This document shows positions 1 through 64,000 of a DNA stretch of 64,000 nt, one piece after another. The DNA is from Candidatus Agathobaculum intestinipullorum. GTDB lineage: Bacteria; Bacillota; Clostridia; Oscillospirales; Butyricicoccaceae. The DNA is taken from contig DWZQ01000037.1 in NCBI GenBank assembly GCA_019117485.1, positions 1 through 64,000 of the forward strand. The letters run 5' to 3'. The number at the start of each line of letters is the position of its first letter. Within the stretch, counting starts at the first letter, position 1. The translations under genes and the position numbers were made by a program. The notes under the pieces were generated by a model that had not been told where the DNA came from, made no database searches, and was given only the letters and a program-made list of their open reading frames with translations.

Positions 1-1
1 G

Positions 2-1831
<1,830 letters not shown>

Positions 1832-1887
1832 GAAAACATTTCTAATACTGTCTTATGAGTGCCGCCCAAAAGCCTCCTCTTTTTGCG

Positions 1888-2976
1888 TTAAAGCGTCATG
1901 TCCCCATCCTTGACCCAGCCGATACGCCGCAGTACCAGATTGATCAGCGGGCACAGCACCGCGGGCAGGATAAACGAAACCAGCGCCAGCCCAAGCCAGT
2001 CCTGCGCGGTGATTGCGGTCTTGACGCCCGCGGCAACATCATTGAGCCAACCCGTATAGACCCCGATCTGGCCGACCAGCCCGCAGGTGCCCATGCCGGA
2101 GGATACCGGCGGGCCGTTCATCTCCAGCCGGAACAGGCAAGTCGCGACCGGCCCGGTGATGACAGAGGTCAGGATGGGCGCAATCCAGATGCGCGGGTTT
2201 TTCACAATATTGCCCATTTGCAGCATGGACGTGCCGATGCCCTGTGATACCAGACCGCCCCAGCGGTTTTCCGGGAACGACATCACCGCAAAGCCGACCA
2301 TCTGCGCGCAGCATCCTGCGACCGCCGCGCCGCCCGCAAGCCCGGTCAGGCTGAGCGCCGCGCAGATCGCGGCGGACGACATCGGCAATGTCAGCGCCAC
2401 GCCGACCAGCACGGACACCGCAATGCCCATCAGGAAGGGCTGCAAATTCGTCGCCCACATGATGAGCGCGCCGACCTGCATCGCGGCCGCGCCAAGCGCG
2501 GGCGCCCACCATGCCGCAAGTGCTACGCCTACGCCGATCGTCACAAGCGGTGTAACCAGAATGTCGATGCGCGTCTCCCCCGCGACCGCCTTGCCAACCT
2601 CAGCCGCGAGGATGGCGACAAACAGCACGGCAAGCGGCCCGCCCGCGCCGCCCAGTGCATTGGACGCGAAACCAACCGTAATCAGCGAAAACAGCACCAG
2701 CGGCGGACATTGGAGCGCGTAGCCGATCGCGACCGCCATCGCCGGGCCGCTCATGGCCGAAGCCAACCCGCCCACCGTGTAGGATACCTCATTGATGGTC
2801 GCCACCGGCATGGTCAGAAAGGAAATCCCCAGCTGCTTGCCGACCGTGTCTATGATCGTGCCGATCAGCAGCGAGCAGAACAAGCCCTGTGCCATCGCGC
2901 CAAGCGCGTCGATACCGTACCGCCTGACTGATATTTCGATATTTTTCCGTTTGAGAAATGCCTTTACCTTATCCAT
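1888..2976 (-). CDS. PTS IIC-like integral membrane protein (PTS_EIIC_2 / PfoR-like family)
   Basis: 362 aa, Gly/Ala-rich multi-TM protein beginning MDKVKAFLKRKNIEISVRRYGIDALGAMAQGLFCSLLIGTI. Confidence 0.8.
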   Translation of the reverse strand: MDKVKAFLKRKNIEISVRRYGIDALGAMAQGLFCSLLIGTIIDTVGKQLGISFLTMPVATINEVSYTVGGLASAMSGPAMAVAIGYALQCPPLVLFSLITVGFASNALGGAGGPLAVLFVAILAAEVGKAVAGETRIDILVTPLVTIGVGVALAAWWAPALGAAAMQVGALIMWATNLQPFLMGIAVSVLVGVALTLPMSSAAICAALSLTGLAGGAAVAGCCAQMVGFAVMSFPENRWGGLVSQGIGTSMLQMGNIVKNPRIWIAPILTSVITGPVATCLFRLEMNGPPVSSGMGTCGLVGQIGVYTGWLNDVAAGVKTAITAQDWLGLALVSFILPAVLCPLINLVLRRIGWVKDGDMTL

Positions 2977-3144
2977 ATTACCCCTTCTTTACCGGTTTGC
3001 AATCCTGTCTATCTTTGTGTCAAGACAACTTGCCATACATTATAGCATAGCCCCTGTGCCTTGCCCAGTATTTTTGACGGTTTCGGGCGGATTTTGGCGG
3101 TTTGAACAGAAAAACCACTCTCAATAACAAGGCAACCATGCAAA

Positions 3145-3178
3145 AACGCACAATCCACAATGGATTGTGCGCTTTTTG
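3145..3178. terminator. Bidirectional intrinsic terminator downstream of the MATE gene
   Basis: AAAAAC GCACAATCCA-CAA-TGGATTGTGC GCTTTTT; perfect 10-bp arms. Confidence 0.85.
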
Positions 3179-3195
3179 CCGTGCGTCGAAACCAA

Positions 3196-4557
3196 TCAGG
3201 ACAGCTGCGCGCCCTTTGGCGGGAACACCTGACGCCGTACAATGAAATAACAGGCCAGATGCGCGCAGATGGTCAGCCCCCACGAAATCGGATAAGAAAT
3301 GTACAGGCTAAACAGCGTGTGCTGCCAGCGGAAAATGGTGAAAATCCAGATGATACGGAACACGCACGCGCCCGCCAGTGACACCAGCATCGGCAAAATC
3401 GAGTACCCCATGCCGCGCACGCTGCCTGCGATCACATCCATCAAACCGCACAAACAGTAGGTGACGCTGACCACACCCAGACGCACCAAGCCGAAGGACA
3501 CGACCTCGGCGTCGGTGGAATAGATGCCGAGCAACTGCCTACCCAACAAGTGCGCGCCGTTGCCCAGCACCAGCCCGATCAACACCACCAGAATGGCGCA
3601 GCGCAACAACACCTGATCGATACGGCGGTACTGTTTCGCGCCAAGGTTCTGGCTGGTGAAGCTGAGCGAGGTCTGATACAGTGCATTCATAGAAGTGTAG
3701 ACAAAGCCCTCGATGTTGCTGGCAGCCGTATTGCCCGCAACCACGATCGCGCCGAACGAGTTGATCGACGACTGGATCAGCACGTTCGAGATATTGAAAA
3801 TCACGCTTTGTAGCCCGGCGGGCAGGCCGACCTGCATCATGCGGGCAAATTTATCCGCATGGAAGTGTATGTTCTTGAGGTTGACATTACACATGCCGTC
3901 CACCCGCATCAGGCACAGCACGATAAGCGTCGCAGAAATGACCTGCGCGATGACGGTCGCGGTGGCAACGCCCGCAACACCCATGTGCAATACAATGACA
4001 AAAAACAGGTTGCACAGCACATTAACCACACCGGAGAACATCAAGAAGTACAACGGCCGACGTGTGTCACCCACCGCGCGCAGGATGGCCGCGCCAAAGT
4101 TGTACAGCATGGTCGCAGGCATGCCAATAAAGTAGATACGCATGTACAGTACAGCCTGATCAAGCACCTCCGCTGGCGTGGCCATCCACACCAGCATGGG
4201 GCGCGCCAGCGCTATCCCAATCACCACCAGCAGCGCACCGCCTGCCACCGCGGTGATGAGCGCGGTCTGCACGGTCTGCTGTGCGTCATCGAAGTCACCC
4301 GCGCCGCGAAAACGTGCCACCAGTACGTTCGCCCCCACCGAAATGCCGATGAAGAAGTTGACCAGCAGGTTGATCAGCGCGCTCGTTGCGCCGACAGCCG
4401 CCATGGCATGGCTGCCCGCGTACCGTCCGACCACGATGATGTCCGCCGCGTTGAACAGCAGCTGCAACACGCCCGAACAGATCAGCGGCAGCGCAAACAG
4501 CAGGATGCGGCTGAGCAGCGGGCCGCGGGTCATGTCGATTTCATAGGTTTTGCTCAT
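3196..4557 (-). CDS. MATE family efflux transporter
   Basis: 453 aa, 12-TM MATE architecture: MTRGPLLSRILLFALPLICSGVLQLLFNAADIIVVGRYAG. Confidence 0.93.
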   Translation of the reverse strand: MSKTYEIDMTRGPLLSRILLFALPLICSGVLQLLFNAADIIVVGRYAGSHAMAAVGATSALINLLVNFFIGISVGANVLVARFRGAGDFDDAQQTVQTALITAVAGGALLVVIGIALARPMLVWMATPAEVLDQAVLYMRIYFIGMPATMLYNFGAAILRAVGDTRRPLYFLMFSGVVNVLCNLFFVIVLHMGVAGVATATVIAQVISATLIVLCLMRVDGMCNVNLKNIHFHADKFARMMQVGLPAGLQSVIFNISNVLIQSSINSFGAIVVAGNTAASNIEGFVYTSMNALYQTSLSFTSQNLGAKQYRRIDQVLLRCAILVVLIGLVLGNGAHLLGRQLLGIYSTDAEVVSFGLVRLGVVSVTYCLCGLMDVIAGSVRGMGYSILPMLVSLAGACVFRIIWIFTIFRWQHTLFSLYISYPISWGLTICAHLACYFIVRRQVFPPKGAQLS

Positions 4558-4668
4558 TCCATTCCTTCCTTTCCTGTCTTTTTATCTTAGCCCTGCGCCC
4601 GGATGCTGTCAATCCCCGCCGCCTTTGCCCGACAATTTGGCACGCCGGAAAATTTTTTGGGAAACTGC

Positions 4669-4707
4669 TTGACAGTTCCGTATTATTGTATTATTATCAT
4701 AGTACAA
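4669..4707 (+). promoter_or_regulatory. Sigma-A-type promoter with overlapping 22-bp imperfect palindrome (candidate GntR operator)
   Basis: TTGACA (4669-4674), 17-nt spacer, TATTAT (4692-4697); TTGTATTATTATCATAGTACAA (4686-4707), 9 of 11 pairs symmetric. Confidence 0.65.
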
Positions 4708-4730
4708 CATAACAAGAGAGGAGCGAGCCT

Positions 4731-5120
4731 ATGCAATGGCAACTGCGGGGCGACCGGCCGATCTACCAACAGCTGGTGGAGATTTTGACCGAGCAGATCG
4801 TCAGCGGCCAGCTTGAAGCGGGCGGCAAGGTGCCCGCGGTACGGGAACTGGCCGCACAGGCGGGGGTCAACCCCAATACGATGCAGCGTGCGCTGGCCGA
4901 TATGGAGCGCGAGGGGCTGATGTACACCAACCGCACCAGTGGGCGCTATGTAACGGAGGATAAAGAGATGATCCAAAAGATTCGGGAACAGATCGCGGGC
5001 GACCGCATCACAGAGTTTTTGGTGGGCATGAGCCAGCTCGGATTTTCCGAGCAAGAGGTCTACAACCTGCTGAAAAAGCGGCATGAGGAGGGAAACACAG
5101 ATGGAACAACAGAGAAATGA
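4731..5120 (+). CDS. GntR family (YtrA-type) transcriptional regulator
   Basis: RPIYQQLVEILTEQIVSGQLEAGGKVPAVRELAAQAGVNPNTMQRALADMEREGLM winged-helix. Confidence 0.92.
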   Translation: MQWQLRGDRPIYQQLVEILTEQIVSGQLEAGGKVPAVRELAAQAGVNPNTMQRALADMEREGLMYTNRTSGRYVTEDKEMIQKIREQIAGDRITEFLVGMSQLGFSEQEVYNLLKKRHEEGNTDGTTEK

Positions 5121-5811
5121 ACTGCTTGTCTGCACCGGGCTGACCAAGGTATACGGCGGCATCCGTGCGCTGGACAATCTGAACCTGACGATCGGGCGCG
5201 GCCGTTTTGTCGGCCTGCTGGGGCCGAACGGGTCGGGCAAAACGACGATGATCAAGCTGATTAACGGCCTGATCCAGCCGACATCCGGCACGGTTGTGGT
5301 GGACGGCTTCCTGCCCGGCGTGCATACGCACAGCGTGGTCAGCTACCTGCCAGACCGCGGCTACCTGAACGACTGGATGCGCGTCACCGACCTGATCGCC
5401 TTTTTCGCCGATTTCTATGCGGACTTTGACCGGGTCAAGGCCAACGACATGCTGGCGACGCTGAACATCAGCCCGCTCGCCCGGCTGAAAACGCTTTCCA
5501 AGGGCACGAAGGAAAAGGTGCAGCTCATCCTGACCATGAGCCGCAAGGCACAGCTGTTCCTGCTCGACGAGCCGATTGCGGGTGTTGACCCGGCAGCGCG
5601 CGACTACATTCTCAACACAATTCTGTCAAATTACAGCGAGGATGCGTCGGTGCTGCTGTCCACCCACCTGATTGCAGATATTGAGCGCGTACTCGACGAG
5701 GTCATTTTCCTCAAAAACGGTGTCATGACGCTGCACGAGAGCGTCGATACCATCCGCGAGGAACATGGAAAATCGGTCGATATGTTGTTTAGGGAGGTGT
5801 TCGCATGCTGA
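5101..5811 (+). CDS. ABC transporter ATP-binding protein
   Basis: Walker A GPNGSGKTT, Walker B LFLLDEPIAGVD; ATG at 5101 preceded by GAGGAGG. Confidence 0.93.
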   Translation: MEQQRNELLVCTGLTKVYGGIRALDNLNLTIGRGRFVGLLGPNGSGKTTMIKLINGLIQPTSGTVVVDGFLPGVHTHSVVSYLPDRGYLNDWMRVTDLIAFFADFYADFDRVKANDMLATLNISPLARLKTLSKGTKEKVQLILTMSRKAQLFLLDEPIAGVDPAARDYILNTILSNYSEDASVLLSTHLIADIERVLDEVIFLKNGVMTLHESVDTIREEHGKSVDMLFREVFAC

Positions 5812-6611
5812 AGCTGCTGAAATATGAATGGAAGGCGTGCGCGCGCATTTGTCTGCCTCTATACGCGGCGATGCTGCTGATGAGTGTGTTCAGCGCGTTG
5901 ATGACGACCGATGCCGCACAGGACTTTATGAATGGCATCCCAACGGCCATTCTTGTGATGCTATACTTTGCGATGCTGGTCGCAGTGTTTGTGGTGACCG
6001 CGGTCATCCTGATCCAGCGGTTTTATAAAAACCTGCTGGGCGACGAGGGCTACCTGATGTTCACACTGCCTGTAACGGTCGCACAGCATATCTGGAGCAA
6101 GGTGATCGTCGCGATTGCAATCTGCTTCCTGAGCGGCATCGTCGCACTGCTGAGCATCGGGGTCCTCGGTTCCGGCACCGGCCTGTTTGCCGACATCGCC
6201 ATGTTGCTGCAACAGTTTGGTCATGTAATCGCAACGAAACCGAATACGCTGGGCTATATGCTGGAGGGTATCCTGCTGCTGGTGCTGAGTACGGCCAGCG
6301 GGGTGCTGTATCTCTACCTATGCATGGCGCTCGGCCATCTGGCCAAAAAACACCGCGTGCTGATGTCGGTCGTGTGGTACTTTGTGCTGTCGACCGTAGC
6401 ACAATTCCTGCTCAGCTTTGTGCTGCTCGGGGTCGCGACCGGCCCGCTGCAAAGTTTGGCGGAAGCATTGCAGAATTTGCTGCAAGGCGTACCACAGCAA
6501 ACGATGCTGCACGGCATACTGCTGGGTTTCTGCTTCGCGACCGCGATCCCGGGCGCGATCTGCTACGGCGGTACCTACTATGTGCTGAAAAACCGACTGA
6601 ATCTGGAATAA
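5805..6611 (+). CDS. ABC transporter permease-like membrane protein
   Basis: Multi-TM protein overlapping the end of the ATPase gene. Confidence 0.8.
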   Translation: MLKLLKYEWKACARICLPLYAAMLLMSVFSALMTTDAAQDFMNGIPTAILVMLYFAMLVAVFVVTAVILIQRFYKNLLGDEGYLMFTLPVTVAQHIWSKVIVAIAICFLSGIVALLSIGVLGSGTGLFADIAMLLQQFGHVIATKPNTLGYMLEGILLLVLSTASGVLYLYLCMALGHLAKKHRVLMSVVWYFVLSTVAQFLLSFVLLGVATGPLQSLAEALQNLLQGVPQQTMLHGILLGFCFATAIPGAICYGGTYYVLKNRLNLE

Positions 6612-6624
6612 GCGAAACGCAAAC

Positions 6625-6653
6625 GGGGGACGCGCGTCCGCGCGTCCCTTTTT
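6625..6653 (+). terminator. Intrinsic terminator of GntR/ABC operon
   Basis: GGGACGCGCG...CGCGCGTCCC followed by TTTTT. Confidence 0.75.
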
Positions 6654-6766
6654 GCACCCATTTGGACTGGCGATAGACAGAAAATCTTAATATTTTTGCA
6701 TCTACAAACGAAAGAATCATGCGGTAGGATAACCATACGGATAGGGAGACAAAGGAGGAAAGAACC

Positions 6767-7417
6767 ATGACGGCGGTGGCAAAAGCAGCTCCAGCGCGCG
6801 GCAAATCGCGCGCCGCGGGATACTCGATTTTCGAATGTATTGGACTATTCCTGACGTTTTCGGCGGCAGGCTGGCTGTGGGAGGTCGCGCTGCACCTGCT
6901 GCTCGACGGTGAATTGGTCAACCGTGGCACGCTGCTCGGGCCGTGGCTGCCGATTTACGGCGCGGGCGGTTTGGCGGCTGTGCTGCTGCTCAGGCGGTTC
7001 ACCGCGCGCCCGCCTGTGGTGTGCGCGCTGGGTGCGCTCCTCTCGACCGGCATTGAATATACAACGGGCAAATACCTGCTTGCCGTATACGGCCTGCGCT
7101 GGTGGGATTACAGCCGCTTCCCGCTCAATATCGACGGGCTGGTCAGCCCGCTTACCTCGCTGCTGTTCGGTTTGGGCTGCTGTGCGGCGGTCTATGTTGC
7201 CGCGCCCGCGCTGCGACGCATATTCCAGCGCCTGCCGCGCATGCGGCTGCGGCTACTTTGCGCCGCACTGGCCGCCCTGTTCGCACTGGACTTCGGCATA
7301 TGTACGCTGCGGCCAAACACAGGACAAGGTGTAACGGTGACACCGGAGACGCAGAACGGCCTGCGTGTGATCGAACCGTCCCAGATCAACCTGCTGCTGC
7401 AAAATTTACCGAAATAA
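6767..7417 (+). CDS. Putative ABC transporter permease (CmpB-like, PF06541-type) membrane protein
   Basis: FSAAGWLWEVALHLLLDGELVNRGTLLGPWLPIYGAGGLAAVLLLRRF ... GIEYTTGKYLLAVYGLRWWDYSRFPLNIDGLVSP. Confidence 0.8.
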   Translation: MTAVAKAAPARGKSRAAGYSIFECIGLFLTFSAAGWLWEVALHLLLDGELVNRGTLLGPWLPIYGAGGLAAVLLLRRFTARPPVVCALGALLSTGIEYTTGKYLLAVYGLRWWDYSRFPLNIDGLVSPLTSLLFGLGCCAAVYVAAPALRRIFQRLPRMRLRLLCAALAALFALDFGICTLRPNTGQGVTVTPETQNGLRVIEPSQINLLLQNLPK

Positions 7418-7481
7418 ACGCGAACACCTTGCGCGCGCCCGCCCTGTCTGTTATGATGAAACCAACAAGGGGGGAGCGCAT

Positions 7482-8366
7482 ATGAAATGTCAGAACTGCG
7501 GTGTCAACTATTTGGATGAGGATCGCGAGTGCCCGATCTGCGGTGCACGCGCCGGCGCACGCGGCCGCGTGGGTGAACTGGAAAAGAAAGCGGCGGTATG
7601 GCGCGAACATCAGCTGGAAGAAAACCCAAACTACCGCAAAGCGCGTCCCCGTGCGCGCAAGGCACAGCCCAGCACCAAACCCATCCGGGATAAGAAACCG
7701 AGCAAGGGCAAGGCTACGGCTATCGTCGCCATGCTGGTTCTGATTGTCAACCTGCTGCCCGTTCTTGGCTCCGCGCTCAGTGAGGTCGTTGACAATCTGG
7801 GCAGTGCCGTCAGCACGTTTACGGACAATTTCGCCTGGGACGAGGCAACGCCGGACCCGGACATCTGGGCCGACACCGAGGACGGCCTGACCTACTACAC
7901 ACCGGGCACTACTTATGAATACAATGCGGACGATTATACCTATATTTATGTCGACCTGTACGACCTGTTCGGCGATTATTCGACGGGCACGCTGTCCGAT
8001 GGCTCGACTGTCAACCTATGGGTTGATGAGTATGACAATTATACCCTGATGATTCAGGACAGCGCGGGTACCTACGACGAAACGGGCTATACCTGGTGCA
8101 TCTACAACTATCCAGAGGAAGGGATGTACGACGACAGCTACCCGCCCGAACAATATGACTCGCTGACGCTCTTCCTGACCGCAGATGAAACAGGCTACGA
8201 CGGCAACCAGCCCGAGCGGTACGATGACCGCCGGGAAGGCGCCGACCTGTGGCTGATCGTCTATGTCGATCGGGATACCGGCCTGATCACACTGCGGGAC
8301 GCGGATATGGTCGGCATCTTCGGCGCGGACGCATTTGTGACGCTGAACAATCTGGAGCAGGGATAA
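7482..8366 (+). CDS. Zinc-ribbon, single-TM protein with acidic/Tyr-rich extracytoplasmic region
   Basis: N-terminal MKCQNCGVNYLDEDRECPICGA zinc ribbon; one hydrophobic segment AIVAMLVLIVNLLPVL. Confidence 0.75.
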   Translation: MKCQNCGVNYLDEDRECPICGARAGARGRVGELEKKAAVWREHQLEENPNYRKARPRARKAQPSTKPIRDKKPSKGKATAIVAMLVLIVNLLPVLGSALSEVVDNLGSAVSTFTDNFAWDEATPDPDIWADTEDGLTYYTPGTTYEYNADDYTYIYVDLYDLFGDYSTGTLSDGSTVNLWVDEYDNYTLMIQDSAGTYDETGYTWCIYNYPEEGMYDDSYPPEQYDSLTLFLTADETGYDGNQPERYDDRREGADLWLIVYVDRDTGLITLRDADMVGIFGADAFVTLNNLEQG

Positions 8367-8398
8367 AAAAAGGAAGCCTTTTGGCTTCCTTTTTTGTT
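8362..8398. terminator. Bidirectional terminator between convergent genes
   Basis: AAAAAAAGGAAGCC-TTTT-GGCTTCCTTTTTT. Confidence 0.85.
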
Positions 8399-8425
8399 TG
8401 CGCTTGGGATACGGCTGCGGAAGGG

Positions 8426-9124
8426 TCAATCCGCGTCCTTTTTGATCTGCGAGAGATAGCGGTACACGCTCGCCTGCGAACACCGCAGCGCACTGGCGAC
8501 ATCCTTGACCGCTCCCTTGAGCAAAAAGATGCCGCCGGCTTCGAGTGAGGCAATGATCTGTACGCGCTCGTCCGGCGTCAGCCGGTCGGCGGTGATGCCC
8601 AGCCGCGCCAACTCGCGAGCGACAGCATCGCCCGCTACCGCGTCGATGGAGTTGTGATACCGTTCGGTCGTCGCAGGCGCGGTACGCACGGCCTCAGCAC
8701 TCATGTCAGGCCGGGCAGGCGAACAGTTATCCTCGACAAAGCGGTCGGGATGGCACAGGCGCATGATGGTTTCAATGGCATCCTGATAGCGGCTGTCGTC
8801 AAAGCTGATACACAGCAAGCCGATCAACCGTCCATTCTGCTTGATGAACATGGTCGACGAGCGCAAGGTCTTGCCGGTTGCGGACACGCCGCAATAGTGC
8901 AGATGATAGTCCTGCGTTTCGTAGCTTTTGTCCATCAGGGATTGGAGTGCAACGTTGGTCAGCGGCGCGCCGACAGCACGGCCGCTCACATGGCCGTTGG
9001 CGATCGCGATGATCGAACGGTTTTTGTCGGTCAGATCGTGCAGCGCAACCTCGTAATCCGGGCCAAGCGCAAACCCAAGGAATTCCGTCAGCTTGGCATA
9101 TTGCTGCAACAACGAGTTGGCCAT
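8426..9124 (-). CDS. YheO-like PAS + HTH transcriptional regulator (DauR/YheO family)
   Basis: YEVALHDLTDKNRSIIAIANGHVSGRAVGAPLTN PAS-like domain and C-terminal HTH KDVASALRCSQASVYRYL. Confidence 0.85.
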   Translation of the reverse strand: MANSLLQQYAKLTEFLGFALGPDYEVALHDLTDKNRSIIAIANGHVSGRAVGAPLTNVALQSLMDKSYETQDYHLHYCGVSATGKTLRSSTMFIKQNGRLIGLLCISFDDSRYQDAIETIMRLCHPDRFVEDNCSPARPDMSAEAVRTAPATTERYHNSIDAVAGDAVARELARLGITADRLTPDERVQIIASLEAGGIFLLKGAVKDVASALRCSQASVYRYLSQIKKDAD

Positions 9125-9285
9125 ACGCTCACCTCATTTCCAAAGAATCCGATGGTTTTCCAGTTCTGCTTGTATTATAGCGCAACGCAAAAGGGCTTGT
9201 CAAAAGAGTCAAGATTTTTTTCGTGTTAAATAAGAAAATCCGTCAAAATGCACAAAAGCATATTTGCCACTATCCGGTAAAAAGA

Positions 9286-9308
9286 GATAAAAATCGTATG
9301 TTTTTATC
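9286..9308. promoter_or_regulatory. Perfect 8-bp-arm palindrome in divergent intergenic region (candidate operator)
   Basis: GATAAAAA-TCGTATG-TTTTTATC. Confidence 0.5.
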
Positions 9309-9382
9309 GTGCAAGCTGACCAAAGAGCACTTGACAAGCAGGGTGCCCGGATGATACTCTCTTGAGAAGAGAGGTGAAAGAT

Positions 9383-10786
9383 ATGGGCAAAGAACAGACC
9401 AGCCGCGACAGCTTTTCCAGCCGTTGGGGCTTTATTCTGGCCTGCATCGGCTCGGCAGTTGGCATGGGCAATATCTGGCGGTTTCCGATCATGGTGCAGA
9501 AGTATGGGGGCATGACATTTTTAATCCCCTATGTCATTTTCGTCATCCTGATTGGCTCGTCCGGCGTAATCGAGGAGTTTGCGCTCGGCCGCCGCGCGGG
9601 CGCAGGCCCCGTGGGCGCGTTCGGCATGTGTACGCAGGAACGCACCGGTAAGCGCCGTCCGGGTGAGCTGGTCGGCGCGCTGCCGATTGTCGGCGCGCTG
9701 ATGCTGGCCATCGGCTATACGGTGGTGCTCGGCTGGATTTTCAAATACACATTCTTGAGTATCTCTGGCGGCCTGTTTGGGCTGGGCACTGAGATGGACG
9801 CGATCATCGGCGCGTTCAGCGCAACCGCACCGGAAAGCGAAACGCTGGGCGGCGCGCTGGGCATGATGGCGCAGAACGGCTTTTTCGGCATCGGAAACGG
9901 CCTGTGGCAGGCGATTGGACTGGTCATCTCACTGGCGATCATGGCGCTGGGCATTGCGGGCGGCATCGAAAAGGCCAATAAGGTGATGATGCCCGTGCTG
10001 TTCTTCCTGCTGCTGGCGCTGGGCGTGTATATCTTTACACTGGACGGTTCAGCCGAGGGCTACCGGCATATCTTTACCATCCAGCCCGCCGGGTTGGCGT
10101 CGCCCGAGGTATGGGTGTTTGCGTTTGGACAGGCGTTTTTCTCGTTGTCGGTTGCAGGTAACGGCTCGGTCATTTATGGTTCCTACCTGAGCCGGGACGA
10201 GGATATCCCGAGCTCAGCGCGCAACGTTGCTGTGTTTGACACACTGGCCGCGCTGCTGGCGGCGTTCGTTATCATCCCGGCGATGGCCGTTGTGCTGGGC
10301 GAAGGCATCAACGAGGTCAAAAGCGGCCCGGGGTTGATGTTCCTTTATCTGGTGCATGTGTTCAACGCCATGCCGGGCGGCCGCATCATCGGCGTGATCT
10401 TTTTCGTCTGCGTGCTGTTTGCAGGCCTGTCGTCGATCGTCAACCTGTACGAAGCACCCGTGGCGTTTTTACAGGAAAAGTGTCACCTTAACCGCTTTGC
10501 GGCGGTTGCCGGCATCGGCATAATTGGCTTTGCGGTGTCCATCGCGATCCAGCCGTGGACGTCTCAGTGGATGGACGTGGTTTCCATCTATATCTGCCCG
10601 CTCGGCGCCATGCTGGCCGGTATCATGTTCTTCTGGGTACTGGGCAAGGAGCGCGCGCTGTCTGCGGTCAACGAGGGCGCGCACAAGCCGATCGGCCGCT
10701 GGTTCTACCCGCTCGGCAAGTATATTTATGTGCCGCTGGCGCTGCTCGCACTTGTGTTGGGCATTGTCTACGGCGGCATCGGATAA
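9383..10786 (+). CDS. Sodium-dependent (NSS/SNF family) transporter
   Basis: WGFILACIGSAVGMGNIWRFPIMVQKYGGMTFLIPYV, canonical NSS TM1; RBS GAGAGGTG before ATG 9383. Confidence 0.93.
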   Translation: MGKEQTSRDSFSSRWGFILACIGSAVGMGNIWRFPIMVQKYGGMTFLIPYVIFVILIGSSGVIEEFALGRRAGAGPVGAFGMCTQERTGKRRPGELVGALPIVGALMLAIGYTVVLGWIFKYTFLSISGGLFGLGTEMDAIIGAFSATAPESETLGGALGMMAQNGFFGIGNGLWQAIGLVISLAIMALGIAGGIEKANKVMMPVLFFLLLALGVYIFTLDGSAEGYRHIFTIQPAGLASPEVWVFAFGQAFFSLSVAGNGSVIYGSYLSRDEDIPSSARNVAVFDTLAALLAAFVIIPAMAVVLGEGINEVKSGPGLMFLYLVHVFNAMPGGRIIGVIFFVCVLFAGLSSIVNLYEAPVAFLQEKCHLNRFAAVAGIGIIGFAVSIAIQPWTSQWMDVVSIYICPLGAMLAGIMFFWVLGKERALSAVNEGAHKPIGRWFYPLGKYIYVPLALLALVLGIVYGGIG

Positions 10787-10798
10787 GGATGCTGAAAA

Positions 10799-10834
10799 AC
10801 AACCGCCGGCTGTTGCAGCCGGCGGTTGTTTTAT
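10799..10834 (+). terminator. Intrinsic terminator
   Basis: AACAACCGCCGGCTG-TTG-CAGCCGGCGGTTGTTTT. Confidence 0.85.
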
Positions 10835-10885
10835 GCTATACTGTAACGGAATCAATCGGAAATTGAGGAAAAAAGGGGAATTCAC

Positions 10886-11329
10886 ATGAATGCAAATCTG
10901 CGCGACAAAATTTCCAGCGCGGCAACCGCGATCGAGATCACGCTCGGCCTGATCATTCTGCTGGCCTGTGTGATTTGCAGCGTGGGGCTGGTATTCACCA
11001 CCGAGCTGGACAGGCTGTTTCTGGTGCCGTCGTACATGCAGGAGCGGCTGAGCGACGCCTGCTTGATCATCATCGGCATTGAGCTGATCAAAATGATCAC
11101 CAGCCACTCGCTCGACTCAGTGGTAGACGTAATGCTGCTGGCGATCGCCCGTCAGATGATCGTCGAGCATACCTCGCCGCTGGAAAACATGATGACTGTA
11201 GTTTCGGTTGGCGTGCTGTTCGTCATTCGCAAGTATTTGTACATCTCCAAGCTCGACCGCCGTGGCAGCGACAAGAAAAGCCAAGCGGAAACAACTGACG
11301 CTGAAGCAGCGCCGAAAACGCAAGCATAA
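10886..11329 (+). CDS. PsiE-family (phosphate-starvation-inducible-like) membrane protein
   Basis: Multi-TM; IEITLGLIILLACVICSVGLV...LIIIGIELIKMITSHSLDSVVDVMLLAIARQMIVEH. Confidence 0.75.
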   Translation: MNANLRDKISSAATAIEITLGLIILLACVICSVGLVFTTELDRLFLVPSYMQERLSDACLIIIGIELIKMITSHSLDSVVDVMLLAIARQMIVEHTSPLENMMTVVSVGVLFVIRKYLYISKLDRRGSDKKSQAETTDAEAAPKTQA

Positions 11330-11331
11330 GC

Positions 11332-11366
11332 AAAAAGGCCGTCCCAATAGGGACGGCCTTTCTGTG
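11332..11366 (+). terminator. Intrinsic terminator
   Basis: AAAAAGGCCGTCCC-AATA-GGGACGGCCTTTCT. Confidence 0.8.
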
Positions 11367-11500
11367 TCTTACCGGCTGACGATGCGACAAATCAGACCGT
11401 ACAGCGCGATGCGCTGCTCCGCCGTGTATTTGCTTTGCGTGGCGGGGCAAAACATGATATACTGATATCAAAATAGGAATGGAATGGGGATTCGGACGAC

Positions 11501-12463
11501 ATGGCAATCAGCAAGGCGATGCGTGCCGCGCTGCACGCGCTCAGCTACCCGGCAAACATCGACGTGGGCAAAACCTATAAGGTCTCACGAGCGGTACGCG
11601 GCCTGCGCACACCGCTTGCGCCGCTCTATCACCTGTGGGATCACAAGATCGAACGGGACGGGCACGAGATCCGTGTGCGTATCTACACACCGAAAAAGCA
11701 GACCGGGCAGCGCCTGCTGCTGTTTTTCCACGGCGGCGGCTGGGTGTTGGAAAGCGTGGACACCTACGACGCGGTCTGCCGTAACCTTGCAAACCGCACG
11801 GGCTGCCGCGTAGCCTCGGTTGAGTACGGTCTCGCCCCCGAGCACATCTTCCCGGAGGGTTTGGAGGACTGCTATGCCGCCGCACGCGAGGTGTACCACA
11901 ACCCCGAGCAGTTTGGGGTGGACTCGCAGGAGATCACGCTCATCGGGGACTCGGCAGGCGGCAATCTGGCGGCTGCGGTGTCGTTGATGGCACGCGACCG
12001 CGGCGAGTTTTCTGTCGCGCAGCAGATTCTTATTTACCCCGCGACCCATTACGATCACACACCCGACTCGCGCTTTGCATCCGTACGCGAAAACGGCACC
12101 GACTACCTGCTGACAGCCAAGCGCGTAAGCGACTATATGGTGCTGTACGCGGGCGGGGATGCGTCCGTGATGCAAAACCCCTACTTTTCGCCGCTGTGTG
12201 CACCCGACCTGTCGGGCCAACCGCGCACGCTGGTCATCACGGCGGAATTTGACCCCTTGCGCGACGAGGGCGAAGCCTACGCCTGCGCACTGTGCAACGC
12301 AGGGGGCGACGTGCAGATGTACCGCATGCCGGACGCACTGCACGGCTACTTTTCGCTGCCCGCGCGTTTCCCGATGGTGCGGCATACTTATGACTTGATT
12401 GCAAAATTCCTGAATGGAGAGTCGATTGCATGTCCAACGACAAACGCCACCAAAAAAATCTGA
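11501..12463 (+). CDS. Alpha/beta hydrolase (HSL-like esterase/lipase)
   Basis: HGGGWVLESVDTYD, GDSAGGNLAAA nucleophile elbow, C-terminal LHGYF. Confidence 0.92.
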   Translation: MAISKAMRAALHALSYPANIDVGKTYKVSRAVRGLRTPLAPLYHLWDHKIERDGHEIRVRIYTPKKQTGQRLLLFFHGGGWVLESVDTYDAVCRNLANRTGCRVASVEYGLAPEHIFPEGLEDCYAAAREVYHNPEQFGVDSQEITLIGDSAGGNLAAAVSLMARDRGEFSVAQQILIYPATHYDHTPDSRFASVRENGTDYLLTAKRVSDYMVLYAGGDASVMQNPYFSPLCAPDLSGQPRTLVITAEFDPLRDEGEAYACALCNAGGDVQMYRMPDALHGYFSLPARFPMVRHTYDLIAKFLNGESIACPTTNATKKI

Positions 12464-13740
12464 GATGGAGCCGGCTGGACAACGCCGCGAAAATCTTCCC
12501 CCCGACCTCGCATGGGTCGAGTACGGGCGTGTTCCGCCTGTCCTGCGAGCTGAACGAGCCGGTCGCGCCCGATGTGCTGCAAGCCGCGCTTGACCGCACG
12601 CTCGAACGCTATCCGCACCTGCTGATGGTCATGCGGCGCGGCGTGTTCTGGTACTATCTGGAGCAGACGAGACTGCGGCCGTCGGTCGTGCCGGAACATG
12701 CGCCGCCGTGCGCGGCGCTTTACGAGGGTAGCCAGTCGCTGCTGTTCCGGATCAGCTATTGGCGGCACAAAGTAAGTCTCGATATGTACCATGTGCTGGC
12801 CGACGGCGCGGGGGCGATCGAATTCTTCGAATCGCTGATGACCGCTTATCTGACGCTGCGCCACCCGGAGGCGGGCGTGGACGGACAGCCGCAGGCATCG
12901 GTCTCGCAGCGCTGGGCGGACAGCTTCCAGAAATACTACAAACCGCGCGGCGGCGGAAAATCTGCCGGTGACGGTCTGGGACGCGCCTACCGCCTGCGCG
13001 GCGTGCGTCGCGCGGACGGCGGCCTGACCATCATCGAAGGCGTGGCCGATGTGCGGCAGGTGCTCGATGCGGCACACCGCTGCGGCACGACGCTGACCGT
13101 CTATCTCACCGCGCTGCTGTTCGCCGCGATCCACAGTGAAATGTACGTCCGTGAGCAGAAACGGCCGGTGGTGCTTACCATCCCGGTCGACCTGCGCGGT
13201 TTCTTCCCCTCGCGCACGACGCGCAATTTCTTCGGCACCATCCGTGTCGGCTATGACTTTTCGGGTCGTTCGGGCGAGATTGAGGACATCGCCGCGTGCG
13301 TTGCCGCTGCATTCAAAGAGGAGCTTACACCCGAGCGGCTGGGCGCGCGCATGAACCGATTGGCCGCGCTCGAGCATAATCCGTTACTGCGACCCATCCC
13401 GCTGGCGCTCAAGAACCCGGTGCTGCGCCTGTCAGGCGTGCTTAGCGACCGCGGTGAAACCGCCGCACTGTCCAACATCGGCAAGTTCCGTCTACCGGAA
13501 GAACTGCACCCCTATGTGCGCGGCTTCGGCGTGTTCATGTCGACCGGCGCGACCCAGCTTTGCACCTGCTCATTCGGGAACAGCCTGCATTTTGGCTTTA
13601 CCTCGGCCTTTGAGAACACCGAAGTGCAGCGACGCTTTTTTGAACTGCTGGCCGACGAAGGGATTGAGATCGAGATCCGCAGCAACGAATACCACGAGGA
13701 GGAGGAAACGCCATGCAGCGATGCCCCAGCTGCCGAGTGA
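12430..13740 (+). CDS. Acyltransferase / condensation-fold protein (alcohol-acetyltransferase-like)
   Basis: YHVLADGAGAIEFFESLMTAYL contains an HxxxDG-like motif; C-terminal NIGKFRLPEELHPYV; overlaps previous gene. Confidence 0.75.
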   Translation: MSNDKRHQKNLRWSRLDNAAKIFPPTSHGSSTGVFRLSCELNEPVAPDVLQAALDRTLERYPHLLMVMRRGVFWYYLEQTRLRPSVVPEHAPPCAALYEGSQSLLFRISYWRHKVSLDMYHVLADGAGAIEFFESLMTAYLTLRHPEAGVDGQPQASVSQRWADSFQKYYKPRGGGKSAGDGLGRAYRLRGVRRADGGLTIIEGVADVRQVLDAAHRCGTTLTVYLTALLFAAIHSEMYVREQKRPVVLTIPVDLRGFFPSRTTRNFFGTIRVGYDFSGRSGEIEDIAACVAAAFKEELTPERLGARMNRLAALEHNPLLRPIPLALKNPVLRLSGVLSDRGETAALSNIGKFRLPEELHPYVRGFGVFMSTGATQLCTCSFGNSLHFGFTSAFENTEVQRRFFELLADEGIEIEIRSNEYHEEEETPCSDAPAAE

Positions 13741-14378
13741 CCGTCGCCGGTCACAAAACCTGTTGCCCGCTGTGCGGCGGGCAGCTCACCGGCACGCCCG
13801 AGCCGGAAACCGAGGTTTTTCCCGCGCTGGAAAAGCCGCGCTTCACCACCGGTTTCGTACTGCGCCTGCTCGCGCTGCTGGCAATTGCGGTCAGTGTGAT
13901 CTGCGTGCTGGTCAATATCGCAACCGGATGGCATGTGCTGTGGTCGCTGTTTGTCGTGGCGGGCGCGGCCTGCGTGTGGGTCGCGGCTGCGGTTGCAGTG
14001 GCCTACCGCCGGGATATGACGCAAAACCTCGGCTGGCAGGTCGTGCTCATCCCGCTTTTATCCATCTTGTGGGATGTGTGGACGGGCTGGCGCGGCTGGT
14101 CGATCGACTTTGTGTTGCCCTGTGTGTGCATCGTCGGTGTGTTGGCTATGCTGCTCATCGCTGTGCTGTGCCGCCTGCCGCTGCGCGCGTTTGCAGGGCC
14201 GTTTATCAGCGCGTGTGTGCTTGGGCTGGTGCCGCTCATCCTGATCGCATGCGACCGGGTGCGCATCCTGCTTCCCTCGCTACTATGCGCGGGACTTGCG
14301 ATCCTGTCGCTCGTTTCGCTTACACTGTTCCAGTGGCAAACGATCAAGGCCGAACTTTCGCGCCGGTTCCATCTGTAA
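13713..14378 (+). CDS. Zinc-ribbon plus multi-TM protein (DUF6320-like)
   Basis: MQRCPSCRVTVAGHKTCCPLCGGQLTG followed by about six hydrophobic segments; overlaps previous gene by 28 nt. Confidence 0.7.
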   Translation: MQRCPSCRVTVAGHKTCCPLCGGQLTGTPEPETEVFPALEKPRFTTGFVLRLLALLAIAVSVICVLVNIATGWHVLWSLFVVAGAACVWVAAAVAVAYRRDMTQNLGWQVVLIPLLSILWDVWTGWRGWSIDFVLPCVCIVGVLAMLLIAVLCRLPLRAFAGPFISACVLGLVPLILIACDRVRILLPSLLCAGLAILSLVSLTLFQWQTIKAELSRRFHL

Positions 14379-14380
14379 CA

Positions 14381-14412
14381 AAAAAGAGCGGCAAAGCCGC
14401 TCTTTTTTGCGT
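14381..14412. terminator. Bidirectional terminator
   Basis: AAAAAAGAGCGGC-AAA-GCCGCTCTTTTTT. Confidence 0.85.
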
Positions 14413-14467
14413 ATTCGGGAAATCGCCCGAAGATAAAGAGAAGTAGAAGAGAGTGTGTGCCGGAGGA

Positions 14468-15382
14468 TTAGAGCAGCTCGCGCTTAATACGTTCGAGCGC
14501 TTCAGGTGCCTGCTTATCCATCTTTTCGGGGAAGCCAAAGTAGGATACGCAGATGATATTGTCGCCACCGACCTTGGGGGCGTCGGGCCCCAGCTGCTTG
14601 TTTGCAAAATCCATGTCACGCAGCGTTTCAAAGATACCGTCAAAATCGACCTCGCCCTCGCCCATCGCGGTGTGCTGGTGGATGGTAACGTCCGCGCGGC
14701 CACGGCTGTTGAGCCAAGGCGGATTGAGGATGTAGCGGCAGTCCTTGGTCTGGTTCCATGTATCCGCGAGCAGAACGTGGGTCAGCTCGTCGCCCGCGTA
14801 CTTGAGCATGTGACGCACGTCGCCCTTGCCCTGATCGTAGAAAAAGCCGTGGGATGCGGAATAAACATAACCGAGGTTCTTGGAGCGGAAGGACTTGACG
14901 ATGTCGCAGGTCTCATCATTCAGCTCGCAGAAGTCGTACGGGTGGGACTGTATCTCGACGCGCAGCCCCTCGCGCTCGATGATAGGCAGCAGCTCCTCCA
15001 TCGACTTGTAGAACATGCCGTTGCAGATTTCCTGCTGGTTGGGGTCGCCCGAGAACTCGGTGTTGATGACCGGCACGCCCATGTTGACCGCGATCTCGAT
15101 CATACGCTTCCAGTTGGCGACCGCGTGCTGGCGCTGCTCCTCGGTCGGGCCGGACCAGCGGTAGACTACGATAAAGGACGAAATCTCCACGCCGGTCTCG
15201 CGCAGCGCGCGGCGGTACTCCTCCTCGCACTCCTTGGAAAACAGCGGGTGCTTGTAGAACGGGTTGATGCGCGGATGCGGCGACTGCTCGATATACTTGT
15301 AGCCCCAGTCGGCTACCTTATGGACATAATCGTTGATGGACATCTGCTTGGCCAGCACGTCCACATCAAATGCGATTTTCAT
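14468..15382 (-). CDS. Sugar phosphate isomerase/epimerase (xylose-isomerase-like TIM barrel)
   Basis: MKIAFDVDVLAKQMSINDYVHKVADWGYKYIEQSPHPRINPFYKHP; RBS GGAGGGCAA upstream of the 15382 start. Confidence 0.87.
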   Translation of the reverse strand: MKIAFDVDVLAKQMSINDYVHKVADWGYKYIEQSPHPRINPFYKHPLFSKECEEEYRRALRETGVEISSFIVVYRWSGPTEEQRQHAVANWKRMIEIAVNMGVPVINTEFSGDPNQQEICNGMFYKSMEELLPIIEREGLRVEIQSHPYDFCELNDETCDIVKSFRSKNLGYVYSASHGFFYDQGKGDVRHMLKYAGDELTHVLLADTWNQTKDCRYILNPPWLNSRGRADVTIHQHTAMGEGEVDFDGIFETLRDMDFANKQLGPDAPKVGGDNIICVSYFGFPEKMDKQAPEALERIKRELL

Positions 15383-15565
15383 GCGGGTTGCCCTCCTTGC
15401 CGGATGATGTGTATTTTCTGTTCGGGCCCTTTTGATGCCCCTATTATACGGCGGCGCGCACGCTTTTCCAATGATACAACCCACCCAAAACCTGCGAAAT
15501 CCTGCTATTTTTCCTTGCGCCTGCCGCGCGCGTCTGTTACGATAGGGAAAAGGAGTGTGACGGCC

Positions 15566-16435
15566 ATGCTGATCCCCGAGCCGGGTGTACACCAGACGTC
15601 AGAGCGGTACTTTTTCACCCCATCTTCGCTCGCACGCGAGCTGTTTTACTATCCAACGCGCTGCGGCCATTATTTCTGCGACAGCCGCTATTCGTTCAGC
15701 CATCGCTCGGAGATTGCCCTTGAAGGCGACCACAACCGCAATATCATGCTGTTCCTGATCCAGTCCGGCGCGATGGAGCTTACGCTTGCCGGCACAACGG
15801 TTTTGGCAGCGGCGGGACAGGTGGTGCTGTTTGACTGTCAGGAACCGTACCGCTACGCCGCGTCCGACGGGCTGGAATTCACTTGGCTGCTGTTCAACGG
15901 CCTGAACGTGCGTGCGTTCTACCGGCGCATTTTGCAGGCGCACGGCGGACGGCCATGCTTTGCGCCCGAGGCAGCTGCACCGGTCGGACAACTTCTTGGC
16001 ACGTTGCTGGCAAACTGTGCCGCCGACGAACGTCCCAGCGAAGCCGCCTGCTCGCAGATGCTCCACCGGTTGCTTTGCCTGCTTCTGCTGGGCGAGCCGC
16101 AAACCGCGCCGGACGGCAGCGACTGCATCGCGCAGGCCATCCGCTTTATGAACCGCCACCTGTTCGAGCCGATCAGCGTGCAGCAGGTGGCCGAGGCGGT
16201 CTGCCTGAGCCCGTCGCACTTTTCGCGCCGCTTCAAGGCGCGCACCGGCTATTCGCCCTATGAATATATCGTGTTGCGCCGCATCGACCGGGCAAAAGCC
16301 CTACTCACCTCAACCGACCGGACGGTGCGGGAAATCGCCTTCTCCACCGGCTACAACAGTGAGGAAAATTTTATCCACAGCTTTCAGAAGCATGTCGGTA
16401 TCCCACCCGGCCTGTTCCGCAGATACCCGGTGTGA
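15566..16435 (+). CDS. AraC family transcriptional regulator
   Basis: C-terminal double HTH: AIRFMNRHLFEPISVQQVAEAVCLSPSHFSRRFKARTGYSPYEYIVLRRIDRAKALL...GYNSEENFIHSFQKHVGIPPGLFRR. Confidence 0.93.
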   Translation: MLIPEPGVHQTSERYFFTPSSLARELFYYPTRCGHYFCDSRYSFSHRSEIALEGDHNRNIMLFLIQSGAMELTLAGTTVLAAAGQVVLFDCQEPYRYAASDGLEFTWLLFNGLNVRAFYRRILQAHGGRPCFAPEAAAPVGQLLGTLLANCAADERPSEAACSQMLHRLLCLLLLGEPQTAPDGSDCIAQAIRFMNRHLFEPISVQQVAEAVCLSPSHFSRRFKARTGYSPYEYIVLRRIDRAKALLTSTDRTVREIAFSTGYNSEENFIHSFQKHVGIPPGLFRRYPV

Positions 16436-16500
16436 CGGCGGTTGCGCTTTGGCGCAACCTGCCGACATGATTAGAATGATACGGAAGGACGGCTTTTTTG

Positions 16501-18309
16501 ATGGACAAAAAACAGCTGCTGCGACCGATCGGCAGCGCTGCAGGCGCGGTGCTGCCGTTCTGGCTGCTCGACCTGACCTTACGCGTCGCGACCGACTGTG
16601 CGGCGTGGTACCCGCTGTATGCGGCCGCACCCAATCTGTTTTCCCTCGGCTTTGGCGCGCTTTTTTTGGCGCTCTGCCTGCTGCCCCGGCGGCGCGCAGC
16701 CGGGCGCGTGCTCCATGGACTGATCTACACCCTCTGGGCGATATATGCGCTGGTGCAGTACTGCATCTGGCGGATTTTCGACCGTTTCCTGTTCCTGTCG
16801 GACTTTATGCTCGCGGGCGAGGGGCTGGGCTTTGCGGGATACATCCGGCAACTGGTCGATGTCCGCTTTACGGTGTTTGCCGTGCTGCTCCTGCTGTGGG
16901 GCGCGCTGGGCGTGTGGCGGCTGCCCGAAAACCTGCCGCGGCGGCGCGTCTGTCCGGCGCTCGTCGTGTTTTTTGTGCTGACGCAGTTTGTCGCACCACG
17001 GCTGTACGCACCCGTCCCCGAAACGCCCGACTGGGACTCCTGGCAGTCAAGCGGATACGAATACGAACGGTTTTCCTCATCCTCCTACGACCTTGCGCTG
17101 ACCGGGCCGTACCAATTTATCGCGCGGGACGCGTTCCTGACCGTCCGGCCGGATACGGATACGGCCGAACAGCGCGCGCTGGTGGACGCGTTCTTTGCCG
17201 AGCGTCCCGCGCACGAGGACAACGACATGACCGGCCTGCTTGCAGGCAAGAACCTCATCCTCGTGCAGCTGGAAAGCGTGGATGATTTTGTTCTCAACGA
17301 GGAAAACACACCGACGCTTGCACGCTTGCAGCGTGAGGGCATCAACTTTGCGGAGTTCTACACACCGCAGTACTCCAACGGCTACACCTTCAACACCGAG
17401 TTTGCCGCGCAAACCGGCATTTACCCCTATGCCAGCGGCAACGTCGCCTATTCGCTCAGCCGCAGCGCATTCCCGTATGCAGTGGGCAATCTGCTGACGG
17501 ACGCAGGCTACACAACAGGCTCTTTCCACAAAAGTGAGGCCAAATTCTACAACCGCGGCGCGATGCATCAGGCGTTCGGCTACGCGCAATATCATTCTGC
17601 GCTGAACTACGCAGACGATGAATTGCAGGCGGGCGACGACCGCTTCCTCATCAACTGCGACGCGCTTTATGACCAGATGGTGGCATCCGAACCGTTTGCG
17701 GACTTTCTGATCACTTACAGCGGCCACCTCGGCTATGACGAGATCGACGCGCTGACTACTTACGCCCTCGATGCGTTCCCGGAATACAAGGATGACAGCC
17801 GTCCCTATGAAATCAACGGCCTGTTCGCCAAGGCACGGCTGACTGACGAGATGTTCTCCCTCTTGCTGGAACGGCTGGACGAGGACGGCCTGCTGGACAG
17901 CACCGTCCTCTGCGTCTACGACGACCACTACGCCTACGGCCTGACCGACCGCACCGTGTTGGAAACCTATTCCGACGCCGCAGGCGGCCTCCTGCTCGAG
18001 CGCACACCGTGCTTTATCTGGTACAAGGGCTGCACACCGCAAACGGTGACCAAAACGCTGCAAACCGTCGACCTGCCCGTGCCCGACACGATGGGACGCG
18101 ACGCATTTGACCCATCTTACGAAGGCTACGCCATCTTCCCGGACGGCGGCTGGCTGACCGATCAGGCTTATGCCGAAAATGGGAAAATCATTTGGAATGA
18201 TGGCATGACAGAGGAAGAAGTGGCGCAAATGCACGCCTTTGCCCGCCGCTTCCAGCAGGTGAACGACGCGATACTGGACACCGATTACTACGCGCAGGCA
18301 GGCGCGTAG
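16501..18309 (+). CDS. LtaS-like sulfatase family protein (membrane phosphoglycerol transferase-like)
   Basis: N-terminal TM region then LILVQLESVDDFVLNEENTPTLARL...YTPQYSNGYTFNTEFAAQTGIYPY...DDHYAYGL. Confidence 0.88.
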   Translation: MDKKQLLRPIGSAAGAVLPFWLLDLTLRVATDCAAWYPLYAAAPNLFSLGFGALFLALCLLPRRRAAGRVLHGLIYTLWAIYALVQYCIWRIFDRFLFLSDFMLAGEGLGFAGYIRQLVDVRFTVFAVLLLLWGALGVWRLPENLPRRRVCPALVVFFVLTQFVAPRLYAPVPETPDWDSWQSSGYEYERFSSSSYDLALTGPYQFIARDAFLTVRPDTDTAEQRALVDAFFAERPAHEDNDMTGLLAGKNLILVQLESVDDFVLNEENTPTLARLQREGINFAEFYTPQYSNGYTFNTEFAAQTGIYPYASGNVAYSLSRSAFPYAVGNLLTDAGYTTGSFHKSEAKFYNRGAMHQAFGYAQYHSALNYADDELQAGDDRFLINCDALYDQMVASEPFADFLITYSGHLGYDEIDALTTYALDAFPEYKDDSRPYEINGLFAKARLTDEMFSLLLERLDEDGLLDSTVLCVYDDHYAYGLTDRTVLETYSDAAGGLLLERTPCFIWYKGCTPQTVTKTLQTVDLPVPDTMGRDAFDPSYEGYAIFPDGGWLTDQAYAENGKIIWNDGMTEEEVAQMHAFARRFQQVNDAILDTDYYAQAGA

Positions 18310-18345
18310 CGGCGTACTTTGTGATCCTGCCACCCACAAAAGGAA

Positions 18346-18374
18346 TTGACGGCGCTATCCGCGTCAGGTACAAT
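18346..18374 (+). promoter_or_regulatory. Sigma-A-type promoter for the SLH deacetylase gene
   Basis: TTGACG-17 nt-TACAAT. Confidence 0.6.
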
Positions 18375-18421
18375 GTGGATATGCTATCATCCCACGTTTT
18401 CCCCGAAAAGGAGGCAGTACC

Positions 18422-20182
18422 ATGAAAAAAAGACTATCCGCCCTGCTGCTGGCATTCACCCTGTTTGTCTCCTGCCTTCCGCTGGCTGCGGCGGCAGATG
18501 ACACGCCCGTTGCGGCAAACACGAGCGCCAAGCTGATCGCCTTCACCTTTGATGACGGCCCCTCGTCCTATACCTCGACGCTGCTCGACGGGCTGAAAGC
18601 CCGCGGCGCCAAGGCGACGTTCTTTATGAACGGCGTCAACGGCTCGCACGGCATCGTGAACCACGCATCGCTGCTCACTCGCATGCGCGACGAAGGGCAT
18701 CAGCTTGCCAACCATACCTACCAGCACCTCCTCCCGTTCGACAGCTACGGCGCTTCAACGATTTCAAGTGAGGTCAGCCGCGTCGAAAGCCTGCTGTTTG
18801 AGCGCATGGGCGGCTCGTACACCGATATGGTGCGCACGCCCGGCGGGGCGACGGGCGGCGCGGTCAAAAGCGCGGTCGCCGCGCCCATCATCCTGTGGAG
18901 CGTCGACCCGCTCGACTGGAAATACCGCAACACCGACACGGTATACAATAACATCGTCTCGCAGGCGCACGACGGCGCGATCGTCCTTGTCCACGATATC
19001 TACCAGACCAGTGTACAGGGCGCACTGCGCGCAATCGACACGCTGAAATCACAGGGTTATGAATTCGTCACAGTGGCCGAGCTGCTGCGCCGCCGCGGCG
19101 TAACCCCACAAAACGGCGTAGTGTACACCAGCGCCGCGAACAAGGGGACAAACCTGCCCGCTTACACCGCGCCGACGATTTCGTCCACACCGGGCGAAAA
19201 CGGCGTAACGGTCACGTTCTCGACCACCGACAGCGGCCTTACCCTGTATTACACCACCAGCACCGCGACCCCGCACCTCGGCAGCACAAAATATACCGGC
19301 CCGATCACGATCACCAAGGACACGACATTCACCGTTATCGGCATCGACAAATACGGCACGCGCACACCGGTGACGACCAAAACGGTTTCCGGCCTGCCGC
19401 CGACCGCAACGCCGTCCGTTTCCTACGAAAACGGCCTGCTGGCGTTGTCCAGCACAACGCCCGGCGCGTCGATCTACTACACGACCGACGGCTCGACCCC
19501 GACCGCAGCCAGCACGCCCTACATCGAACCCTTCACGCCCACGACGACCACAAAATGTATCGCCCTGCTGGACGGCCATCTGGACAGCGCAGTCGTCACC
19601 TGCACGCTGACCGCCTACGGTGACCTGTTTACCGACGTACCGGAAAACGCGTGGTATTATGACAGCGTAGGCGAAGTCGTCCACAAGGGACTGATGAACG
19701 GCACCGCCTCCTATACCTTCTCCCCCAATACAGCCGTCACACGCGCGATGCTGACCACCGTCCTGTACAACCTCGCCGGCAAGCCGGAAGTCGGTGACAA
19801 CCTCGGCTATCCCTATGCCGACGTAGACGCGGATGCGTACTACGCGATGCCGGTCTACTGGGCGCGGCAGAACGGGCTGGTAACCGGTTATCCCGACGGC
19901 ACGTTCCGGCCGGACGCGGCCATCCCACGCGAGCAGGCCGCCGTGCTGCTGTACCGCCTCGCGGATCACCTTGGTATAGACACCACCGCACGCGCCGACT
20001 TGTCCGCCTATGCGGACATCGCCCAACTGAATGCCTACGCGCAGGAGGCAATGCAGTGGGCAGTCGCAACCGGGGTGCTGGGCGGCAATGCGGACGGCAC
20101 GCTCGCGCCACAGCGCAGCACCACCCGCGCCGAGACCGCAGCCATGCTGACACACTTCACCGCACTGACAGACAACGCATAA
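18422..20182 (+). CDS. Secreted polysaccharide deacetylase with chitobiase-C-terminal-like repeats and C-terminal SLH domains
   Basis: Signal peptide; NodB motifs TFDDGP, HTYQH, RTPGG, DPLDWKY, LVHD; two LYYTTS/IYYTTDGSTP repeats; SLH repeats FTDVPENAWYYDSVGEVVHKGLMNG etc. Confidence 0.93.
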   Translation: MKKRLSALLLAFTLFVSCLPLAAAADDTPVAANTSAKLIAFTFDDGPSSYTSTLLDGLKARGAKATFFMNGVNGSHGIVNHASLLTRMRDEGHQLANHTYQHLLPFDSYGASTISSEVSRVESLLFERMGGSYTDMVRTPGGATGGAVKSAVAAPIILWSVDPLDWKYRNTDTVYNNIVSQAHDGAIVLVHDIYQTSVQGALRAIDTLKSQGYEFVTVAELLRRRGVTPQNGVVYTSAANKGTNLPAYTAPTISSTPGENGVTVTFSTTDSGLTLYYTTSTATPHLGSTKYTGPITITKDTTFTVIGIDKYGTRTPVTTKTVSGLPPTATPSVSYENGLLALSSTTPGASIYYTTDGSTPTAASTPYIEPFTPTTTTKCIALLDGHLDSAVVTCTLTAYGDLFTDVPENAWYYDSVGEVVHKGLMNGTASYTFSPNTAVTRAMLTTVLYNLAGKPEVGDNLGYPYADVDADAYYAMPVYWARQNGLVTGYPDGTFRPDAAIPREQAAVLLYRLADHLGIDTTARADLSAYADIAQLNAYAQEAMQWAVATGVLGGNADGTLAPQRSTTRAETAAMLTHFTALTDNA

Positions 20183-20192
20183 AGAACGAAAG

Positions 20193-20229
20193 AAACGGGA
20201 CGCACCGAAACCGGTGCGTCCCGTTTGTT
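20193..20229 (+). terminator. Intrinsic terminator
   Basis: AACGGGACGCACCG-AAAC-CGGTGCGTCCCGTTTGTTC. Confidence 0.85.
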
Positions 20230-20268
20230 CTATCCACGCTATCACGACTGTGCGGTAACAGCCGCGTA

Positions 20269-20445
20269 TCACTTACTTATTTCCGTATCGTGACAATGGC
20301 ACGACGGACAGCCTTGTTTTGTACTGCATGAGCAGCCCTCCGGACAGCCAATGCACTTCTTTCCGCTCTTTTTTGCTTTGTAAACATAGCGGGCGGCCGC
20401 GCCAATGATCACCAGCAGAACGCCAATCAGAATGTAATCAATCAT
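20269..20445 (-). CDS. FeoB-associated Cys-rich membrane protein
   Basis: MIDYILIGVLLVIIGAAARYVYKAKKSGKKCIGCPEGCSCSTKQGCPSCHCHDTEISK; overlaps feoB stop. Confidence 0.85.
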   Translation of the reverse strand: MIDYILIGVLLVIIGAAARYVYKAKKSGKKCIGCPEGCSCSTKQGCPSCHCHDTEISK

Positions 20446-22448
20446 ACCGGCTTCGCCCCATGCAACGCATATTCCTGCTTGAGGTCGCGCTCTGCCTTGA
20501 GGCACAGGTGTACAAGGATCGCCGCAAAGGCTGCCACCACAACCAGACCGGGCAGGAAGCCTGCGCCAAACGAGCCTGTCGTGACCAGCGTGCCGATCTG
20601 GTAAACCAGATAGCCGACCGAGTAGCCCACGCCCATCTGCAAGCCGATGCCGCCCCACAGCCACTTGGCACTCTTCATTTCGGAGTTCATTGCGCCGATG
20701 GCCGCAAAGCACGGCGGGGTGTACAGGTTGAACATCAGGTAGGCCAGCGCCGCGACCTTGGTGATCGCAATGATACCCGCGACTTCGCCGCCGGCACCCT
20801 CGAGCATGGCCAGTTCATCGGTATCGATGAAATTCTCCAGCCCAACAAAGCACACCGCCAGCGTACCGACCACATTTTCCTTGGCGATAAAGCCGGTGAC
20901 TGCCGCTGCGGCCAGCTGCCAGCTCAGCACGCCTACAACCGGCACCAGCAGATACGCAAACGGCCCTGCAATGGATGCCAAAATGGACGCATCCGCTGTT
21001 TCTGCCACCTGAAAACGCCAATCAAAGGTCTGCATGACCTGTACCGCCGTGTTACACAGCAGGATGATCGTCGCGGCCTTGACGATATACGCCCAGCCGC
21101 GTGCGCACATCGCTTTGAACGCAAACGCCAGCGACGGCACCTTATACTCCGGCAGCTCGATGATGAAGAAGGACTTGCGGTTTTTATAGCCCGCAATTTT
21201 ATTCACCAGCAGCGCGCCGAGGAAGATCAATACAATGCCAGTGAAGTACATCACAAAGCTGACCCATCCCGCGTCGTCAAAGAACGCGCCCGCAAACAGC
21301 GCAATGACCGGGATCTTCGCGCCGCAGGGCATGAACGGCGTCAGCATCGCGGTCGCGCGGCGCTCACGCTCATTGCGGATGGTGCGGCTGGCCATTACGC
21401 CGGGAATCGCGCAGCCCGTACCAATGACAAACGGGATGACCGACTTGCCGGACAGGCCGACCTTCTTGAAGATCGGGTCGAGCACGACTGCGACACGCGA
21501 CATGTAACCGCAGTCCTCCAGCAGCGCGATCAGGAAATACATGACCATCACGAGCGGCAGGAAGCCGACGACCGCGCCGACGCCGCCGATGATACCGTCC
21601 ACCAGCAGGGCGGACAGCAACGGGTTGGCATTCGCCAGCATTTCTCCAGCCCATGCCTGGAAGGTTTCAATCCATGCCACCAGTGTATCCGCAATCAGCG
21701 GCCCTACCCAGACCTGCGAAATCTCAAACACCAGATACATAACGGCTGCAAAAATCGGGATACCCAGCAGCTTGTTGGTCAGCACGGCGTCGATCTTGTC
21801 GCCCGTGCCCTGATCGCGGGTGAGCACCTTGCGCGTTTCCACCTGCTTTACCAGCTGGTTTACAAAAGCGAAGCGGTCGCGGTCAGCCTGCTCGACCGCC
21901 TTTTTGTCGGTTAGGTCGATATCCGCCTGTTCGTAAGGCGCGCGCTGCGTCTCCCCCCGATGCTCCACCGCCGCCGCGACTGCACTTTTCAGCCCCTCAG
22001 CCATCGTGGACACGGTTTCGATCACCGGACAGCCCAGCTTTTCCGAAAGCGCCTTGACGTTGATGTTGGTCTGCTTTTTGGCGTTGATATCGCTCTTGTT
22101 GAGCGCCACAACCACCGGAATGCCCAGCTCGAGCAGCTGCGTGGTGAAAAACAGGCTGCGGCTCAGGTTGGTCGCGTCGACGATATTGATAATCGCGTCC
22201 GGGCGCTCATTGCGCACATACGAGCTGGTAATGCTCTCCTCCGAGGTAAACGGCGACATGGAGTACGCGCCGGGCAGATCGACTGCGATCAGCTCCTCCG
22301 CGCCGCTGCAATAGGCTTTTTTGATCGGATGCTCTTTCTTTTCCACCGTCACACCAGCCCAGTTGCCCACTTTTTCGTTACGCCCGGTCAAGGCGTTGTA
22401 CATGGTGGTCTTGCCGGAGTTCGGGTTGCCTGTCAGGGCAATACGCAT
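20442..22448 (-). CDS. feoB: Ferrous iron transport protein B
   Basis: MRIALTGNPNSGKTTMYNALTGRNEKVGNWAGVTVEKKE G-domain, VDLPGAYS, Gate/FeoB_C TM domains. Confidence 0.97.
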   Translation of the reverse strand: MRIALTGNPNSGKTTMYNALTGRNEKVGNWAGVTVEKKEHPIKKAYCSGAEELIAVDLPGAYSMSPFTSEESITSSYVRNERPDAIINIVDATNLSRSLFFTTQLLELGIPVVVALNKSDINAKKQTNINVKALSEKLGCPVIETVSTMAEGLKSAVAAAVEHRGETQRAPYEQADIDLTDKKAVEQADRDRFAFVNQLVKQVETRKVLTRDQGTGDKIDAVLTNKLLGIPIFAAVMYLVFEISQVWVGPLIADTLVAWIETFQAWAGEMLANANPLLSALLVDGIIGGVGAVVGFLPLVMVMYFLIALLEDCGYMSRVAVVLDPIFKKVGLSGKSVIPFVIGTGCAIPGVMASRTIRNERERRATAMLTPFMPCGAKIPVIALFAGAFFDDAGWVSFVMYFTGIVLIFLGALLVNKIAGYKNRKSFFIIELPEYKVPSLAFAFKAMCARGWAYIVKAATIILLCNTAVQVMQTFDWRFQVAETADASILASIAGPFAYLLVPVVGVLSWQLAAAAVTGFIAKENVVGTLAVCFVGLENFIDTDELAMLEGAGGEVAGIIAITKVAALAYLMFNLYTPPCFAAIGAMNSEMKSAKWLWGGIGLQMGVGYSVGYLVYQIGTLVTTGSFGAGFLPGLVVVAAFAAILVHLCLKAERDLKQEYALHGAKPV

Positions 22449-22557
22449 AAGTATTTCCTCCTCTTCATGGTATCCTTGCGGATCTATTACAGCACACATC
22501 AGTTAGCATTGGACAACCGATATGTGGGGTAAAACACGGCTATGGCCATTGAAGGCA

Positions 22558-22779
22558 TCAAATCTGAATCGCAGCCGCCAGCTGGCGGTCGATGTTATAC
22601 CGGCCATCCTTGATGGAGACAACGCAGCCACCTTTCCGATGCGCCACAACGGTGATCGGTTCACCGGGATAGCAGCCCAGAGAGAACAGGAACGCATCCA
22701 GCTCCTCGTCATCGGTATCAATCTGCTGCACCATGTACTCTTTCCCCTCGAGCGCATCGGCTAAAGTCATTTGATCCAT
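22558..22779 (-). CDS. feoA: FeoA domain protein
   Basis: 73 aa SH3-like: MTLADALEGKEYMVQQIDTDDEELDAFLFSLGCYPGEPITVV. Confidence 0.88.
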   Translation of the reverse strand: MDQMTLADALEGKEYMVQQIDTDDEELDAFLFSLGCYPGEPITVVAHRKGGCVVSIKDGRYNIDRQLAAAIQI

Positions 22780-22843
22780 TCGGCTCCCTTCTTTTCCAAA
22801 CGGTTGCTACACAAGTTAGCAATGCACAACTTATAATGCAAAT

Positions 22844-22900
22844 AATAGGTTAGTCTCAACTAACCTATTAAAGTATATGGCACTACAACGGCTTTGTCAA
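22844..22900 (-). promoter_or_regulatory. feo promoter with perfect 26-bp palindromic operator directly downstream of the -10
   Basis: Minus strand TTGACA (22895-22900), 17-nt spacer, TATACT (22872-22877); operator AATAGGTTAGT-CTCA-ACTAACCTATT (22844-22869). Confidence 0.8.
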
Positions 22901-22981
22901 GTACATTTTACCGAAAAATTGGTTTTTCTCCGATATACGGCCCGCCGCACGCTCCCCCTGCTGCGGCTTGCACAAAACACA

Positions 22982-23022
22982 TCGTCCCGCCAGCCACACC
23001 TTAACGTGTGACCGACGGGACG
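22982..23022 (-). terminator. Long imperfect hairpin downstream of the SprA-like gene
   Basis: CGTCCCG-TCGG-TCACAC-GTTAAG-GTGTGG-CTGG-CGGGACG on the minus strand. Confidence 0.55.
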
Positions 23023-23043
23023 ATATTCCTGTGCTGTCTGGTA

Positions 23044-23883
23044 TTATGCAACCGACTGGAAAGCGCTGGGCATTTCCTCCGGCTGCTGATAACGCTCGGC
23101 AGTTTGCGCCGCGCGTGTGGTCGTGCGGGTAGTACCGCCGGACACATAGACCTTGCCGCACTCCGGGCAAATCGCAGTATGCATCGTGACCGACTGGCTG
23201 ACGACCTCGCGGCCATCCCGCTGCGCCTGTGCCTGCTCGCGGGTGACGTGCTCCTGCTCGTGGCCACGCACCGCGGCAGCTGCCTGCTCGGGCGCGATGT
23301 TGGTAGGCGTCTGGTAGGACACGCCCGGGTCATCCGACTCATCCTGATACTTGCGTTCCTTACAGGTCTGGCACTCGCCTTCCTCCATGACCTCTTGCGC
23401 CGACTTGGTTTCCTCGGCTTTTTGCCCCGCCTGCGCAGCCGCTGCATCCTGCCCCGGAATCGGGGATACGTCCTGTTCCTGTCCGGCCAAAGCAGTCGCG
23501 GCCTCAGGCATCGCCTGTCCGGAAAGCGCCGATGCGGCACCCGTCTGCCCCGCCATCGCGGCTGCGGCCTCGGGCATCGCCTGCCCTGCCGCCGGTGCGT
23601 CTGCCGGGTTCAGGTACTGGATACGGCTGCGGACAGCCAGTTCAGTCGGGTCGACCCCCTCACGCTGGAATGGCAGCTGCGGCTCTTGCTGCACGGTTTG
23701 TGCAGCCTGCGTCGCATCCCGCTGCACCGAAGCGACGGCCGGCACAGGAGAGACCGGTACAGACTGTGCCCGACTGACCGGGCTGACGGCTTCCGTACTG
23801 CGCGCCGCACGGGACAGGTAACCGGATGTATAGGCATTAGAATATCCCATCCCTACGGCTTGTAAACCAAACATATCTCTCAC
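23044..23883 (-). CDS. SprA-related / putative metalloprotease-like protein
   Basis: C-terminal AAAVRGHEQEHVTREQAQAQRDGREVVSQSVTMHTAICPECGKVYVSGGTTRTTT; Ala/Gln-rich repeat region upstream. Confidence 0.7.
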   Translation of the reverse strand: MRDMFGLQAVGMGYSNAYTSGYLSRAARSTEAVSPVSRAQSVPVSPVPAVASVQRDATQAAQTVQQEPQLPFQREGVDPTELAVRSRIQYLNPADAPAAGQAMPEAAAAMAGQTGAASALSGQAMPEAATALAGQEQDVSPIPGQDAAAAQAGQKAEETKSAQEVMEEGECQTCKERKYQDESDDPGVSYQTPTNIAPEQAAAAVRGHEQEHVTREQAQAQRDGREVVSQSVTMHTAICPECGKVYVSGGTTRTTTRAAQTAERYQQPEEMPSAFQSVA

Positions 23884-24032
23884 CCTTTCCGCCTGTCTGG
23901 CTGATTGTTATCGCTTTTATTGTACCGCACTTTTGCGCCGTTCTCAAGGGGTATCGCAACAACCTCGGAAAAAAATCCCGGCGCGGAAACTGTTTTGACA
24001 GCCGCAAGCGGGCCGCCCAGCCGGACGGCCCG

Positions 24033-24740
24033 CTATTCCTGCAATTTTTCACGCAGGGCGGCAATCGCGCGCTTTTCGATGCGCGACACCTGCACCTGCG
24101 ACACCCCAATGATACGCGACACCTGCTGCTGTGTCAGGTCGCGTGAAAAACGCAGCGCGAGCACCTGCCGCTCGCGCTCGGGCAGCGCATGGATCGCTTC
24201 GCCTAGCGACAGGTACAGGCAGGCGCGCTCCTCCATGCCCTCGTCCCCGACCAGATCGCCCAGCCGCCCGCCGCCGGACAACTCGCGCTCGAACGAGTCG
24301 ACCGTCACCTCCGCCTGCTCACAGGATGCGACCTCCTCGGCCGTCAACCCGGCGGCTTCCGCCACCTCGGACACCGTCGGCGAGCGCCCGGTGCGCCCCT
24401 CCAGTTCGGCCTGCACGCGCCGCACGCGCGCGGCGCGTTCTTTCACCGCCCGGCCGATCTTGACCGCGCCGTCATCCCGCAGGAAGCGCCTGATCTCACC
24501 CGCGATTTTGGGCACCGCATAAGTAGAAAACTCATTGCCAAGCGCCGCGTCAAAGCCGCGCACCGCCTTGATAAAACCCACGCACGCCAGCTGGTACAGG
24601 TCGTCCGGCTCCGCGCCACGGCCATAGTACCGCCGTGCGATCGACCAGATCAGCCCGCTGTTCTCTTCGATCAGCTGCGCCTCGGCATCGCGATTCCCTG
24701 CGGCGGCCTGTTCGAGCAGCGCACGCATTTCGCCGGTCAC
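24033..24740 (-). CDS. sigF: RNA polymerase sporulation sigma factor SigF
   Basis: Sigma-70 regions 2-4; downstream of spoIIAB with 4-nt overlap. Confidence 0.93.
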   Translation of the reverse strand: MTGEMRALLEQAAAGNRDAEAQLIEENSGLIWSIARRYYGRGAEPDDLYQLACVGFIKAVRGFDAALGNEFSTYAVPKIAGEIRRFLRDDGAVKIGRAVKERAARVRRVQAELEGRTGRSPTVSEVAEAAGLTAEEVASCEQAEVTVDSFERELSGGGRLGDLVGDEGMEERACLYLSLGEAIHALPERERQVLALRFSRDLTQQQVSRIIGVSQVQVSRIEKRAIAALREKLQE

Positions 24741-25174
24741 GCGCCGCGCTCCCGCAACAGCTTGACCATCGTCACCACCGTGCCCTTGCCCATTGTAGAA
24801 CGCACGCGCAGCTTATCGGTAAACGACTCCATGATGGTAAAGCCCATGCCGCTGCGGGTGTCGTCGCCTGTGGTGAACATCGGCTGGCGCGCCCGCTCCA
24901 CATTCTCGATGCCGCGTCCGGCATCTTTGACCTTGATTTCCAGCGCACGCCCCTCGAACAGCCGCACCGTGACCGTGATAAACCCGCTTTTCTCTGCATA
25001 ACCATGTACGATCGCGTTGGTCACCGCCTCGGACACGACGGTTTTGATATCACCCAGCTCCTCCATCGTCGGGTCGAGCTGGGAGACAAACGCGCCCACC
25101 GCCTGCCGGGCAAACGCCTCGTTGACCGACCGGCTCTCGAATTTCAGGCTCATTTTGTTTACGACTGCACGCAA
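24737..25174 (-). CDS. spoIIAB: Anti-sigma F factor (HATPase)
   Basis: LDPTMEELGDIKTVVSEAVTNAIVHGY...DAGRGIENVERARQPMFTT...RSGMGFTIMESF. Confidence 0.93.
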   Translation of the reverse strand: MRAVVNKMSLKFESRSVNEAFARQAVGAFVSQLDPTMEELGDIKTVVSEAVTNAIVHGYAEKSGFITVTVRLFEGRALEIKVKDAGRGIENVERARQPMFTTGDDTRSGMGFTIMESFTDKLRVRSTMGKGTVVTMVKLLRERGA

Positions 25175-25494
25175 CTTACGTCCCCCCTTTCAAACACCAT
25201 CACCTGCGGCAGGCCGGATGCCTCAAACACCCGCATGGCCTGCGGCGGTGCGCCGCGCACGACGAACTCATATCCGCTGCGCGCGCAGGTGCGGTGCAGG
25301 TGCAGCACGACAGCCAGCCCCGAGCTGTCCATGAACGTCAGCCCGGCCAAATCCAGCACCAGCTTTTCGCAGGGATAGAGCACCAGCAGATCCTCGGCCT
25401 GCTCAATTGCGCTGCGCGCGGCATGGTGGTCGAGTTCGCCCGCGAGCGACACGGTCAGCACGCCCTCGTGCTCGGCCTGTGTAATATGCAGCAT
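25159..25494 (-). CDS. spoIIAA: Anti-anti-sigma factor (STAS)
   Basis: LAGELDHHAARS...LVLDLAGLTFMDSSGLAVVL. Confidence 0.92.
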   Translation of the reverse strand: MLHITQAEHEGVLTVSLAGELDHHAARSAIEQAEDLLVLYPCEKLVLDLAGLTFMDSSGLAVVLHLHRTCARSGYEFVVRGAPPQAMRVFEASGLPQVMVFERGDVSCVQS

Positions 25495-25529
25495 TTCGTT
25501 TTCACCTCGTTTTTCAGCCATAACAAAAA

Positions 25530-25563
25530 GGCTTGTACCCATTTCAGTACAAGCCTTAGTTTA
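25530..25563 (-). terminator. Hairpin downstream of folC
   Basis: AAGGCTTGTAC-CCATTTCA-GTACAAGCCTT. Confidence 0.7.
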
Positions 25564-25578
25564 CCAGTTATTCCCTTT

Positions 25579-26883
25579 TTATTCTGCCGTTTTCTGTCGC
25601 GCGCGCAGGATTTTTTCCGCCTCGCCGATCAGGTAAAGCGAGCCGCACAGCAGCACGCAGTCGCGCGGGGCGGCCTTTTCAAGCGCCATCGAAATTGCGT
25701 GCTCCGCCGTATGGCAATCGTACACCTCGGGGCAGTGCTGCTCGGCAATGGCGGCGGCGGTCTGCGCGGGCAGGGCGCGCGCGTCCTCCTCGGGCGCACA
25801 GGCAAAAAACACATCCGCCCGGCGCGCCATTTCATAAATACAGCGGGCATAGTCCTTGTCGCGCACCATGCCCATCACGACCAACAGGCGACGCATCTTG
25901 AGCAGTTCATCCACCGTGCGGCAGAGCGCGGCCACGCCTGCGGCATTGTGCGCCCCGTCGAGCAGCACGAGCGGCGCGTCGCCCAGCCGTTCCAGCCGGC
26001 CGGGCATGCGCGCGCGGGCCATCCCGCGCACCTCGGCCTCCACCGTGATATCCCAACCGCGCGACCGCAGCGCCGCGACCGTACGGTGCGCGGTTCCGGC
26101 GTTCTGCAATTGGTGCCGCCCGGGCATCGGGATGGTAAACCCCTGCCCCCCGCGCACATAGGCCGCGCCGTCGATGTCGCAGCGCAGCACCTGCATATCC
26201 TCGCTGCCGTCAAACCAGTCCGCGCCAGCCGCAGCGCACGCGCGCCGGATGGGCGGCAGTGCTTCGTCCGGCTGGCCGTCCGCACACACGACCGTGCAGC
26301 CCGGCTTGATGATTGCGGCCTTTTCCGCCGCGATCTGCCCGACTGTATCGCCCAGTACGGCCGTGTGGTCCAGCGAGATCGGCGTTAAAACGCATACCTC
26401 CGCCGCGCGGATGACATTGGTCGCGTCAAACCGGCCGCCAAGGCCGGTTTCGAGCACGACGATGTCGCACTGCTGCTCAGCAAAGTAGAGGAACGCGACA
26501 GCAGTTGTGAACTCAAACTCCCCGATGTGCTCGCCTTCCGGTAAGGTCAGTCCCGCGCACGCACGCGCGACGCGCTCGGACAGGCGGGTCAGGTCGGCGT
26601 CCGGGATGAGCACGCCGTCCACGCGGATGCGCTCATGGAACTGCACAAGGTAAGGCGAGGTGTACAACCCGACGCGATAGCCTGCCGCACGCAGCACCGC
26701 GTCGACCATGCAGGCGGTCGACCCTTTGCCGTTCGTGCCCGCCAGATGGACGAACTTCAGCCCGTCCTGCGGATTGCCCAGCGCCGCGCACAGTGCGCGG
26801 ATGCGGTGCAGGCCGGGCGTGCCGGAAAAACGCCCGAGCGAGTGGATATACTCTACGGCGGTTTTGGGAATAGCCGTTTGCAT
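25579..26883 (-). CDS. folC: Bifunctional folylpolyglutamate synthase/dihydrofolate synthase
   Basis: GRFSGTPGLHRIRALCAALGNPQDGLKFVHLAGTNGKGSTACMVDAVLR. Confidence 0.95.
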   Translation of the reverse strand: MQTAIPKTAVEYIHSLGRFSGTPGLHRIRALCAALGNPQDGLKFVHLAGTNGKGSTACMVDAVLRAAGYRVGLYTSPYLVQFHERIRVDGVLIPDADLTRLSERVARACAGLTLPEGEHIGEFEFTTAVAFLYFAEQQCDIVVLETGLGGRFDATNVIRAAEVCVLTPISLDHTAVLGDTVGQIAAEKAAIIKPGCTVVCADGQPDEALPPIRRACAAAGADWFDGSEDMQVLRCDIDGAAYVRGGQGFTIPMPGRHQLQNAGTAHRTVAALRSRGWDITVEAEVRGMARARMPGRLERLGDAPLVLLDGAHNAAGVAALCRTVDELLKMRRLLVVMGMVRDKDYARCIYEMARRADVFFACAPEEDARALPAQTAAAIAEQHCPEVYDCHTAEHAISMALEKAAPRDCVLLCGSLYLIGEAEKILRARQKTAE

Positions 26884-26902
26884 ACTCTTTCCCTCCTATC
26901 CC

Positions 26903-27694
26903 CTATCGTGTTGTGTATCTTCCGAGCACCCGCAGCGCGCGCTCTATCTCGACAGGCTCACGGAAGTTGTTGCGGTAGACCTCGATCATCGTATGCCCGT
27001 TGTATCCAATCGACCGCAGGCGCGAGAAAAAGTCCGCGTAGTCCATCGTGCCGTCGCCGGGCAGCAGGCAGCTCTGCTCGGCGGAAAAGTCGTTGATATG
27101 CACGTTCACCAGCCGGTCACCCATCGCGTCGAGGAAATCCCGCCAGTTGTGCCCCGCGCGGTAAGCCTGTTTGATATCCAGCGTGTACCGCAGTTCCGGT
27201 ACATCGCGGTAGAGCGCGTGGATAAACGCGGGGTCGTGCGAGCGGCACCACGCGACATTCTCCTGCGCCAGCGTCACGCCACAGGCCGACGCCAACGCGC
27301 AAAGACGGCGGTAGGCCGCGCACTTGCGCTCCCAGCGGGCGGGGTCGTCCGCATGGCCCATGTCGCGCTCCCCGTGAAAGGTAAAATACTGCGCGCCCAG
27401 CGCGGCCGCGCACTCAAAATACCGCTGGTATTGCAGCATGCCGTCCTCGGTGCGGCGGGCGTAATCGGAAAACAGCAGCATGCCCTCCATCAGCGAGGTG
27501 TAAGGGTGGACGGACACAACCTCCAGCCCAAGGCTGCGCGCCTCGGCGCCCAGTCCCTCATAAAACCGTGGGGAAAACTCGCTTTCGGTGTTGAAAAAGA
27601 TCTCGATCGCGTGCACGCCCAGACCCGCGAGGATTTGCAGGCTCTCCTCAAGCGGCTGTGGGTAAAAGCACGCGGTGGATATGCCGACGCGCAT
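26903..27694 (-). CDS. Sugar phosphate isomerase/epimerase family protein
   Basis: MRVGISTACFYPQPLEESLQILAGLGVHAIEIFFNTESEF...VHINDFS TIM barrel. Confidence 0.85.
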   Translation of the reverse strand: MRVGISTACFYPQPLEESLQILAGLGVHAIEIFFNTESEFSPRFYEGLGAEARSLGLEVVSVHPYTSLMEGMLLFSDYARRTEDGMLQYQRYFECAAALGAQYFTFHGERDMGHADDPARWERKCAAYRRLCALASACGVTLAQENVAWCRSHDPAFIHALYRDVPELRYTLDIKQAYRAGHNWRDFLDAMGDRLVNVHINDFSAEQSCLLPGDGTMDYADFFSRLRSIGYNGHTMIEVYRNNFREPVEIERALRVLGRYTTR

Positions 27695-27723
27695 ATGGTT
27701 GCTCCTCTCAAGATTTCAGTGCG

Positions 27724-27757
27724 GCAAAGGCCGAGCTTGTGCCCGGCCTTTGTTTTT
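27724..27757 (-). terminator. Intrinsic hairpin between secDF and epimerase genes
   Basis: CAAAGGCCGAGC-TTGT-GCCCGGCCTTTG with T-run. Confidence 0.6.
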
Positions 27758-27764
27758 ACATGGA

Positions 27765-30167
27765 TTAGATGCGCTTTTTGCGGAACTTCTTACGGAAGAA
27801 CGCCCACAGGCTGCTCGACAGCATGATGGACGACCATGCGCCCGCGAGGATACCGACGATCAGCGGCAGCGTGAACTGCTTGAGCGACGGCACGCCCAGA
27901 ATGAAGATCATGCCGACGGTAAACAGCGTGGTCAGCGAGGTGTTGATGGTACGGCCCATCGTCTGCCATACGCTGCGCTCGGCGACTTCCTCGAACGGCT
28001 CCTTGCGCGCGGTGCGCAGGTTTTCACGCACGCGGTCGAATACGATGATCGACGCGTTGATCGAGTAACCGAAGATGGTCAGCGCCGCAGCGATGAAGTT
28101 GCCGTCCAGCGGAATCTGGAGCCAAACGTAGACCGACAGCATGATCAGCAGGTCGTGCACGAGGCAGACGACTGCCGCCAAGCCGCTGGTCAGCTCAAAG
28201 CGGATGGTGATATAGATCAGCATCAGCACGATAGCGACTACTGCGCACAGGAAGGCCGCACGCTGCAAGTCGGAACCGACCGACGCCGAAACGTCGTTGT
28301 TGTTATAGATATCCGTATCGGCCAGACCGTAAGTCTCGGTCATTTTGTCGATAACGGCTGCGCGCTTCTCCGAATCGATCGAGGTCGAGCGGATCAGCAC
28401 ATTCTCATTGGTGTCGCCCGACGAGGTGACAGAGGACGCAGCAACGCCGGTCGCCTCCTCAAACAGGTCGGCGATCTCGGTTTGCAGGTTCTGGTCGACC
28501 TTCTGATGCATGGCGAACTCCATCTCGGTGCCGCCGGCAAAGTCGATGCTCAGGTTAAAGAAGTTCTGGCCGAAGGGCAGCAGGATGAGCGATACCAGAC
28601 CCGTCGCCACCAACAGCGCCGAAATGCCGCCAAATACCTTAAACTTCTTGATTACCGCAAAGCGCGGACGCAGGGCGTGGTCGTTCAGGCCATACGCCTT
28701 GGGGCTACGGATGCGGAAGTCAACCATGCGGTTGAGCAGGAAGTGGGTCACGGTCAGCGCGGTGAACATGGATACGATAACGCCGATGCCCAGCGTGGTT
28801 GCAAAGCCAACGATCGTGCCGGTGCCGAGGAAGAACAGCACTGCCGCCGCGATCAGGGTGGTGACGTTGGAGTCAAGGATAGCCGTGAACGCGCGCTTGA
28901 AGCCCGAGTCGATCGCGCTCTTGACCGTCTTGCCTGCGCGCAGCTCTTCCTTGATGCGCTCGAAGATGACGACATTGGCGTCGACCGCCATACCAATTGA
29001 CAAAATGATACCTGCGATGCCAGGCAGGGACAGGTTGACGCGGATCAGGCTGAAGATCAGCGCCTCAATCACGATATAGAAGCCCAGCGCAAGGCAGGCA
29101 ACCAGACCGGGAATGCGGTAAACGATCAGCATGAACAGGCAGACCAGCAGCACGCCGATCGCGCCCGCGATCAGCGAAGTGCGCATCGCGTCCGCGCCCA
29201 GCTGCGGGCCGACCGAACGCAGTTCCACCTGCGTCAGCGAGAACGGGATCTGGCCTGCGTTGATCAGGTCGGCCAGTTCCTGCGCGCTCTCACGGGTGAA
29301 GCTGCCCGAAATAACACAGCTTTCGCTGTCAATCGTGCTGCTGACCGACGGATAGGAGATGATCTGGTCGTCCATCACGATAAACAGCTGGTTGGTGCCG
29401 TCGCCGCCATTTTCAGTGGAACGGGCTGCCACGGAAGCGGTGGCCTCAGCGAACTTCTGACGGCCTTCGCTGGTGAACTGCACCTGTACATAGTGTACAT
29501 CGGCAACCTCGGTGCCGGTCGGGCGGCCATAACCGTAAGATGCCTTGGAAATGTCCTCGCCGGTCAGCCATTCCGTACCGTCCGCGTCGAGGAAGCGCAG
29601 CTGCGCGGTGGTGCCGAGCGTCTGCACGGCCTCCTCCGGGTTGGTGATCTGCGGGATCTCAACGGTAACGCGGTTGTCACCGGTCAGGGTGACGGTCGCC
29701 TCGGTGAAGCCCTTGTCGGTCAGACGCTGACGGATGACCTTCTGCACCGAATTCATGTCGTCGCCCAGGTTGGCCATGTCGTAGCCTTCCGGGATCTGCG
29801 CTTCATACACGATACGCGAGCCGCCGACGAGGTCAAGACCCAGACGGATGCCGTTTTCGGTATCGAGCACACTCGGGATGATCGCCTTGAGGTCGGCCGC
29901 CACGGTCTCATCGGCCGCCGTCTCGTCGGTGGCGGTTTCATTGGTCGATGCCGTATCATCGGTAGCCGCATCGTCCGGCGTGGTTTCGTCGGTCGTCGCA
30001 GCACCGTCAGTCGACGTATCTGCACCGGTGTCCGCGGTGTCGCTCACCGCGGCATCCCGGAACGGCATCGTCCAGCCCCCCGGAATATACACACCCGTCA
30101 CCGCTGTCACGCCCAGAAAAGCAATCACGAGCAGGACAGCAATGAAGGAAATTACACTTTTCTTCAC
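27765..30167 (-). CDS. secDF: Fused protein translocase subunit SecDF
   Basis: LGLDLVGGSRIVYEAQ...GMAVDANVVIFERIKEELRAGKT (SecD); SIDFAGGTEMEF...GYSINASIIVFDRVREN (SecF). Confidence 0.96.
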   Translation of the reverse strand: MKKSVISFIAVLLVIAFLGVTAVTGVYIPGGWTMPFRDAAVSDTADTGADTSTDGAATTDETTPDDAATDDTASTNETATDETAADETVAADLKAIIPSVLDTENGIRLGLDLVGGSRIVYEAQIPEGYDMANLGDDMNSVQKVIRQRLTDKGFTEATVTLTGDNRVTVEIPQITNPEEAVQTLGTTAQLRFLDADGTEWLTGEDISKASYGYGRPTGTEVADVHYVQVQFTSEGRQKFAEATASVAARSTENGGDGTNQLFIVMDDQIISYPSVSSTIDSESCVISGSFTRESAQELADLINAGQIPFSLTQVELRSVGPQLGADAMRTSLIAGAIGVLLVCLFMLIVYRIPGLVACLALGFYIVIEALIFSLIRVNLSLPGIAGIILSIGMAVDANVVIFERIKEELRAGKTVKSAIDSGFKRAFTAILDSNVTTLIAAAVLFFLGTGTIVGFATTLGIGVIVSMFTALTVTHFLLNRMVDFRIRSPKAYGLNDHALRPRFAVIKKFKVFGGISALLVATGLVSLILLPFGQNFFNLSIDFAGGTEMEFAMHQKVDQNLQTEIADLFEEATGVAASSVTSSGDTNENVLIRSTSIDSEKRAAVIDKMTETYGLADTDIYNNNDVSASVGSDLQRAAFLCAVVAIVLMLIYITIRFELTSGLAAVVCLVHDLLIMLSVYVWLQIPLDGNFIAAALTIFGYSINASIIVFDRVRENLRTARKEPFEEVAERSVWQTMGRTINTSLTTLFTVGMIFILGVPSLKQFTLPLIVGILAGAWSSIMLSSSLWAFFRKKFRKKRI

Positions 30168-30254
30168 TGTTTACTTCCTCCTTATTCTTTTCACAGCTTT
30201 CGATAGTATACTGCGGAACCCGCTAAAAGTCAACCATGCGCCCGTTTGTCGCAC

Positions 30255-30291
30255 AAAAGCCCCCTCTATCAAAGAGGGAGCTTTTTCTGTT
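30255..30291 (-). terminator. purB terminator
   Basis: AAAAGCCCCCTCT-ATCAA-AGAGGGAGCTTTTT. Confidence 0.75.
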
Positions 30292-30303
30292 CCCAAAACG
30301 GCC

Positions 30304-31734
30304 TTACAGGTTGATCTCAACCGTGACTTCGTCCCCGGTCAAGTAAGGCGCAATCGCCGGACGAACGCATTCGGCGATGAACTCGTCCACCTGCGAGGGG
30401 CAGCGGCCGATATACGCCGCCGGATCAAGATGGTCGAGAATCTGCTCGCGCGTCATGCCGAACATCGGGTCGGCCGCGATGCGGTCGATCAGGTCGTTAT
30501 CCAGACCTTCCTCCTTGATGCGCTTGCCCGCCGCCATCGAGTGTTCACGGATGCGCTCATGCAGCTCCTGCCGGTTGCCGCCGCGCTTGACCGCGTCCAT
30601 CATAATGTTCTCGGTGGCCATGAAGGGCAGCTCGTTCATCACATGCGCCTCAATTACCTTGGGGTAAACGACCAAACCGGACACGACGTTGATCATAATA
30701 TTGAGGATCGCATCAACCGCAAGGAACGCCTCGGGCACCGAAATGCGCTTGTTCGCGGAGTCATCGAGCGTGCGCTCAAACCACTGGGTCGCGGAGGTGA
30801 AAGCGGGGTTCAGGCTGTCGCAGATCACATAACGTGCCAGCGCGCAGATGCGCTCGCTTCTCATCGGATTGCGCTTGTAGGGCATCGCCGACGAGCCGAT
30901 CTGATGCTTTTCAAACGGTTCCTCGATCTCCTTGAGGTGCTGGAGCAGACGCAGGTCGGTGGCAAACTTGGACGCGGACTCGGCAATGCCCGCGAGGGTT
31001 GCCAGCGTCTGCGCGTCAATCTTGCGCGAATAGGTCTGGCCGGACACGGGAACCACACCCGCAAAGCCAAAATCATCCGCGATGCGCTTTTCCAGCTCCT
31101 TGACCTTGCTCTCATCGCCGTCGAACAGCTCCATAAAGGACGCCTGCGTGCCGGTCGTGCCCTTGCTTCCGAGCATCCGCAGGTTTTCGATGCGGTATTC
31201 AACCTCGTTCAAATCCATCAGCAGCTCGTTCATCCAGAGCGTCGCGCGCTTGCCGACAGTCGTCAACTGCGCGGGCTGGAAGTGCGTAAAGCCGAGCGTC
31301 GGCTGCGCCTTGTGCGCATCCGCGAAGCGGGCGAGCTTGTCCAGCACCACCGCGAGCTTTTGCCGCACCAGCTTGAGACCCTCACGAATCTGGATGATAT
31401 CCGTGTTGTCGCCAACGTAGGCGCTCGTCGCGCCGAGGTGGATGATACCGGCCGCCCCGGGCGCGGCCTTGCCAAAGGTATAGACGTGCGCCATCACGTC
31501 ATGCCGAACTTCCTTCTCGCGGGCGCGCGCAACATCATAGTCGATGTCGGTCAGATGGGCCGCCAGCTCGTCGACCTGTTCCTGCGTGATCGGCAAGCCA
31601 AGCGCCATTTCCGCCTTGGCCAGCGACAGCCACAGCCGCCGCCACGTCGAGAACTTCATGTCCGCGGAGAAGGTGTACAGCATCTCCGCCGAAGCATAGC
31701 GCGAGGAAAGCGGGCTTTCATACACGTTGTTCAT
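30304..31734 (-). CDS. purB: Adenylosuccinate lyase
   Basis: MNNVYESPLSSRYASAEML...SSAMPYKRNPMRSERICALAR signature. Confidence 0.96.
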   Translation of the reverse strand: MNNVYESPLSSRYASAEMLYTFSADMKFSTWRRLWLSLAKAEMALGLPITQEQVDELAAHLTDIDYDVARAREKEVRHDVMAHVYTFGKAAPGAAGIIHLGATSAYVGDNTDIIQIREGLKLVRQKLAVVLDKLARFADAHKAQPTLGFTHFQPAQLTTVGKRATLWMNELLMDLNEVEYRIENLRMLGSKGTTGTQASFMELFDGDESKVKELEKRIADDFGFAGVVPVSGQTYSRKIDAQTLATLAGIAESASKFATDLRLLQHLKEIEEPFEKHQIGSSAMPYKRNPMRSERICALARYVICDSLNPAFTSATQWFERTLDDSANKRISVPEAFLAVDAILNIMINVVSGLVVYPKVIEAHVMNELPFMATENIMMDAVKRGGNRQELHERIREHSMAAGKRIKEEGLDNDLIDRIAADPMFGMTREQILDHLDPAAYIGRCPSQVDEFIAECVRPAIAPYLTGDEVTVEINL

Positions 31735-32030
31735 GTCAGTCGTCCTTTCCGGTTGGTTTCCGCCGGTTTTGCCCGACGGGTGCGGCAAGACCGCCGCATG
31801 GGCTGGGACTGCGCCGAAGGGGCACAGCGATCCTCATTTCAGTATTCATAGTTTAACACCATACGGCGGGTTTTTCAAGGAAAACCACCCCATTTTGCGC
31901 ACATATTGTCGCATTAAACAAAGAAACGCCCGACCAGCGGCGGGTTTTTGACGCGCGCACCGCCGCGCTGCTTGACGGGCGCACGCAGGCATGCTATCAT
32001 CAAGTCAATAGAAACGCGGAGGTGCAGGAT

Positions 32031-32678
32031 ATGAGACGGGCAAAACGGGATGAGCGTGCGGCGCTGGCCGCGCTGATGTTTGACCAATTTTATGAACAGG
32101 CTGAGTTGCAGCAGCAGTTTTCCGGCATTGATCCGGAAACCGCCCGTGAAATCGGCCCGACTGTGCTCGGACTGGGGCAAGGCTATTTTTTCACGCACGG
32201 GGATGTGTTTGTGTGCGATGCGCCGGACGGCGCGCCCGCCGGCGTGATCGTGGGCGCGGACGCACAGCAGCTGGCCCATTTCGGCCCTCTCGGGCAATTC
32301 TTCTATGCACTGCGGCATGGCAAGGAGCTTCGTGATATCCCGCACTCGCTACTGGGGCAGATCATGCGCAATTCACGCCCCGTACTTGCCGCGCATAACA
32401 CGAAATGGTACCGGCGCTACTGCGGACGGCCGTACTACATTGCGCAGTTCGGTGTTGACAAACCTTACCGCGGCACGGGCGTCGCCCGCGACCTGCTTGA
32501 AGCCGCAATTGAACATGCCGCCTCACAGGGCTATCCGGCCGTGATTCTGGAAACCTTCTCGCGCGAGAATGTGCGGATGTATATGCACTTCGGCTTCCAG
32601 CTCAAGCAGGTGCAGGAAAGCGGGGACTTCACCGAGTACCGCCTGCTGCTGCCGCTGCTCCCTCTGAGTGCCCTCTAA
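32031..32678 (+). CDS. GNAT family N-acetyltransferase
   Basis: QFGVDKPYRGTGVARDLLEAAIEHAASQGYPAVILETFSRENVRMYMHFGFQ. Confidence 0.88.
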   Translation: MRRAKRDERAALAALMFDQFYEQAELQQQFSGIDPETAREIGPTVLGLGQGYFFTHGDVFVCDAPDGAPAGVIVGADAQQLAHFGPLGQFFYALRHGKELRDIPHSLLGQIMRNSRPVLAAHNTKWYRRYCGRPYYIAQFGVDKPYRGTGVARDLLEAAIEHAASQGYPAVILETFSRENVRMYMHFGFQLKQVQESGDFTEYRLLLPLLPLSAL

Positions 32679-32690
32679 CCACCCGCCAAA

Positions 32691-32724
32691 AGGAAAAGGA
32701 CGTGCAAATGCACGTCCTTTTTTG
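32691..32724. terminator. Bidirectional terminator
   Basis: AAAAGGACGTGCA-AA-TGCACGTCCTTTTTT. Confidence 0.85.
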
Positions 32725-32740
32725 CTTCCACGCGAGATAT

Positions 32741-33940
32741 TTATGCGTTTTTGATAAACTCTTCCAGCCGGTCGAGGCCCTTGTCGATCTCCGCCAGCGA
32801 AGTGGCGTAGCTCCAGCGGACAAAGGCGGGCGCGGCAAACGCCGTGCACGGCACGGTGGCGACCAGACCCTTTTCGAGGAACAGCTGCGCGAAGTCCTCC
32901 GCGCTTTCGATCGTCTTGCCATACATCTGCTTGCCGAGGAAGTTCTTCATGTTCATCATCACATAGAACGCGCCCTGCGGCTTAATGCAGGAAACGCCCT
33001 CGATGCGGTTCATGCGCTCAACCAGATGATCGCGGCGCGCCTCGAACGCCTGCTTCATCACCTGCATATCCTCCTGCGGGCCCTTGAGTGCCACAATTGC
33101 CGCGTGCTGCGAAATCGTCGACGGTGCAGAGGTCGAGTGGCTCAGGTAGTTGCTCATCACCTTGGCAAGCTCCGGGTTGGACGCGCTGTAACCGATACGC
33201 CAGCCGGTCATCGCGTAGCTCTTGGACACGCCGTTGACAATGATCGTGCGGTTCTTCACGTCCTCATTCAGCGACGCAAACGACACAAACTCAATGTCGT
33301 CATAGACAAGATTGCAGTAGATCTCATCCGCGATAACGTAGATGTTGTGGCGGCAGCATACATCCGCGATGGCTTCCAACTCCTCGCGGGTGTAGACCAT
33401 GCCGGTCGGGTTGCAGGGCGAGTTGAGCATGAATGCCTTGGTCTTATCCGTGATCGCGGCCTCCAGCTGCGCGGCCGTGATCTTAAAGTCCTGCTCCTCT
33501 CCCGCCGCGACGATCACCGGCTTGGCGCCCGCCTGCTGCACCATTTCGGAGTAGCTGACCCAATACGGCGCGGCGATGACGACCTCGTCGCCCGGGTTGC
33601 ACAGCGTCATCAGCGCAATATAGACCGAGTGCTTCGCGCCCGACGCGACCACGATCTGCTTCGGCTCATATTCCAGACCAAAATCGGTTTTCAGCCGATA
33701 GCACGCAGCCTCGCGCAGCTCCATCAGGCCGGCGGCCGGCGTGTAACGCGTCAGGTTATTCTCAATCGCCTCGATACCCGCCTGCTTGATGTGCTCGGGC
33801 GTCGGAAAGTCCGGCTCGCCCGCGCCGAAGCCGACCACGTCCTTGCCCTCCGCCTTCATCTGCTTGAACAGCGAGTCGATGACCAGCGTCGTCGATGCCT
33901 GTACCCCTGCTGCGATCCTCGAAATCGGTTTCAATGCCAC
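32741..33940 (-). CDS. Pyridoxal-phosphate aminotransferase class I/II (aspartate aminotransferase-like)
   Basis: FGAGEPDFPTPEHIKQAG...NSPCNPTGMVYTREEL...NGVSKSYAMTGWRIGY. Confidence 0.94.
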   Translation of the reverse strand: MALKPISRIAAGVQASTTLVIDSLFKQMKAEGKDVVGFGAGEPDFPTPEHIKQAGIEAIENNLTRYTPAAGLMELREAACYRLKTDFGLEYEPKQIVVASGAKHSVYIALMTLCNPGDEVVIAAPYWVSYSEMVQQAGAKPVIVAAGEEQDFKITAAQLEAAITDKTKAFMLNSPCNPTGMVYTREELEAIADVCCRHNIYVIADEIYCNLVYDDIEFVSFASLNEDVKNRTIIVNGVSKSYAMTGWRIGYSASNPELAKVMSNYLSHSTSAPSTISQHAAIVALKGPQEDMQVMKQAFEARRDHLVERMNRIEGVSCIKPQGAFYVMMNMKNFLGKQMYGKTIESAEDFAQLFLEKGLVATVPCTAFAAPAFVRWSYATSLAEIDKGLDRLEEFIKNA

Positions 33941-34077
33941 GCTTACGCACTCCTTTTCGTCTCTCTATGGTTTTATTATATGCCTGCTACCGCATTTTTG
34001 CAAGTCTGCGGCTGCAAAACTGCAAATTGAAGGAATAGAAAAAACCGCCGAAAAGAGGCGGTTTTCGTGTGGAACTT

Positions 34078-34740
34078 TCACAAAGCGGGGGCGAAATCAC
34101 GCGAAAAGACGACGAGCGCGCACCCGTCCCGGATTTCTACGGTAACGGCCGCATTTGCCGCGGCCTCGTTGGAAATGGTCACCATGCCCGCGCGCGTGAC
34201 CGTTGCGTCATGCAGCGGGTATTTTGCATTTTCGATCGTCACGCCGTGCAGCGCAGCGTCGAGCGGCACGATGGAAAAATACGGGAAGTTTTCGGACATT
34301 TTGAATTTCATGCAGCCGCCCGGATGCAAAACGATGCAGTTCTGCCGGTCGAGGATGGTCAGCTCCGCGCCGAGGTCGTGCGCCTCCTCCAGCAACGACA
34401 GATTGGCCAGCTCATGGTCAATGCGCCCGCCGGTCGCGCAGACGAGCGTGGCCACGGTGCAGCCGCGGCGGATGACCTCACGCAGGCAGCCCTGCGTGTC
34501 GGTGTCATCCTTTTCGGGTTTGAGGCGGATGGTCTCAGCGCCCTCGATCTCCGGGCTGGAATCACAGTCCGCGATCATGAAGTCCGGGCGCAGGCCGAGC
34601 GCGCGCGCATGGCGCAGCCCACCATCCGCACAAGCGATCAGCGCGTCCGGATGCGCCGCCAGAAACGCGCGGATGTAGCCGTATTCGGTTTCGGGTGCGG
34701 CCGCAAAAATCAGCGCGTGCCGCCCTTTGAAATCTCCCAT
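34078..34740 (-). CDS. thiN: Thiamine diphosphokinase
   Basis: IACADGGLRHARALGLRPDFMIADCDS...EKDDTDTQGCLREVI...GRIDHELANL. Confidence 0.93.
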   Translation of the reverse strand: MGDFKGRHALIFAAAPETEYGYIRAFLAAHPDALIACADGGLRHARALGLRPDFMIADCDSSPEIEGAETIRLKPEKDDTDTQGCLREVIRRGCTVATLVCATGGRIDHELANLSLLEEAHDLGAELTILDRQNCIVLHPGGCMKFKMSENFPYFSIVPLDAALHGVTIENAKYPLHDATVTRAGMVTISNEAAANAAVTVEIRDGCALVVFSRDFAPAL

Positions 34741-35609
34741 TGCTTCAAATCCTTTACGCTGTCATACAGCTTGACATAGCTTTCGTGGCGGCTTTCTGCA
34801 ATCTCACCCGCCGCTACCGCCGCCAGCACCGCACAGCCCTTTTCCTTCACATGGGCGCAGCCGGTAAACTGGCACTGCCCGATATAGGGTGCAAACTCGG
34901 GGAACGCATATTGCAGATCCTCCGCCAGCACCAGATCCATCTGCCCGGTGTCGAACGAGGAAAAGCCGGGCGTGTCCGCAATGTAACCGCCGCCATCGAC
35001 CGGATGCAGCTCAACGTGGCGCGTCGTGTGCTTGCCCCTGCCGATGCGGTCAGAGATCGCGCCGACCTCGGCGCCGAAGCGCGGGTCGATACGGTTGAGT
35101 ACGCTCGACTTGCCCACGCCCGAGTTGCCCGCAAACGCGGCCACCCGGCCGCGCAGGCGGGCTTTCAATTCGTCGATGCCTTCGCCGGTCAGCGCGCTCA
35201 CGCGCAGCACGTCGATCCCGCTTTTCTGATAGGCTTCAAACAGCGCGTCGCCCGGATTTTCGTCCGTCTTGTTGATGACAACCAACGCGCCGATGCCCTT
35301 GTGTACCGCAATCGCGGTCACCTTGTCGATCAGGAACGGATCGGTGACCGGCGGCGCGGCCGAAGCGACTGCGACCACCAGATCAAGGTTGGCCACCGCA
35401 GGCCGCACCAGACTGTTTTTGCGCGGCGCAATGTCGAGCAGATAGCCCGTGCCGTCCTCGGGCTGTATCTCCAGCGTGACGCGGTCACCCACGATGGGCT
35501 TGCCCACGGTTTTGCGGAAGCGCCCGCGCGCCTTGCACTCGATCAGGCCGTCGGCGGTGTCCACATAGTAGAACCCGCCGACGCCCTTGAGAATGATGCC
35601 TTCGGTCAA
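34710..35609 (-). CDS. rsgA: Ribosome small subunit-dependent GTPase (probable TTG start)
   Basis: VVINKTDE, GNSGVGKSSVLN, TRHVELHPVDGGGYIADTPGFSSF, zinc motif C-X-GCAHVKEKGC. Confidence 0.95.
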   Translation of the reverse strand: MTEGIILKGVGGFYYVDTADGLIECKARGRFRKTVGKPIVGDRVTLEIQPEDGTGYLLDIAPRKNSLVRPAVANLDLVVAVASAAPPVTDPFLIDKVTAIAVHKGIGALVVINKTDENPGDALFEAYQKSGIDVLRVSALTGEGIDELKARLRGRVAAFAGNSGVGKSSVLNRIDPRFGAEVGAISDRIGRGKHTTRHVELHPVDGGGYIADTPGFSSFDTGQMDLVLAEDLQYAFPEFAPYIGQCQFTGCAHVKEKGCAVLAAVAAGEIAESRHESYVKLYDSVKDLKQWEISKGGTR

Positions 35610-35625
35610 ACTTTCGCCCCTTCCG

Positions 35626-37665
35626 TTAGCTGAACGTGCAGGTCTGCGTGCTGGAAACACCGTCGACGCTGATCGTCACTTCATGCTGGCCGGGCGTACT
35701 GGTCAGCGGTACGCCAATACTGCCCTGACTGGTTTCATGCGTTGCGTCATACTGCACCACGCCATCCACCGATACGACAATATGCGCCATATCCGTGCTG
35801 TCCGGCAACGTCACCTGCACCGTAGTGGAACCGGTGGTCGGTTCAGCTGGTTCGTCCGTAGTGTCGCCGCTGTCCTCGCCGCCGCTGGGTTGCTGCTCAT
35901 CCGGGGTCTCCGGCACTGGCTCCTCCTCACTCTTGCCCTTGGAGATCTGGATATTGACCGCCGTGCCCTCACTAACCTCGGTGCCCTTGCTCACCGACTG
36001 CCAAACGACCGTGCCGACTGCCGCTGTGCTTTCCACGGGATCGACCGAGCCCAGCTTGAGGCCCCGGTCGGCCAGCGCCTGCTGCGCCGCATTTTGCGAC
36101 ATGCCATACAGGTCGGGTACGGAAGCCTTCTTCTCTTCCTTGCCCTTGCTGATATAGATGGTCAACATCGCGCCCTTTTCAAGTTCCTCGCCGGCAGCGG
36201 GGTCGGTGCGGGTGATCTTACCCTGCTCGACCTCGTCGCTGTATTCTTCTTCGGTCTTAAAGCTTACGCCATGCTCATCGAGCATGGTCTGCGCGTACTC
36301 GATCGTGCGGCCCTTGAAGTCAATGATCTTATAAGTGTCGCTGACGTTATCGCCGCCCGCCGACACCACAACCGTGATGATCGCGCCCTTGGTCACCTTG
36401 GTGCCGGTTGCGGGGTCCTGCTCGAGGATCTCACCAACCGGCCGGTCGGACTCCTGCCGCTCGGCGGCTTCCTGAATGGTAAACTGTCCGGTATACGTCT
36501 CATCGGCGAGCACGTCGTCGATCGTCTGCCCGACAAGCGGCGGCACCGTGAGCTTTTCCTCGCCCGTGCTGCCGGTCGACATCAGCAGGAACACAACCAC
36601 AAACGCGATCACCGCGACCACGGCTACCGCGATGCCTGCGGCAAGGCCGGGGCGCTCGGCCAGACGGTCGAAAAAGCCCTCCGGCTCGCGCACGGCGGTT
36701 GCAGTCTCACGCCGCTGGGCGACGTGCGCGGCATGCTCTTGCGCGGCCGTGCGGCGCGCCGCGCGCTGCACATCCCGGCCGATGACCTGCGTCTCGCCCG
36801 CCTCGTCGTCGGTATATGCATAGCCGAAGCGCTGCTGTTCGTTGTTCTTGAGTTGTTCAAGGTCGGCGTACAACGCCTCTGCCGAAGCATAGCGCCGCCC
36901 GATATTGGCGCACATGGCGTGCATCACGATCTCGTCCAGCCCCTTGGGGATGCCGGGCATTTGCTCGCTGGGCGTGAGCGGCACGGCGTTTAAGTGCTGC
37001 ATGACGACCTGCAAAGCGGTTTCGCCCTCAAAGGGCAGCTTGCCGGTCAGCATTTCGTACATGACAACGCCGAGCGAATAGATATCCGTGCGGTAGTCGA
37101 TTTTCGAGCCCTTGGCCTGCTCGGGCGAGATATAATGCACCGAGCCGATGGCCTCCTGCACCACGCGGGTCTCCTGCGTGGTGGCAAAGGACGCGATGCC
37201 GAAGTCGGTCAGCTTGGCGGTACCGTCGCGCAGGATGATGACGTTCTGCGGCTTGATATCCTGATGGATGATGCCGCGGGAGTGCGCATGCACCAGCGCG
37301 CGGCAGATCTGCTCCGCGAAGAACACAGCCTCCTGCCAGTTCAGGTGGCCTTTTCGCTGCAAATATTCCTTGAGGGTCACGCCCTCGATCAGCTCCATGA
37401 CGATATAGTCCGCGCCGTTTTCGCTGCCCACGTCGAACACTGACACGATGTTATGGTGGCTGAGCTTGGCGACCGCCTGCGACTCGATCGAAAACCGCTT
37501 GCGGATGTCGGGGTCTTTTGCATACTCCTCCTTGAGGATTTTAACGGCGACATAACGGTTGAGCACGACGTCGCGTGCGCGATAGACGACCGCCATGCCG
37601 CCTACGCCAACCACGTCGATGATCTCATACCGGCCTCCGAGCTGTTTGCCGATATATTTGTCCAT
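35626..37665 (-). CDS. prkC: PASTA-domain Ser/Thr protein kinase (Stk1/PrkC family)
   Basis: GRYEIIDVVGVGGMAVVYRARD...GIIHQDIKPQNVI...DFGIA; TM; PASTA repeats; extra C-terminal beta-type domain. Confidence 0.95.
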   Translation of the reverse strand: MDKYIGKQLGGRYEIIDVVGVGGMAVVYRARDVVLNRYVAVKILKEEYAKDPDIRKRFSIESQAVAKLSHHNIVSVFDVGSENGADYIVMELIEGVTLKEYLQRKGHLNWQEAVFFAEQICRALVHAHSRGIIHQDIKPQNVIILRDGTAKLTDFGIASFATTQETRVVQEAIGSVHYISPEQAKGSKIDYRTDIYSLGVVMYEMLTGKLPFEGETALQVVMQHLNAVPLTPSEQMPGIPKGLDEIVMHAMCANIGRRYASAEALYADLEQLKNNEQQRFGYAYTDDEAGETQVIGRDVQRAARRTAAQEHAAHVAQRRETATAVREPEGFFDRLAERPGLAAGIAVAVVAVIAFVVVFLLMSTGSTGEEKLTVPPLVGQTIDDVLADETYTGQFTIQEAAERQESDRPVGEILEQDPATGTKVTKGAIITVVVSAGGDNVSDTYKIIDFKGRTIEYAQTMLDEHGVSFKTEEEYSDEVEQGKITRTDPAAGEELEKGAMLTIYISKGKEEKKASVPDLYGMSQNAAQQALADRGLKLGSVDPVESTAAVGTVVWQSVSKGTEVSEGTAVNIQISKGKSEEEPVPETPDEQQPSGGEDSGDTTDEPAEPTTGSTTVQVTLPDSTDMAHIVVSVDGVVQYDATHETSQGSIGVPLTSTPGQHEVTISVDGVSSTQTCTFS

Positions 37666-37671
37666 AGGGGG

Positions 37672-38424
37672 TTACGCCTCCTCTTCCGCGCCGCGGGTGA
37701 ACAGCGCAACCGTGATATTATCGCGGCCGCCGCCCTCCAGTGCGAGGGTAAGCAGCGCATCGCCCGCCAGCGCGAGCGTTTTGGCATATTTGAGTGTTTC
37801 TGCGATTTTGTCATCCTCGACCATGCCGGTCAGGCCGTCGGTACACAGCAGCAGCGTTTCGCCATGCTTGAGACGGACCTCAAACAGATCGCCCTCGACA
37901 TCCGGCTCCACGCCGACCGCGCGGGTGATCAGGTTTTTCTGCGGATGGGTGCGGGCGTCGGCTTCGGTGATGCGGCCCTGCCGGCGCATCTCCTCAACGT
38001 AGGAATGATCCTCGGTCAACTGGTGCAGGCGCGTGCCGTCGAATAAGTAGGCGCGGCTGTCCCCAACGTTCAGGATGGTTGCCTGTTCCCCCTGTACGAG
38101 CGCCGCAACCAGCGTCGTGCCCATGCCGCGGAACTCCGGCTGCCGCCCGGCAAGCGAAAACACCGTATCGTTTGCCTGCACCAGCGCATGGGTCAGCAGC
38201 GTCTGGCGCTTGCCCGCGTCCAGTTCGCGGTCGAGCGCACTTTGGACGGTTTCCGCGAAGGCCTTGGCCGCAAAGCGGCTGGCCACATTACCCGCGTTCG
38301 CACCGCCCATGCCGTCGCACACGACAAGCAGCGCGGTCTGGTTTTCCTCCCGCGCTTCGATTTGATAAATATCCTGATTGGTCGGGCGCACACGTCCCCT
38401 GTCCGTCAAGCCAAACCATTCCAT
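37672..38424 (-). CDS. stp: PP2C family Ser/Thr phosphatase (Stp1)
   Basis: TDRGRVRPTNQDIYQIE...VVCDGMGGANAGNVAS...GDSRAYLFDG...GGRDNITV. Confidence 0.94.
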   Translation of the reverse strand: MEWFGLTDRGRVRPTNQDIYQIEAREENQTALLVVCDGMGGANAGNVASRFAAKAFAETVQSALDRELDAGKRQTLLTHALVQANDTVFSLAGRQPEFRGMGTTLVAALVQGEQATILNVGDSRAYLFDGTRLHQLTEDHSYVEEMRRQGRITEADARTHPQKNLITRAVGVEPDVEGDLFEVRLKHGETLLLCTDGLTGMVEDDKIAETLKYAKTLALAGDALLTLALEGGGRDNITVALFTRGAEEEA

Positions 38425-38483
38425 GCGAACACCTCCCGTGTCTGATCAAGGTGATATCTCCCATTCGGGATGCCGGTTTTGTA

Positions 38484-39527
38484 TTACGACCGGCCTGTTT
38501 GCTGTTTTTGCAGTTCCCGGCGGCGCAGCTGGCCGCAGGCGGCGTCAATATCCGGGCCGAGCCGGCGGCGCACGGTCGCGGTCACGCCGCGCTTCTCGAG
38601 CGCCTGCTGGAAGCGGCGCACGGCCTCGGGCCGCGACGGGGAAAGCGGGCTTTCCGCCACTTCGTTGAGCGGGATGAGATTGACGTGCGCGGGCCGTCCA
38701 CGCAGGAGCGCGGCCAGCTTTTCGGCCTGCCACGGGCGGTCGGTCTTGTCCCGCGCCATCATGTACTCATAGGAAATGCGCCGCCCGGTGGTATCGAAGT
38801 AATACCGGCACGCGCGCATCAGCCGCGCAACCGGATACGCGTCATTGACCGGCATAATGGACGAGCGTATCTCGTCGTCCGGCGCGTGCAGGGACACCGA
38901 TAACGTGATCTGTAATTTTTCCCCTGCTAACTTCTCTATTTTATCAGCAATTCCGCTCGTTGACAAGGAAATATGCCGCTGGCCGATGTTCACGCCCTCC
39001 GGGCAGCTGACCAGATGCAGAAATCTCAGCACGTTGTCGTAATTGTCCAGCGGCTCGCCCGTGCCCATGAGCACGATGTTCGAAACCGTCTCCCCGCTGT
39101 CCTTCTGCATGAACAGCACTTCGTCGAGGATTTCGCCCGCAGACAGATGGCGCTTCAGGCCGTTCAAACCCGAGGCGCAGAACTTGCACCCCATCCGGCA
39201 GCCCACCTGCGTGGACACACAGACCGACACGCCGTGCTCATAGTGCATCAGCACGGACTCGACGCAGTCGCCGTCCCGCAGCCGCCACAGGTACTTGACC
39301 GTGCCGTCGACTTGGCTCACCTGCTTGCGCGCCACCTGCGGCACGGTCAACGTAAACCGCTCCGCGAGCCTTGCGCGCAGGTCTTTGGACAGGTTGGACA
39401 TCTCTTCAAAGGACTCTACCGGCTGGTGGAGCCATTTGAAGATCTGTCCCGCGCGGAAAGGCTTTTCACCCATCTGGACAAGTTGAGCTTTCAGTTCTTC
39501 GATTGTCAGGGATTTGATCTCTGTCAT
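38484..39527 (-). CDS. rlmN: 23S rRNA (adenine(2503)-C(2))-methyltransferase
   Basis: STQVGCRMGCKFCASGLNGLKRHLSAGEI radical SAM CxxxCxxC; NIVLMGTGEPLDNYDNV. Confidence 0.97.
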   Translation of the reverse strand: MTEIKSLTIEELKAQLVQMGEKPFRAGQIFKWLHQPVESFEEMSNLSKDLRARLAERFTLTVPQVARKQVSQVDGTVKYLWRLRDGDCVESVLMHYEHGVSVCVSTQVGCRMGCKFCASGLNGLKRHLSAGEILDEVLFMQKDSGETVSNIVLMGTGEPLDNYDNVLRFLHLVSCPEGVNIGQRHISLSTSGIADKIEKLAGEKLQITLSVSLHAPDDEIRSSIMPVNDAYPVARLMRACRYYFDTTGRRISYEYMMARDKTDRPWQAEKLAALLRGRPAHVNLIPLNEVAESPLSPSRPEAVRRFQQALEKRGVTATVRRRLGPDIDAACGQLRRRELQKQQTGRS

Positions 39528-40876
39528 GCGTTCTTCTTCCTCAATTTGGCAATAAAAAAGCCGTCGGTCTGATGTACGGGCGGCAGGAGCGTCACCATGC
39601 CGTCCTCCCGCTTACCGCAGACCGGGTGCTCCCACGGCACGGCTGCAAACGACGGGTTTGCGGCAAGGAACGCGCGCACCACGTCCTCATTTTCACGCTG
39701 CAAGATCGTACAGGTCGAATAGACCAGCGTGCCGCCGGGTTTGACATACTGCGCGCAGTTTTGCAGGATTTTGGCCTGCAATGCGGGCAGGTTTTCCAGT
39801 TCGGCGGGGTCTTTGTAGCGGATCTCGGGCTTTTTGCGGATGATGCCCAGCCCGGAGCACGGCACGTCGCACAACACAACGTCCGCCGTGCCGACCCACT
39901 CATCCCGCGGTGCGGATGCATCCTGCAAGGCCGTTCGGATGTTCGCAAGCCCCAGCCGTGCCGCGCCCTCGCGGATGCGGGCCAGCTTATGCTCATAAAT
40001 GTCGCAGGCGGTCACGCTGCCGCGCCCCTGCATCCGTCCGGCCATGGCAAAGCTCTTGCCGCCCGGCGCGGCACAGCAGTCGAGCACGGTGTCGCCCGGT
40101 TTGGGGTCGGCCACCGCCGCCGCAAGTGCGCTCGCCGCATCCTGTACGGTGATCTCGCCCGCCTGAAAGGCAGCGGTGGCCGCCACGTCGCCGCCCGCAC
40201 ACAGCAGGATGTCCTCGAACGACGGGTGCGCCTGCACGGTCAATCCCGCGCTTTCCAGCGCGGCACGCGCGGCTTCCGGTGTGGTTTTCATCAGGTTCAC
40301 GCGCACGGACACCGGCGTGTCCGCATTATCCGCCGCGCACAACGCACCGGCGAGCTTTTGCCCGAACTGCGTCGACCACAGCCGTACCAGCCATTCGGGA
40401 TGGCTGTACCGCAGCGCGTAATAGCTTTCCTTGTCCGGACAGTCGAGCACGGGCAGGCTGCCGCTCTGCACAGCGTCAGCCGCGTGCCGCAGCACGGCGT
40501 TCGCGAACGACACTGCGCGGTTGTCTACGCGGCCAAACCGCCGCACGAGCGCAACCGTCTCGTCGACCGCCGCGTGCGCGGGCACTTTATCCATCAAAAT
40601 CAGCTGATACAGCCCCATGCGCAGGCAGGTGCGCACGCGCGGCGCGATCTTTTTGAGCCGCACGCTGGAAAAGTGCCGCAGGTACCAGTCGAGCAGCAAC
40701 TCGTTCTGTACTGTGCCGTACACCAGCCGGGACGCAAGCGCCGCGTCGCGACCGGACAGGGATGCCGCCGCCAATTGCTGATGCAGCGCGCCGTCCGACC
40801 AGGCGCCGTCCTCCTGCATGGCGAACAGCGCCAAGGCCGCGGCTTCGCGCGCCGTGCGCGGGCGTTTGTCAGTCAT
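39524..40876 (-). CDS. rsmB: 16S rRNA (cytosine(967)-C(5))-methyltransferase
   Basis: NusB-like N-terminus; VLDCCAAPGGKSFAMA; CDVPCSGLGIIRKKPEIRYK. Confidence 0.95.
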   Translation of the reverse strand: MTDKRPRTAREAAALALFAMQEDGAWSDGALHQQLAAASLSGRDAALASRLVYGTVQNELLLDWYLRHFSSVRLKKIAPRVRTCLRMGLYQLILMDKVPAHAAVDETVALVRRFGRVDNRAVSFANAVLRHAADAVQSGSLPVLDCPDKESYYALRYSHPEWLVRLWSTQFGQKLAGALCAADNADTPVSVRVNLMKTTPEAARAALESAGLTVQAHPSFEDILLCAGGDVAATAAFQAGEITVQDAASALAAAVADPKPGDTVLDCCAAPGGKSFAMAGRMQGRGSVTACDIYEHKLARIREGAARLGLANIRTALQDASAPRDEWVGTADVVLCDVPCSGLGIIRKKPEIRYKDPAELENLPALQAKILQNCAQYVKPGGTLVYSTCTILQRENEDVVRAFLAANPSFAAVPWEHPVCGKREDGMVTLLPPVHQTDGFFIAKLRKKNA

Positions 40877-41573
40877 TGTTTCTCCGTCCTCCGAAAATCA
40901 GCAGCAGGCGCAACAACTGCGCGAGCGATACCGCAAGCGCGGCAACGTAGGTCATCGCGGCGGCGGTCAGCGTCTTTTTCGCCATCGGATATTCGTCCTC
41001 GTAAAGCAGATTGCGCTCCCGAATGGCGGCGAGCGCGCGGCGCGACGCGTCCAACTCGACCGGCAGGGTCACAAGCTGGAACAGGGTCGACAGCGCAAAC
41101 GCGAGGATGCCGACATAGATAAACGACTCAGAATTGAACACAATGCCCAGCAGGATGAGCGGGAACGCCGCCATCGAGCCGAACTGCGTCAGCGGGATGA
41201 TGGCCGAGCGCAGCCGGATCGGGAAATAACCGACCGCGTGCTGCACAGCGTGCCCTGCCTCGTGCGCGGCCACGCCGACCGACGCAACCGAAGTCGAGTC
41301 ATACACGGAATCCGACAGACGGATGACGTTGGTGCGCGGGTCAAAATGGTCGGTCAGGCGGCCGGACACGCGCTCGATGCGCACGCCGTTTACCCCGTTC
41401 GCCCGCAGCACCGTCTCAGCGGCCTGCGCGCCGCTCATACCGCGGCGGTTGAGCACGCGCGAATACTGGTTAAAGGTACTCTTGACCTTGGCCTGTGCCC
41501 AAAACGCCAGAATGATGCACGGCACAACCAGCACGATATAATACATATCGAAGCCGTAATAACCAAAAAACAT
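40869..41573 (-). CDS. Zinc metallopeptidase (YugP-like)
   Basis: GVAAHEAGHAVQHAVGYFPIRLRSAIIPLTQFGS. Confidence 0.9.
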   Translation of the reverse strand: MFFGYYGFDMYYIVLVVPCIILAFWAQAKVKSTFNQYSRVLNRRGMSGAQAAETVLRANGVNGVRIERVSGRLTDHFDPRTNVIRLSDSVYDSTSVASVGVAAHEAGHAVQHAVGYFPIRLRSAIIPLTQFGSMAAFPLILLGIVFNSESFIYVGILAFALSTLFQLVTLPVELDASRRALAAIRERNLLYEDEYPMAKKTLTAAAMTYVAALAVSLAQLLRLLLIFGGRRNND

Positions 41574-41576
41574 AGT

Positions 41577-42509
41577 TTACTCCTTTGTTTCGCCCAAAAT
41601 CGTTCCTTTGGGGACTGCATGGCCGCACAGGAAGTCGGCGCACTTCATGCGCTTGCCTCCGACGAGCTGGATTTCCTCCAGCATGAGCGCGCCCTCGCCG
41701 CACGCGACCACAAGGCCGCGCTTCGCGTCGCCTTCCAGCACTTCGCCGGGCTTGCCCGCGCCGCTTACCGGCTGCGCCGCGTAAACTTTCAGCCGCGCGC
41801 CGTCCAGCGTCGTCAGCGCAACCGGCCACGGGTTGAGCCCGCGGATCAGGCAGTCGATCTCGTGTGCAGACTTTGACCAGTCGATCACCGCCATCTGCTT
41901 ATCCAACATATGCGCGTAGCAGCTTTGGCTGTCGTCCTGCGGGGTCGGGGTGATGGCATCGAGCTTGTCGAGCGTTTCCACCAGTAGTTCCGCACCCGCC
42001 TGCGCGAGACGGTCGAACAGCTCGCCCGCGGTCTCGCGTGCGCCGACTTCTGTTTCGTATGTCAGCAGCATATCGCCCGTGTCCAGCCCCTCGGCCATCT
42101 GCATGGTCGTCACGCCCGCCTTTTGGTCACCCGCGATCACCGACCACTGGATGGGCGCGGCGCCGCGCCAGCGCGGCAGCAGCGAACCGTGTACGTTGAT
42201 GCACCCGCGCGGCGGGATATCCAGCACGGCCTTTGGCAACAGCTTGCCGTAGGCCACGACGATGATGACCTCTGGCTCCAGCGCGCGCAATTGCGCCTGT
42301 GCGTCCGCACCCTTGAAGGACAGCGGCTGATACACCGGGATATGATGCTCCTGCGCCAGCACCTTGACCGGCGGCGGCGTCAGCACCTGCTTGCGGCCCT
42401 GCGGCTTGTCGGGCTGGGTATACACCGCGCACACCTCGTGCCCCGCGTCAAGGAGCGCCTGCAAGCTCGGCACGGCGAAGTCCGGCGTGCCCATAAAGAC
42501 AATCCTCAT
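41577..42509 (-). CDS. fmt: Methionyl-tRNA formyltransferase
   Basis: MRIVFMGTPDFAVPSLQALLDAGHEVCAVYTQPDKP...INVHGSLLPRWRGAAPIQW. Confidence 0.97.
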   Translation of the reverse strand: MRIVFMGTPDFAVPSLQALLDAGHEVCAVYTQPDKPQGRKQVLTPPPVKVLAQEHHIPVYQPLSFKGADAQAQLRALEPEVIIVVAYGKLLPKAVLDIPPRGCINVHGSLLPRWRGAAPIQWSVIAGDQKAGVTTMQMAEGLDTGDMLLTYETEVGARETAGELFDRLAQAGAELLVETLDKLDAITPTPQDDSQSCYAHMLDKQMAVIDWSKSAHEIDCLIRGLNPWPVALTTLDGARLKVYAAQPVSGAGKPGEVLEGDAKRGLVVACGEGALMLEEIQLVGGKRMKCADFLCGHAVPKGTILGETKE

Positions 42510-43006
42510 TCCGCGCCGTCCTCATCGCCCTGTTCCAAATCCTCCGGGTCGACATACTCCTCGACCTTTTCGGTGAACAGATGGCCGTCGAGGTGCTCGG
42601 TCTCATGGCAGAAGCACTGCGCGACAATGCCCTCGCCCTCACGCTCGAACCAGTTGCCGTCGCGGTCCTGTGCGCGGATTTTCGCCCACGTCGGACGGGT
42701 AACATAGCCGTACACGCCCGGCACCGACAGGCACCCCTCAACGACGCGCTGCTCGCCGCGGGTTTCGATCACCTCGGGGTTGACGAGCTCGACCATCTCC
42801 TCCGGCTCGGTGTTGACGTCCAGCAGCACGACCACACGGCGCAGCACGCCCACCTGCGGCGCGGCAAGGCCGACGCCGCCCGAATCCTCGAGCGTGTCGC
42901 GCATGTCGTCGATCAACGTGTGCAGACGTGCGTCGAACTTCTCCACCTTGCGGCTGTGCTTCAAGAGCTGCTCATCGCCCTCTGTCAGAATTTTACGAAG
43001 TGCCAT
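42506..43006 (-). CDS. def: Peptide deformylase
   Basis: GVGLAAPQVG...EGCLSVPG...CHETEHLDG (HExxH-type motif with Thr). Confidence 0.95.
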   Translation of the reverse strand: MALRKILTEGDEQLLKHSRKVEKFDARLHTLIDDMRDTLEDSGGVGLAAPQVGVLRRVVVLLDVNTEPEEMVELVNPEVIETRGEQRVVEGCLSVPGVYGYVTRPTWAKIRAQDRDGNWFEREGEGIVAQCFCHETEHLDGHLFTEKVEEYVDPEDLEQGDEDGAE

Positions 43007-43012
43007 ATCAGT

Positions 43013-43615
43013 TCAGTCCTCCATTTTCAGCATTGCCGTATACCGGCGCAAACATTCCTGTATTTTTTCTTCTTCCAGTGCCGGAAACGGCACAACCGGC
43101 TGCGCCGGTGCGTCGCCGCCAAGGCGCTTTTCAAACCAGCCGACATCATGCCAGCGCCCGAACTTCCAGCCCGAGCCGTGCCACACGCCCGTAAGCGTAA
43201 AACCCAGCTTTTCGTGCAGGCGGCGGCTGCCTTCGTTCGGCAGCGTCACGCAACCGTACAGAATACGGAGATGCTGCATCTCCAGCAGATCGGTCAGGCA
43301 TCCATAGAGCGCTGTGCCTACGCCGCGCCCTTGCGCCGCGGGCGCTAAGTAAATCGACAGCTCCGCCGCCCAGTCGTAGGCCGCGCGCTCCCGGATGCGG
43401 TGCGCATAAGCGTAGCCGACCGGTGCGCCGTCCCGCTCACACACGAGATACGGGAAATCCGTCAGCGTCCCCGTGATGCGCGCGGCGAACTCTGCCGCCG
43501 TCGGCACATCGTATTCAAACGTGACGACGGTATCCGTAATAAACGGTTTATAGATGTCCAGCAGCGCGGCGTCGTCACCCGCTTCCGCCCGCCGGATCGA
43601 AATTTGTCCTTCCAT
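43013..43615 (-). CDS. GNAT family N-acetyltransferase (phosphinothricin acetyltransferase-like)
   Basis: IRRAEAGDDAALLDIYKPFITDTVVTFEYDVPTAAEF...YLAPAAQGRGVGTALYGCL...WHDVGWFEKRL. Confidence 0.9.
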   Translation of the reverse strand: MEGQISIRRAEAGDDAALLDIYKPFITDTVVTFEYDVPTAAEFAARITGTLTDFPYLVCERDGAPVGYAYAHRIRERAAYDWAAELSIYLAPAAQGRGVGTALYGCLTDLLEMQHLRILYGCVTLPNEGSRRLHEKLGFTLTGVWHGSGWKFGRWHDVGWFEKRLGGDAPAQPVVPFPALEEEKIQECLRRYTAMLKMED

Positions 43616-43629
43616 ACATCTCCCACGCC

Positions 43630-46083
43630 TTACAAATCAGGATTGGCATCGGAAAATAAAGTAATTCCCCGGTTTTTGCTATCCTGCGCAAACTCCCGCA
43701 GCACGCCAGCAATCAGCGACCGCCAGCGCGCCGTGTTTTTCGCGCGCATGGTCAGGTGGTAGCGGTAGCGCCCCATCACCTTGACCACCTGCGCTGCCGC
43801 CGGGCCGAGCACGGGCGCTTTTACATCCGCATACTGCCCTTCCATCAGGCTTTGCAGACGGGTTTTAAGCGCCAGCAGGCTCGCGAGCACCTGCTGCTCG
43901 GTCTCGCCCACCGCAGTCAGCACCGTCAGGTCGCAGACCGGCGGGCATTGCAGCGCCTGCCGTGTTTCCATCTCCCGCTCGAAAAATGCCTCGTAATCCT
44001 GCCGCGCAGCGGTCAGGATGACCGGGTGCGTCGGGCTGTACGTCTGGATGACGGCCTTGCCTGTGTCAAACCGGCGCCCCGCGCGCCCAACCACCTGCGT
44101 GATCAGCGAAAATGTGCGCTCCCGCGCGCGATAGTCCTGCGCATATAGGCTTTGGTCTGCATCCAGCACGCCCACGAGCGTGACGTTCTCGAAATCCAGT
44201 CCCTTGGTCACCATCTGCGTGCCGACCAGAATGTCCGCGCCGCCTTTGGCAAACTGCGTCAGCAGCTTTTCGTGCGCACCCTTGGTGGTCATGGTGTCCG
44301 CGTCCATGCGCAGCACGCGCGCAGACGGAAACTTTTCGTGCAGTTCCTGCTCGACCTTCTGCGTGCCGGGCGTTTCGGTAAACAGGCTCTGCCCGCCGCA
44401 GGATGGACAGGTGCCCGTAATTTTAACTGATGCGCCGCAATAGTGGCACATCGCGCGGCCGGACGCGGAATGATAGGTCATACTCGTCGAACACGACGGA
44501 CACTCGGGCACCCAGCCGCACAACGCGCAGCCGATTACGCGGCTGTTGCCGCGCCGGTTGAGGAACAGGATCGCCTGCTTGCCCTTTTGCAGCGTGTCGA
44601 TCAGCTCGACTTCCAGCTCGCGGCCGAGCACACCGCTGCGCCCTTCACGCGCCTGTCCGCGCAGGTCTGCGATCTGCACGGCGGGCAACCCCGCGCCCAA
44701 AAACCGCTCGGTGAGCGTAAACACCGGATATTTCCCCTGTTTTGCCCCGTAATATGTCTCGACCGACGGGGTCGCGGAACCCAAAACCAGCAGCGCGCCC
44801 TCCTGCGCGACGCGGTACTTGGCCACATCGCGCGCGTGGTAGCGCGGCGACTGCTCGGATTTATACGCGCCGTCCTGCTCCTCGTCGACAATCAGAACGC
44901 CGAGATTTTGCACGGGCGCAAACACTGCCGAACGCGTACCGATCACGACGCGCGCACGGCCGGATTTGATCTTTTTGAAGCTGTCATACCGCTCCCCGGC
45001 GGACAGCGCGGAGTGCAGCACAGCCACCGTGTCGCCAAAGCGCGCGGCAAACTGCCGCAGCACCTGCGGCGTCAGCCCGATTTCGGGCACCAGCGCAATC
45101 GCGCCCTTGCCCTGCTCGAGCGCGTGTGCGATCAGCTGCAAATATACCTGCGTCTTGCCGCTGCCGGTCACACCAAACAGCAGCGCCGCACGCGGCGCAT
45201 TTTCATCCATCAGGGCGGCAAGACCGTCGTATACCTGCTGCTGCGCGGCGCTCAGCACCGGAGGCGGCATAGGCGGCACGTCGGAAAAGTCGGGCGCGCG
45301 CAGACATTCCTGCTGCCGCGTGCGCAGCATGCCCTTTTTCACCATGTCGCGCAGCGCAGCGTCCGACACGCCGGTCATGTACACCAGTTCCTTCTGGCTC
45401 ATCCAGCCGCCGTCCGCCAGCACCGAGACCACGTCCATCCGCGCGGGGCTGCGGCGGCTGATGCGCGCCATCGCCTCGCCCGCGCTCATATCGAGCGCGA
45501 GCATCTTCTCGGTCTTGTCGGACGACTTCTGCACGGTGTTGCTGTGATAGGTCAGCACACCTTCGCCCGCGAGCGCATCCAGTACGCCGGTGACGCTCCT
45601 GCCGCCCAGCCGCTGCCGGATATCGGACACAGCAAGCGTCTGCCCCGGCTGGTCGAACAGTGCAAGCACGCGCCCGGCATCCCCGTCCCGCTGCCGCAGC
45701 GCGGCAAGGTCGGCGTCCGGCGCGAGGGTATAGGTTTCGTTGCGTTTGAACCACAGTCCTGCGGGCAACAGCACGCGCACGCAGTCGAAATAGGTGCAGT
45801 ACAACCGCTCGCGCATCCACGCGGCGAGTTTGAGCTGCCCGGGCGTGAGCACCGGCGTATCGTCCAGCACCTCGATGACCGGCTTGAGCTTCATCCCGCC
45901 CGTGTCCTCCCGGAACGCGAGGACGACGCCTTCCGCCCGTTTATTGCCAAAGCCGAACGGCACGAGAACACGGGTGCCGATCAGCACCTGTTCCCGCAGC
46001 TCGTCCGGCACACGGTAGGAGTACAGCTTGTCGATGGCGTAGGTCGCCGCATCCACGGCGACCGCGCAAATCTGTTCCGTCAA
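43630..46083 (-). CDS. priA: Primosomal protein N' (replication restart helicase)
   Basis: LLFGVTGSGKTQVYLQLI...DEEQDGAYKSEQSPRYHARDVA; zinc cysteines CALCGWVPECPSC...CHYCGA. Confidence 0.97.
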   Translation of the reverse strand: MTEQICAVAVDAATYAIDKLYSYRVPDELREQVLIGTRVLVPFGFGNKRAEGVVLAFREDTGGMKLKPVIEVLDDTPVLTPGQLKLAAWMRERLYCTYFDCVRVLLPAGLWFKRNETYTLAPDADLAALRQRDGDAGRVLALFDQPGQTLAVSDIRQRLGGRSVTGVLDALAGEGVLTYHSNTVQKSSDKTEKMLALDMSAGEAMARISRRSPARMDVVSVLADGGWMSQKELVYMTGVSDAALRDMVKKGMLRTRQQECLRAPDFSDVPPMPPPVLSAAQQQVYDGLAALMDENAPRAALLFGVTGSGKTQVYLQLIAHALEQGKGAIALVPEIGLTPQVLRQFAARFGDTVAVLHSALSAGERYDSFKKIKSGRARVVIGTRSAVFAPVQNLGVLIVDEEQDGAYKSEQSPRYHARDVAKYRVAQEGALLVLGSATPSVETYYGAKQGKYPVFTLTERFLGAGLPAVQIADLRGQAREGRSGVLGRELEVELIDTLQKGKQAILFLNRRGNSRVIGCALCGWVPECPSCSTSMTYHSASGRAMCHYCGASVKITGTCPSCGGQSLFTETPGTQKVEQELHEKFPSARVLRMDADTMTTKGAHEKLLTQFAKGGADILVGTQMVTKGLDFENVTLVGVLDADQSLYAQDYRARERTFSLITQVVGRAGRRFDTGKAVIQTYSPTHPVILTAARQDYEAFFEREMETRQALQCPPVCDLTVLTAVGETEQQVLASLLALKTRLQSLMEGQYADVKAPVLGPAAAQVVKVMGRYRYHLTMRAKNTARWRSLIAGVLREFAQDSKNRGITLFSDANPDL

Positions 46084-46108
46084 CCGCTATACTCCTTTCT
46101 ACTCTGAT

Positions 46109-47308
46109 TTATTTTGCCCGCAACGCGAGCAGACGGTCGAAAATGATATCCGCTACATCCTCCTTGGAGCAGAGCGGCGGGGTCTCGCGCGTGCCGTCGT
46201 CGAACAGCAATGTCACGGCGTTGGTATCCGTGCCGAAGCCCGCGCCCTTGTCGCGCAAGGAGTTCGCCACGAGCATATCGCAATTTTTACGGCGCAGCTT
46301 GTCGGACGCATTTTCAATGAGGTTCTGCGTCTCCATGGCAAACCCGCAAAGCTGCTGCCCCGGACGTTTATCCTGTCCGAGCGCCGCCAGAATATCCGGG
46401 TTGCGGGTCAGGGCGACGGTCAGCTCGTCGTCGTGCTTTTTGAGCTTTTCGTCCGCCGTCTGCGCGGGGCGGTAGTCGCCCACTGCGGCGGCCTTGACGA
46501 TGATATCCTGCTGTTCCGCGCGGGAGAGCACCGCATCGTACATATCGCGCGCTGAAACGATGTCCACACGCTGGACGCCGAGGGGCGTTTGCAGCGCGGT
46601 CGGGCCAGAGACCAGCGTCACCTGCGCACCGCGCATGGCCGCGCGGGCGGCGAGGGCATAACCCATCTTGCCCGACGAATGGTTGGACAGGAAACGCACC
46701 GGATCGAGCGCCTCCTGCGTCGGCCCGGCGGTAACCAGCACGCGCAGGCCGGCCATATCCTGTTCTGTAAGCGCGTGCTCAATGCCCCAGAGGAGCGTCG
46801 GCGTGTCCGGCAGCTTGCCGCGGCCGGTGTCGCCGCAGGCCAGATGCCCGGCGGCAGGGTCGATGATATGGAAGCCCCGCGCGCGCAGCGTCTGCAAATT
46901 CTGCTGCGTGACCGGATTATCGTACATACCGGTGTTCATCGCGGGCGCAACAACGACCGGCGCCTTGGTCGCCAGCAGCGTCGTCGACACCATATCGTCC
47001 GCGATGCCGTGCGCGGCTTTCGCGATGATATTGGCGGTCGCGGGCGCGATGACGAACACATCCGCAGCCTTAGCCAGCGAGATATGCTCGACCTCCCACG
47101 CAAAATTGCGGTCAAACGTGTCCACAACCGTACGGTTGCCCGACAGCGTTTCAAACGTGATGGGCGCAATGAACTGCGTGGCCGATTCGGTCATCAGCAC
47201 GCGCACATCCACCCCGGCCTGCCGCAGCTTGCTGGTCAGGTCGGCGGCTTTGTAGGCCGCGATGCCGCCCGTCACGCACAGCACCACGGTTTTCCCGGCC
47301 AGATGCAT
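46109..47308 (-). CDS. coaBC: Bifunctional phosphopantothenoylcysteine decarboxylase/phosphopantothenate-cysteine ligase
   Basis: VVLCVTGGIAAYKAADL...VVAPAMNTGMYDNP...VTAGPTQEALDPVRFLSNHSSGKMG. Confidence 0.97.
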   Translation of the reverse strand: MHLAGKTVVLCVTGGIAAYKAADLTSKLRQAGVDVRVLMTESATQFIAPITFETLSGNRTVVDTFDRNFAWEVEHISLAKAADVFVIAPATANIIAKAAHGIADDMVSTTLLATKAPVVVAPAMNTGMYDNPVTQQNLQTLRARGFHIIDPAAGHLACGDTGRGKLPDTPTLLWGIEHALTEQDMAGLRVLVTAGPTQEALDPVRFLSNHSSGKMGYALAARAAMRGAQVTLVSGPTALQTPLGVQRVDIVSARDMYDAVLSRAEQQDIIVKAAAVGDYRPAQTADEKLKKHDDELTVALTRNPDILAALGQDKRPGQQLCGFAMETQNLIENASDKLRRKNCDMLVANSLRDKGAGFGTDTNAVTLLFDDGTRETPPLCSKEDVADIIFDRLLALRAK

Positions 47309-47311
47309 GGC

Positions 47312-47707
47312 TTAGCGGTCCTCCTCGGGCACGTCGCCGTCGTCCAGCTCGTGGTCGTCAAACTCGTCGAGACGGCGCGCCTCGTCGTCGTCCATGGTGC
47401 GGTCGTCATCCTCGTCCCCGGTGATCTCATCCTCGTCGTCCATAACGACCGAATCGTCCACATCGACCATCGCAGCCGCGATCGGGTTATTCGGCACGAT
47501 CACCGGCTCGGTGCGCGGGCCGGGGCGGTACACGACCGAACCGGCCGCGATCTCGTCCAGCGCCAGCTTGACGGCCTTATCCGACAGTTGCTCGCCGCTC
47601 TCCTCCGCCTGATCGGCGATGTCGCGGGCGCGCTGCGCGGCCAGATTGACCAGCAGATAGCGGTTGCCCACACGTTTCATCAGTTCCTGCATCGAAGGTT
47701 TCAGCAT
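47312..47707 (-). CDS. rpoZ: DNA-directed RNA polymerase subunit omega with acidic C-terminal extension
   Basis: KRVGNRYLLVNLAAQRARDI...LSDKAVKLALDEIAAGSV; position between gmk and coaBC. Confidence 0.93.
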   Translation of the reverse strand: MLKPSMQELMKRVGNRYLLVNLAAQRARDIADQAEESGEQLSDKAVKLALDEIAAGSVVYRPGPRTEPVIVPNNPIAAAMVDVDDSVVMDDEDEITGDEDDDRTMDDDEARRLDEFDDHELDDGDVPEEDR

Positions 47708-47767
47708 AACTCTATATTCTCCTTATTAACACTTTGTTTGTGAATGGTATGAATAGCTGCGCGCACT

Positions 47768-48331
47768 TCACGCCCCGCGGTGCGCGGCAAAAATCCCCTT
47801 AATTTCGTCCACAGCGCGGTCGATCTCGTCATTGACGACGACATGGTCGAACTCGTTCTGGTGTTTCAGCTCTTCTTTGGCGGTCTCGAGCCGCTTGAGC
47901 ACCTTATCCTCGTCCTCGGTGCCGCGTCCGCGCAGGCGGGCGGCCAGCTCCTCGAACGACGGCGGCGCGATAAACACCATCACCGCGTCCGGACGTTTTT
48001 CATGCACCTGCATCGCGCCCTGCACCTCGATCTCAAGCACCACGTCGTAGCCCTCGTCCAGCTTGGCGTTAACCGGCGCTTCCAGCGTGCCATAGTAGTT
48101 GTCGACATAGCGGGCGTACTCCAGAAAAGCGTTCTGCGCGATTTTCTGCTCAAAATCCGCTTTGGTTAGAAAATAATACTGCACGCCGTCGGTCTCGCCC
48201 GGCCGTGGCGCGCGCGTGGTGGCGGAAATCGAGTAAAACAGCCGCCCGTCCTGCTCCCGCAGGCGCGAGAGCAACGTGCCTTTGCCCGCGCCGGACGGGC
48301 CGGTGAATACATACAGTTTTCCTTTACGCAT
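47768..48331 (-). CDS. gmk: Guanylate kinase
   Basis: [20 protein letters not shown]...[23 protein letters not shown]. Confidence 0.97.
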
Positions 48332-48587
48332 CTTCGCTTACCCCTTCCTCGCTGTCGCCGGCAAAGCGGGCCGCAACCGTTTCCGGCTGCAACGCGCTGA
48401 GCACCACATGGCCGCTGTCCATAATCAGCACGGCACGGGTGCGCCGGCCATAGGTGCCGTCGACCACCATGCCGCGGTCGCGCGCCTCCTGCACGGTGCG
48501 CTTGACCGGCGCGGATTCCGGGCTGACGATGGCGATCAGCCGCGATGAGGCCACCATGTTGCCAAACCCGATGTTGATGAGTTTCAC
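48324..48587 (-). CDS. remA: DUF370 / RemA-family regulatory protein
   Basis: [65 protein letters not shown]. Confidence 0.92.
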
Positions 48588-48618
48588 TGCATCATCCCCC
48601 TCCGCGCGTTACGTTGCA

Positions 48619-49503
48619 TTATTCGATATTCTGTATCTGCTCGCGGATCTTTTCGATCTCGCCCTTGATATCCACTACGATACGCGCGAGCGCCACGTCG
48701 TTTGCCTTGGAGCCGATCGTGTTGGCCTCGCGGTTCATCTCCTGCACGAGGAAATCCAGCTTGCGACCAATCGGCTGCGTCTCCCCCAGCATGCCGTCCA
48801 TCTGGTGCAAATGGCTGCGCAAGCGCACCGTCTCCTCATCGACCGCGGTTTTATCCGCATAGATCGCGGCCTCGGTCAGGATGCGCGTCTCGTCAATGCT
48901 GGTGTCGGCCAGCACCTCCTGCATACGCGCCAGCAGCTTTTCGCGGTACTCCGTGACCCGCTCGGGCGAGCGCGTCTCCACCTCGCCGACCATGTGCTCG
49001 ATCGCGGCACAGCGGCTGCGCACGTCCTCGGCGAGCTTTTCGCCTTCCTTCGTGCGCATCTGGTCAAAGCCGTCGCACGCCTGCTGGAACACGGCCAGTA
49101 CATCCCGCGTCATGGCCTCGGCGTCCTGCTCGATGCGCTCCGAACCGAGCACATCGGGCATTTTGGCCAGCGTCGTGACGGTCACATCGTCGCGCAGGCC
49201 ATAGGTTTCGCTCAGCTCGTGCAGCGCGTCCAGATACCGCTTTGCCAGCTGATGATTGACCGTGATGGCAACGTCGCCGCCCTCCTCGATCTCCACGCCG
49301 ACAAAAATCTCCACCTTGCCGCGTGCAATGCGGGCAGACGCGGCCTTTTTGACCGCGTCGTCCAAAAAGCCGTACTGCCGCGGCGCTTTCACCGTGCAGT
49401 CCAGATAACGGTGGTTGACGGCGCGCAGTTCAACCGCGATCGTCCTGCCGTCCCGCTGCTCCTTGGCGCGGCCGTAGCCGGTCATACTTTTCATGTTGTT
49501 CAA
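48619..49503 (-). CDS. YicC family endoribonuclease-like protein
   Basis: MKSMTGYGRAKEQRDGRTIAVELRAVNHRYLDCTVKAPR...DFLVQEMNREANTIGSKANDVALARIVVDIKGEIEKIREQIQNIE. Confidence 0.95.
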   Translation of the reverse strand: MNNMKSMTGYGRAKEQRDGRTIAVELRAVNHRYLDCTVKAPRQYGFLDDAVKKAASARIARGKVEIFVGVEIEEGGDVAITVNHQLAKRYLDALHELSETYGLRDDVTVTTLAKMPDVLGSERIEQDAEAMTRDVLAVFQQACDGFDQMRTKEGEKLAEDVRSRCAAIEHMVGEVETRSPERVTEYREKLLARMQEVLADTSIDETRILTEAAIYADKTAVDEETVRLRSHLHQMDGMLGETQPIGRKLDFLVQEMNREANTIGSKANDVALARIVVDIKGEIEKIREQIQNIE

Positions 49504-49510
49504 TCCCCTT

Positions 49511-50020
49511 TTAACAATCGGGCGGCAGGCTTGCGCGCAGCAGTGCGATCAGCCGTGACAGCGCCACGTCATAGATGAAAAATCCAACATTGGCGGCAAA
49601 CCACACCGCCGCGATCCGGAACAGGCCGGTGACGGCCATCCCGGGGAAAAACACAAACACCGCCAGCACGCCCGCGACGGCCAGTACGATGTTAAAATAC
49701 GCCAGTTTAAGCCCCCACTGCGCCCGAAGCGGTACACGGCTCTCGATCAAAAACTTGACGATCGGGTACAGGCCGCATAACAGCACATACGCCGCGACCA
49801 CCACCTTACGCGGCACCAGCAGCGCGGACAGCACCGACACGGTCAGATACAGCATCACCGCCGTGCGCACCCGTGCGCGCCGCAAAAGCGGTACTGCTGA
49901 GGTCACGCCTGCGGCTACACAAGCTGCCACGCCCACATAGGTCGCCGTGCCGCCCACATAGAGCAGCGCCACTGCCACTGCGGCCAGCAGGCCGCCACGC
50001 GCAATTTCCCTCGCGCCCAT
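49511..50020 (-). CDS. Hypothetical multi-TM membrane protein
   Basis: 169 aa with about five hydrophobic segments; adjacent to the J-domain gene (gap of 1 nt). Confidence 0.7.
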   Translation of the reverse strand: MGAREIARGGLLAAVAVALLYVGGTATYVGVAACVAAGVTSAVPLLRRARVRTAVMLYLTVSVLSALLVPRKVVVAAYVLLCGLYPIVKFLIESRVPLRAQWGLKLAYFNIVLAVAGVLAVFVFFPGMAVTGLFRIAAVWFAANVGFFIYDVALSRLIALLRASLPPDC

Positions 50021-50021
50021 A

Positions 50022-50645
50022 TCAGCATCCCGCGTTGCAGCACGCGTTCAGGCAGCAGTTACAGATGGCCAGCTGCACGCACATATCGCACAGGCTTGCC
50101 TCCTGCATCGGCCGGTAGCCGCCGTAGCCGCCCGACATATTCAGATTATTGAGCGCCGTGCGGTACTCCATATTAGACGGGTCCATCTGGCAGGCCTGCG
50201 TATAGGCGCGCGCGGCCTCGTCATACCAGCCCTTGCGGTAGTACACCGTGCCCATCAGGAAGAACCACTCGGCGTCGCGGCCGTTTGCGCGCTGCAAAAG
50301 CTGCTCGGCCATGCCGAGATTGCCCTGGTTGATCGCCTGCCGTACCTGGCTGTACAACGAAGCGTTCGGCCCGCTGTACGCGCGCTGCTGCTGGCTGCCG
50401 CTGTACTGCTGGCCTCCATACTGCTGCCCGCCGCTGGACGCGCCTGCGCCCGACTTGCCCGCGCGCTCGTTCATGATCATGTCGTAGGCCTCGTTGATCT
50501 CCTTCATACGGGCCTCGGCCAGATCGGCCAGCGGGTTGTTGATATAGTTGTCCGGATGATATTTGCGCGCCAGTTCACGGTAAGCGCGTTTGACATCATC
50601 GTCGCTCGTCTGCGGTGTGACGCCGAGCACCTTATAGGGATCCAT
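50022..50645 (-). CDS. J-domain protein with Cys-rich C-terminus
   Basis: MDPYKVLGVTPQTSDDDVKRAYRELARKYHPDNYINN (HPD motif); TPR-like region; tail EASLCDMCVQLAICNCCLNACCNAGC. Confidence 0.9.
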   Translation of the reverse strand: MDPYKVLGVTPQTSDDDVKRAYRELARKYHPDNYINNPLADLAEARMKEINEAYDMIMNERAGKSGAGASSGGQQYGGQQYSGSQQQRAYSGPNASLYSQVRQAINQGNLGMAEQLLQRANGRDAEWFFLMGTVYYRKGWYDEAARAYTQACQMDPSNMEYRTALNNLNMSGGYGGYRPMQEASLCDMCVQLAICNCCLNACCNAGC

Positions 50646-51516
50646 GCTTGCCCCATCCTCCGTTCGTTTGGTACGTCCCGTCCAGCACCTGTTTCGTCAC
50701 CAGCGGCATACCGAGAAAAATGATATTGCGGACAAGGTCCGCGTCCCGGCCGAAATCCAGCAGGTCATACGCCATGCAGATATCGGCCAATGACCGCTCC
50801 AGCGTGCGCTCAAGCGGCTGTCTGATCTCTGTCAGGTCGGGCGATTGCAGCCCGTAACGCAGCACGACCGGGTTGTAATTGCCCTGTTCCAAGTCCTCCG
50901 CCACGTCCTGCGCGGCATCGAGCAGGTAAACCCAGCGCCCGACGTGATAAAACATCTGCCGCAGCACGCGCTCGCGGTCGTCGCCGGTGCGGGGCACCAC
51001 CGCCGCAGTCATGCGGGCGGACGCGTCGGCCGCGCGGTCCATCGAGTCGCAATGGTCGCGCTCGAGCGCCTGCAAATCCTCCAGCGCCGCGATCACCTCG
51101 CGGTCGGCCTCGGGCAGCCTTGCGCGGGCGCGTGCGTAACCACGCCGTCCCAGACGGCACAGCAGCCACGCCAGCGCGCGCTTTGGGCCTTTTTCATCCG
51201 CAAGGCTGTCGCGGAATTTGTGGTAGGTCAGCAGCACGCTCACATCGGCGGCGCGCTCAAGCGCCCCGTCGGGCGCGGCGCATGGGCGCCGGATCAGCGG
51301 GTGCGCATCGCACCGTTTGCGGCAGGGCGGCGCGGTATCCGCCTTGTCAGCGCCGGTCACGAGTGCGTAAAACGTCATGTCATAGCTCAAAAACAGCGTG
51401 TAAAACCGGCCGTACCGTGCGCGGATGGCGTGACACAGCCCGCAGTACACCTGCTGGAACCGGTCGGCCTCCTTGACCCGCAGCTCGGGCTTTACCGGAC
51501 GGATAAAGCCAAACAT
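50632..51516 (-). CDS. DUF5685-family-like protein
   Basis: MFGFIRPVKPELRVKEADRFQQVYCGLCHAIRARYGRFYTLFLSYDMTFYALV; overlaps the J-protein start by 14 nt. Confidence 0.75.
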   Translation of the reverse strand: MFGFIRPVKPELRVKEADRFQQVYCGLCHAIRARYGRFYTLFLSYDMTFYALVTGADKADTAPPCRKRCDAHPLIRRPCAAPDGALERAADVSVLLTYHKFRDSLADEKGPKRALAWLLCRLGRRGYARARARLPEADREVIAALEDLQALERDHCDSMDRAADASARMTAAVVPRTGDDRERVLRQMFYHVGRWVYLLDAAQDVAEDLEQGNYNPVVLRYGLQSPDLTEIRQPLERTLERSLADICMAYDLLDFGRDADLVRNIIFLGMPLVTKQVLDGTYQTNGGWGKHGSL

Positions 51517-51633
51517 GCCATAACCCTTTCCCGCCGTGTTTCCACACGGCCTTAGTATTCAATCTATTCTACCGAACTTTTGCCGATCGCACAAGGGCGA
51601 ACCACACAAAATCAGTAAAAATTCACAAAAAAT

Positions 51634-52047
51634 TCAGAGTACTTTTGTGATTTCAAACGGGACATGGTTCCTTGCCTTCATCCGGCGGCTGTACCACATG
51701 GCAGCGCCGATGCCTGCGGCGAACAACACGCCGCCGCACAGCGCGGACAGTCCCGCGCCCCAGCGCAGGCCGCTACCCATGCCGTATCCGACGAAAAACA
51801 GCACGACCGGCACCAGATATACGAGCCCCGCAATGCCGAGCACCTGCCCGGTTTCACCCTCGATCAGCACGCGCTCGCCCACCTGCGCGTGAGCGCGGTT
51901 GCGCGCGGTGACGTACAACGTCTGGGTTTCCAGCCCGCCGCAGCCGCCGCACTTGGCGCAGTCGTGGCCGCAGGCCGACCGGCGTGTGACCTCGATCTCG
52001 GCCATGCCGCCGGGCAGCACTTTTTTGATTGTTCCCTGTTGGGTCAA
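51634..52047 (-). CDS. SoxR-reducing-system / RseC-family protein
   Basis: RRSACGHDCAKCGGCG cysteine motif followed by two TM helices. Confidence 0.85.
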   Translation of the reverse strand: MTQQGTIKKVLPGGMAEIEVTRRSACGHDCAKCGGCGGLETQTLYVTARNRAHAQVGERVLIEGETGQVLGIAGLVYLVPVVLFFVGYGMGSGLRWGAGLSALCGGVLFAAGIGAAMWYSRRMKARNHVPFEITKVL

Positions 52048-52085
52048 TGGTATCGCTCCGTTTCTTTCTATCGCTTTTGCCGTGC

Positions 52086-53675
52086 TCAGTCGAGCATCGG
52101 CTTATATTCTTCCATAATGCGGTGTGCCGCGCGGATGCCGTCTACCGCTGCGGACAAAATGCCGCCCGCATAGCCCGCGCCCTCCCCGCAAGGGATCAAC
52201 CCCGCGCAGCCAAGGCCGAACAGGTCGTCGCCGCGCTCCATGCGCACCGGCGAGGATGTGCGCGTCTCCGGCCCGGTCAGCAGCGCGTCAGCCGCGTCAA
52301 AGCCGCGGATCTTGCGGCCGAAGTAGGGCAGACTGTCGCGCAGCATGGCCTGCGCAAAATCCGGCAGGCAGGCTGCGGCTTCCCCGAACTGCACCCCGAC
52401 CGGATAAGTCGGCTGCACCGCACCCGCGCGCCTGCTCGGCCGTCCGGCCAGGAAATCGCCCACGCGCTGGCAGGGCGCGCGGTACGAGCCGGTCTGCTCG
52501 TAGGCCGCCCGCTCGATACGGCGCTGCAAAGCCACGCCGCCGAACGGCGTGCCGTCGTCAAAATCCGCCGGGTCGACCGACACAGCAAGCGCCGCGTTGG
52601 CGTTTTTACCGTCACGCGCGTGATAGCTCATGCCGTTGGTGACGACGCTGTTTTCCTCGCTCTGCGCCGCGACGACCACGCCGCCCGGACACATGCAGAA
52701 CGAATAGCAGGCGCGCCCGTCCGCGCGGCGGGACAGGTTATACTCAGCGGGCGGCAGCAGCGGATGCCCCGCATACTTGCCATACAGTGCGCGGTCGATC
52801 TCACTTTGCAAGTGCTCAATGCGCACGCCAACCGAAAACGCTTTCGGGACAAAGTATACCCCGTTTTCGTGCAGCGCAACAAAAGTGTCGCGCGCCGAAT
52901 GTCCAATGGCGATCACCGCGCGCTCACAGGCAATCTCATCGCCGCCCGTGCGCACTGCACGCAGCGCTCCGTTTTGCAGCGAAACGCCGGTCAGCGCGGT
53001 GTGAAAATGCACTTCGCCGCCGTTTTCGATGATGTCGCGCCGCATGGCGCGCACCACGTTTTTCAGGATGTCCGTACCCACATGGGGCTTGGCCTTTTTG
53101 ACGATATCGTCCGGCGCACCGTGCGCGGCCAGCGTGTCGAGCACCGCGCCGCACAGCGGGTCGCCAATGCGGGTAGTCAGCTTGCCGTCCGAATAGGCGC
53201 CCGCACCGCCCTCGCCAAACTGGATGTTACAGTCCAGGTCGAGCGCGCCGCCCGACCAGAACGCTTCCACCGCGCGGTCGCGCGCGCCCAGATCGCCGCC
53301 GCGCTCCAGGACGACAGGCGCATAGCCATGCTTTGCCAGCGTGTAGGCTGCAAACAGTCCGGCAGGCCCCAACCCGACCACGACCGGCCGGTGCTCCAGC
53401 CGCTTGTCCCCGCAGGGGACGGGTGGCCGCGTATCGTCGTGATAACGAACGAAGGGCATTTGCAGTTTTTCTGCAAATGCCTTTTCGTCGATGGGTGCGT
53501 CCAGCCGCACCGTGTATACCCGGAAAATCCGGCCGCGCCGCGCGTCGATACTGACGCGGCTGACCGCTGCCTGTGTCCCGTCGGACAGCAGCCCGGTCAG
53601 GCGGCGCGCCTCGGCAATCGCCTGCTGCTCCGGCTCGTCAAACGGCAGGCGGATGTTGCTAACGGTCAGGCTCAT
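52086..53675 (-). CDS. NAD(P)/FAD-dependent oxidoreductase
   Basis: RPVVVGLGPAGLFAAYTLAKHGYAPVVLERG; C-terminal GLGCAGLIPCGEGAGYAGGILSAAVDGIRAA. Confidence 0.92.
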   Translation of the reverse strand: MSLTVSNIRLPFDEPEQQAIAEARRLTGLLSDGTQAAVSRVSIDARRGRIFRVYTVRLDAPIDEKAFAEKLQMPFVRYHDDTRPPVPCGDKRLEHRPVVVGLGPAGLFAAYTLAKHGYAPVVLERGGDLGARDRAVEAFWSGGALDLDCNIQFGEGGAGAYSDGKLTTRIGDPLCGAVLDTLAAHGAPDDIVKKAKPHVGTDILKNVVRAMRRDIIENGGEVHFHTALTGVSLQNGALRAVRTGGDEIACERAVIAIGHSARDTFVALHENGVYFVPKAFSVGVRIEHLQSEIDRALYGKYAGHPLLPPAEYNLSRRADGRACYSFCMCPGGVVVAAQSEENSVVTNGMSYHARDGKNANAALAVSVDPADFDDGTPFGGVALQRRIERAAYEQTGSYRAPCQRVGDFLAGRPSRRAGAVQPTYPVGVQFGEAAACLPDFAQAMLRDSLPYFGRKIRGFDAADALLTGPETRTSSPVRMERGDDLFGLGCAGLIPCGEGAGYAGGILSAAVDGIRAAHRIMEEYKPMLD

Positions 53676-55066
53676 GAGGCGACTTCCCCGCTTTCCGGGT
53701 CGTCTGCCCCATCCGTCCCGGCGGTATCCGTGGCCTCTCCATCTTCCACGGTTTCCCCGCCGTCGGTGCTCTCGCCGCTTTCCGGGGTCTCTCCGCCGTC
53801 CGTGCCATCAGGCGAGACGATCTGTATCTCTACCTCAACGTCAGTCTGCACGAGCGTCACGCCTGCGGGCAGGCCGGTCGCGGCAATCACGCCCTTAACC
53901 TTGTGCGTACCCGCGCCGAGCGACACCGAATCAAACGTCAGGCCGACCGACAGCGCATTGACATCCACCTGCTCAAGCGCACTTTCGCTGCCACGCAGCT
54001 CGATCTCGACCGACTCAGTCAGCACGCTGACGGTATACGGCGTCTCCGCCTGCGCAGTGTCGGTGGGCACGAACTTGCTCACCTGCACGCTGCGTGTGGC
54101 GACGTTTTCCTCCTCCTTAACGGTCAGCGTGACCTTGGCGGTCGAAGACTGGCCGCTATCCAGCCGCACGCCCTCGGGCAGCGGGATCTCCATTTCGATT
54201 GCAACCCCGGTGCGCGCCGTATCGAGGTCGATCGTGCCGAGGTTGATCTCGGTGATGCCGGCCAGCGTGTTCTGGTCACCGATCAGCGTGACCGCCGCCG
54301 GTTCAATAGACACGTTGACCTGCTCCTGCTTGAGCGTATCGCCATCGGTCAGAGCCACCTTGAGCGGCACGCTCTCGACCGGATAGATCGGCACGCGCAC
54401 CGTAATGGTATCGGTCTGGCAGGTGACGTGCGTGCCTGTAATGGCCTCGCCCGCGTCATTGCGCAGGGAAATGCTGCACTCGCCGGTAAAGGTCGAGGAT
54501 TTACCGTCGACGCTGATCGTACCGTAGGCGTAAGCCACTTCCTTCAGCTCAGCCGCCGGGCCGGAAATCGTGACCTCCTTGGTCGTGGTCGGCTCGGGCG
54601 TGCCTGCGCGGCTACCCTCGGCGGCGGTGCCCGTCGTCTCTACGCGCACCGGCACGGTCGCTGTCGTCACCTCGTCGACCAGCACGCGCACGCGAGACGG
54701 GGTCGTGCCGCGCGACTCGACGCCGGTCACACCGACATACACCTCCGGCACAAGCGTATATTCGCCCGCGCCGTCCGTAATGGTGGACACGTCGACCGAT
54801 ACGCGCACCTTGTTGCGCAGCGTGGAGTTGGTAACCTCATCGAGTGGGCCGTACACCGTTGCGTCTACTACATCGGTATATTCAATCACCGAAAGGTTGT
54901 ACTGCTCCAGCAGTGTGTCCGCCCCGGTAATCGAAACCGGCATGTTGCGGAAGGTATTGCTTTTGGGCGGGTTTTCCACGTCGCGCGCGACCATCCAAAG
55001 CACAAAGCCCATCAGCAGCGCCAGCAGGCGCAGCCAGATATCGTGCTTTTTCATAAACTGCTTCAT
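53672..55066 (-). CDS. cdaR: YbbR-domain protein (CdaR-like)
   Basis: N-terminal TM WLRLLALLMGFVLWMVARD; YbbR-type repeats; overlaps cdaA. Confidence 0.9.
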   Translation of the reverse strand: MKQFMKKHDIWLRLLALLMGFVLWMVARDVENPPKSNTFRNMPVSITGADTLLEQYNLSVIEYTDVVDATVYGPLDEVTNSTLRNKVRVSVDVSTITDGAGEYTLVPEVYVGVTGVESRGTTPSRVRVLVDEVTTATVPVRVETTGTAAEGSRAGTPEPTTTKEVTISGPAAELKEVAYAYGTISVDGKSSTFTGECSISLRNDAGEAITGTHVTCQTDTITVRVPIYPVESVPLKVALTDGDTLKQEQVNVSIEPAAVTLIGDQNTLAGITEINLGTIDLDTARTGVAIEMEIPLPEGVRLDSGQSSTAKVTLTVKEEENVATRSVQVSKFVPTDTAQAETPYTVSVLTESVEIELRGSESALEQVDVNALSVGLTFDSVSLGAGTHKVKGVIAATGLPAGVTLVQTDVEVEIQIVSPDGTDGGETPESGESTDGGETVEDGEATDTAGTDGADDPESGEVAS

Positions 55067-55962
55067 TTACCCGCGCCCCCCTTCCAGATGCTGCGGAGCA
55101 CGGAAATGCGTCTTTTTTCCGTTTTGTTATCGGTGATCAGCTCGGCCTCGAGCACCTTGCGCAGCACATCGGGCGACAGGTGCCGTTTGAGCATGCCGCC
55201 GATGGCGACCGAGATCGCGCCGGTCTCCTCGGAAACGACGACGAGCACGCTGTCCGCGGATTCGCTCATGCCAACCGCCGCGCGATGGCGCGTGCCGAGA
55301 TCGCGTGACAACGTCTGGCTGCCGGAAAGCGGCAACACACAGCCCGCCGCATGGATCTTGCCCGCGCGCATGATGAGCGCGCCGTCGTGCAGCGGGCTGT
55401 TTTTGAAAAAGATGTTCTTGAGCAGTTCGGACGAAGGCACCGCGTCGATCACCGTGCCGGTCGCGACGATCTCGCCCAAACGCTCCTTGCGTTCAAATAC
55501 GATGAGGACACCCGTTTTTGTCTTGGACATATCCGCGCACGCGGCCACCGTCGCGTCGATCGCCGCTTCGGTTGCGTCCGGGTCGTCCGCCGACACCAGC
55601 AGACCGCTGATGTTGCCCTTGCCCAGCTGTTCGAGCAGGCGGCGCAGCTCAGGCTGGAAAATGACGATCGCCGCGGTAACGCCGATGCCCAGCGAACTGC
55701 GCAGGATGAACGAGATCGTCGTCAGCTGTGCAAAGCTGGCCACCACAAAGATCAGCAGCAGCCAGATGATGCCCTTGGCCAGCCGCGCCGCGCTCGTATC
55801 CTTGAGCAGCTTCATCAGACGGTACAGGATATAGCTGACGATCAGGATATCCACAACATCCATGATGCTGACCGTCTTCAGCGCGTACCAGCTGTTGAGC
55901 ACCGAGGTCCACGGGTCGAAATTCTGTAAGTTGGGGCTGAAAAAACTTTGAAAAAACTCCAT
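55063..55962 (-). CDS. cdaA: Diadenylate cyclase (c-di-AMP synthase)
   Basis: Three TM helices; DAC motifs NSPLHDGALIMRAGKIHAAGCVLPLS and LGTRHRAAVG. Confidence 0.96.
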   Translation of the reverse strand: MEFFQSFFSPNLQNFDPWTSVLNSWYALKTVSIMDVVDILIVSYILYRLMKLLKDTSAARLAKGIIWLLLIFVVASFAQLTTISFILRSSLGIGVTAAIVIFQPELRRLLEQLGKGNISGLLVSADDPDATEAAIDATVAACADMSKTKTGVLIVFERKERLGEIVATGTVIDAVPSSELLKNIFFKNSPLHDGALIMRAGKIHAAGCVLPLSGSQTLSRDLGTRHRAAVGMSESADSVLVVVSEETGAISVAIGGMLKRHLSPDVLRKVLEAELITDNKTEKRRISVLRSIWKGGAGK

Positions 55963-56060
55963 ATGGTCACCTGTCCTGTTCCTTTTGCCCTCCGCCGTGC
56001 GGGGAGACAGGATTTTTTCTATATTATACTACCACAATTCCCTGTTTCTGTATAGCGAAT

Positions 56061-57188
56061 TCACAGATTTTTTACGGTTTTGCAAACCGCAGCGGCCGCC
56101 TGCTCGATCTGGCGCGCAGTCGTGTAGAACGAGGCCGAAAAGCGCACCGTGCCGGTATCCTCGGTACCCGCCGTGCGGTGCGCCAGCGGCGCGCAGTGCA
56201 GCCCTGCACGCACGGCAACGCCCTCGCGCGCAAGCCCTTCTGCAATCGTTTCACTCGGCACGCCCGGCACCCGCATAGAAAGCACACCGGTCTGCATGGG
56301 GTGCGCGAAACACTCGACACGCGGCGCCCGCTCCAGCGCGCGCGCCAGCTCACGGATGAGCCGCTGCTCGTGCGCGAGGATGTTCTCCGCCCCAACCGAC
56401 CGCACAAACGCGATACCAGCGGCCAGCCCTGCCGCGCCCGGCAAATTGGGCGTGCCGCTCTCGAGCGCGTCCGGCAGGAAGTCCGGCTGCGTCAGCTGTT
56501 CGGACAGGCTGCCCGTGCCGCCCGCGAGCAGCGGGCGTGCGGCGATGCGGTCGTCCAGCGCGAGCAGCAGCCCGGTACCCTGAGGGCCGTATAGCCCCTT
56601 GTGTCCGGGCATGCAGACCGCCGCAAGACAGGGATACTTTGTCACGTCGATGTCGAGCAATCCTGCCGACTGCGAAGCGTCCAGAATGAGCGGCACGCCC
56701 GCCTCGTCCAACAGCGCCGCGATTTCATCCAGCGGGGCGGCAAAACCGAACACGTTGGACACATGGTTGAGGATAAACAGCTCCGCCCCGTCCGCGATGG
56801 CCTGCCCCGCACGCTGCACCATGCCGTCCGCGTCCCAGAGCGGCGCGTCCAGCACGATGGGGTCAATCCCGCGCAGCGCCAGTGGCCGCATGACCGCGTT
56901 GTGCTCATACCCGCCGACCGCGACGCGCGTGTCCGGCTGCACCAGCGCATGGATGGCCAGATTGAGCGCATGCGTGGCGTTCATCGTCAGCACAACGCGC
57001 GCCGGATCGGCTACGCCGAACAGCGCCGCCGCCTGCTCCCGGCAGGCGTACATCGTCTCGCCCGCGCGCTGGGCGGCTGCGTGGCCGCCGCGCGCATAGC
57101 CTGCCGCACCGCGCAGCGCCTGCCGCACCGCCTCCTCCACTGCGCGCGGCTTGTGCAGCGTGGTCGCCGCGCTGTCCAGATAGATCAT
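56061..57188 (-). CDS. Aminotransferase class V (cysteine desulfurase-like)
   Basis: MIYLDSAATTLHKPRAVEEAV...DASQSAGLLDIDVTKYPCLAAVCMPGHKGLYGPQGTG. Confidence 0.92.
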   Translation of the reverse strand: MIYLDSAATTLHKPRAVEEAVRQALRGAAGYARGGHAAAQRAGETMYACREQAAALFGVADPARVVLTMNATHALNLAIHALVQPDTRVAVGGYEHNAVMRPLALRGIDPIVLDAPLWDADGMVQRAGQAIADGAELFILNHVSNVFGFAAPLDEIAALLDEAGVPLILDASQSAGLLDIDVTKYPCLAAVCMPGHKGLYGPQGTGLLLALDDRIAARPLLAGGTGSLSEQLTQPDFLPDALESGTPNLPGAAGLAAGIAFVRSVGAENILAHEQRLIRELARALERAPRVECFAHPMQTGVLSMRVPGVPSETIAEGLAREGVAVRAGLHCAPLAHRTAGTEDTGTVRFSASFYTTARQIEQAAAAVCKTVKNL

Positions 57189-57424
57189 GTGCCCGCCCCC
57201 TCATCCGGCAGCACTTGACACGGCGAAATGCCAAGCTGCCGCAAGCGGTGCAACGCCTCGTCCGCCTGCCCCGCGCCTACGCGTACCGCCCAGCCACAAG
57301 ACTCCGTGCGGGCGTGTCGCGGCGGGCGGACTACCTCGCCCGGCACGCCCATCTGTCCCAAATGCCGCCGCAGGCCGACCGCCTCGGTCTGGCTGCGGCA
57401 TATCAAAAACGAATATCGGCTCAT
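57185..57424 (-). CDS. DUF3343-like protein
   Basis: MSRYSFLICRSQTEAVGLRRHLGQMGVPGEVVRPPRHARTESCGWAVRV; overlaps the aminotransferase start. Confidence 0.8.
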   Translation of the reverse strand: MSRYSFLICRSQTEAVGLRRHLGQMGVPGEVVRPPRHARTESCGWAVRVGAGQADEALHRLRQLGISPCQVLPDEGAGT

Positions 57425-57532
57425 TGCCGTTCTCTCCCTCCAAGCATAGTCTATTTCCATGCTATGTTGAAAAGGCGCGCAAAGTGTGCTATGCTGTTTT
57501 CGATACAAAAAATCTTCCTTGGAGGGGATAAC

Positions 57533-58744
57533 ATGGAGCTTTCCGACCTTTCCCTGCGCCTGCGCGCGCTCAGCGCGCTGCGCGGCCTACAAAAAACGCC
57601 GCTCGTCCGCGCGGTGATGCACACGCTCGACAGCCTGACACAGGACAGCGCCGCCTTTGCCGACGCCTACGGTGCGCTGTGCGCCGCGCACTATGCCTGC
57701 GGCGATGCATCTCGCACCATTCTGGATGCAGTACACTATGACGTCAACACCCTGACCGATACGCTTGCCGCCCCGGCGGACGCGCTGCTCGATGCAGCCA
57801 CGCGCGATATCCAAACGGTAAACGCACTGCTCGCGCTGGACGGCGCGGCGCTCAAATCAGCCGCGGCCACGCGCTTCGGCACGCCCGCGCTGCTCGAACT
57901 GCCCGACTTCCCGGCAGGCGCACCGCTGCCCTTCCGGGACGGTGCGGCGCTGGCCAGCTACTACCGTGCGCAGGGCTACGGCTTTTTCGCACAGGCGGCC
58001 GCTTTCGCCGTGCAGGACGACGGCTCGGTGCGCCCGATCGTACATCCCGACCCCATCCGGCTGTGCGACCTGCCGGGCTACGAACGCCAGAAGCAGCAGA
58101 TCTTGCAGAACACACGCGCCTTTCTCGGCGGGCGTGAGGCCAATAACATCCTGCTCTATGGCGACAAGGGCACGGGCAAATCCTCGACGGTCAAGGCCGT
58201 GGTCAACGAATACGCCGCACGCGGCCTGAAAATCATCGAGATGTCGCCGCGGCACATCACCTGCTTCCCGCAGATCTTCTCGGAAACGCTGCGCTCGCCG
58301 TTTAAGTTCATCGTATTTCTCGACGACCTTTCCTTCAGCCGCGAAGACGACAACTTTGCCGCGCTCAAGGCGTTCATTGAGGGCGGGTTGGCTGGAAAGC
58401 CGGCCAATCTGGTCATCTACGCGACCAGCAACCGCCGCCACCTGATCCGTGAAAACTTTGCCGACCGCGAGGGCGACGAGGTGCGCGTGCGCGACGGGCT
58501 GGAGACGGTCACGGCGCTGTCCGACCGCTTCGGTCTGGAGATCACGTTCTCCGTGCCGGACAAGGACGAATACCTGTTCATTGTCGACCGGCTGGCCGCC
58601 GAAAGCAGCCTTGCGCTCGAGGACGAACATCTGCACCTGCTGGCCGAGCGGTTCGCGCTGCGCCGCAACGGACGTTCCCCGCGCACCGCGCGTCAGTTCA
58701 TCAGCCAACAACTGGCGGAAAAGTTCGAGAAAACCGAAAAGTAA
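57533..58744 (+). CDS. ATP-binding protein, DUF815 AAA+ family
   Basis: NNILLYGDKGTGKSSTVKAVVNEYAARGLKIIEM; FIVFLDDLSFSREDDNFAALKAFIEGGL; RBS GGAGGGG before ATG 57533. Confidence 0.92.
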   Translation: MELSDLSLRLRALSALRGLQKTPLVRAVMHTLDSLTQDSAAFADAYGALCAAHYACGDASRTILDAVHYDVNTLTDTLAAPADALLDAATRDIQTVNALLALDGAALKSAAATRFGTPALLELPDFPAGAPLPFRDGAALASYYRAQGYGFFAQAAAFAVQDDGSVRPIVHPDPIRLCDLPGYERQKQQILQNTRAFLGGREANNILLYGDKGTGKSSTVKAVVNEYAARGLKIIEMSPRHITCFPQIFSETLRSPFKFIVFLDDLSFSREDDNFAALKAFIEGGLAGKPANLVIYATSNRRHLIRENFADREGDEVRVRDGLETVTALSDRFGLEITFSVPDKDEYLFIVDRLAAESSLALEDEHLHLLAERFALRRNGRSPRTARQFISQQLAEKFEKTEK

Positions 58745-58844
58745 CCGCAAAAATCGCGCCGCACGGCGCGTATACAGCAGAAAAGAACCGCCCTAAAAGG
58801 CGTGGTTCCGTAAGAAAACATTTATGTGAGAGAATCGACGTAGT

Positions 58845-59357
58845 TTAGGCTACGCCGGTTTTCTTTTCTTTTTGGGCTGCTTGGGATTGCTCTCTTGCTT
58901 CCTCAAAATCAAATGCACCAATGAAGTTATAGACAATCTCAATTTCTCTGACCTTAATGCGCGGCTCGTTCTCGTCTGGCGTGTAAACCTCGGAGATATA
59001 AATTTTATCCACGAACTCCCGGAGAACAGAGGCGTCAAGCTGCTGCATATCGGTGTACTTTCTGACCGCTGCAATAAACTGTCTGACGTTGACTTTCTGC
59101 TTCTCCTGTTCCTTGACTTCCTGCCGCAGATGTTCGACAAGATTTGTAAGGTTGGTCTGTTCCAGTTCATAGTCACGGGACAGTTTGATGAAACGCTCGT
59201 CGGAGAGCTTGCCGGAAATGTTATCCTCGTACAGTCGCTTGATGATAACATCCAGCTCGGCAATCCGCTTTTGCGATTGCGCCAGAGTATCTTTCTTTTG
59301 TGCCAGCTCCTTGTCCCGTTCCCGCAGGCTTTGATCTGCGGCCCGCTTCACAAAGTC
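58845..59357 (-). pseudogene. C-terminal remnant of a DUF4368-type serine recombinase
   Basis: DFVKRAADQSLRERDKELAQKKDTLAQSQKRIAELDVIIKRLYEDNISGKLSDERF...; catalytic N-terminus absent. Confidence 0.9.
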
Positions 59358-59601
59358 GTTGCTCAGCCTCCTTCTTCATCAGAAGTTCTTCCGGCGAGGG
59401 CTGCGCCCAGCCGATGGCCGCTTTTTCAATCCCGTCATCGCAGTCCAGGGAATACTGTGCTTTGTAGCGATACATCTTGCGCTCACGGGTCGCCTCAGCT
59501 CGCTTGTCCAGTAGGAATGTTTCGACGATCTCATCGGACACCTCCACAAAGATGTCCGATGTGCAGAACGGATAGTATTGTTTCAGATTGATGGTCTGCA
59601 T
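59352..59601 (-). pseudogene. Truncated sigma-70-like gene, N-terminal half only, fused at its 3' end to the recombinase remnant
   Basis: MQTINLKQYYPFCTSDIFVEVSDEIVETFLLDKRAEATRERKMYRYKAQYSLD...PEELLMKKEAEQRL, then frame diverges; homologous to the next ORF. Confidence 0.82.
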
Positions 59602-59611
59602 AGGCGCGCCC

Positions 59612-60064
59612 TCACTCGGATTGTGGGAGCGTTCCATAGTAGCGCCGCATATTGTTCAGGCCCCGATGGATGGCAACCGTGACCTTGCTGCTGTGTACGC
59701 CCTCCCTGCGGGAGATCTCGGTCTGTGTGATGCCGGAAATATAGTAGGCGTACACGCGGCGGGCCTGTGTCGGAGTGGCATGGGAAAGGGCCTTTGGTAA
59801 GGCAGCCAACAGCCGAAGATATGCCGTGCGATCTTCCTGCTCCATCAGAATGTCCTCCGGTGATCTGGCGTGTTCCAGCGCATAGTTCTCCATCCAGCTA
59901 TAAGCGTCCAGAGAGTACCAGGCGCGGTGGTTGATTTTTCGGCGCTCGTAGTTGTTCATCTCCCGCTGAGCCTGCTGCATTGCCTCCCATACCTCGTCGC
60001 TGACCTCTACGAACTCGTCGTGCCGGTAGTGGGGATAAATCCACCGCAGATTGATTGTTTTCAT
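59612..60064 (-). CDS. Sigma-70-like family protein (element-borne)
   Basis: MKTINLRWIYPHYRHDEFVEVSDEVWEAM...TPTQARRVYAYYISGITQTEISRREGVHSSKVTVAIHRGLNNMRRYY (region-4-like HTH); RBS AGGAGG. Confidence 0.83.
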   Translation of the reverse strand: MKTINLRWIYPHYRHDEFVEVSDEVWEAMQQAQREMNNYERRKINHRAWYSLDAYSWMENYALEHARSPEDILMEQEDRTAYLRLLAALPKALSHATPTQARRVYAYYISGITQTEISRREGVHSSKVTVAIHRGLNNMRRYYGTLPQSE

Positions 60065-60144
60065 AGGCTTACCTCCTGAAAATGGGAGAGGCGGGCAGCT
60101 TGTCCGCTGTCTGCCTCCTGTTGGGATAAGGGAAACAATTCCTT

Positions 60145-60579
60145 TCACTTGGTAGCCCGAAAAGGTTCAATCGTTAGGGTGGTTTGCGAAAAATTCAGGA
60201 ACTTTTTCCGAACTGCAAGAATGCTCTCGTAGACGGATACTTTGGAGCAGCCACACATTGCCCCGATCTCCGCAAGGGTCAATCCGTCCAGCGCATAGAG
60301 CAGAAACCGGCGGCGCTGGGCCTCGGTACAGGTGTCCAGGACGGCCAGCAGCTCGTCCAGCGTTTCCATGCGGCAAAGGTATTCTTCCGGCGTTTCGCCG
60401 TAGATGCCCACGCCTTCGGTGGCAATTATGTATTCGTCAAACTCCCGGCCGTCCCAATGCCGCCGCTGTTTGTGCAGCAGGTTTTCCGTTTTGTGGTCGG
60501 CTTGGTCAAGAAATTCATAGACTTCCAGCGTGACCTCCACGGTCACAGCTTGTCCGTTGTAAATGATGGTGACTTCCAT
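60145..60579 (-). CDS. Sigma-70-like family protein (element-borne, divergent)
   Basis: TEAQRRRFLLYALDGLTLAEIGAMCGCSKVSVYESILAVRKKFLN HTH. Confidence 0.78.
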   Translation of the reverse strand: MEVTIIYNGQAVTVEVTLEVYEFLDQADHKTENLLHKQRRHWDGREFDEYIIATEGVGIYGETPEEYLCRMETLDELLAVLDTCTEAQRRRFLLYALDGLTLAEIGAMCGCSKVSVYESILAVRKKFLNFSQTTLTIEPFRATK

Positions 60580-60873
60580 CTGCCTGTCCTCCGTTCAGAT
60601 TTTTGTGGGAAAATCTGAACGGGGCGGCGGGGAACGACACCGGGGCTGACATAGAAAAACGCCCGGACATCATGAAGCTATTCGGGCGCAAGAAATACGA
60701 TATTCAACTACATTATAACAATTTTCACACTGGCTGTCAGACGGAGGGCGTTCGGTTTCCAGGCTTTTTTTGATGACGACACAAACATCTGCGTTTGTTG
60801 GCTGTTAAGTAAACACATAGCGGCTCCTTCCGTGAGCCGCCAATCGTAGCATTACTTCTTGAAAGACAAAACA

Positions 60874-60918
60874 AACGGCGGCTTTGAAATGGTACTTTCA
60901 AAACCGCCGTTCATTTTG
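60874..60918 (-). terminator. Strong hairpin/terminator downstream of the FlxA-like gene
   Basis: AACGGCGGCTTTGAAA-TGGTAC-TTTCAAAACCGCCGTT; T-rich tail on the minus strand. Confidence 0.75.
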
Positions 60919-61003
60919 TAATGATCTGATCAAAGCGCAACAGACTTCGGCCACCGAACCAACGGTTTTTTTATATACCGTCTCATTGGCAGCTTGGCAC
61001 TCT

Positions 61004-61327
61004 CTATACATAGACATCTATGTATTTTCCGGCATCTATTGCCTTGGAGGAAGATTCCTGCGCTTTTTGTATATCACTGGACTCCGTTTTTTGTGCTTTC
61101 TCATTCTCCTGTTTTCTGAGCTGCTGAATTTGCTTTTCAATTTCTTTAATTTGTTTTTCCAGCTTTTCTTTTTGCTTTTCATCTTTACGCTGAGTGGCTT
61201 TCTGTTTTTCGGTTTCCAGCTTCTGTAGTTTTTGCTCCAAGGACTGGATTTTAGAATCGACACCAGCACCTTGCTGTGGCGCTGAATTACCAGATGGAGA
61301 ATTGGGGTAAACCGAAGAAATATTCAT
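61004..61327 (-). CDS. FlxA-like small coiled-coil protein
   Basis: MNISSVYPNSPSGNSAPQQGAGVDSKIQSLEQKLQKLETEKQKATQRKDEKQKEKLEKQIKEIEKQIQQLRKQ...AGKYIDVYV; RBS GGAAGGTGA. Confidence 0.8.
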   Translation of the reverse strand: MNISSVYPNSPSGNSAPQQGAGVDSKIQSLEQKLQKLETEKQKATQRKDEKQKEKLEKQIKEIEKQIQQLRKQENEKAQKTESSDIQKAQESSSKAIDAGKYIDVYV

Positions 61328-61371
61328 AAAATCACCTTCCAGTTTGAGCATAACGATTCTTGATGTAGGAA

Positions 61372-62679
61372 TCAATAGTTTTGTCTTGAACTGTTATCTG
61401 CTGGTAATGAAATGTTTAGTAATACATTCAGGAAAAATTTCTTGTCATGTGTTTCTATTAATATTGCACCGTGATATTTTTGTGCCACTGACTTAATATT
61501 GGAAAGTCCGATTCCCATGTGGGGCAAACTATTTTCAGAACAGGTATTGTAAAATTCCAGCAAATAAAAATCTCCCTGCTGTTTCCCAGTAATGCTTATG
61601 GAGCTTGTTCCCTCAATAGACTGGCAGGCTTTTAACGCGTTATCTAAAGCATTCGCAAATACGATACACAAATCCAAATCATCAATCTCACATACTTTCG
61701 GAAGAAGCAGGGACACCTCTGCTTTGATTCCGTTTGCTTTCGCCAATTCCAGTTTTTCACTCAACAAAACATCCACTACAGGGTTTCCTGTCTGATAAGG
61801 AAACGATAAAGATGTTGATATACCTTCGAGTTTTTTCAAATAGTCCCGACTTTCAGCAATCTGCCCGTTGCGTAACAACCCATCCAGCAGCAACAAATGG
61901 TTCTTAATATCATGGCGAAATGCCTTCGTCTGCTCATAACGCATCTGAGCTTCCGAGATGTATACCTTTTGTGCCTGGGCTGCTTGCGTCAAGGAAGCCA
62001 ACGCAGACTGTGCTTGAAATCCAGAACAGATCCGCCGGTATGCATACAAAGTACAAAGCAGTGCTGCCAACCCCAGTCCTTGTATGAATAATAGCCCAAG
62101 ATGTTTTCCTGCCTCAGTCAGGGAAAGTGTAGAAGATACCTGGCTGTATGACATGTGGAGAAGGTATACCTCTGCCAGAAAGAAAAACAGCCCTGGAAGC
62201 AGTAAGAGACCAATGTATGGTGTTTGGTCGTTTTCTTTCAACGGCAGTAAACTTAACACGGCAGCATAACAGCAGATGCAGATCGCAAAAGCAGCTGCTG
62301 TTGCAAAAGCAAGGAGCAGATACAACAGAGGCATCCCAACAAAATGTGGAAATATGATACTCTCTATGGAGTTTATCAGCCCAAATGACAACTGGGAGAT
62401 ATAAATTGCAATCGTTGCCGACAGAAAAGATACGGAGCATTTGCTTCTCAATGCAACTTGGCTTATACCAGATAATAAAAGCAACTGCATACCAATTGCT
62501 ACCGTGTTAATGATTGTGCTCTGGGCAGCAGCAAATCCCAAAATAAAAAGAACACCAGGATATAACACAAAGCACCATATTCTATATTTCTTCCCCAAAA
62601 GTCGGCTCATAAAAATAAGCTGTATCGCACTTTGTGCGAGCAGGCAAACGCTCTCAAATAGTACACTAAAATAATCCAT
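61372..62679 (-). CDS. AgrC-type sensor histidine kinase (GHKL ATPase)
   Basis: N-terminal multi-TM; AFRHDIKNHLLLLDGLLRNGQIAESRDYLKKLEG; ANALDNALKAC; MGIGLSNIKSVAQKYHG. Confidence 0.92.
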   Translation of the reverse strand: MDYFSVLFESVCLLAQSAIQLIFMSRLLGKKYRIWCFVLYPGVLFILGFAAAQSTIINTVAIGMQLLLLSGISQVALRSKCSVSFLSATIAIYISQLSFGLINSIESIIFPHFVGMPLLYLLLAFATAAAFAICICCYAAVLSLLPLKENDQTPYIGLLLLPGLFFFLAEVYLLHMSYSQVSSTLSLTEAGKHLGLLFIQGLGLAALLCTLYAYRRICSGFQAQSALASLTQAAQAQKVYISEAQMRYEQTKAFRHDIKNHLLLLDGLLRNGQIAESRDYLKKLEGISTSLSFPYQTGNPVVDVLLSEKLELAKANGIKAEVSLLLPKVCEIDDLDLCIVFANALDNALKACQSIEGTSSISITGKQQGDFYLLEFYNTCSENSLPHMGIGLSNIKSVAQKYHGAILIETHDKKFFLNVLLNISLPADNSSRQNY

Positions 62680-62680
62680 A

Positions 62681-63394
62681 TCAACATCCTTTTTCTTTCA
62701 TATATCGCAGAAGTGCCTCCGTTAATTCGCGTTCCCGTAATCTTGAAACTGGAATACTGCTGCCATCTGATAAAAAAACTTGCCCGGAATGACTGCCTCT
62801 GACCTGGTCAAGATTGACTAAGTAACTCCTGTGACATCTGAAAAACCGTCCGTCAACCTGTCGCTCAAAATCATTCAGTTTCTCATAATAGTCAACAATT
62901 TTTCCATTCTCCTGATGAATGTACACTTTCCGTCCCTGCACTTCACAATATAAAATCTGAGAGAGCGGAATTACCTCACAAGAAGTTCCTTTTAAGATGA
63001 CGATCCGCTTTGAGGTATGTTGTTCCAATGTTCTCATGGCTCGATCCATCATTTTTTTGAAATGCAAATCGTCTATCGGTTTTACCAGATAATCGTATGC
63101 TTGCACTTCAAAAGCATCAAATACATATTCTTTTAGAACCGTTATAAAAACCACAAGACAGTGTATGTTTCGTTGTCTCAACATTTTAGCCGTTTCCATC
63201 CCATCGGGCTGTTCCATCTGAATATCAAGAAATATCACATCAAAGTCACATGAACTTTCCAGCAAGGAACGGCCATTTGAAAAACTGCTGATATGGTAAG
63301 CTGCATCCTGATTCTCTTGCATGTATGTTGAAATAAATTCGCGTATTTTTTGGGTCATGGACGGCTCATCATCACAAACTGCAAATTTTATCAT
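62681..63394 (-). CDS. LytTR response regulator (AgrA/VirR type)
   Basis: MIKFAVCDDEPSMTQKI...DVIFLDIQM receiver; C-terminal LytTR RFFRCHRSYLVNLDQVRG. Confidence 0.93.
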   Translation of the reverse strand: MIKFAVCDDEPSMTQKIREFISTYMQENQDAAYHISSFSNGRSLLESSCDFDVIFLDIQMEQPDGMETAKMLRQRNIHCLVVFITVLKEYVFDAFEVQAYDYLVKPIDDLHFKKMMDRAMRTLEQHTSKRIVILKGTSCEVIPLSQILYCEVQGRKVYIHQENGKIVDYYEKLNDFERQVDGRFFRCHRSYLVNLDQVRGSHSGQVFLSDGSSIPVSRLRERELTEALLRYMKEKGC

Positions 63395-63518
63395 TTATTA
63401 TCACCACACTTATCTTATTAGAATATCAAATATAGAGTAAAACAACAATGCTATGGTCATTAAATGCTATAAATTCGCAATGAAATGTTTTCTAAGCCGG
63501 ATTATCGTTTGGGTTCAT

Positions 63519-64000
63519 TTATAAACAATTCTGTGCGGCTTCTGCTTTGAAAACTGGATGACGGTAATAAAAATGCCTTTTTTTCATGTCCTCGGCTCGG
63601 ATAGCGGCTTTTTCGGCCTCCATTTTTGCCTTTCGTTTGGCGTTGTACCGTTCTTCCCATTCCTTCTGTTTGCCGTTTGCCTTGCGGCGCAAGTAGTTCT
63701 GGTGAAGCCTGTCTTTGCGTGCCTCCTTCTTCCGGAGTTCTTCCTGTTCCTCCGGGGTCAGAGGAAGCGGCTGCAAGGCGGACGGGATATACCGGCCCAC
63801 AAAATTGAAGTAGATTTCAACCTCCTGTGTGGGGTCCTGGCTTCCTTTGCAGGCGCGTTCATGGACAAGAATTTTCTCTACAAACTCGTTGAGCATGGTG
63901 TTTGTCAGCGTGTCGAAATTCTCATACTTGTCAATCAGGGCAATAAACTTTTCCGCTGATTTCCGGCTCTGCTCATAGCCGGTAACGGCCTTTTCCAGTT
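63519..64000 (-). CDS. C-terminal part of another serine recombinase (5' end beyond window)
   Basis: Frame open to window edge: LEKAVTGYEQSRKSAEKFIALIDKYENFDTLTNTMLNEFVEKILVHERACKGSQDPTQEVEIYFNFVGRYIPSALQ. Confidence 0.88.
   Translation of the reverse strand, partial: LEKAVTGYEQSRKSAEKFIALIDKYENFDTLTNTMLNEFVEKILVHERACKGSQDPTQEVEIYFNFVGRYIPSALQPLPLTPEEQEELRKKEARKDRLHQNYLRRKANGKQKEWEERYNAKRKAKMEAEKAAIRAEDMKKRHFYYRHPVFKAEAAQNCL

Follow-up and report, generated by a model that had tools for sequence, protein, structure and literature searches.

The locus considered here raises two questions: how a reading frame that begins as a gene for a small sigma factor-like protein came to end in the DNA of a serine recombinase, and why two further genes of the same kind stand beside it. 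The locus lies in the window, the 64,000-nucleotide stretch of DNA that was analyzed (positions 1 to 64,000 of contig DWZQ01000037.1, designated C5, of Candidatus Agathobaculum intestinipullorum). Comparisons with related loci indicate that the region is very probably a decayed Tn6104-like integrative and mobilizable element (IME), with its region-4 regulatory cassette cut by a deletion, that is nested in an integrative and conjugative element (ICE) of the Tn1549 type.

The array comprises three consecutive minus-strand genes that encode related small HTH proteins of the sigma-70 region-4 type. ORF3 (60145-60579) encodes a sigma region-4-like HTH protein of 144 aa (Pfam Sigma70_r4_2, E 3.8e-6). 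ORF2 (59612-60064) is intact and encodes a protein of the same type of 150 aa, for which the Sigma70_r4_2 match (E 7e-5) is under the curated cut-off. Both genes are present where the preliminary description of this DNA placed them and are consecutive with ORF1. For ORF1 itself, given there as 59601-59352, the start is correct and the end is not: its own frame runs from 59601 to a stop at 59221 (126 aa), and 59352 is the start of the recombinase frame. The ORF1 remnant (59221-59601, minus strand) is composed of approximately 80 ORF1 residues followed by approximately 46 out-of-frame residues from recombinase DNA; the intact ORF1 of a related locus from an uncultured Mediterraneibacter, L072, has 160 aa. 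ORF1 and ORF2, described earlier as clear paralogs, share 42% identity over 78 aa (E 8e-17), and ORF2 and ORF3 share 29% over 112 aa (E 1e-8). All three are thus paralogs, with ORF3 the more distant one. The ORF2 orthologs in L072 and in a further related locus, L073, are 97% identical, and ORF3 orthologs, which are 78-88% identical and head most intact arrays, are 53-65% identical in more distant arrays. The dN/dS values of the array genes against relatives are 0.07-0.22 (0.07-0.10 for the N-terminal part of ORF1), pointing to purifying selection on these genes in the past. In comparison with L072 and L073, ORF3 has a small deletion in a T run (window 60145-60220, minus strand), and the frameshift alters its final residues; this deletion is either decay or a homopolymer error.

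The junction within ORF1, GAGCAA/CGACTTTGTG as read on the minus strand, was placed at 59359-59366 by base-level alignment to both parents, which have at most approximately 1 base in common there. On its left, the minus-strand segment 58845-59359 contains the C-terminal 171 codons of a large serine recombinase of the DUF4368 type, the integrase of a Tn1549-like conjugative element. The frame of this tail (58845-59354) matches Pfam DUF4368 with an E value of 4e-20 and corresponds to residues 456-626 of the 626-aa recombinase of locus L024, with 97% protein identity. At the DNA level, identity to intact arrays is 81-84% over window 59368-60640, right of the junction, where the similarity stops; identity to full-length recombinases is 94% over window 58798-59359, on the left, and this similarity starts at the junction. 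L072 is 95% identical over C5 59360-61377, its homology reaching to a few bases short of the junction, and then continues into a complete ORF1. In a genus-wide DNA search, relatives fall into two disjoint sets, with arrays matching only on the right and recombinases only on the left. Alignment to intact elements thereby located both parents, the homologies of which meet within a few bases, and L072 and L024 fit the earlier proposal that ORF1 lost its HTH half and runs out of frame into a recombinase C terminus.

The same fusion was looked for as a conserved architecture. None of the 78 related array loci collected with ORF2 as the query spans the junction; of 297 genomes of the order, this one alone has the junction pattern when up to two mismatches are allowed; and the exact pattern has no match in viral contigs. 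A conserved functional fusion was rejected on these grounds. As judged from the alignments, the ORF1 fusion is a deletion scar and not a new gene, and it is most likely without function. A chimeric regulator that works and is held by selection is hardly credible. An open frame of 126 aa whose N-terminal part is intact and has a low dN/dS against relatives would be in keeping with such a protein, but the DNA-binding half is gone, the tail is out of frame, the fusion occurs in no other genome, and the dN/dS mostly reflects the time preceding the deletion. Also considered was an assembly or binning artefact in which a contig carrying the array was joined to an integrase end. The junction is seen in a single draft assembly (48 contigs), mobile elements are difficult to assemble, and a contig end falls inside the element. 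However, with only approximately 1 base common to both parents at the junction, a repeat-driven misjoin is unlikely; in addition, the gene order agrees with a simple deletion in an ICE carrying a nested IME, and a second, independent scar and a frameshift are found close by. An artefact is therefore very unlikely, and the deletion scar is the reading followed below.

The array itself had been regarded as an unexplained crowding of sigma-like genes; it is instead a conserved cassette of Tn6104-like mobilizable elements. The order ORF3-ORF2-ORF1 is present in 31 of the 78 loci, approximately as many have a fourth paralog, ORF0, behind ORF1, and six have the arrangement ORF3-ORF2-ORF0. The cassette order is alike in nearly all intact loci. 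In most loci, the array is followed by DUF3847 and then by a MobA/MobL relaxase gene, and LSR_A, the mobilizable element's own recombinase, is often found upstream. The protein tree has one group for each of ORF3, ORF0, and ORF1; on the rooting used, ORF2 is a grade. This grouping by position indicates that the duplications are old and that each position has its own lineage. A Monoglobus record contains the same module with two sigma-like genes. Enterococcus plasmid matches are at 32%, and in one case a lone sigma-like gene adjoins an operon for bacitracin resistance, with no array.

This architecture is that of Tn6104, a mobilizable transposon within Tn6103 of Clostridioides difficile R20291, published in 2011, in which a large serine recombinase, TnpV, a two-component system, three tandem sigma factor-like genes (1754-1756), and MobA/MobL follow one another and which excises (PMC3158075). 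Compared by its published description only, Tn6104 resembles the relatives of the window array both in gene order and in being nested in a conjugative element. The intact relatives, including L072 (95% DNA identity), have tandem sigma-like genes followed by DUF3847 and MobA/MobL, whereas the window has lost the genes that would follow ORF1. Similarly, relatives carry a large serine recombinase of the element itself upstream of the array and its accessory genes, and in the window contig this recombinase is a broken remnant (63519-64674). Tn6104 is intact and excises; the window copy is without mob genes, half of ORF1, and an intact recombinase. Because it matches the published Tn6104, the array is known, and what the truncated copy adds is one new instance of it.

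The nesting is visualized in relatives as a split coupling-protein gene. L073 has the order RepA, virD4 5' part, LSR_A, LytTR regulator, GHKL kinase, small protein, ORF3, ORF2. When the VirD4 protein of G004, a genome with an intact ICE, was aligned to such loci, it matched up to residue 241-243 before LSR_A and from residue 229-231 behind the mob module. This pattern is found, with few exceptions, in approximately 50 loci, indicating that the IME inserts at one virD4 site. IMEs inserted in traG (virD4) of ICEs have been reviewed for streptococci and C. difficile (PMC5704250), and Tn1549_traG IMEs of S. suis and the traG sites of Tn1549-related ICEs have been described (PMC7168690). The elements share a serine integrase, replisome organizer/DnaC, and a fixed site inside the coupling-protein gene. 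The present case differs in that the host ICE has itself suffered deletion and neither half of virD4 is left in the window. In G004 (contig C2), the genes of the intact ICE are ordered RepA, VirD4, transfer genes, relaxase, and an integrase of the tail's family, and RepA and the integrase tail have this order and orientation in the window too. Between these two, an estimated 32-44 kb is absent in the window, including the family-defining VirD4 and transfer genes.

The remains around the array follow the order RepA, broken LSR_A, LytTR, GHKL, FlxA-like, ORF3, ORF2, ORF1 remnant along the window contig. The end of the conjugative element against chromosomal DNA lies at approximately 58795-58815 (near 58811), where the sequence shared downstream of the recombinase stops in comparisons with genomes G006, G017, and G015. 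On the other side of the array, three accessory genes are found on the minus strand: a gene for a FlxA-like small coiled-coil protein (61004-61375; Pfam FlxA, E 3.7e-7), which precedes the array in L072 too; a GHKL sensor kinase gene (61372-62679; HATPase_c_5, E 1e-18), with a relative at the same place in L073; and a LytTR response regulator gene (62681-63394; LytTR, E 8e-20; Response_reg, E 9e-17). In L073, the LytTR and GHKL genes occupy the same place in diverged form; L072 retains the FlxA-like gene alone. The LSR_A remnant (63519-64000, minus strand; DUF4368, E 1.5e-22) goes on to contig position 64674 and aligns to residues 258-628 of the intact L073 recombinase; its catalytic front is deleted, and a frameshift is present. 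The second scar (L021) is found just past the window, at C5 ~64640, where the start of a small ORF behind RepA, which we take to be DUF5348-like, leads into LSR_A codon 258; the frameshift lies further on. RepA has 79% protein identity to that of G004. The contig ends at 65922, inside the element, and the far end of the element is beyond.

MobL is absent from this genome, and the one virD4 found in it sits elsewhere, on contig C44, so a mere relocation of the missing part to a different contig does not account for its loss. The C44 locus (L154, around 100865-101602) has a complete virD4 frame of 609 aa, so that this genome probably contains another Tn1549-like ICE, one with no IME at the virD4 site. 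On contig C27 of the same genome, a full-length recombinase of the tail's family (L028, 9503-11353, minus strand, 616 aa) adjoins a methyltransferase gene.

Set against the sequences of relatives, these pieces point to a history in which a Tn6104-like IME would have inserted into virD4 of a Tn1549-like ICE, an event reconstructed from relatives because both virD4 halves are gone here. On this reading, ORF3-ORF2-ORF1 is the conserved regulatory cassette of the IME, which normally heads a mobilization operon that comprises DUF3847, MobA/MobL, a replisome organizer, and DnaC. A first deletion joined ORF1 codon 80 to codon 456 of the ICE integrase, the last gene before the chromosome; lost with it were the mob genes, the 3' portion of virD4, the transfer genes, and the catalytic domain of the integrase. 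A second deletion removed the 5' portion of virD4 together with the LSR_A catalytic domain. In relatives, the mob genes, the virD4 3' half, the conjugation machinery, and the front of the integrase lie between the two breakpoints of the first deletion, and the estimated loss (~32-44 kb) is the sum of ~6 kb of IME and 26-38 kb of ICE as they are found there, such that the deletion probably measured tens of kilobases. The internal deletion proposed in the preliminary description, leaving a chimeric scar, is upheld by the two intact parents, but the loss extends far beyond one recombinase domain. No relative with both this array and this integrase was found, and the common origin of the two therefore rests on gene order. 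With both recombinases dead, the remnant is unable to excise by its own means.

The array proteins were called sigma-70-like, a description that holds for only one part of a sigma factor. In HMM searches of the 42 members of an ORF2/ORF1/ORF0 alignment, 39 match Sigma70_r4 or Sigma70_r4_2, and none matches region 2 at E <= 0.1. The predicted model of ORF2 (mean pLDDT 82, with a weak stretch at residues 41-70) is composed of an N-terminal portion with two strands and a long helix, followed by the HTH, with no full region 2. Its structure matches are sigma factors, best over region 4, all with E > 0.001; the sigma region 4 domain 3vfz is matched with a target-normalised TM score of 0.88 over 60 columns. 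The model of ORF3 was poor (pLDDT 52) and was left out of the fold comparison. With region 4 kept and no region 2 detected, these are region-4-only regulators rather than proven sigma factors. Most likely, they control the mobilization operon, by a mechanism that we infer: having a DNA-binding head of the region-4 type and no region 2, they would most likely bind DNA at element promoters and, together with the housekeeping RNA polymerase, activate or modulate transcription there. A functional analogy, by description only, is found in Tn916, where orf7/orf8 specify a small sigma-annotated protein with proposed control of excision and transfer genes (PMC7288454, PMC9137128). Tn916 belongs to a different element family, and no array of three to four paralogs is described there.

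Upstream of ORF3, a conserved leader (60580-60740, minus strand) comprises a promoter-like site, CTGACA-17-TATAAT (60712-60740), a terminator-like hairpin followed by a T run (60659-60689), and a hairpin adjoining the Shine-Dalgarno site (60591-60623). The leader is kept over 36 distinct sequences, with pairing in 98.7% of cells and with compensatory changes, on both sides of the pair, in 34 cells that belong to four pairs. The leader cell count and the covariation score exceed those of shuffled alignments, whereas the number of double-change pairs does not (188 of 500 shuffles); the support for pairing is good but not proof, as the kinship of the sequences can inflate such scores. The leader has no match in Rfam at threshold. 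The promoter-like hexamers are strong in the window and weaker in most relatives, and a conserved sigma-A promoter upstream of ORF3 was dropped as a candidate. The terminator hairpin would limit transcription into the operon. Farther upstream, between the FlxA-like gene and the leader, the minus strand contains a 20-pair hairpin with a T-rich stretch (60869-60916), likely the terminator of the accessory genes. A match to Rfam SQ2397, a cis-regulator of an HTH transcription factor (60856-61013, minus strand; E 0.047, 28.5 bits against a gathering threshold of 100), is outside the leader and was rejected.

Two other modes of action were weighed against that of region-4-only activators or modulators. 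The preliminary description and the 2011 authors of Tn6104 suggested that the array encodes genuine alternative sigma factors that serve element promoters, perhaps as a cascade, or, in the preliminary description, that the copies may have promoters of their own. The sigma factor view agrees with the region 4 fold and sequence and with a TIGR02937 match that spans nearly all of ORF2, although weakly (E 1.6e-5, below cut-off). The failure of all 42 members to match region 2, the restriction of PDB sigma-factor profile matches to residues 78-144, and a modelled N terminus of strands and a long helix make this view unlikely. The leader brings in another mode, in which the proteins would be antitermination factors that carry RNA polymerase past the leader terminator and not promoter-binding activators. 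In its favor, the stretch from the promoter-like site to ORF3 contains a terminator-like hairpin that shows compensatory changes, the transfer genes of Tn916 use antitermination (PMC11658703), and a few members weakly match the phage antitermination protein Q. The Q matches, however, are no better than chance (E 0.07-0.13), and the hairpin may do no more than insulate the operon, or it may serve the system of another regulator; antitermination by these proteins is rather improbable. Viewed as a unit, three to four region-4-only proteins and a terminator-bearing leader might conceivably form one switch, of an unrecognised type, that governs read-through into the mobilization operon; this speculative reading would apply to a large family of elements nested in virD4.

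The odd fusion at this locus becomes a step in the decay of an element and is linked with a family of elements that is widespread in gut Clostridia. A question raised in 2011, namely the role of the tandem sigma-like proteins of Tn6104, is now more testable, with a cassette order that is fixed across many genera, proteins with no region 2, and a conserved, terminator-bearing leader as handles.
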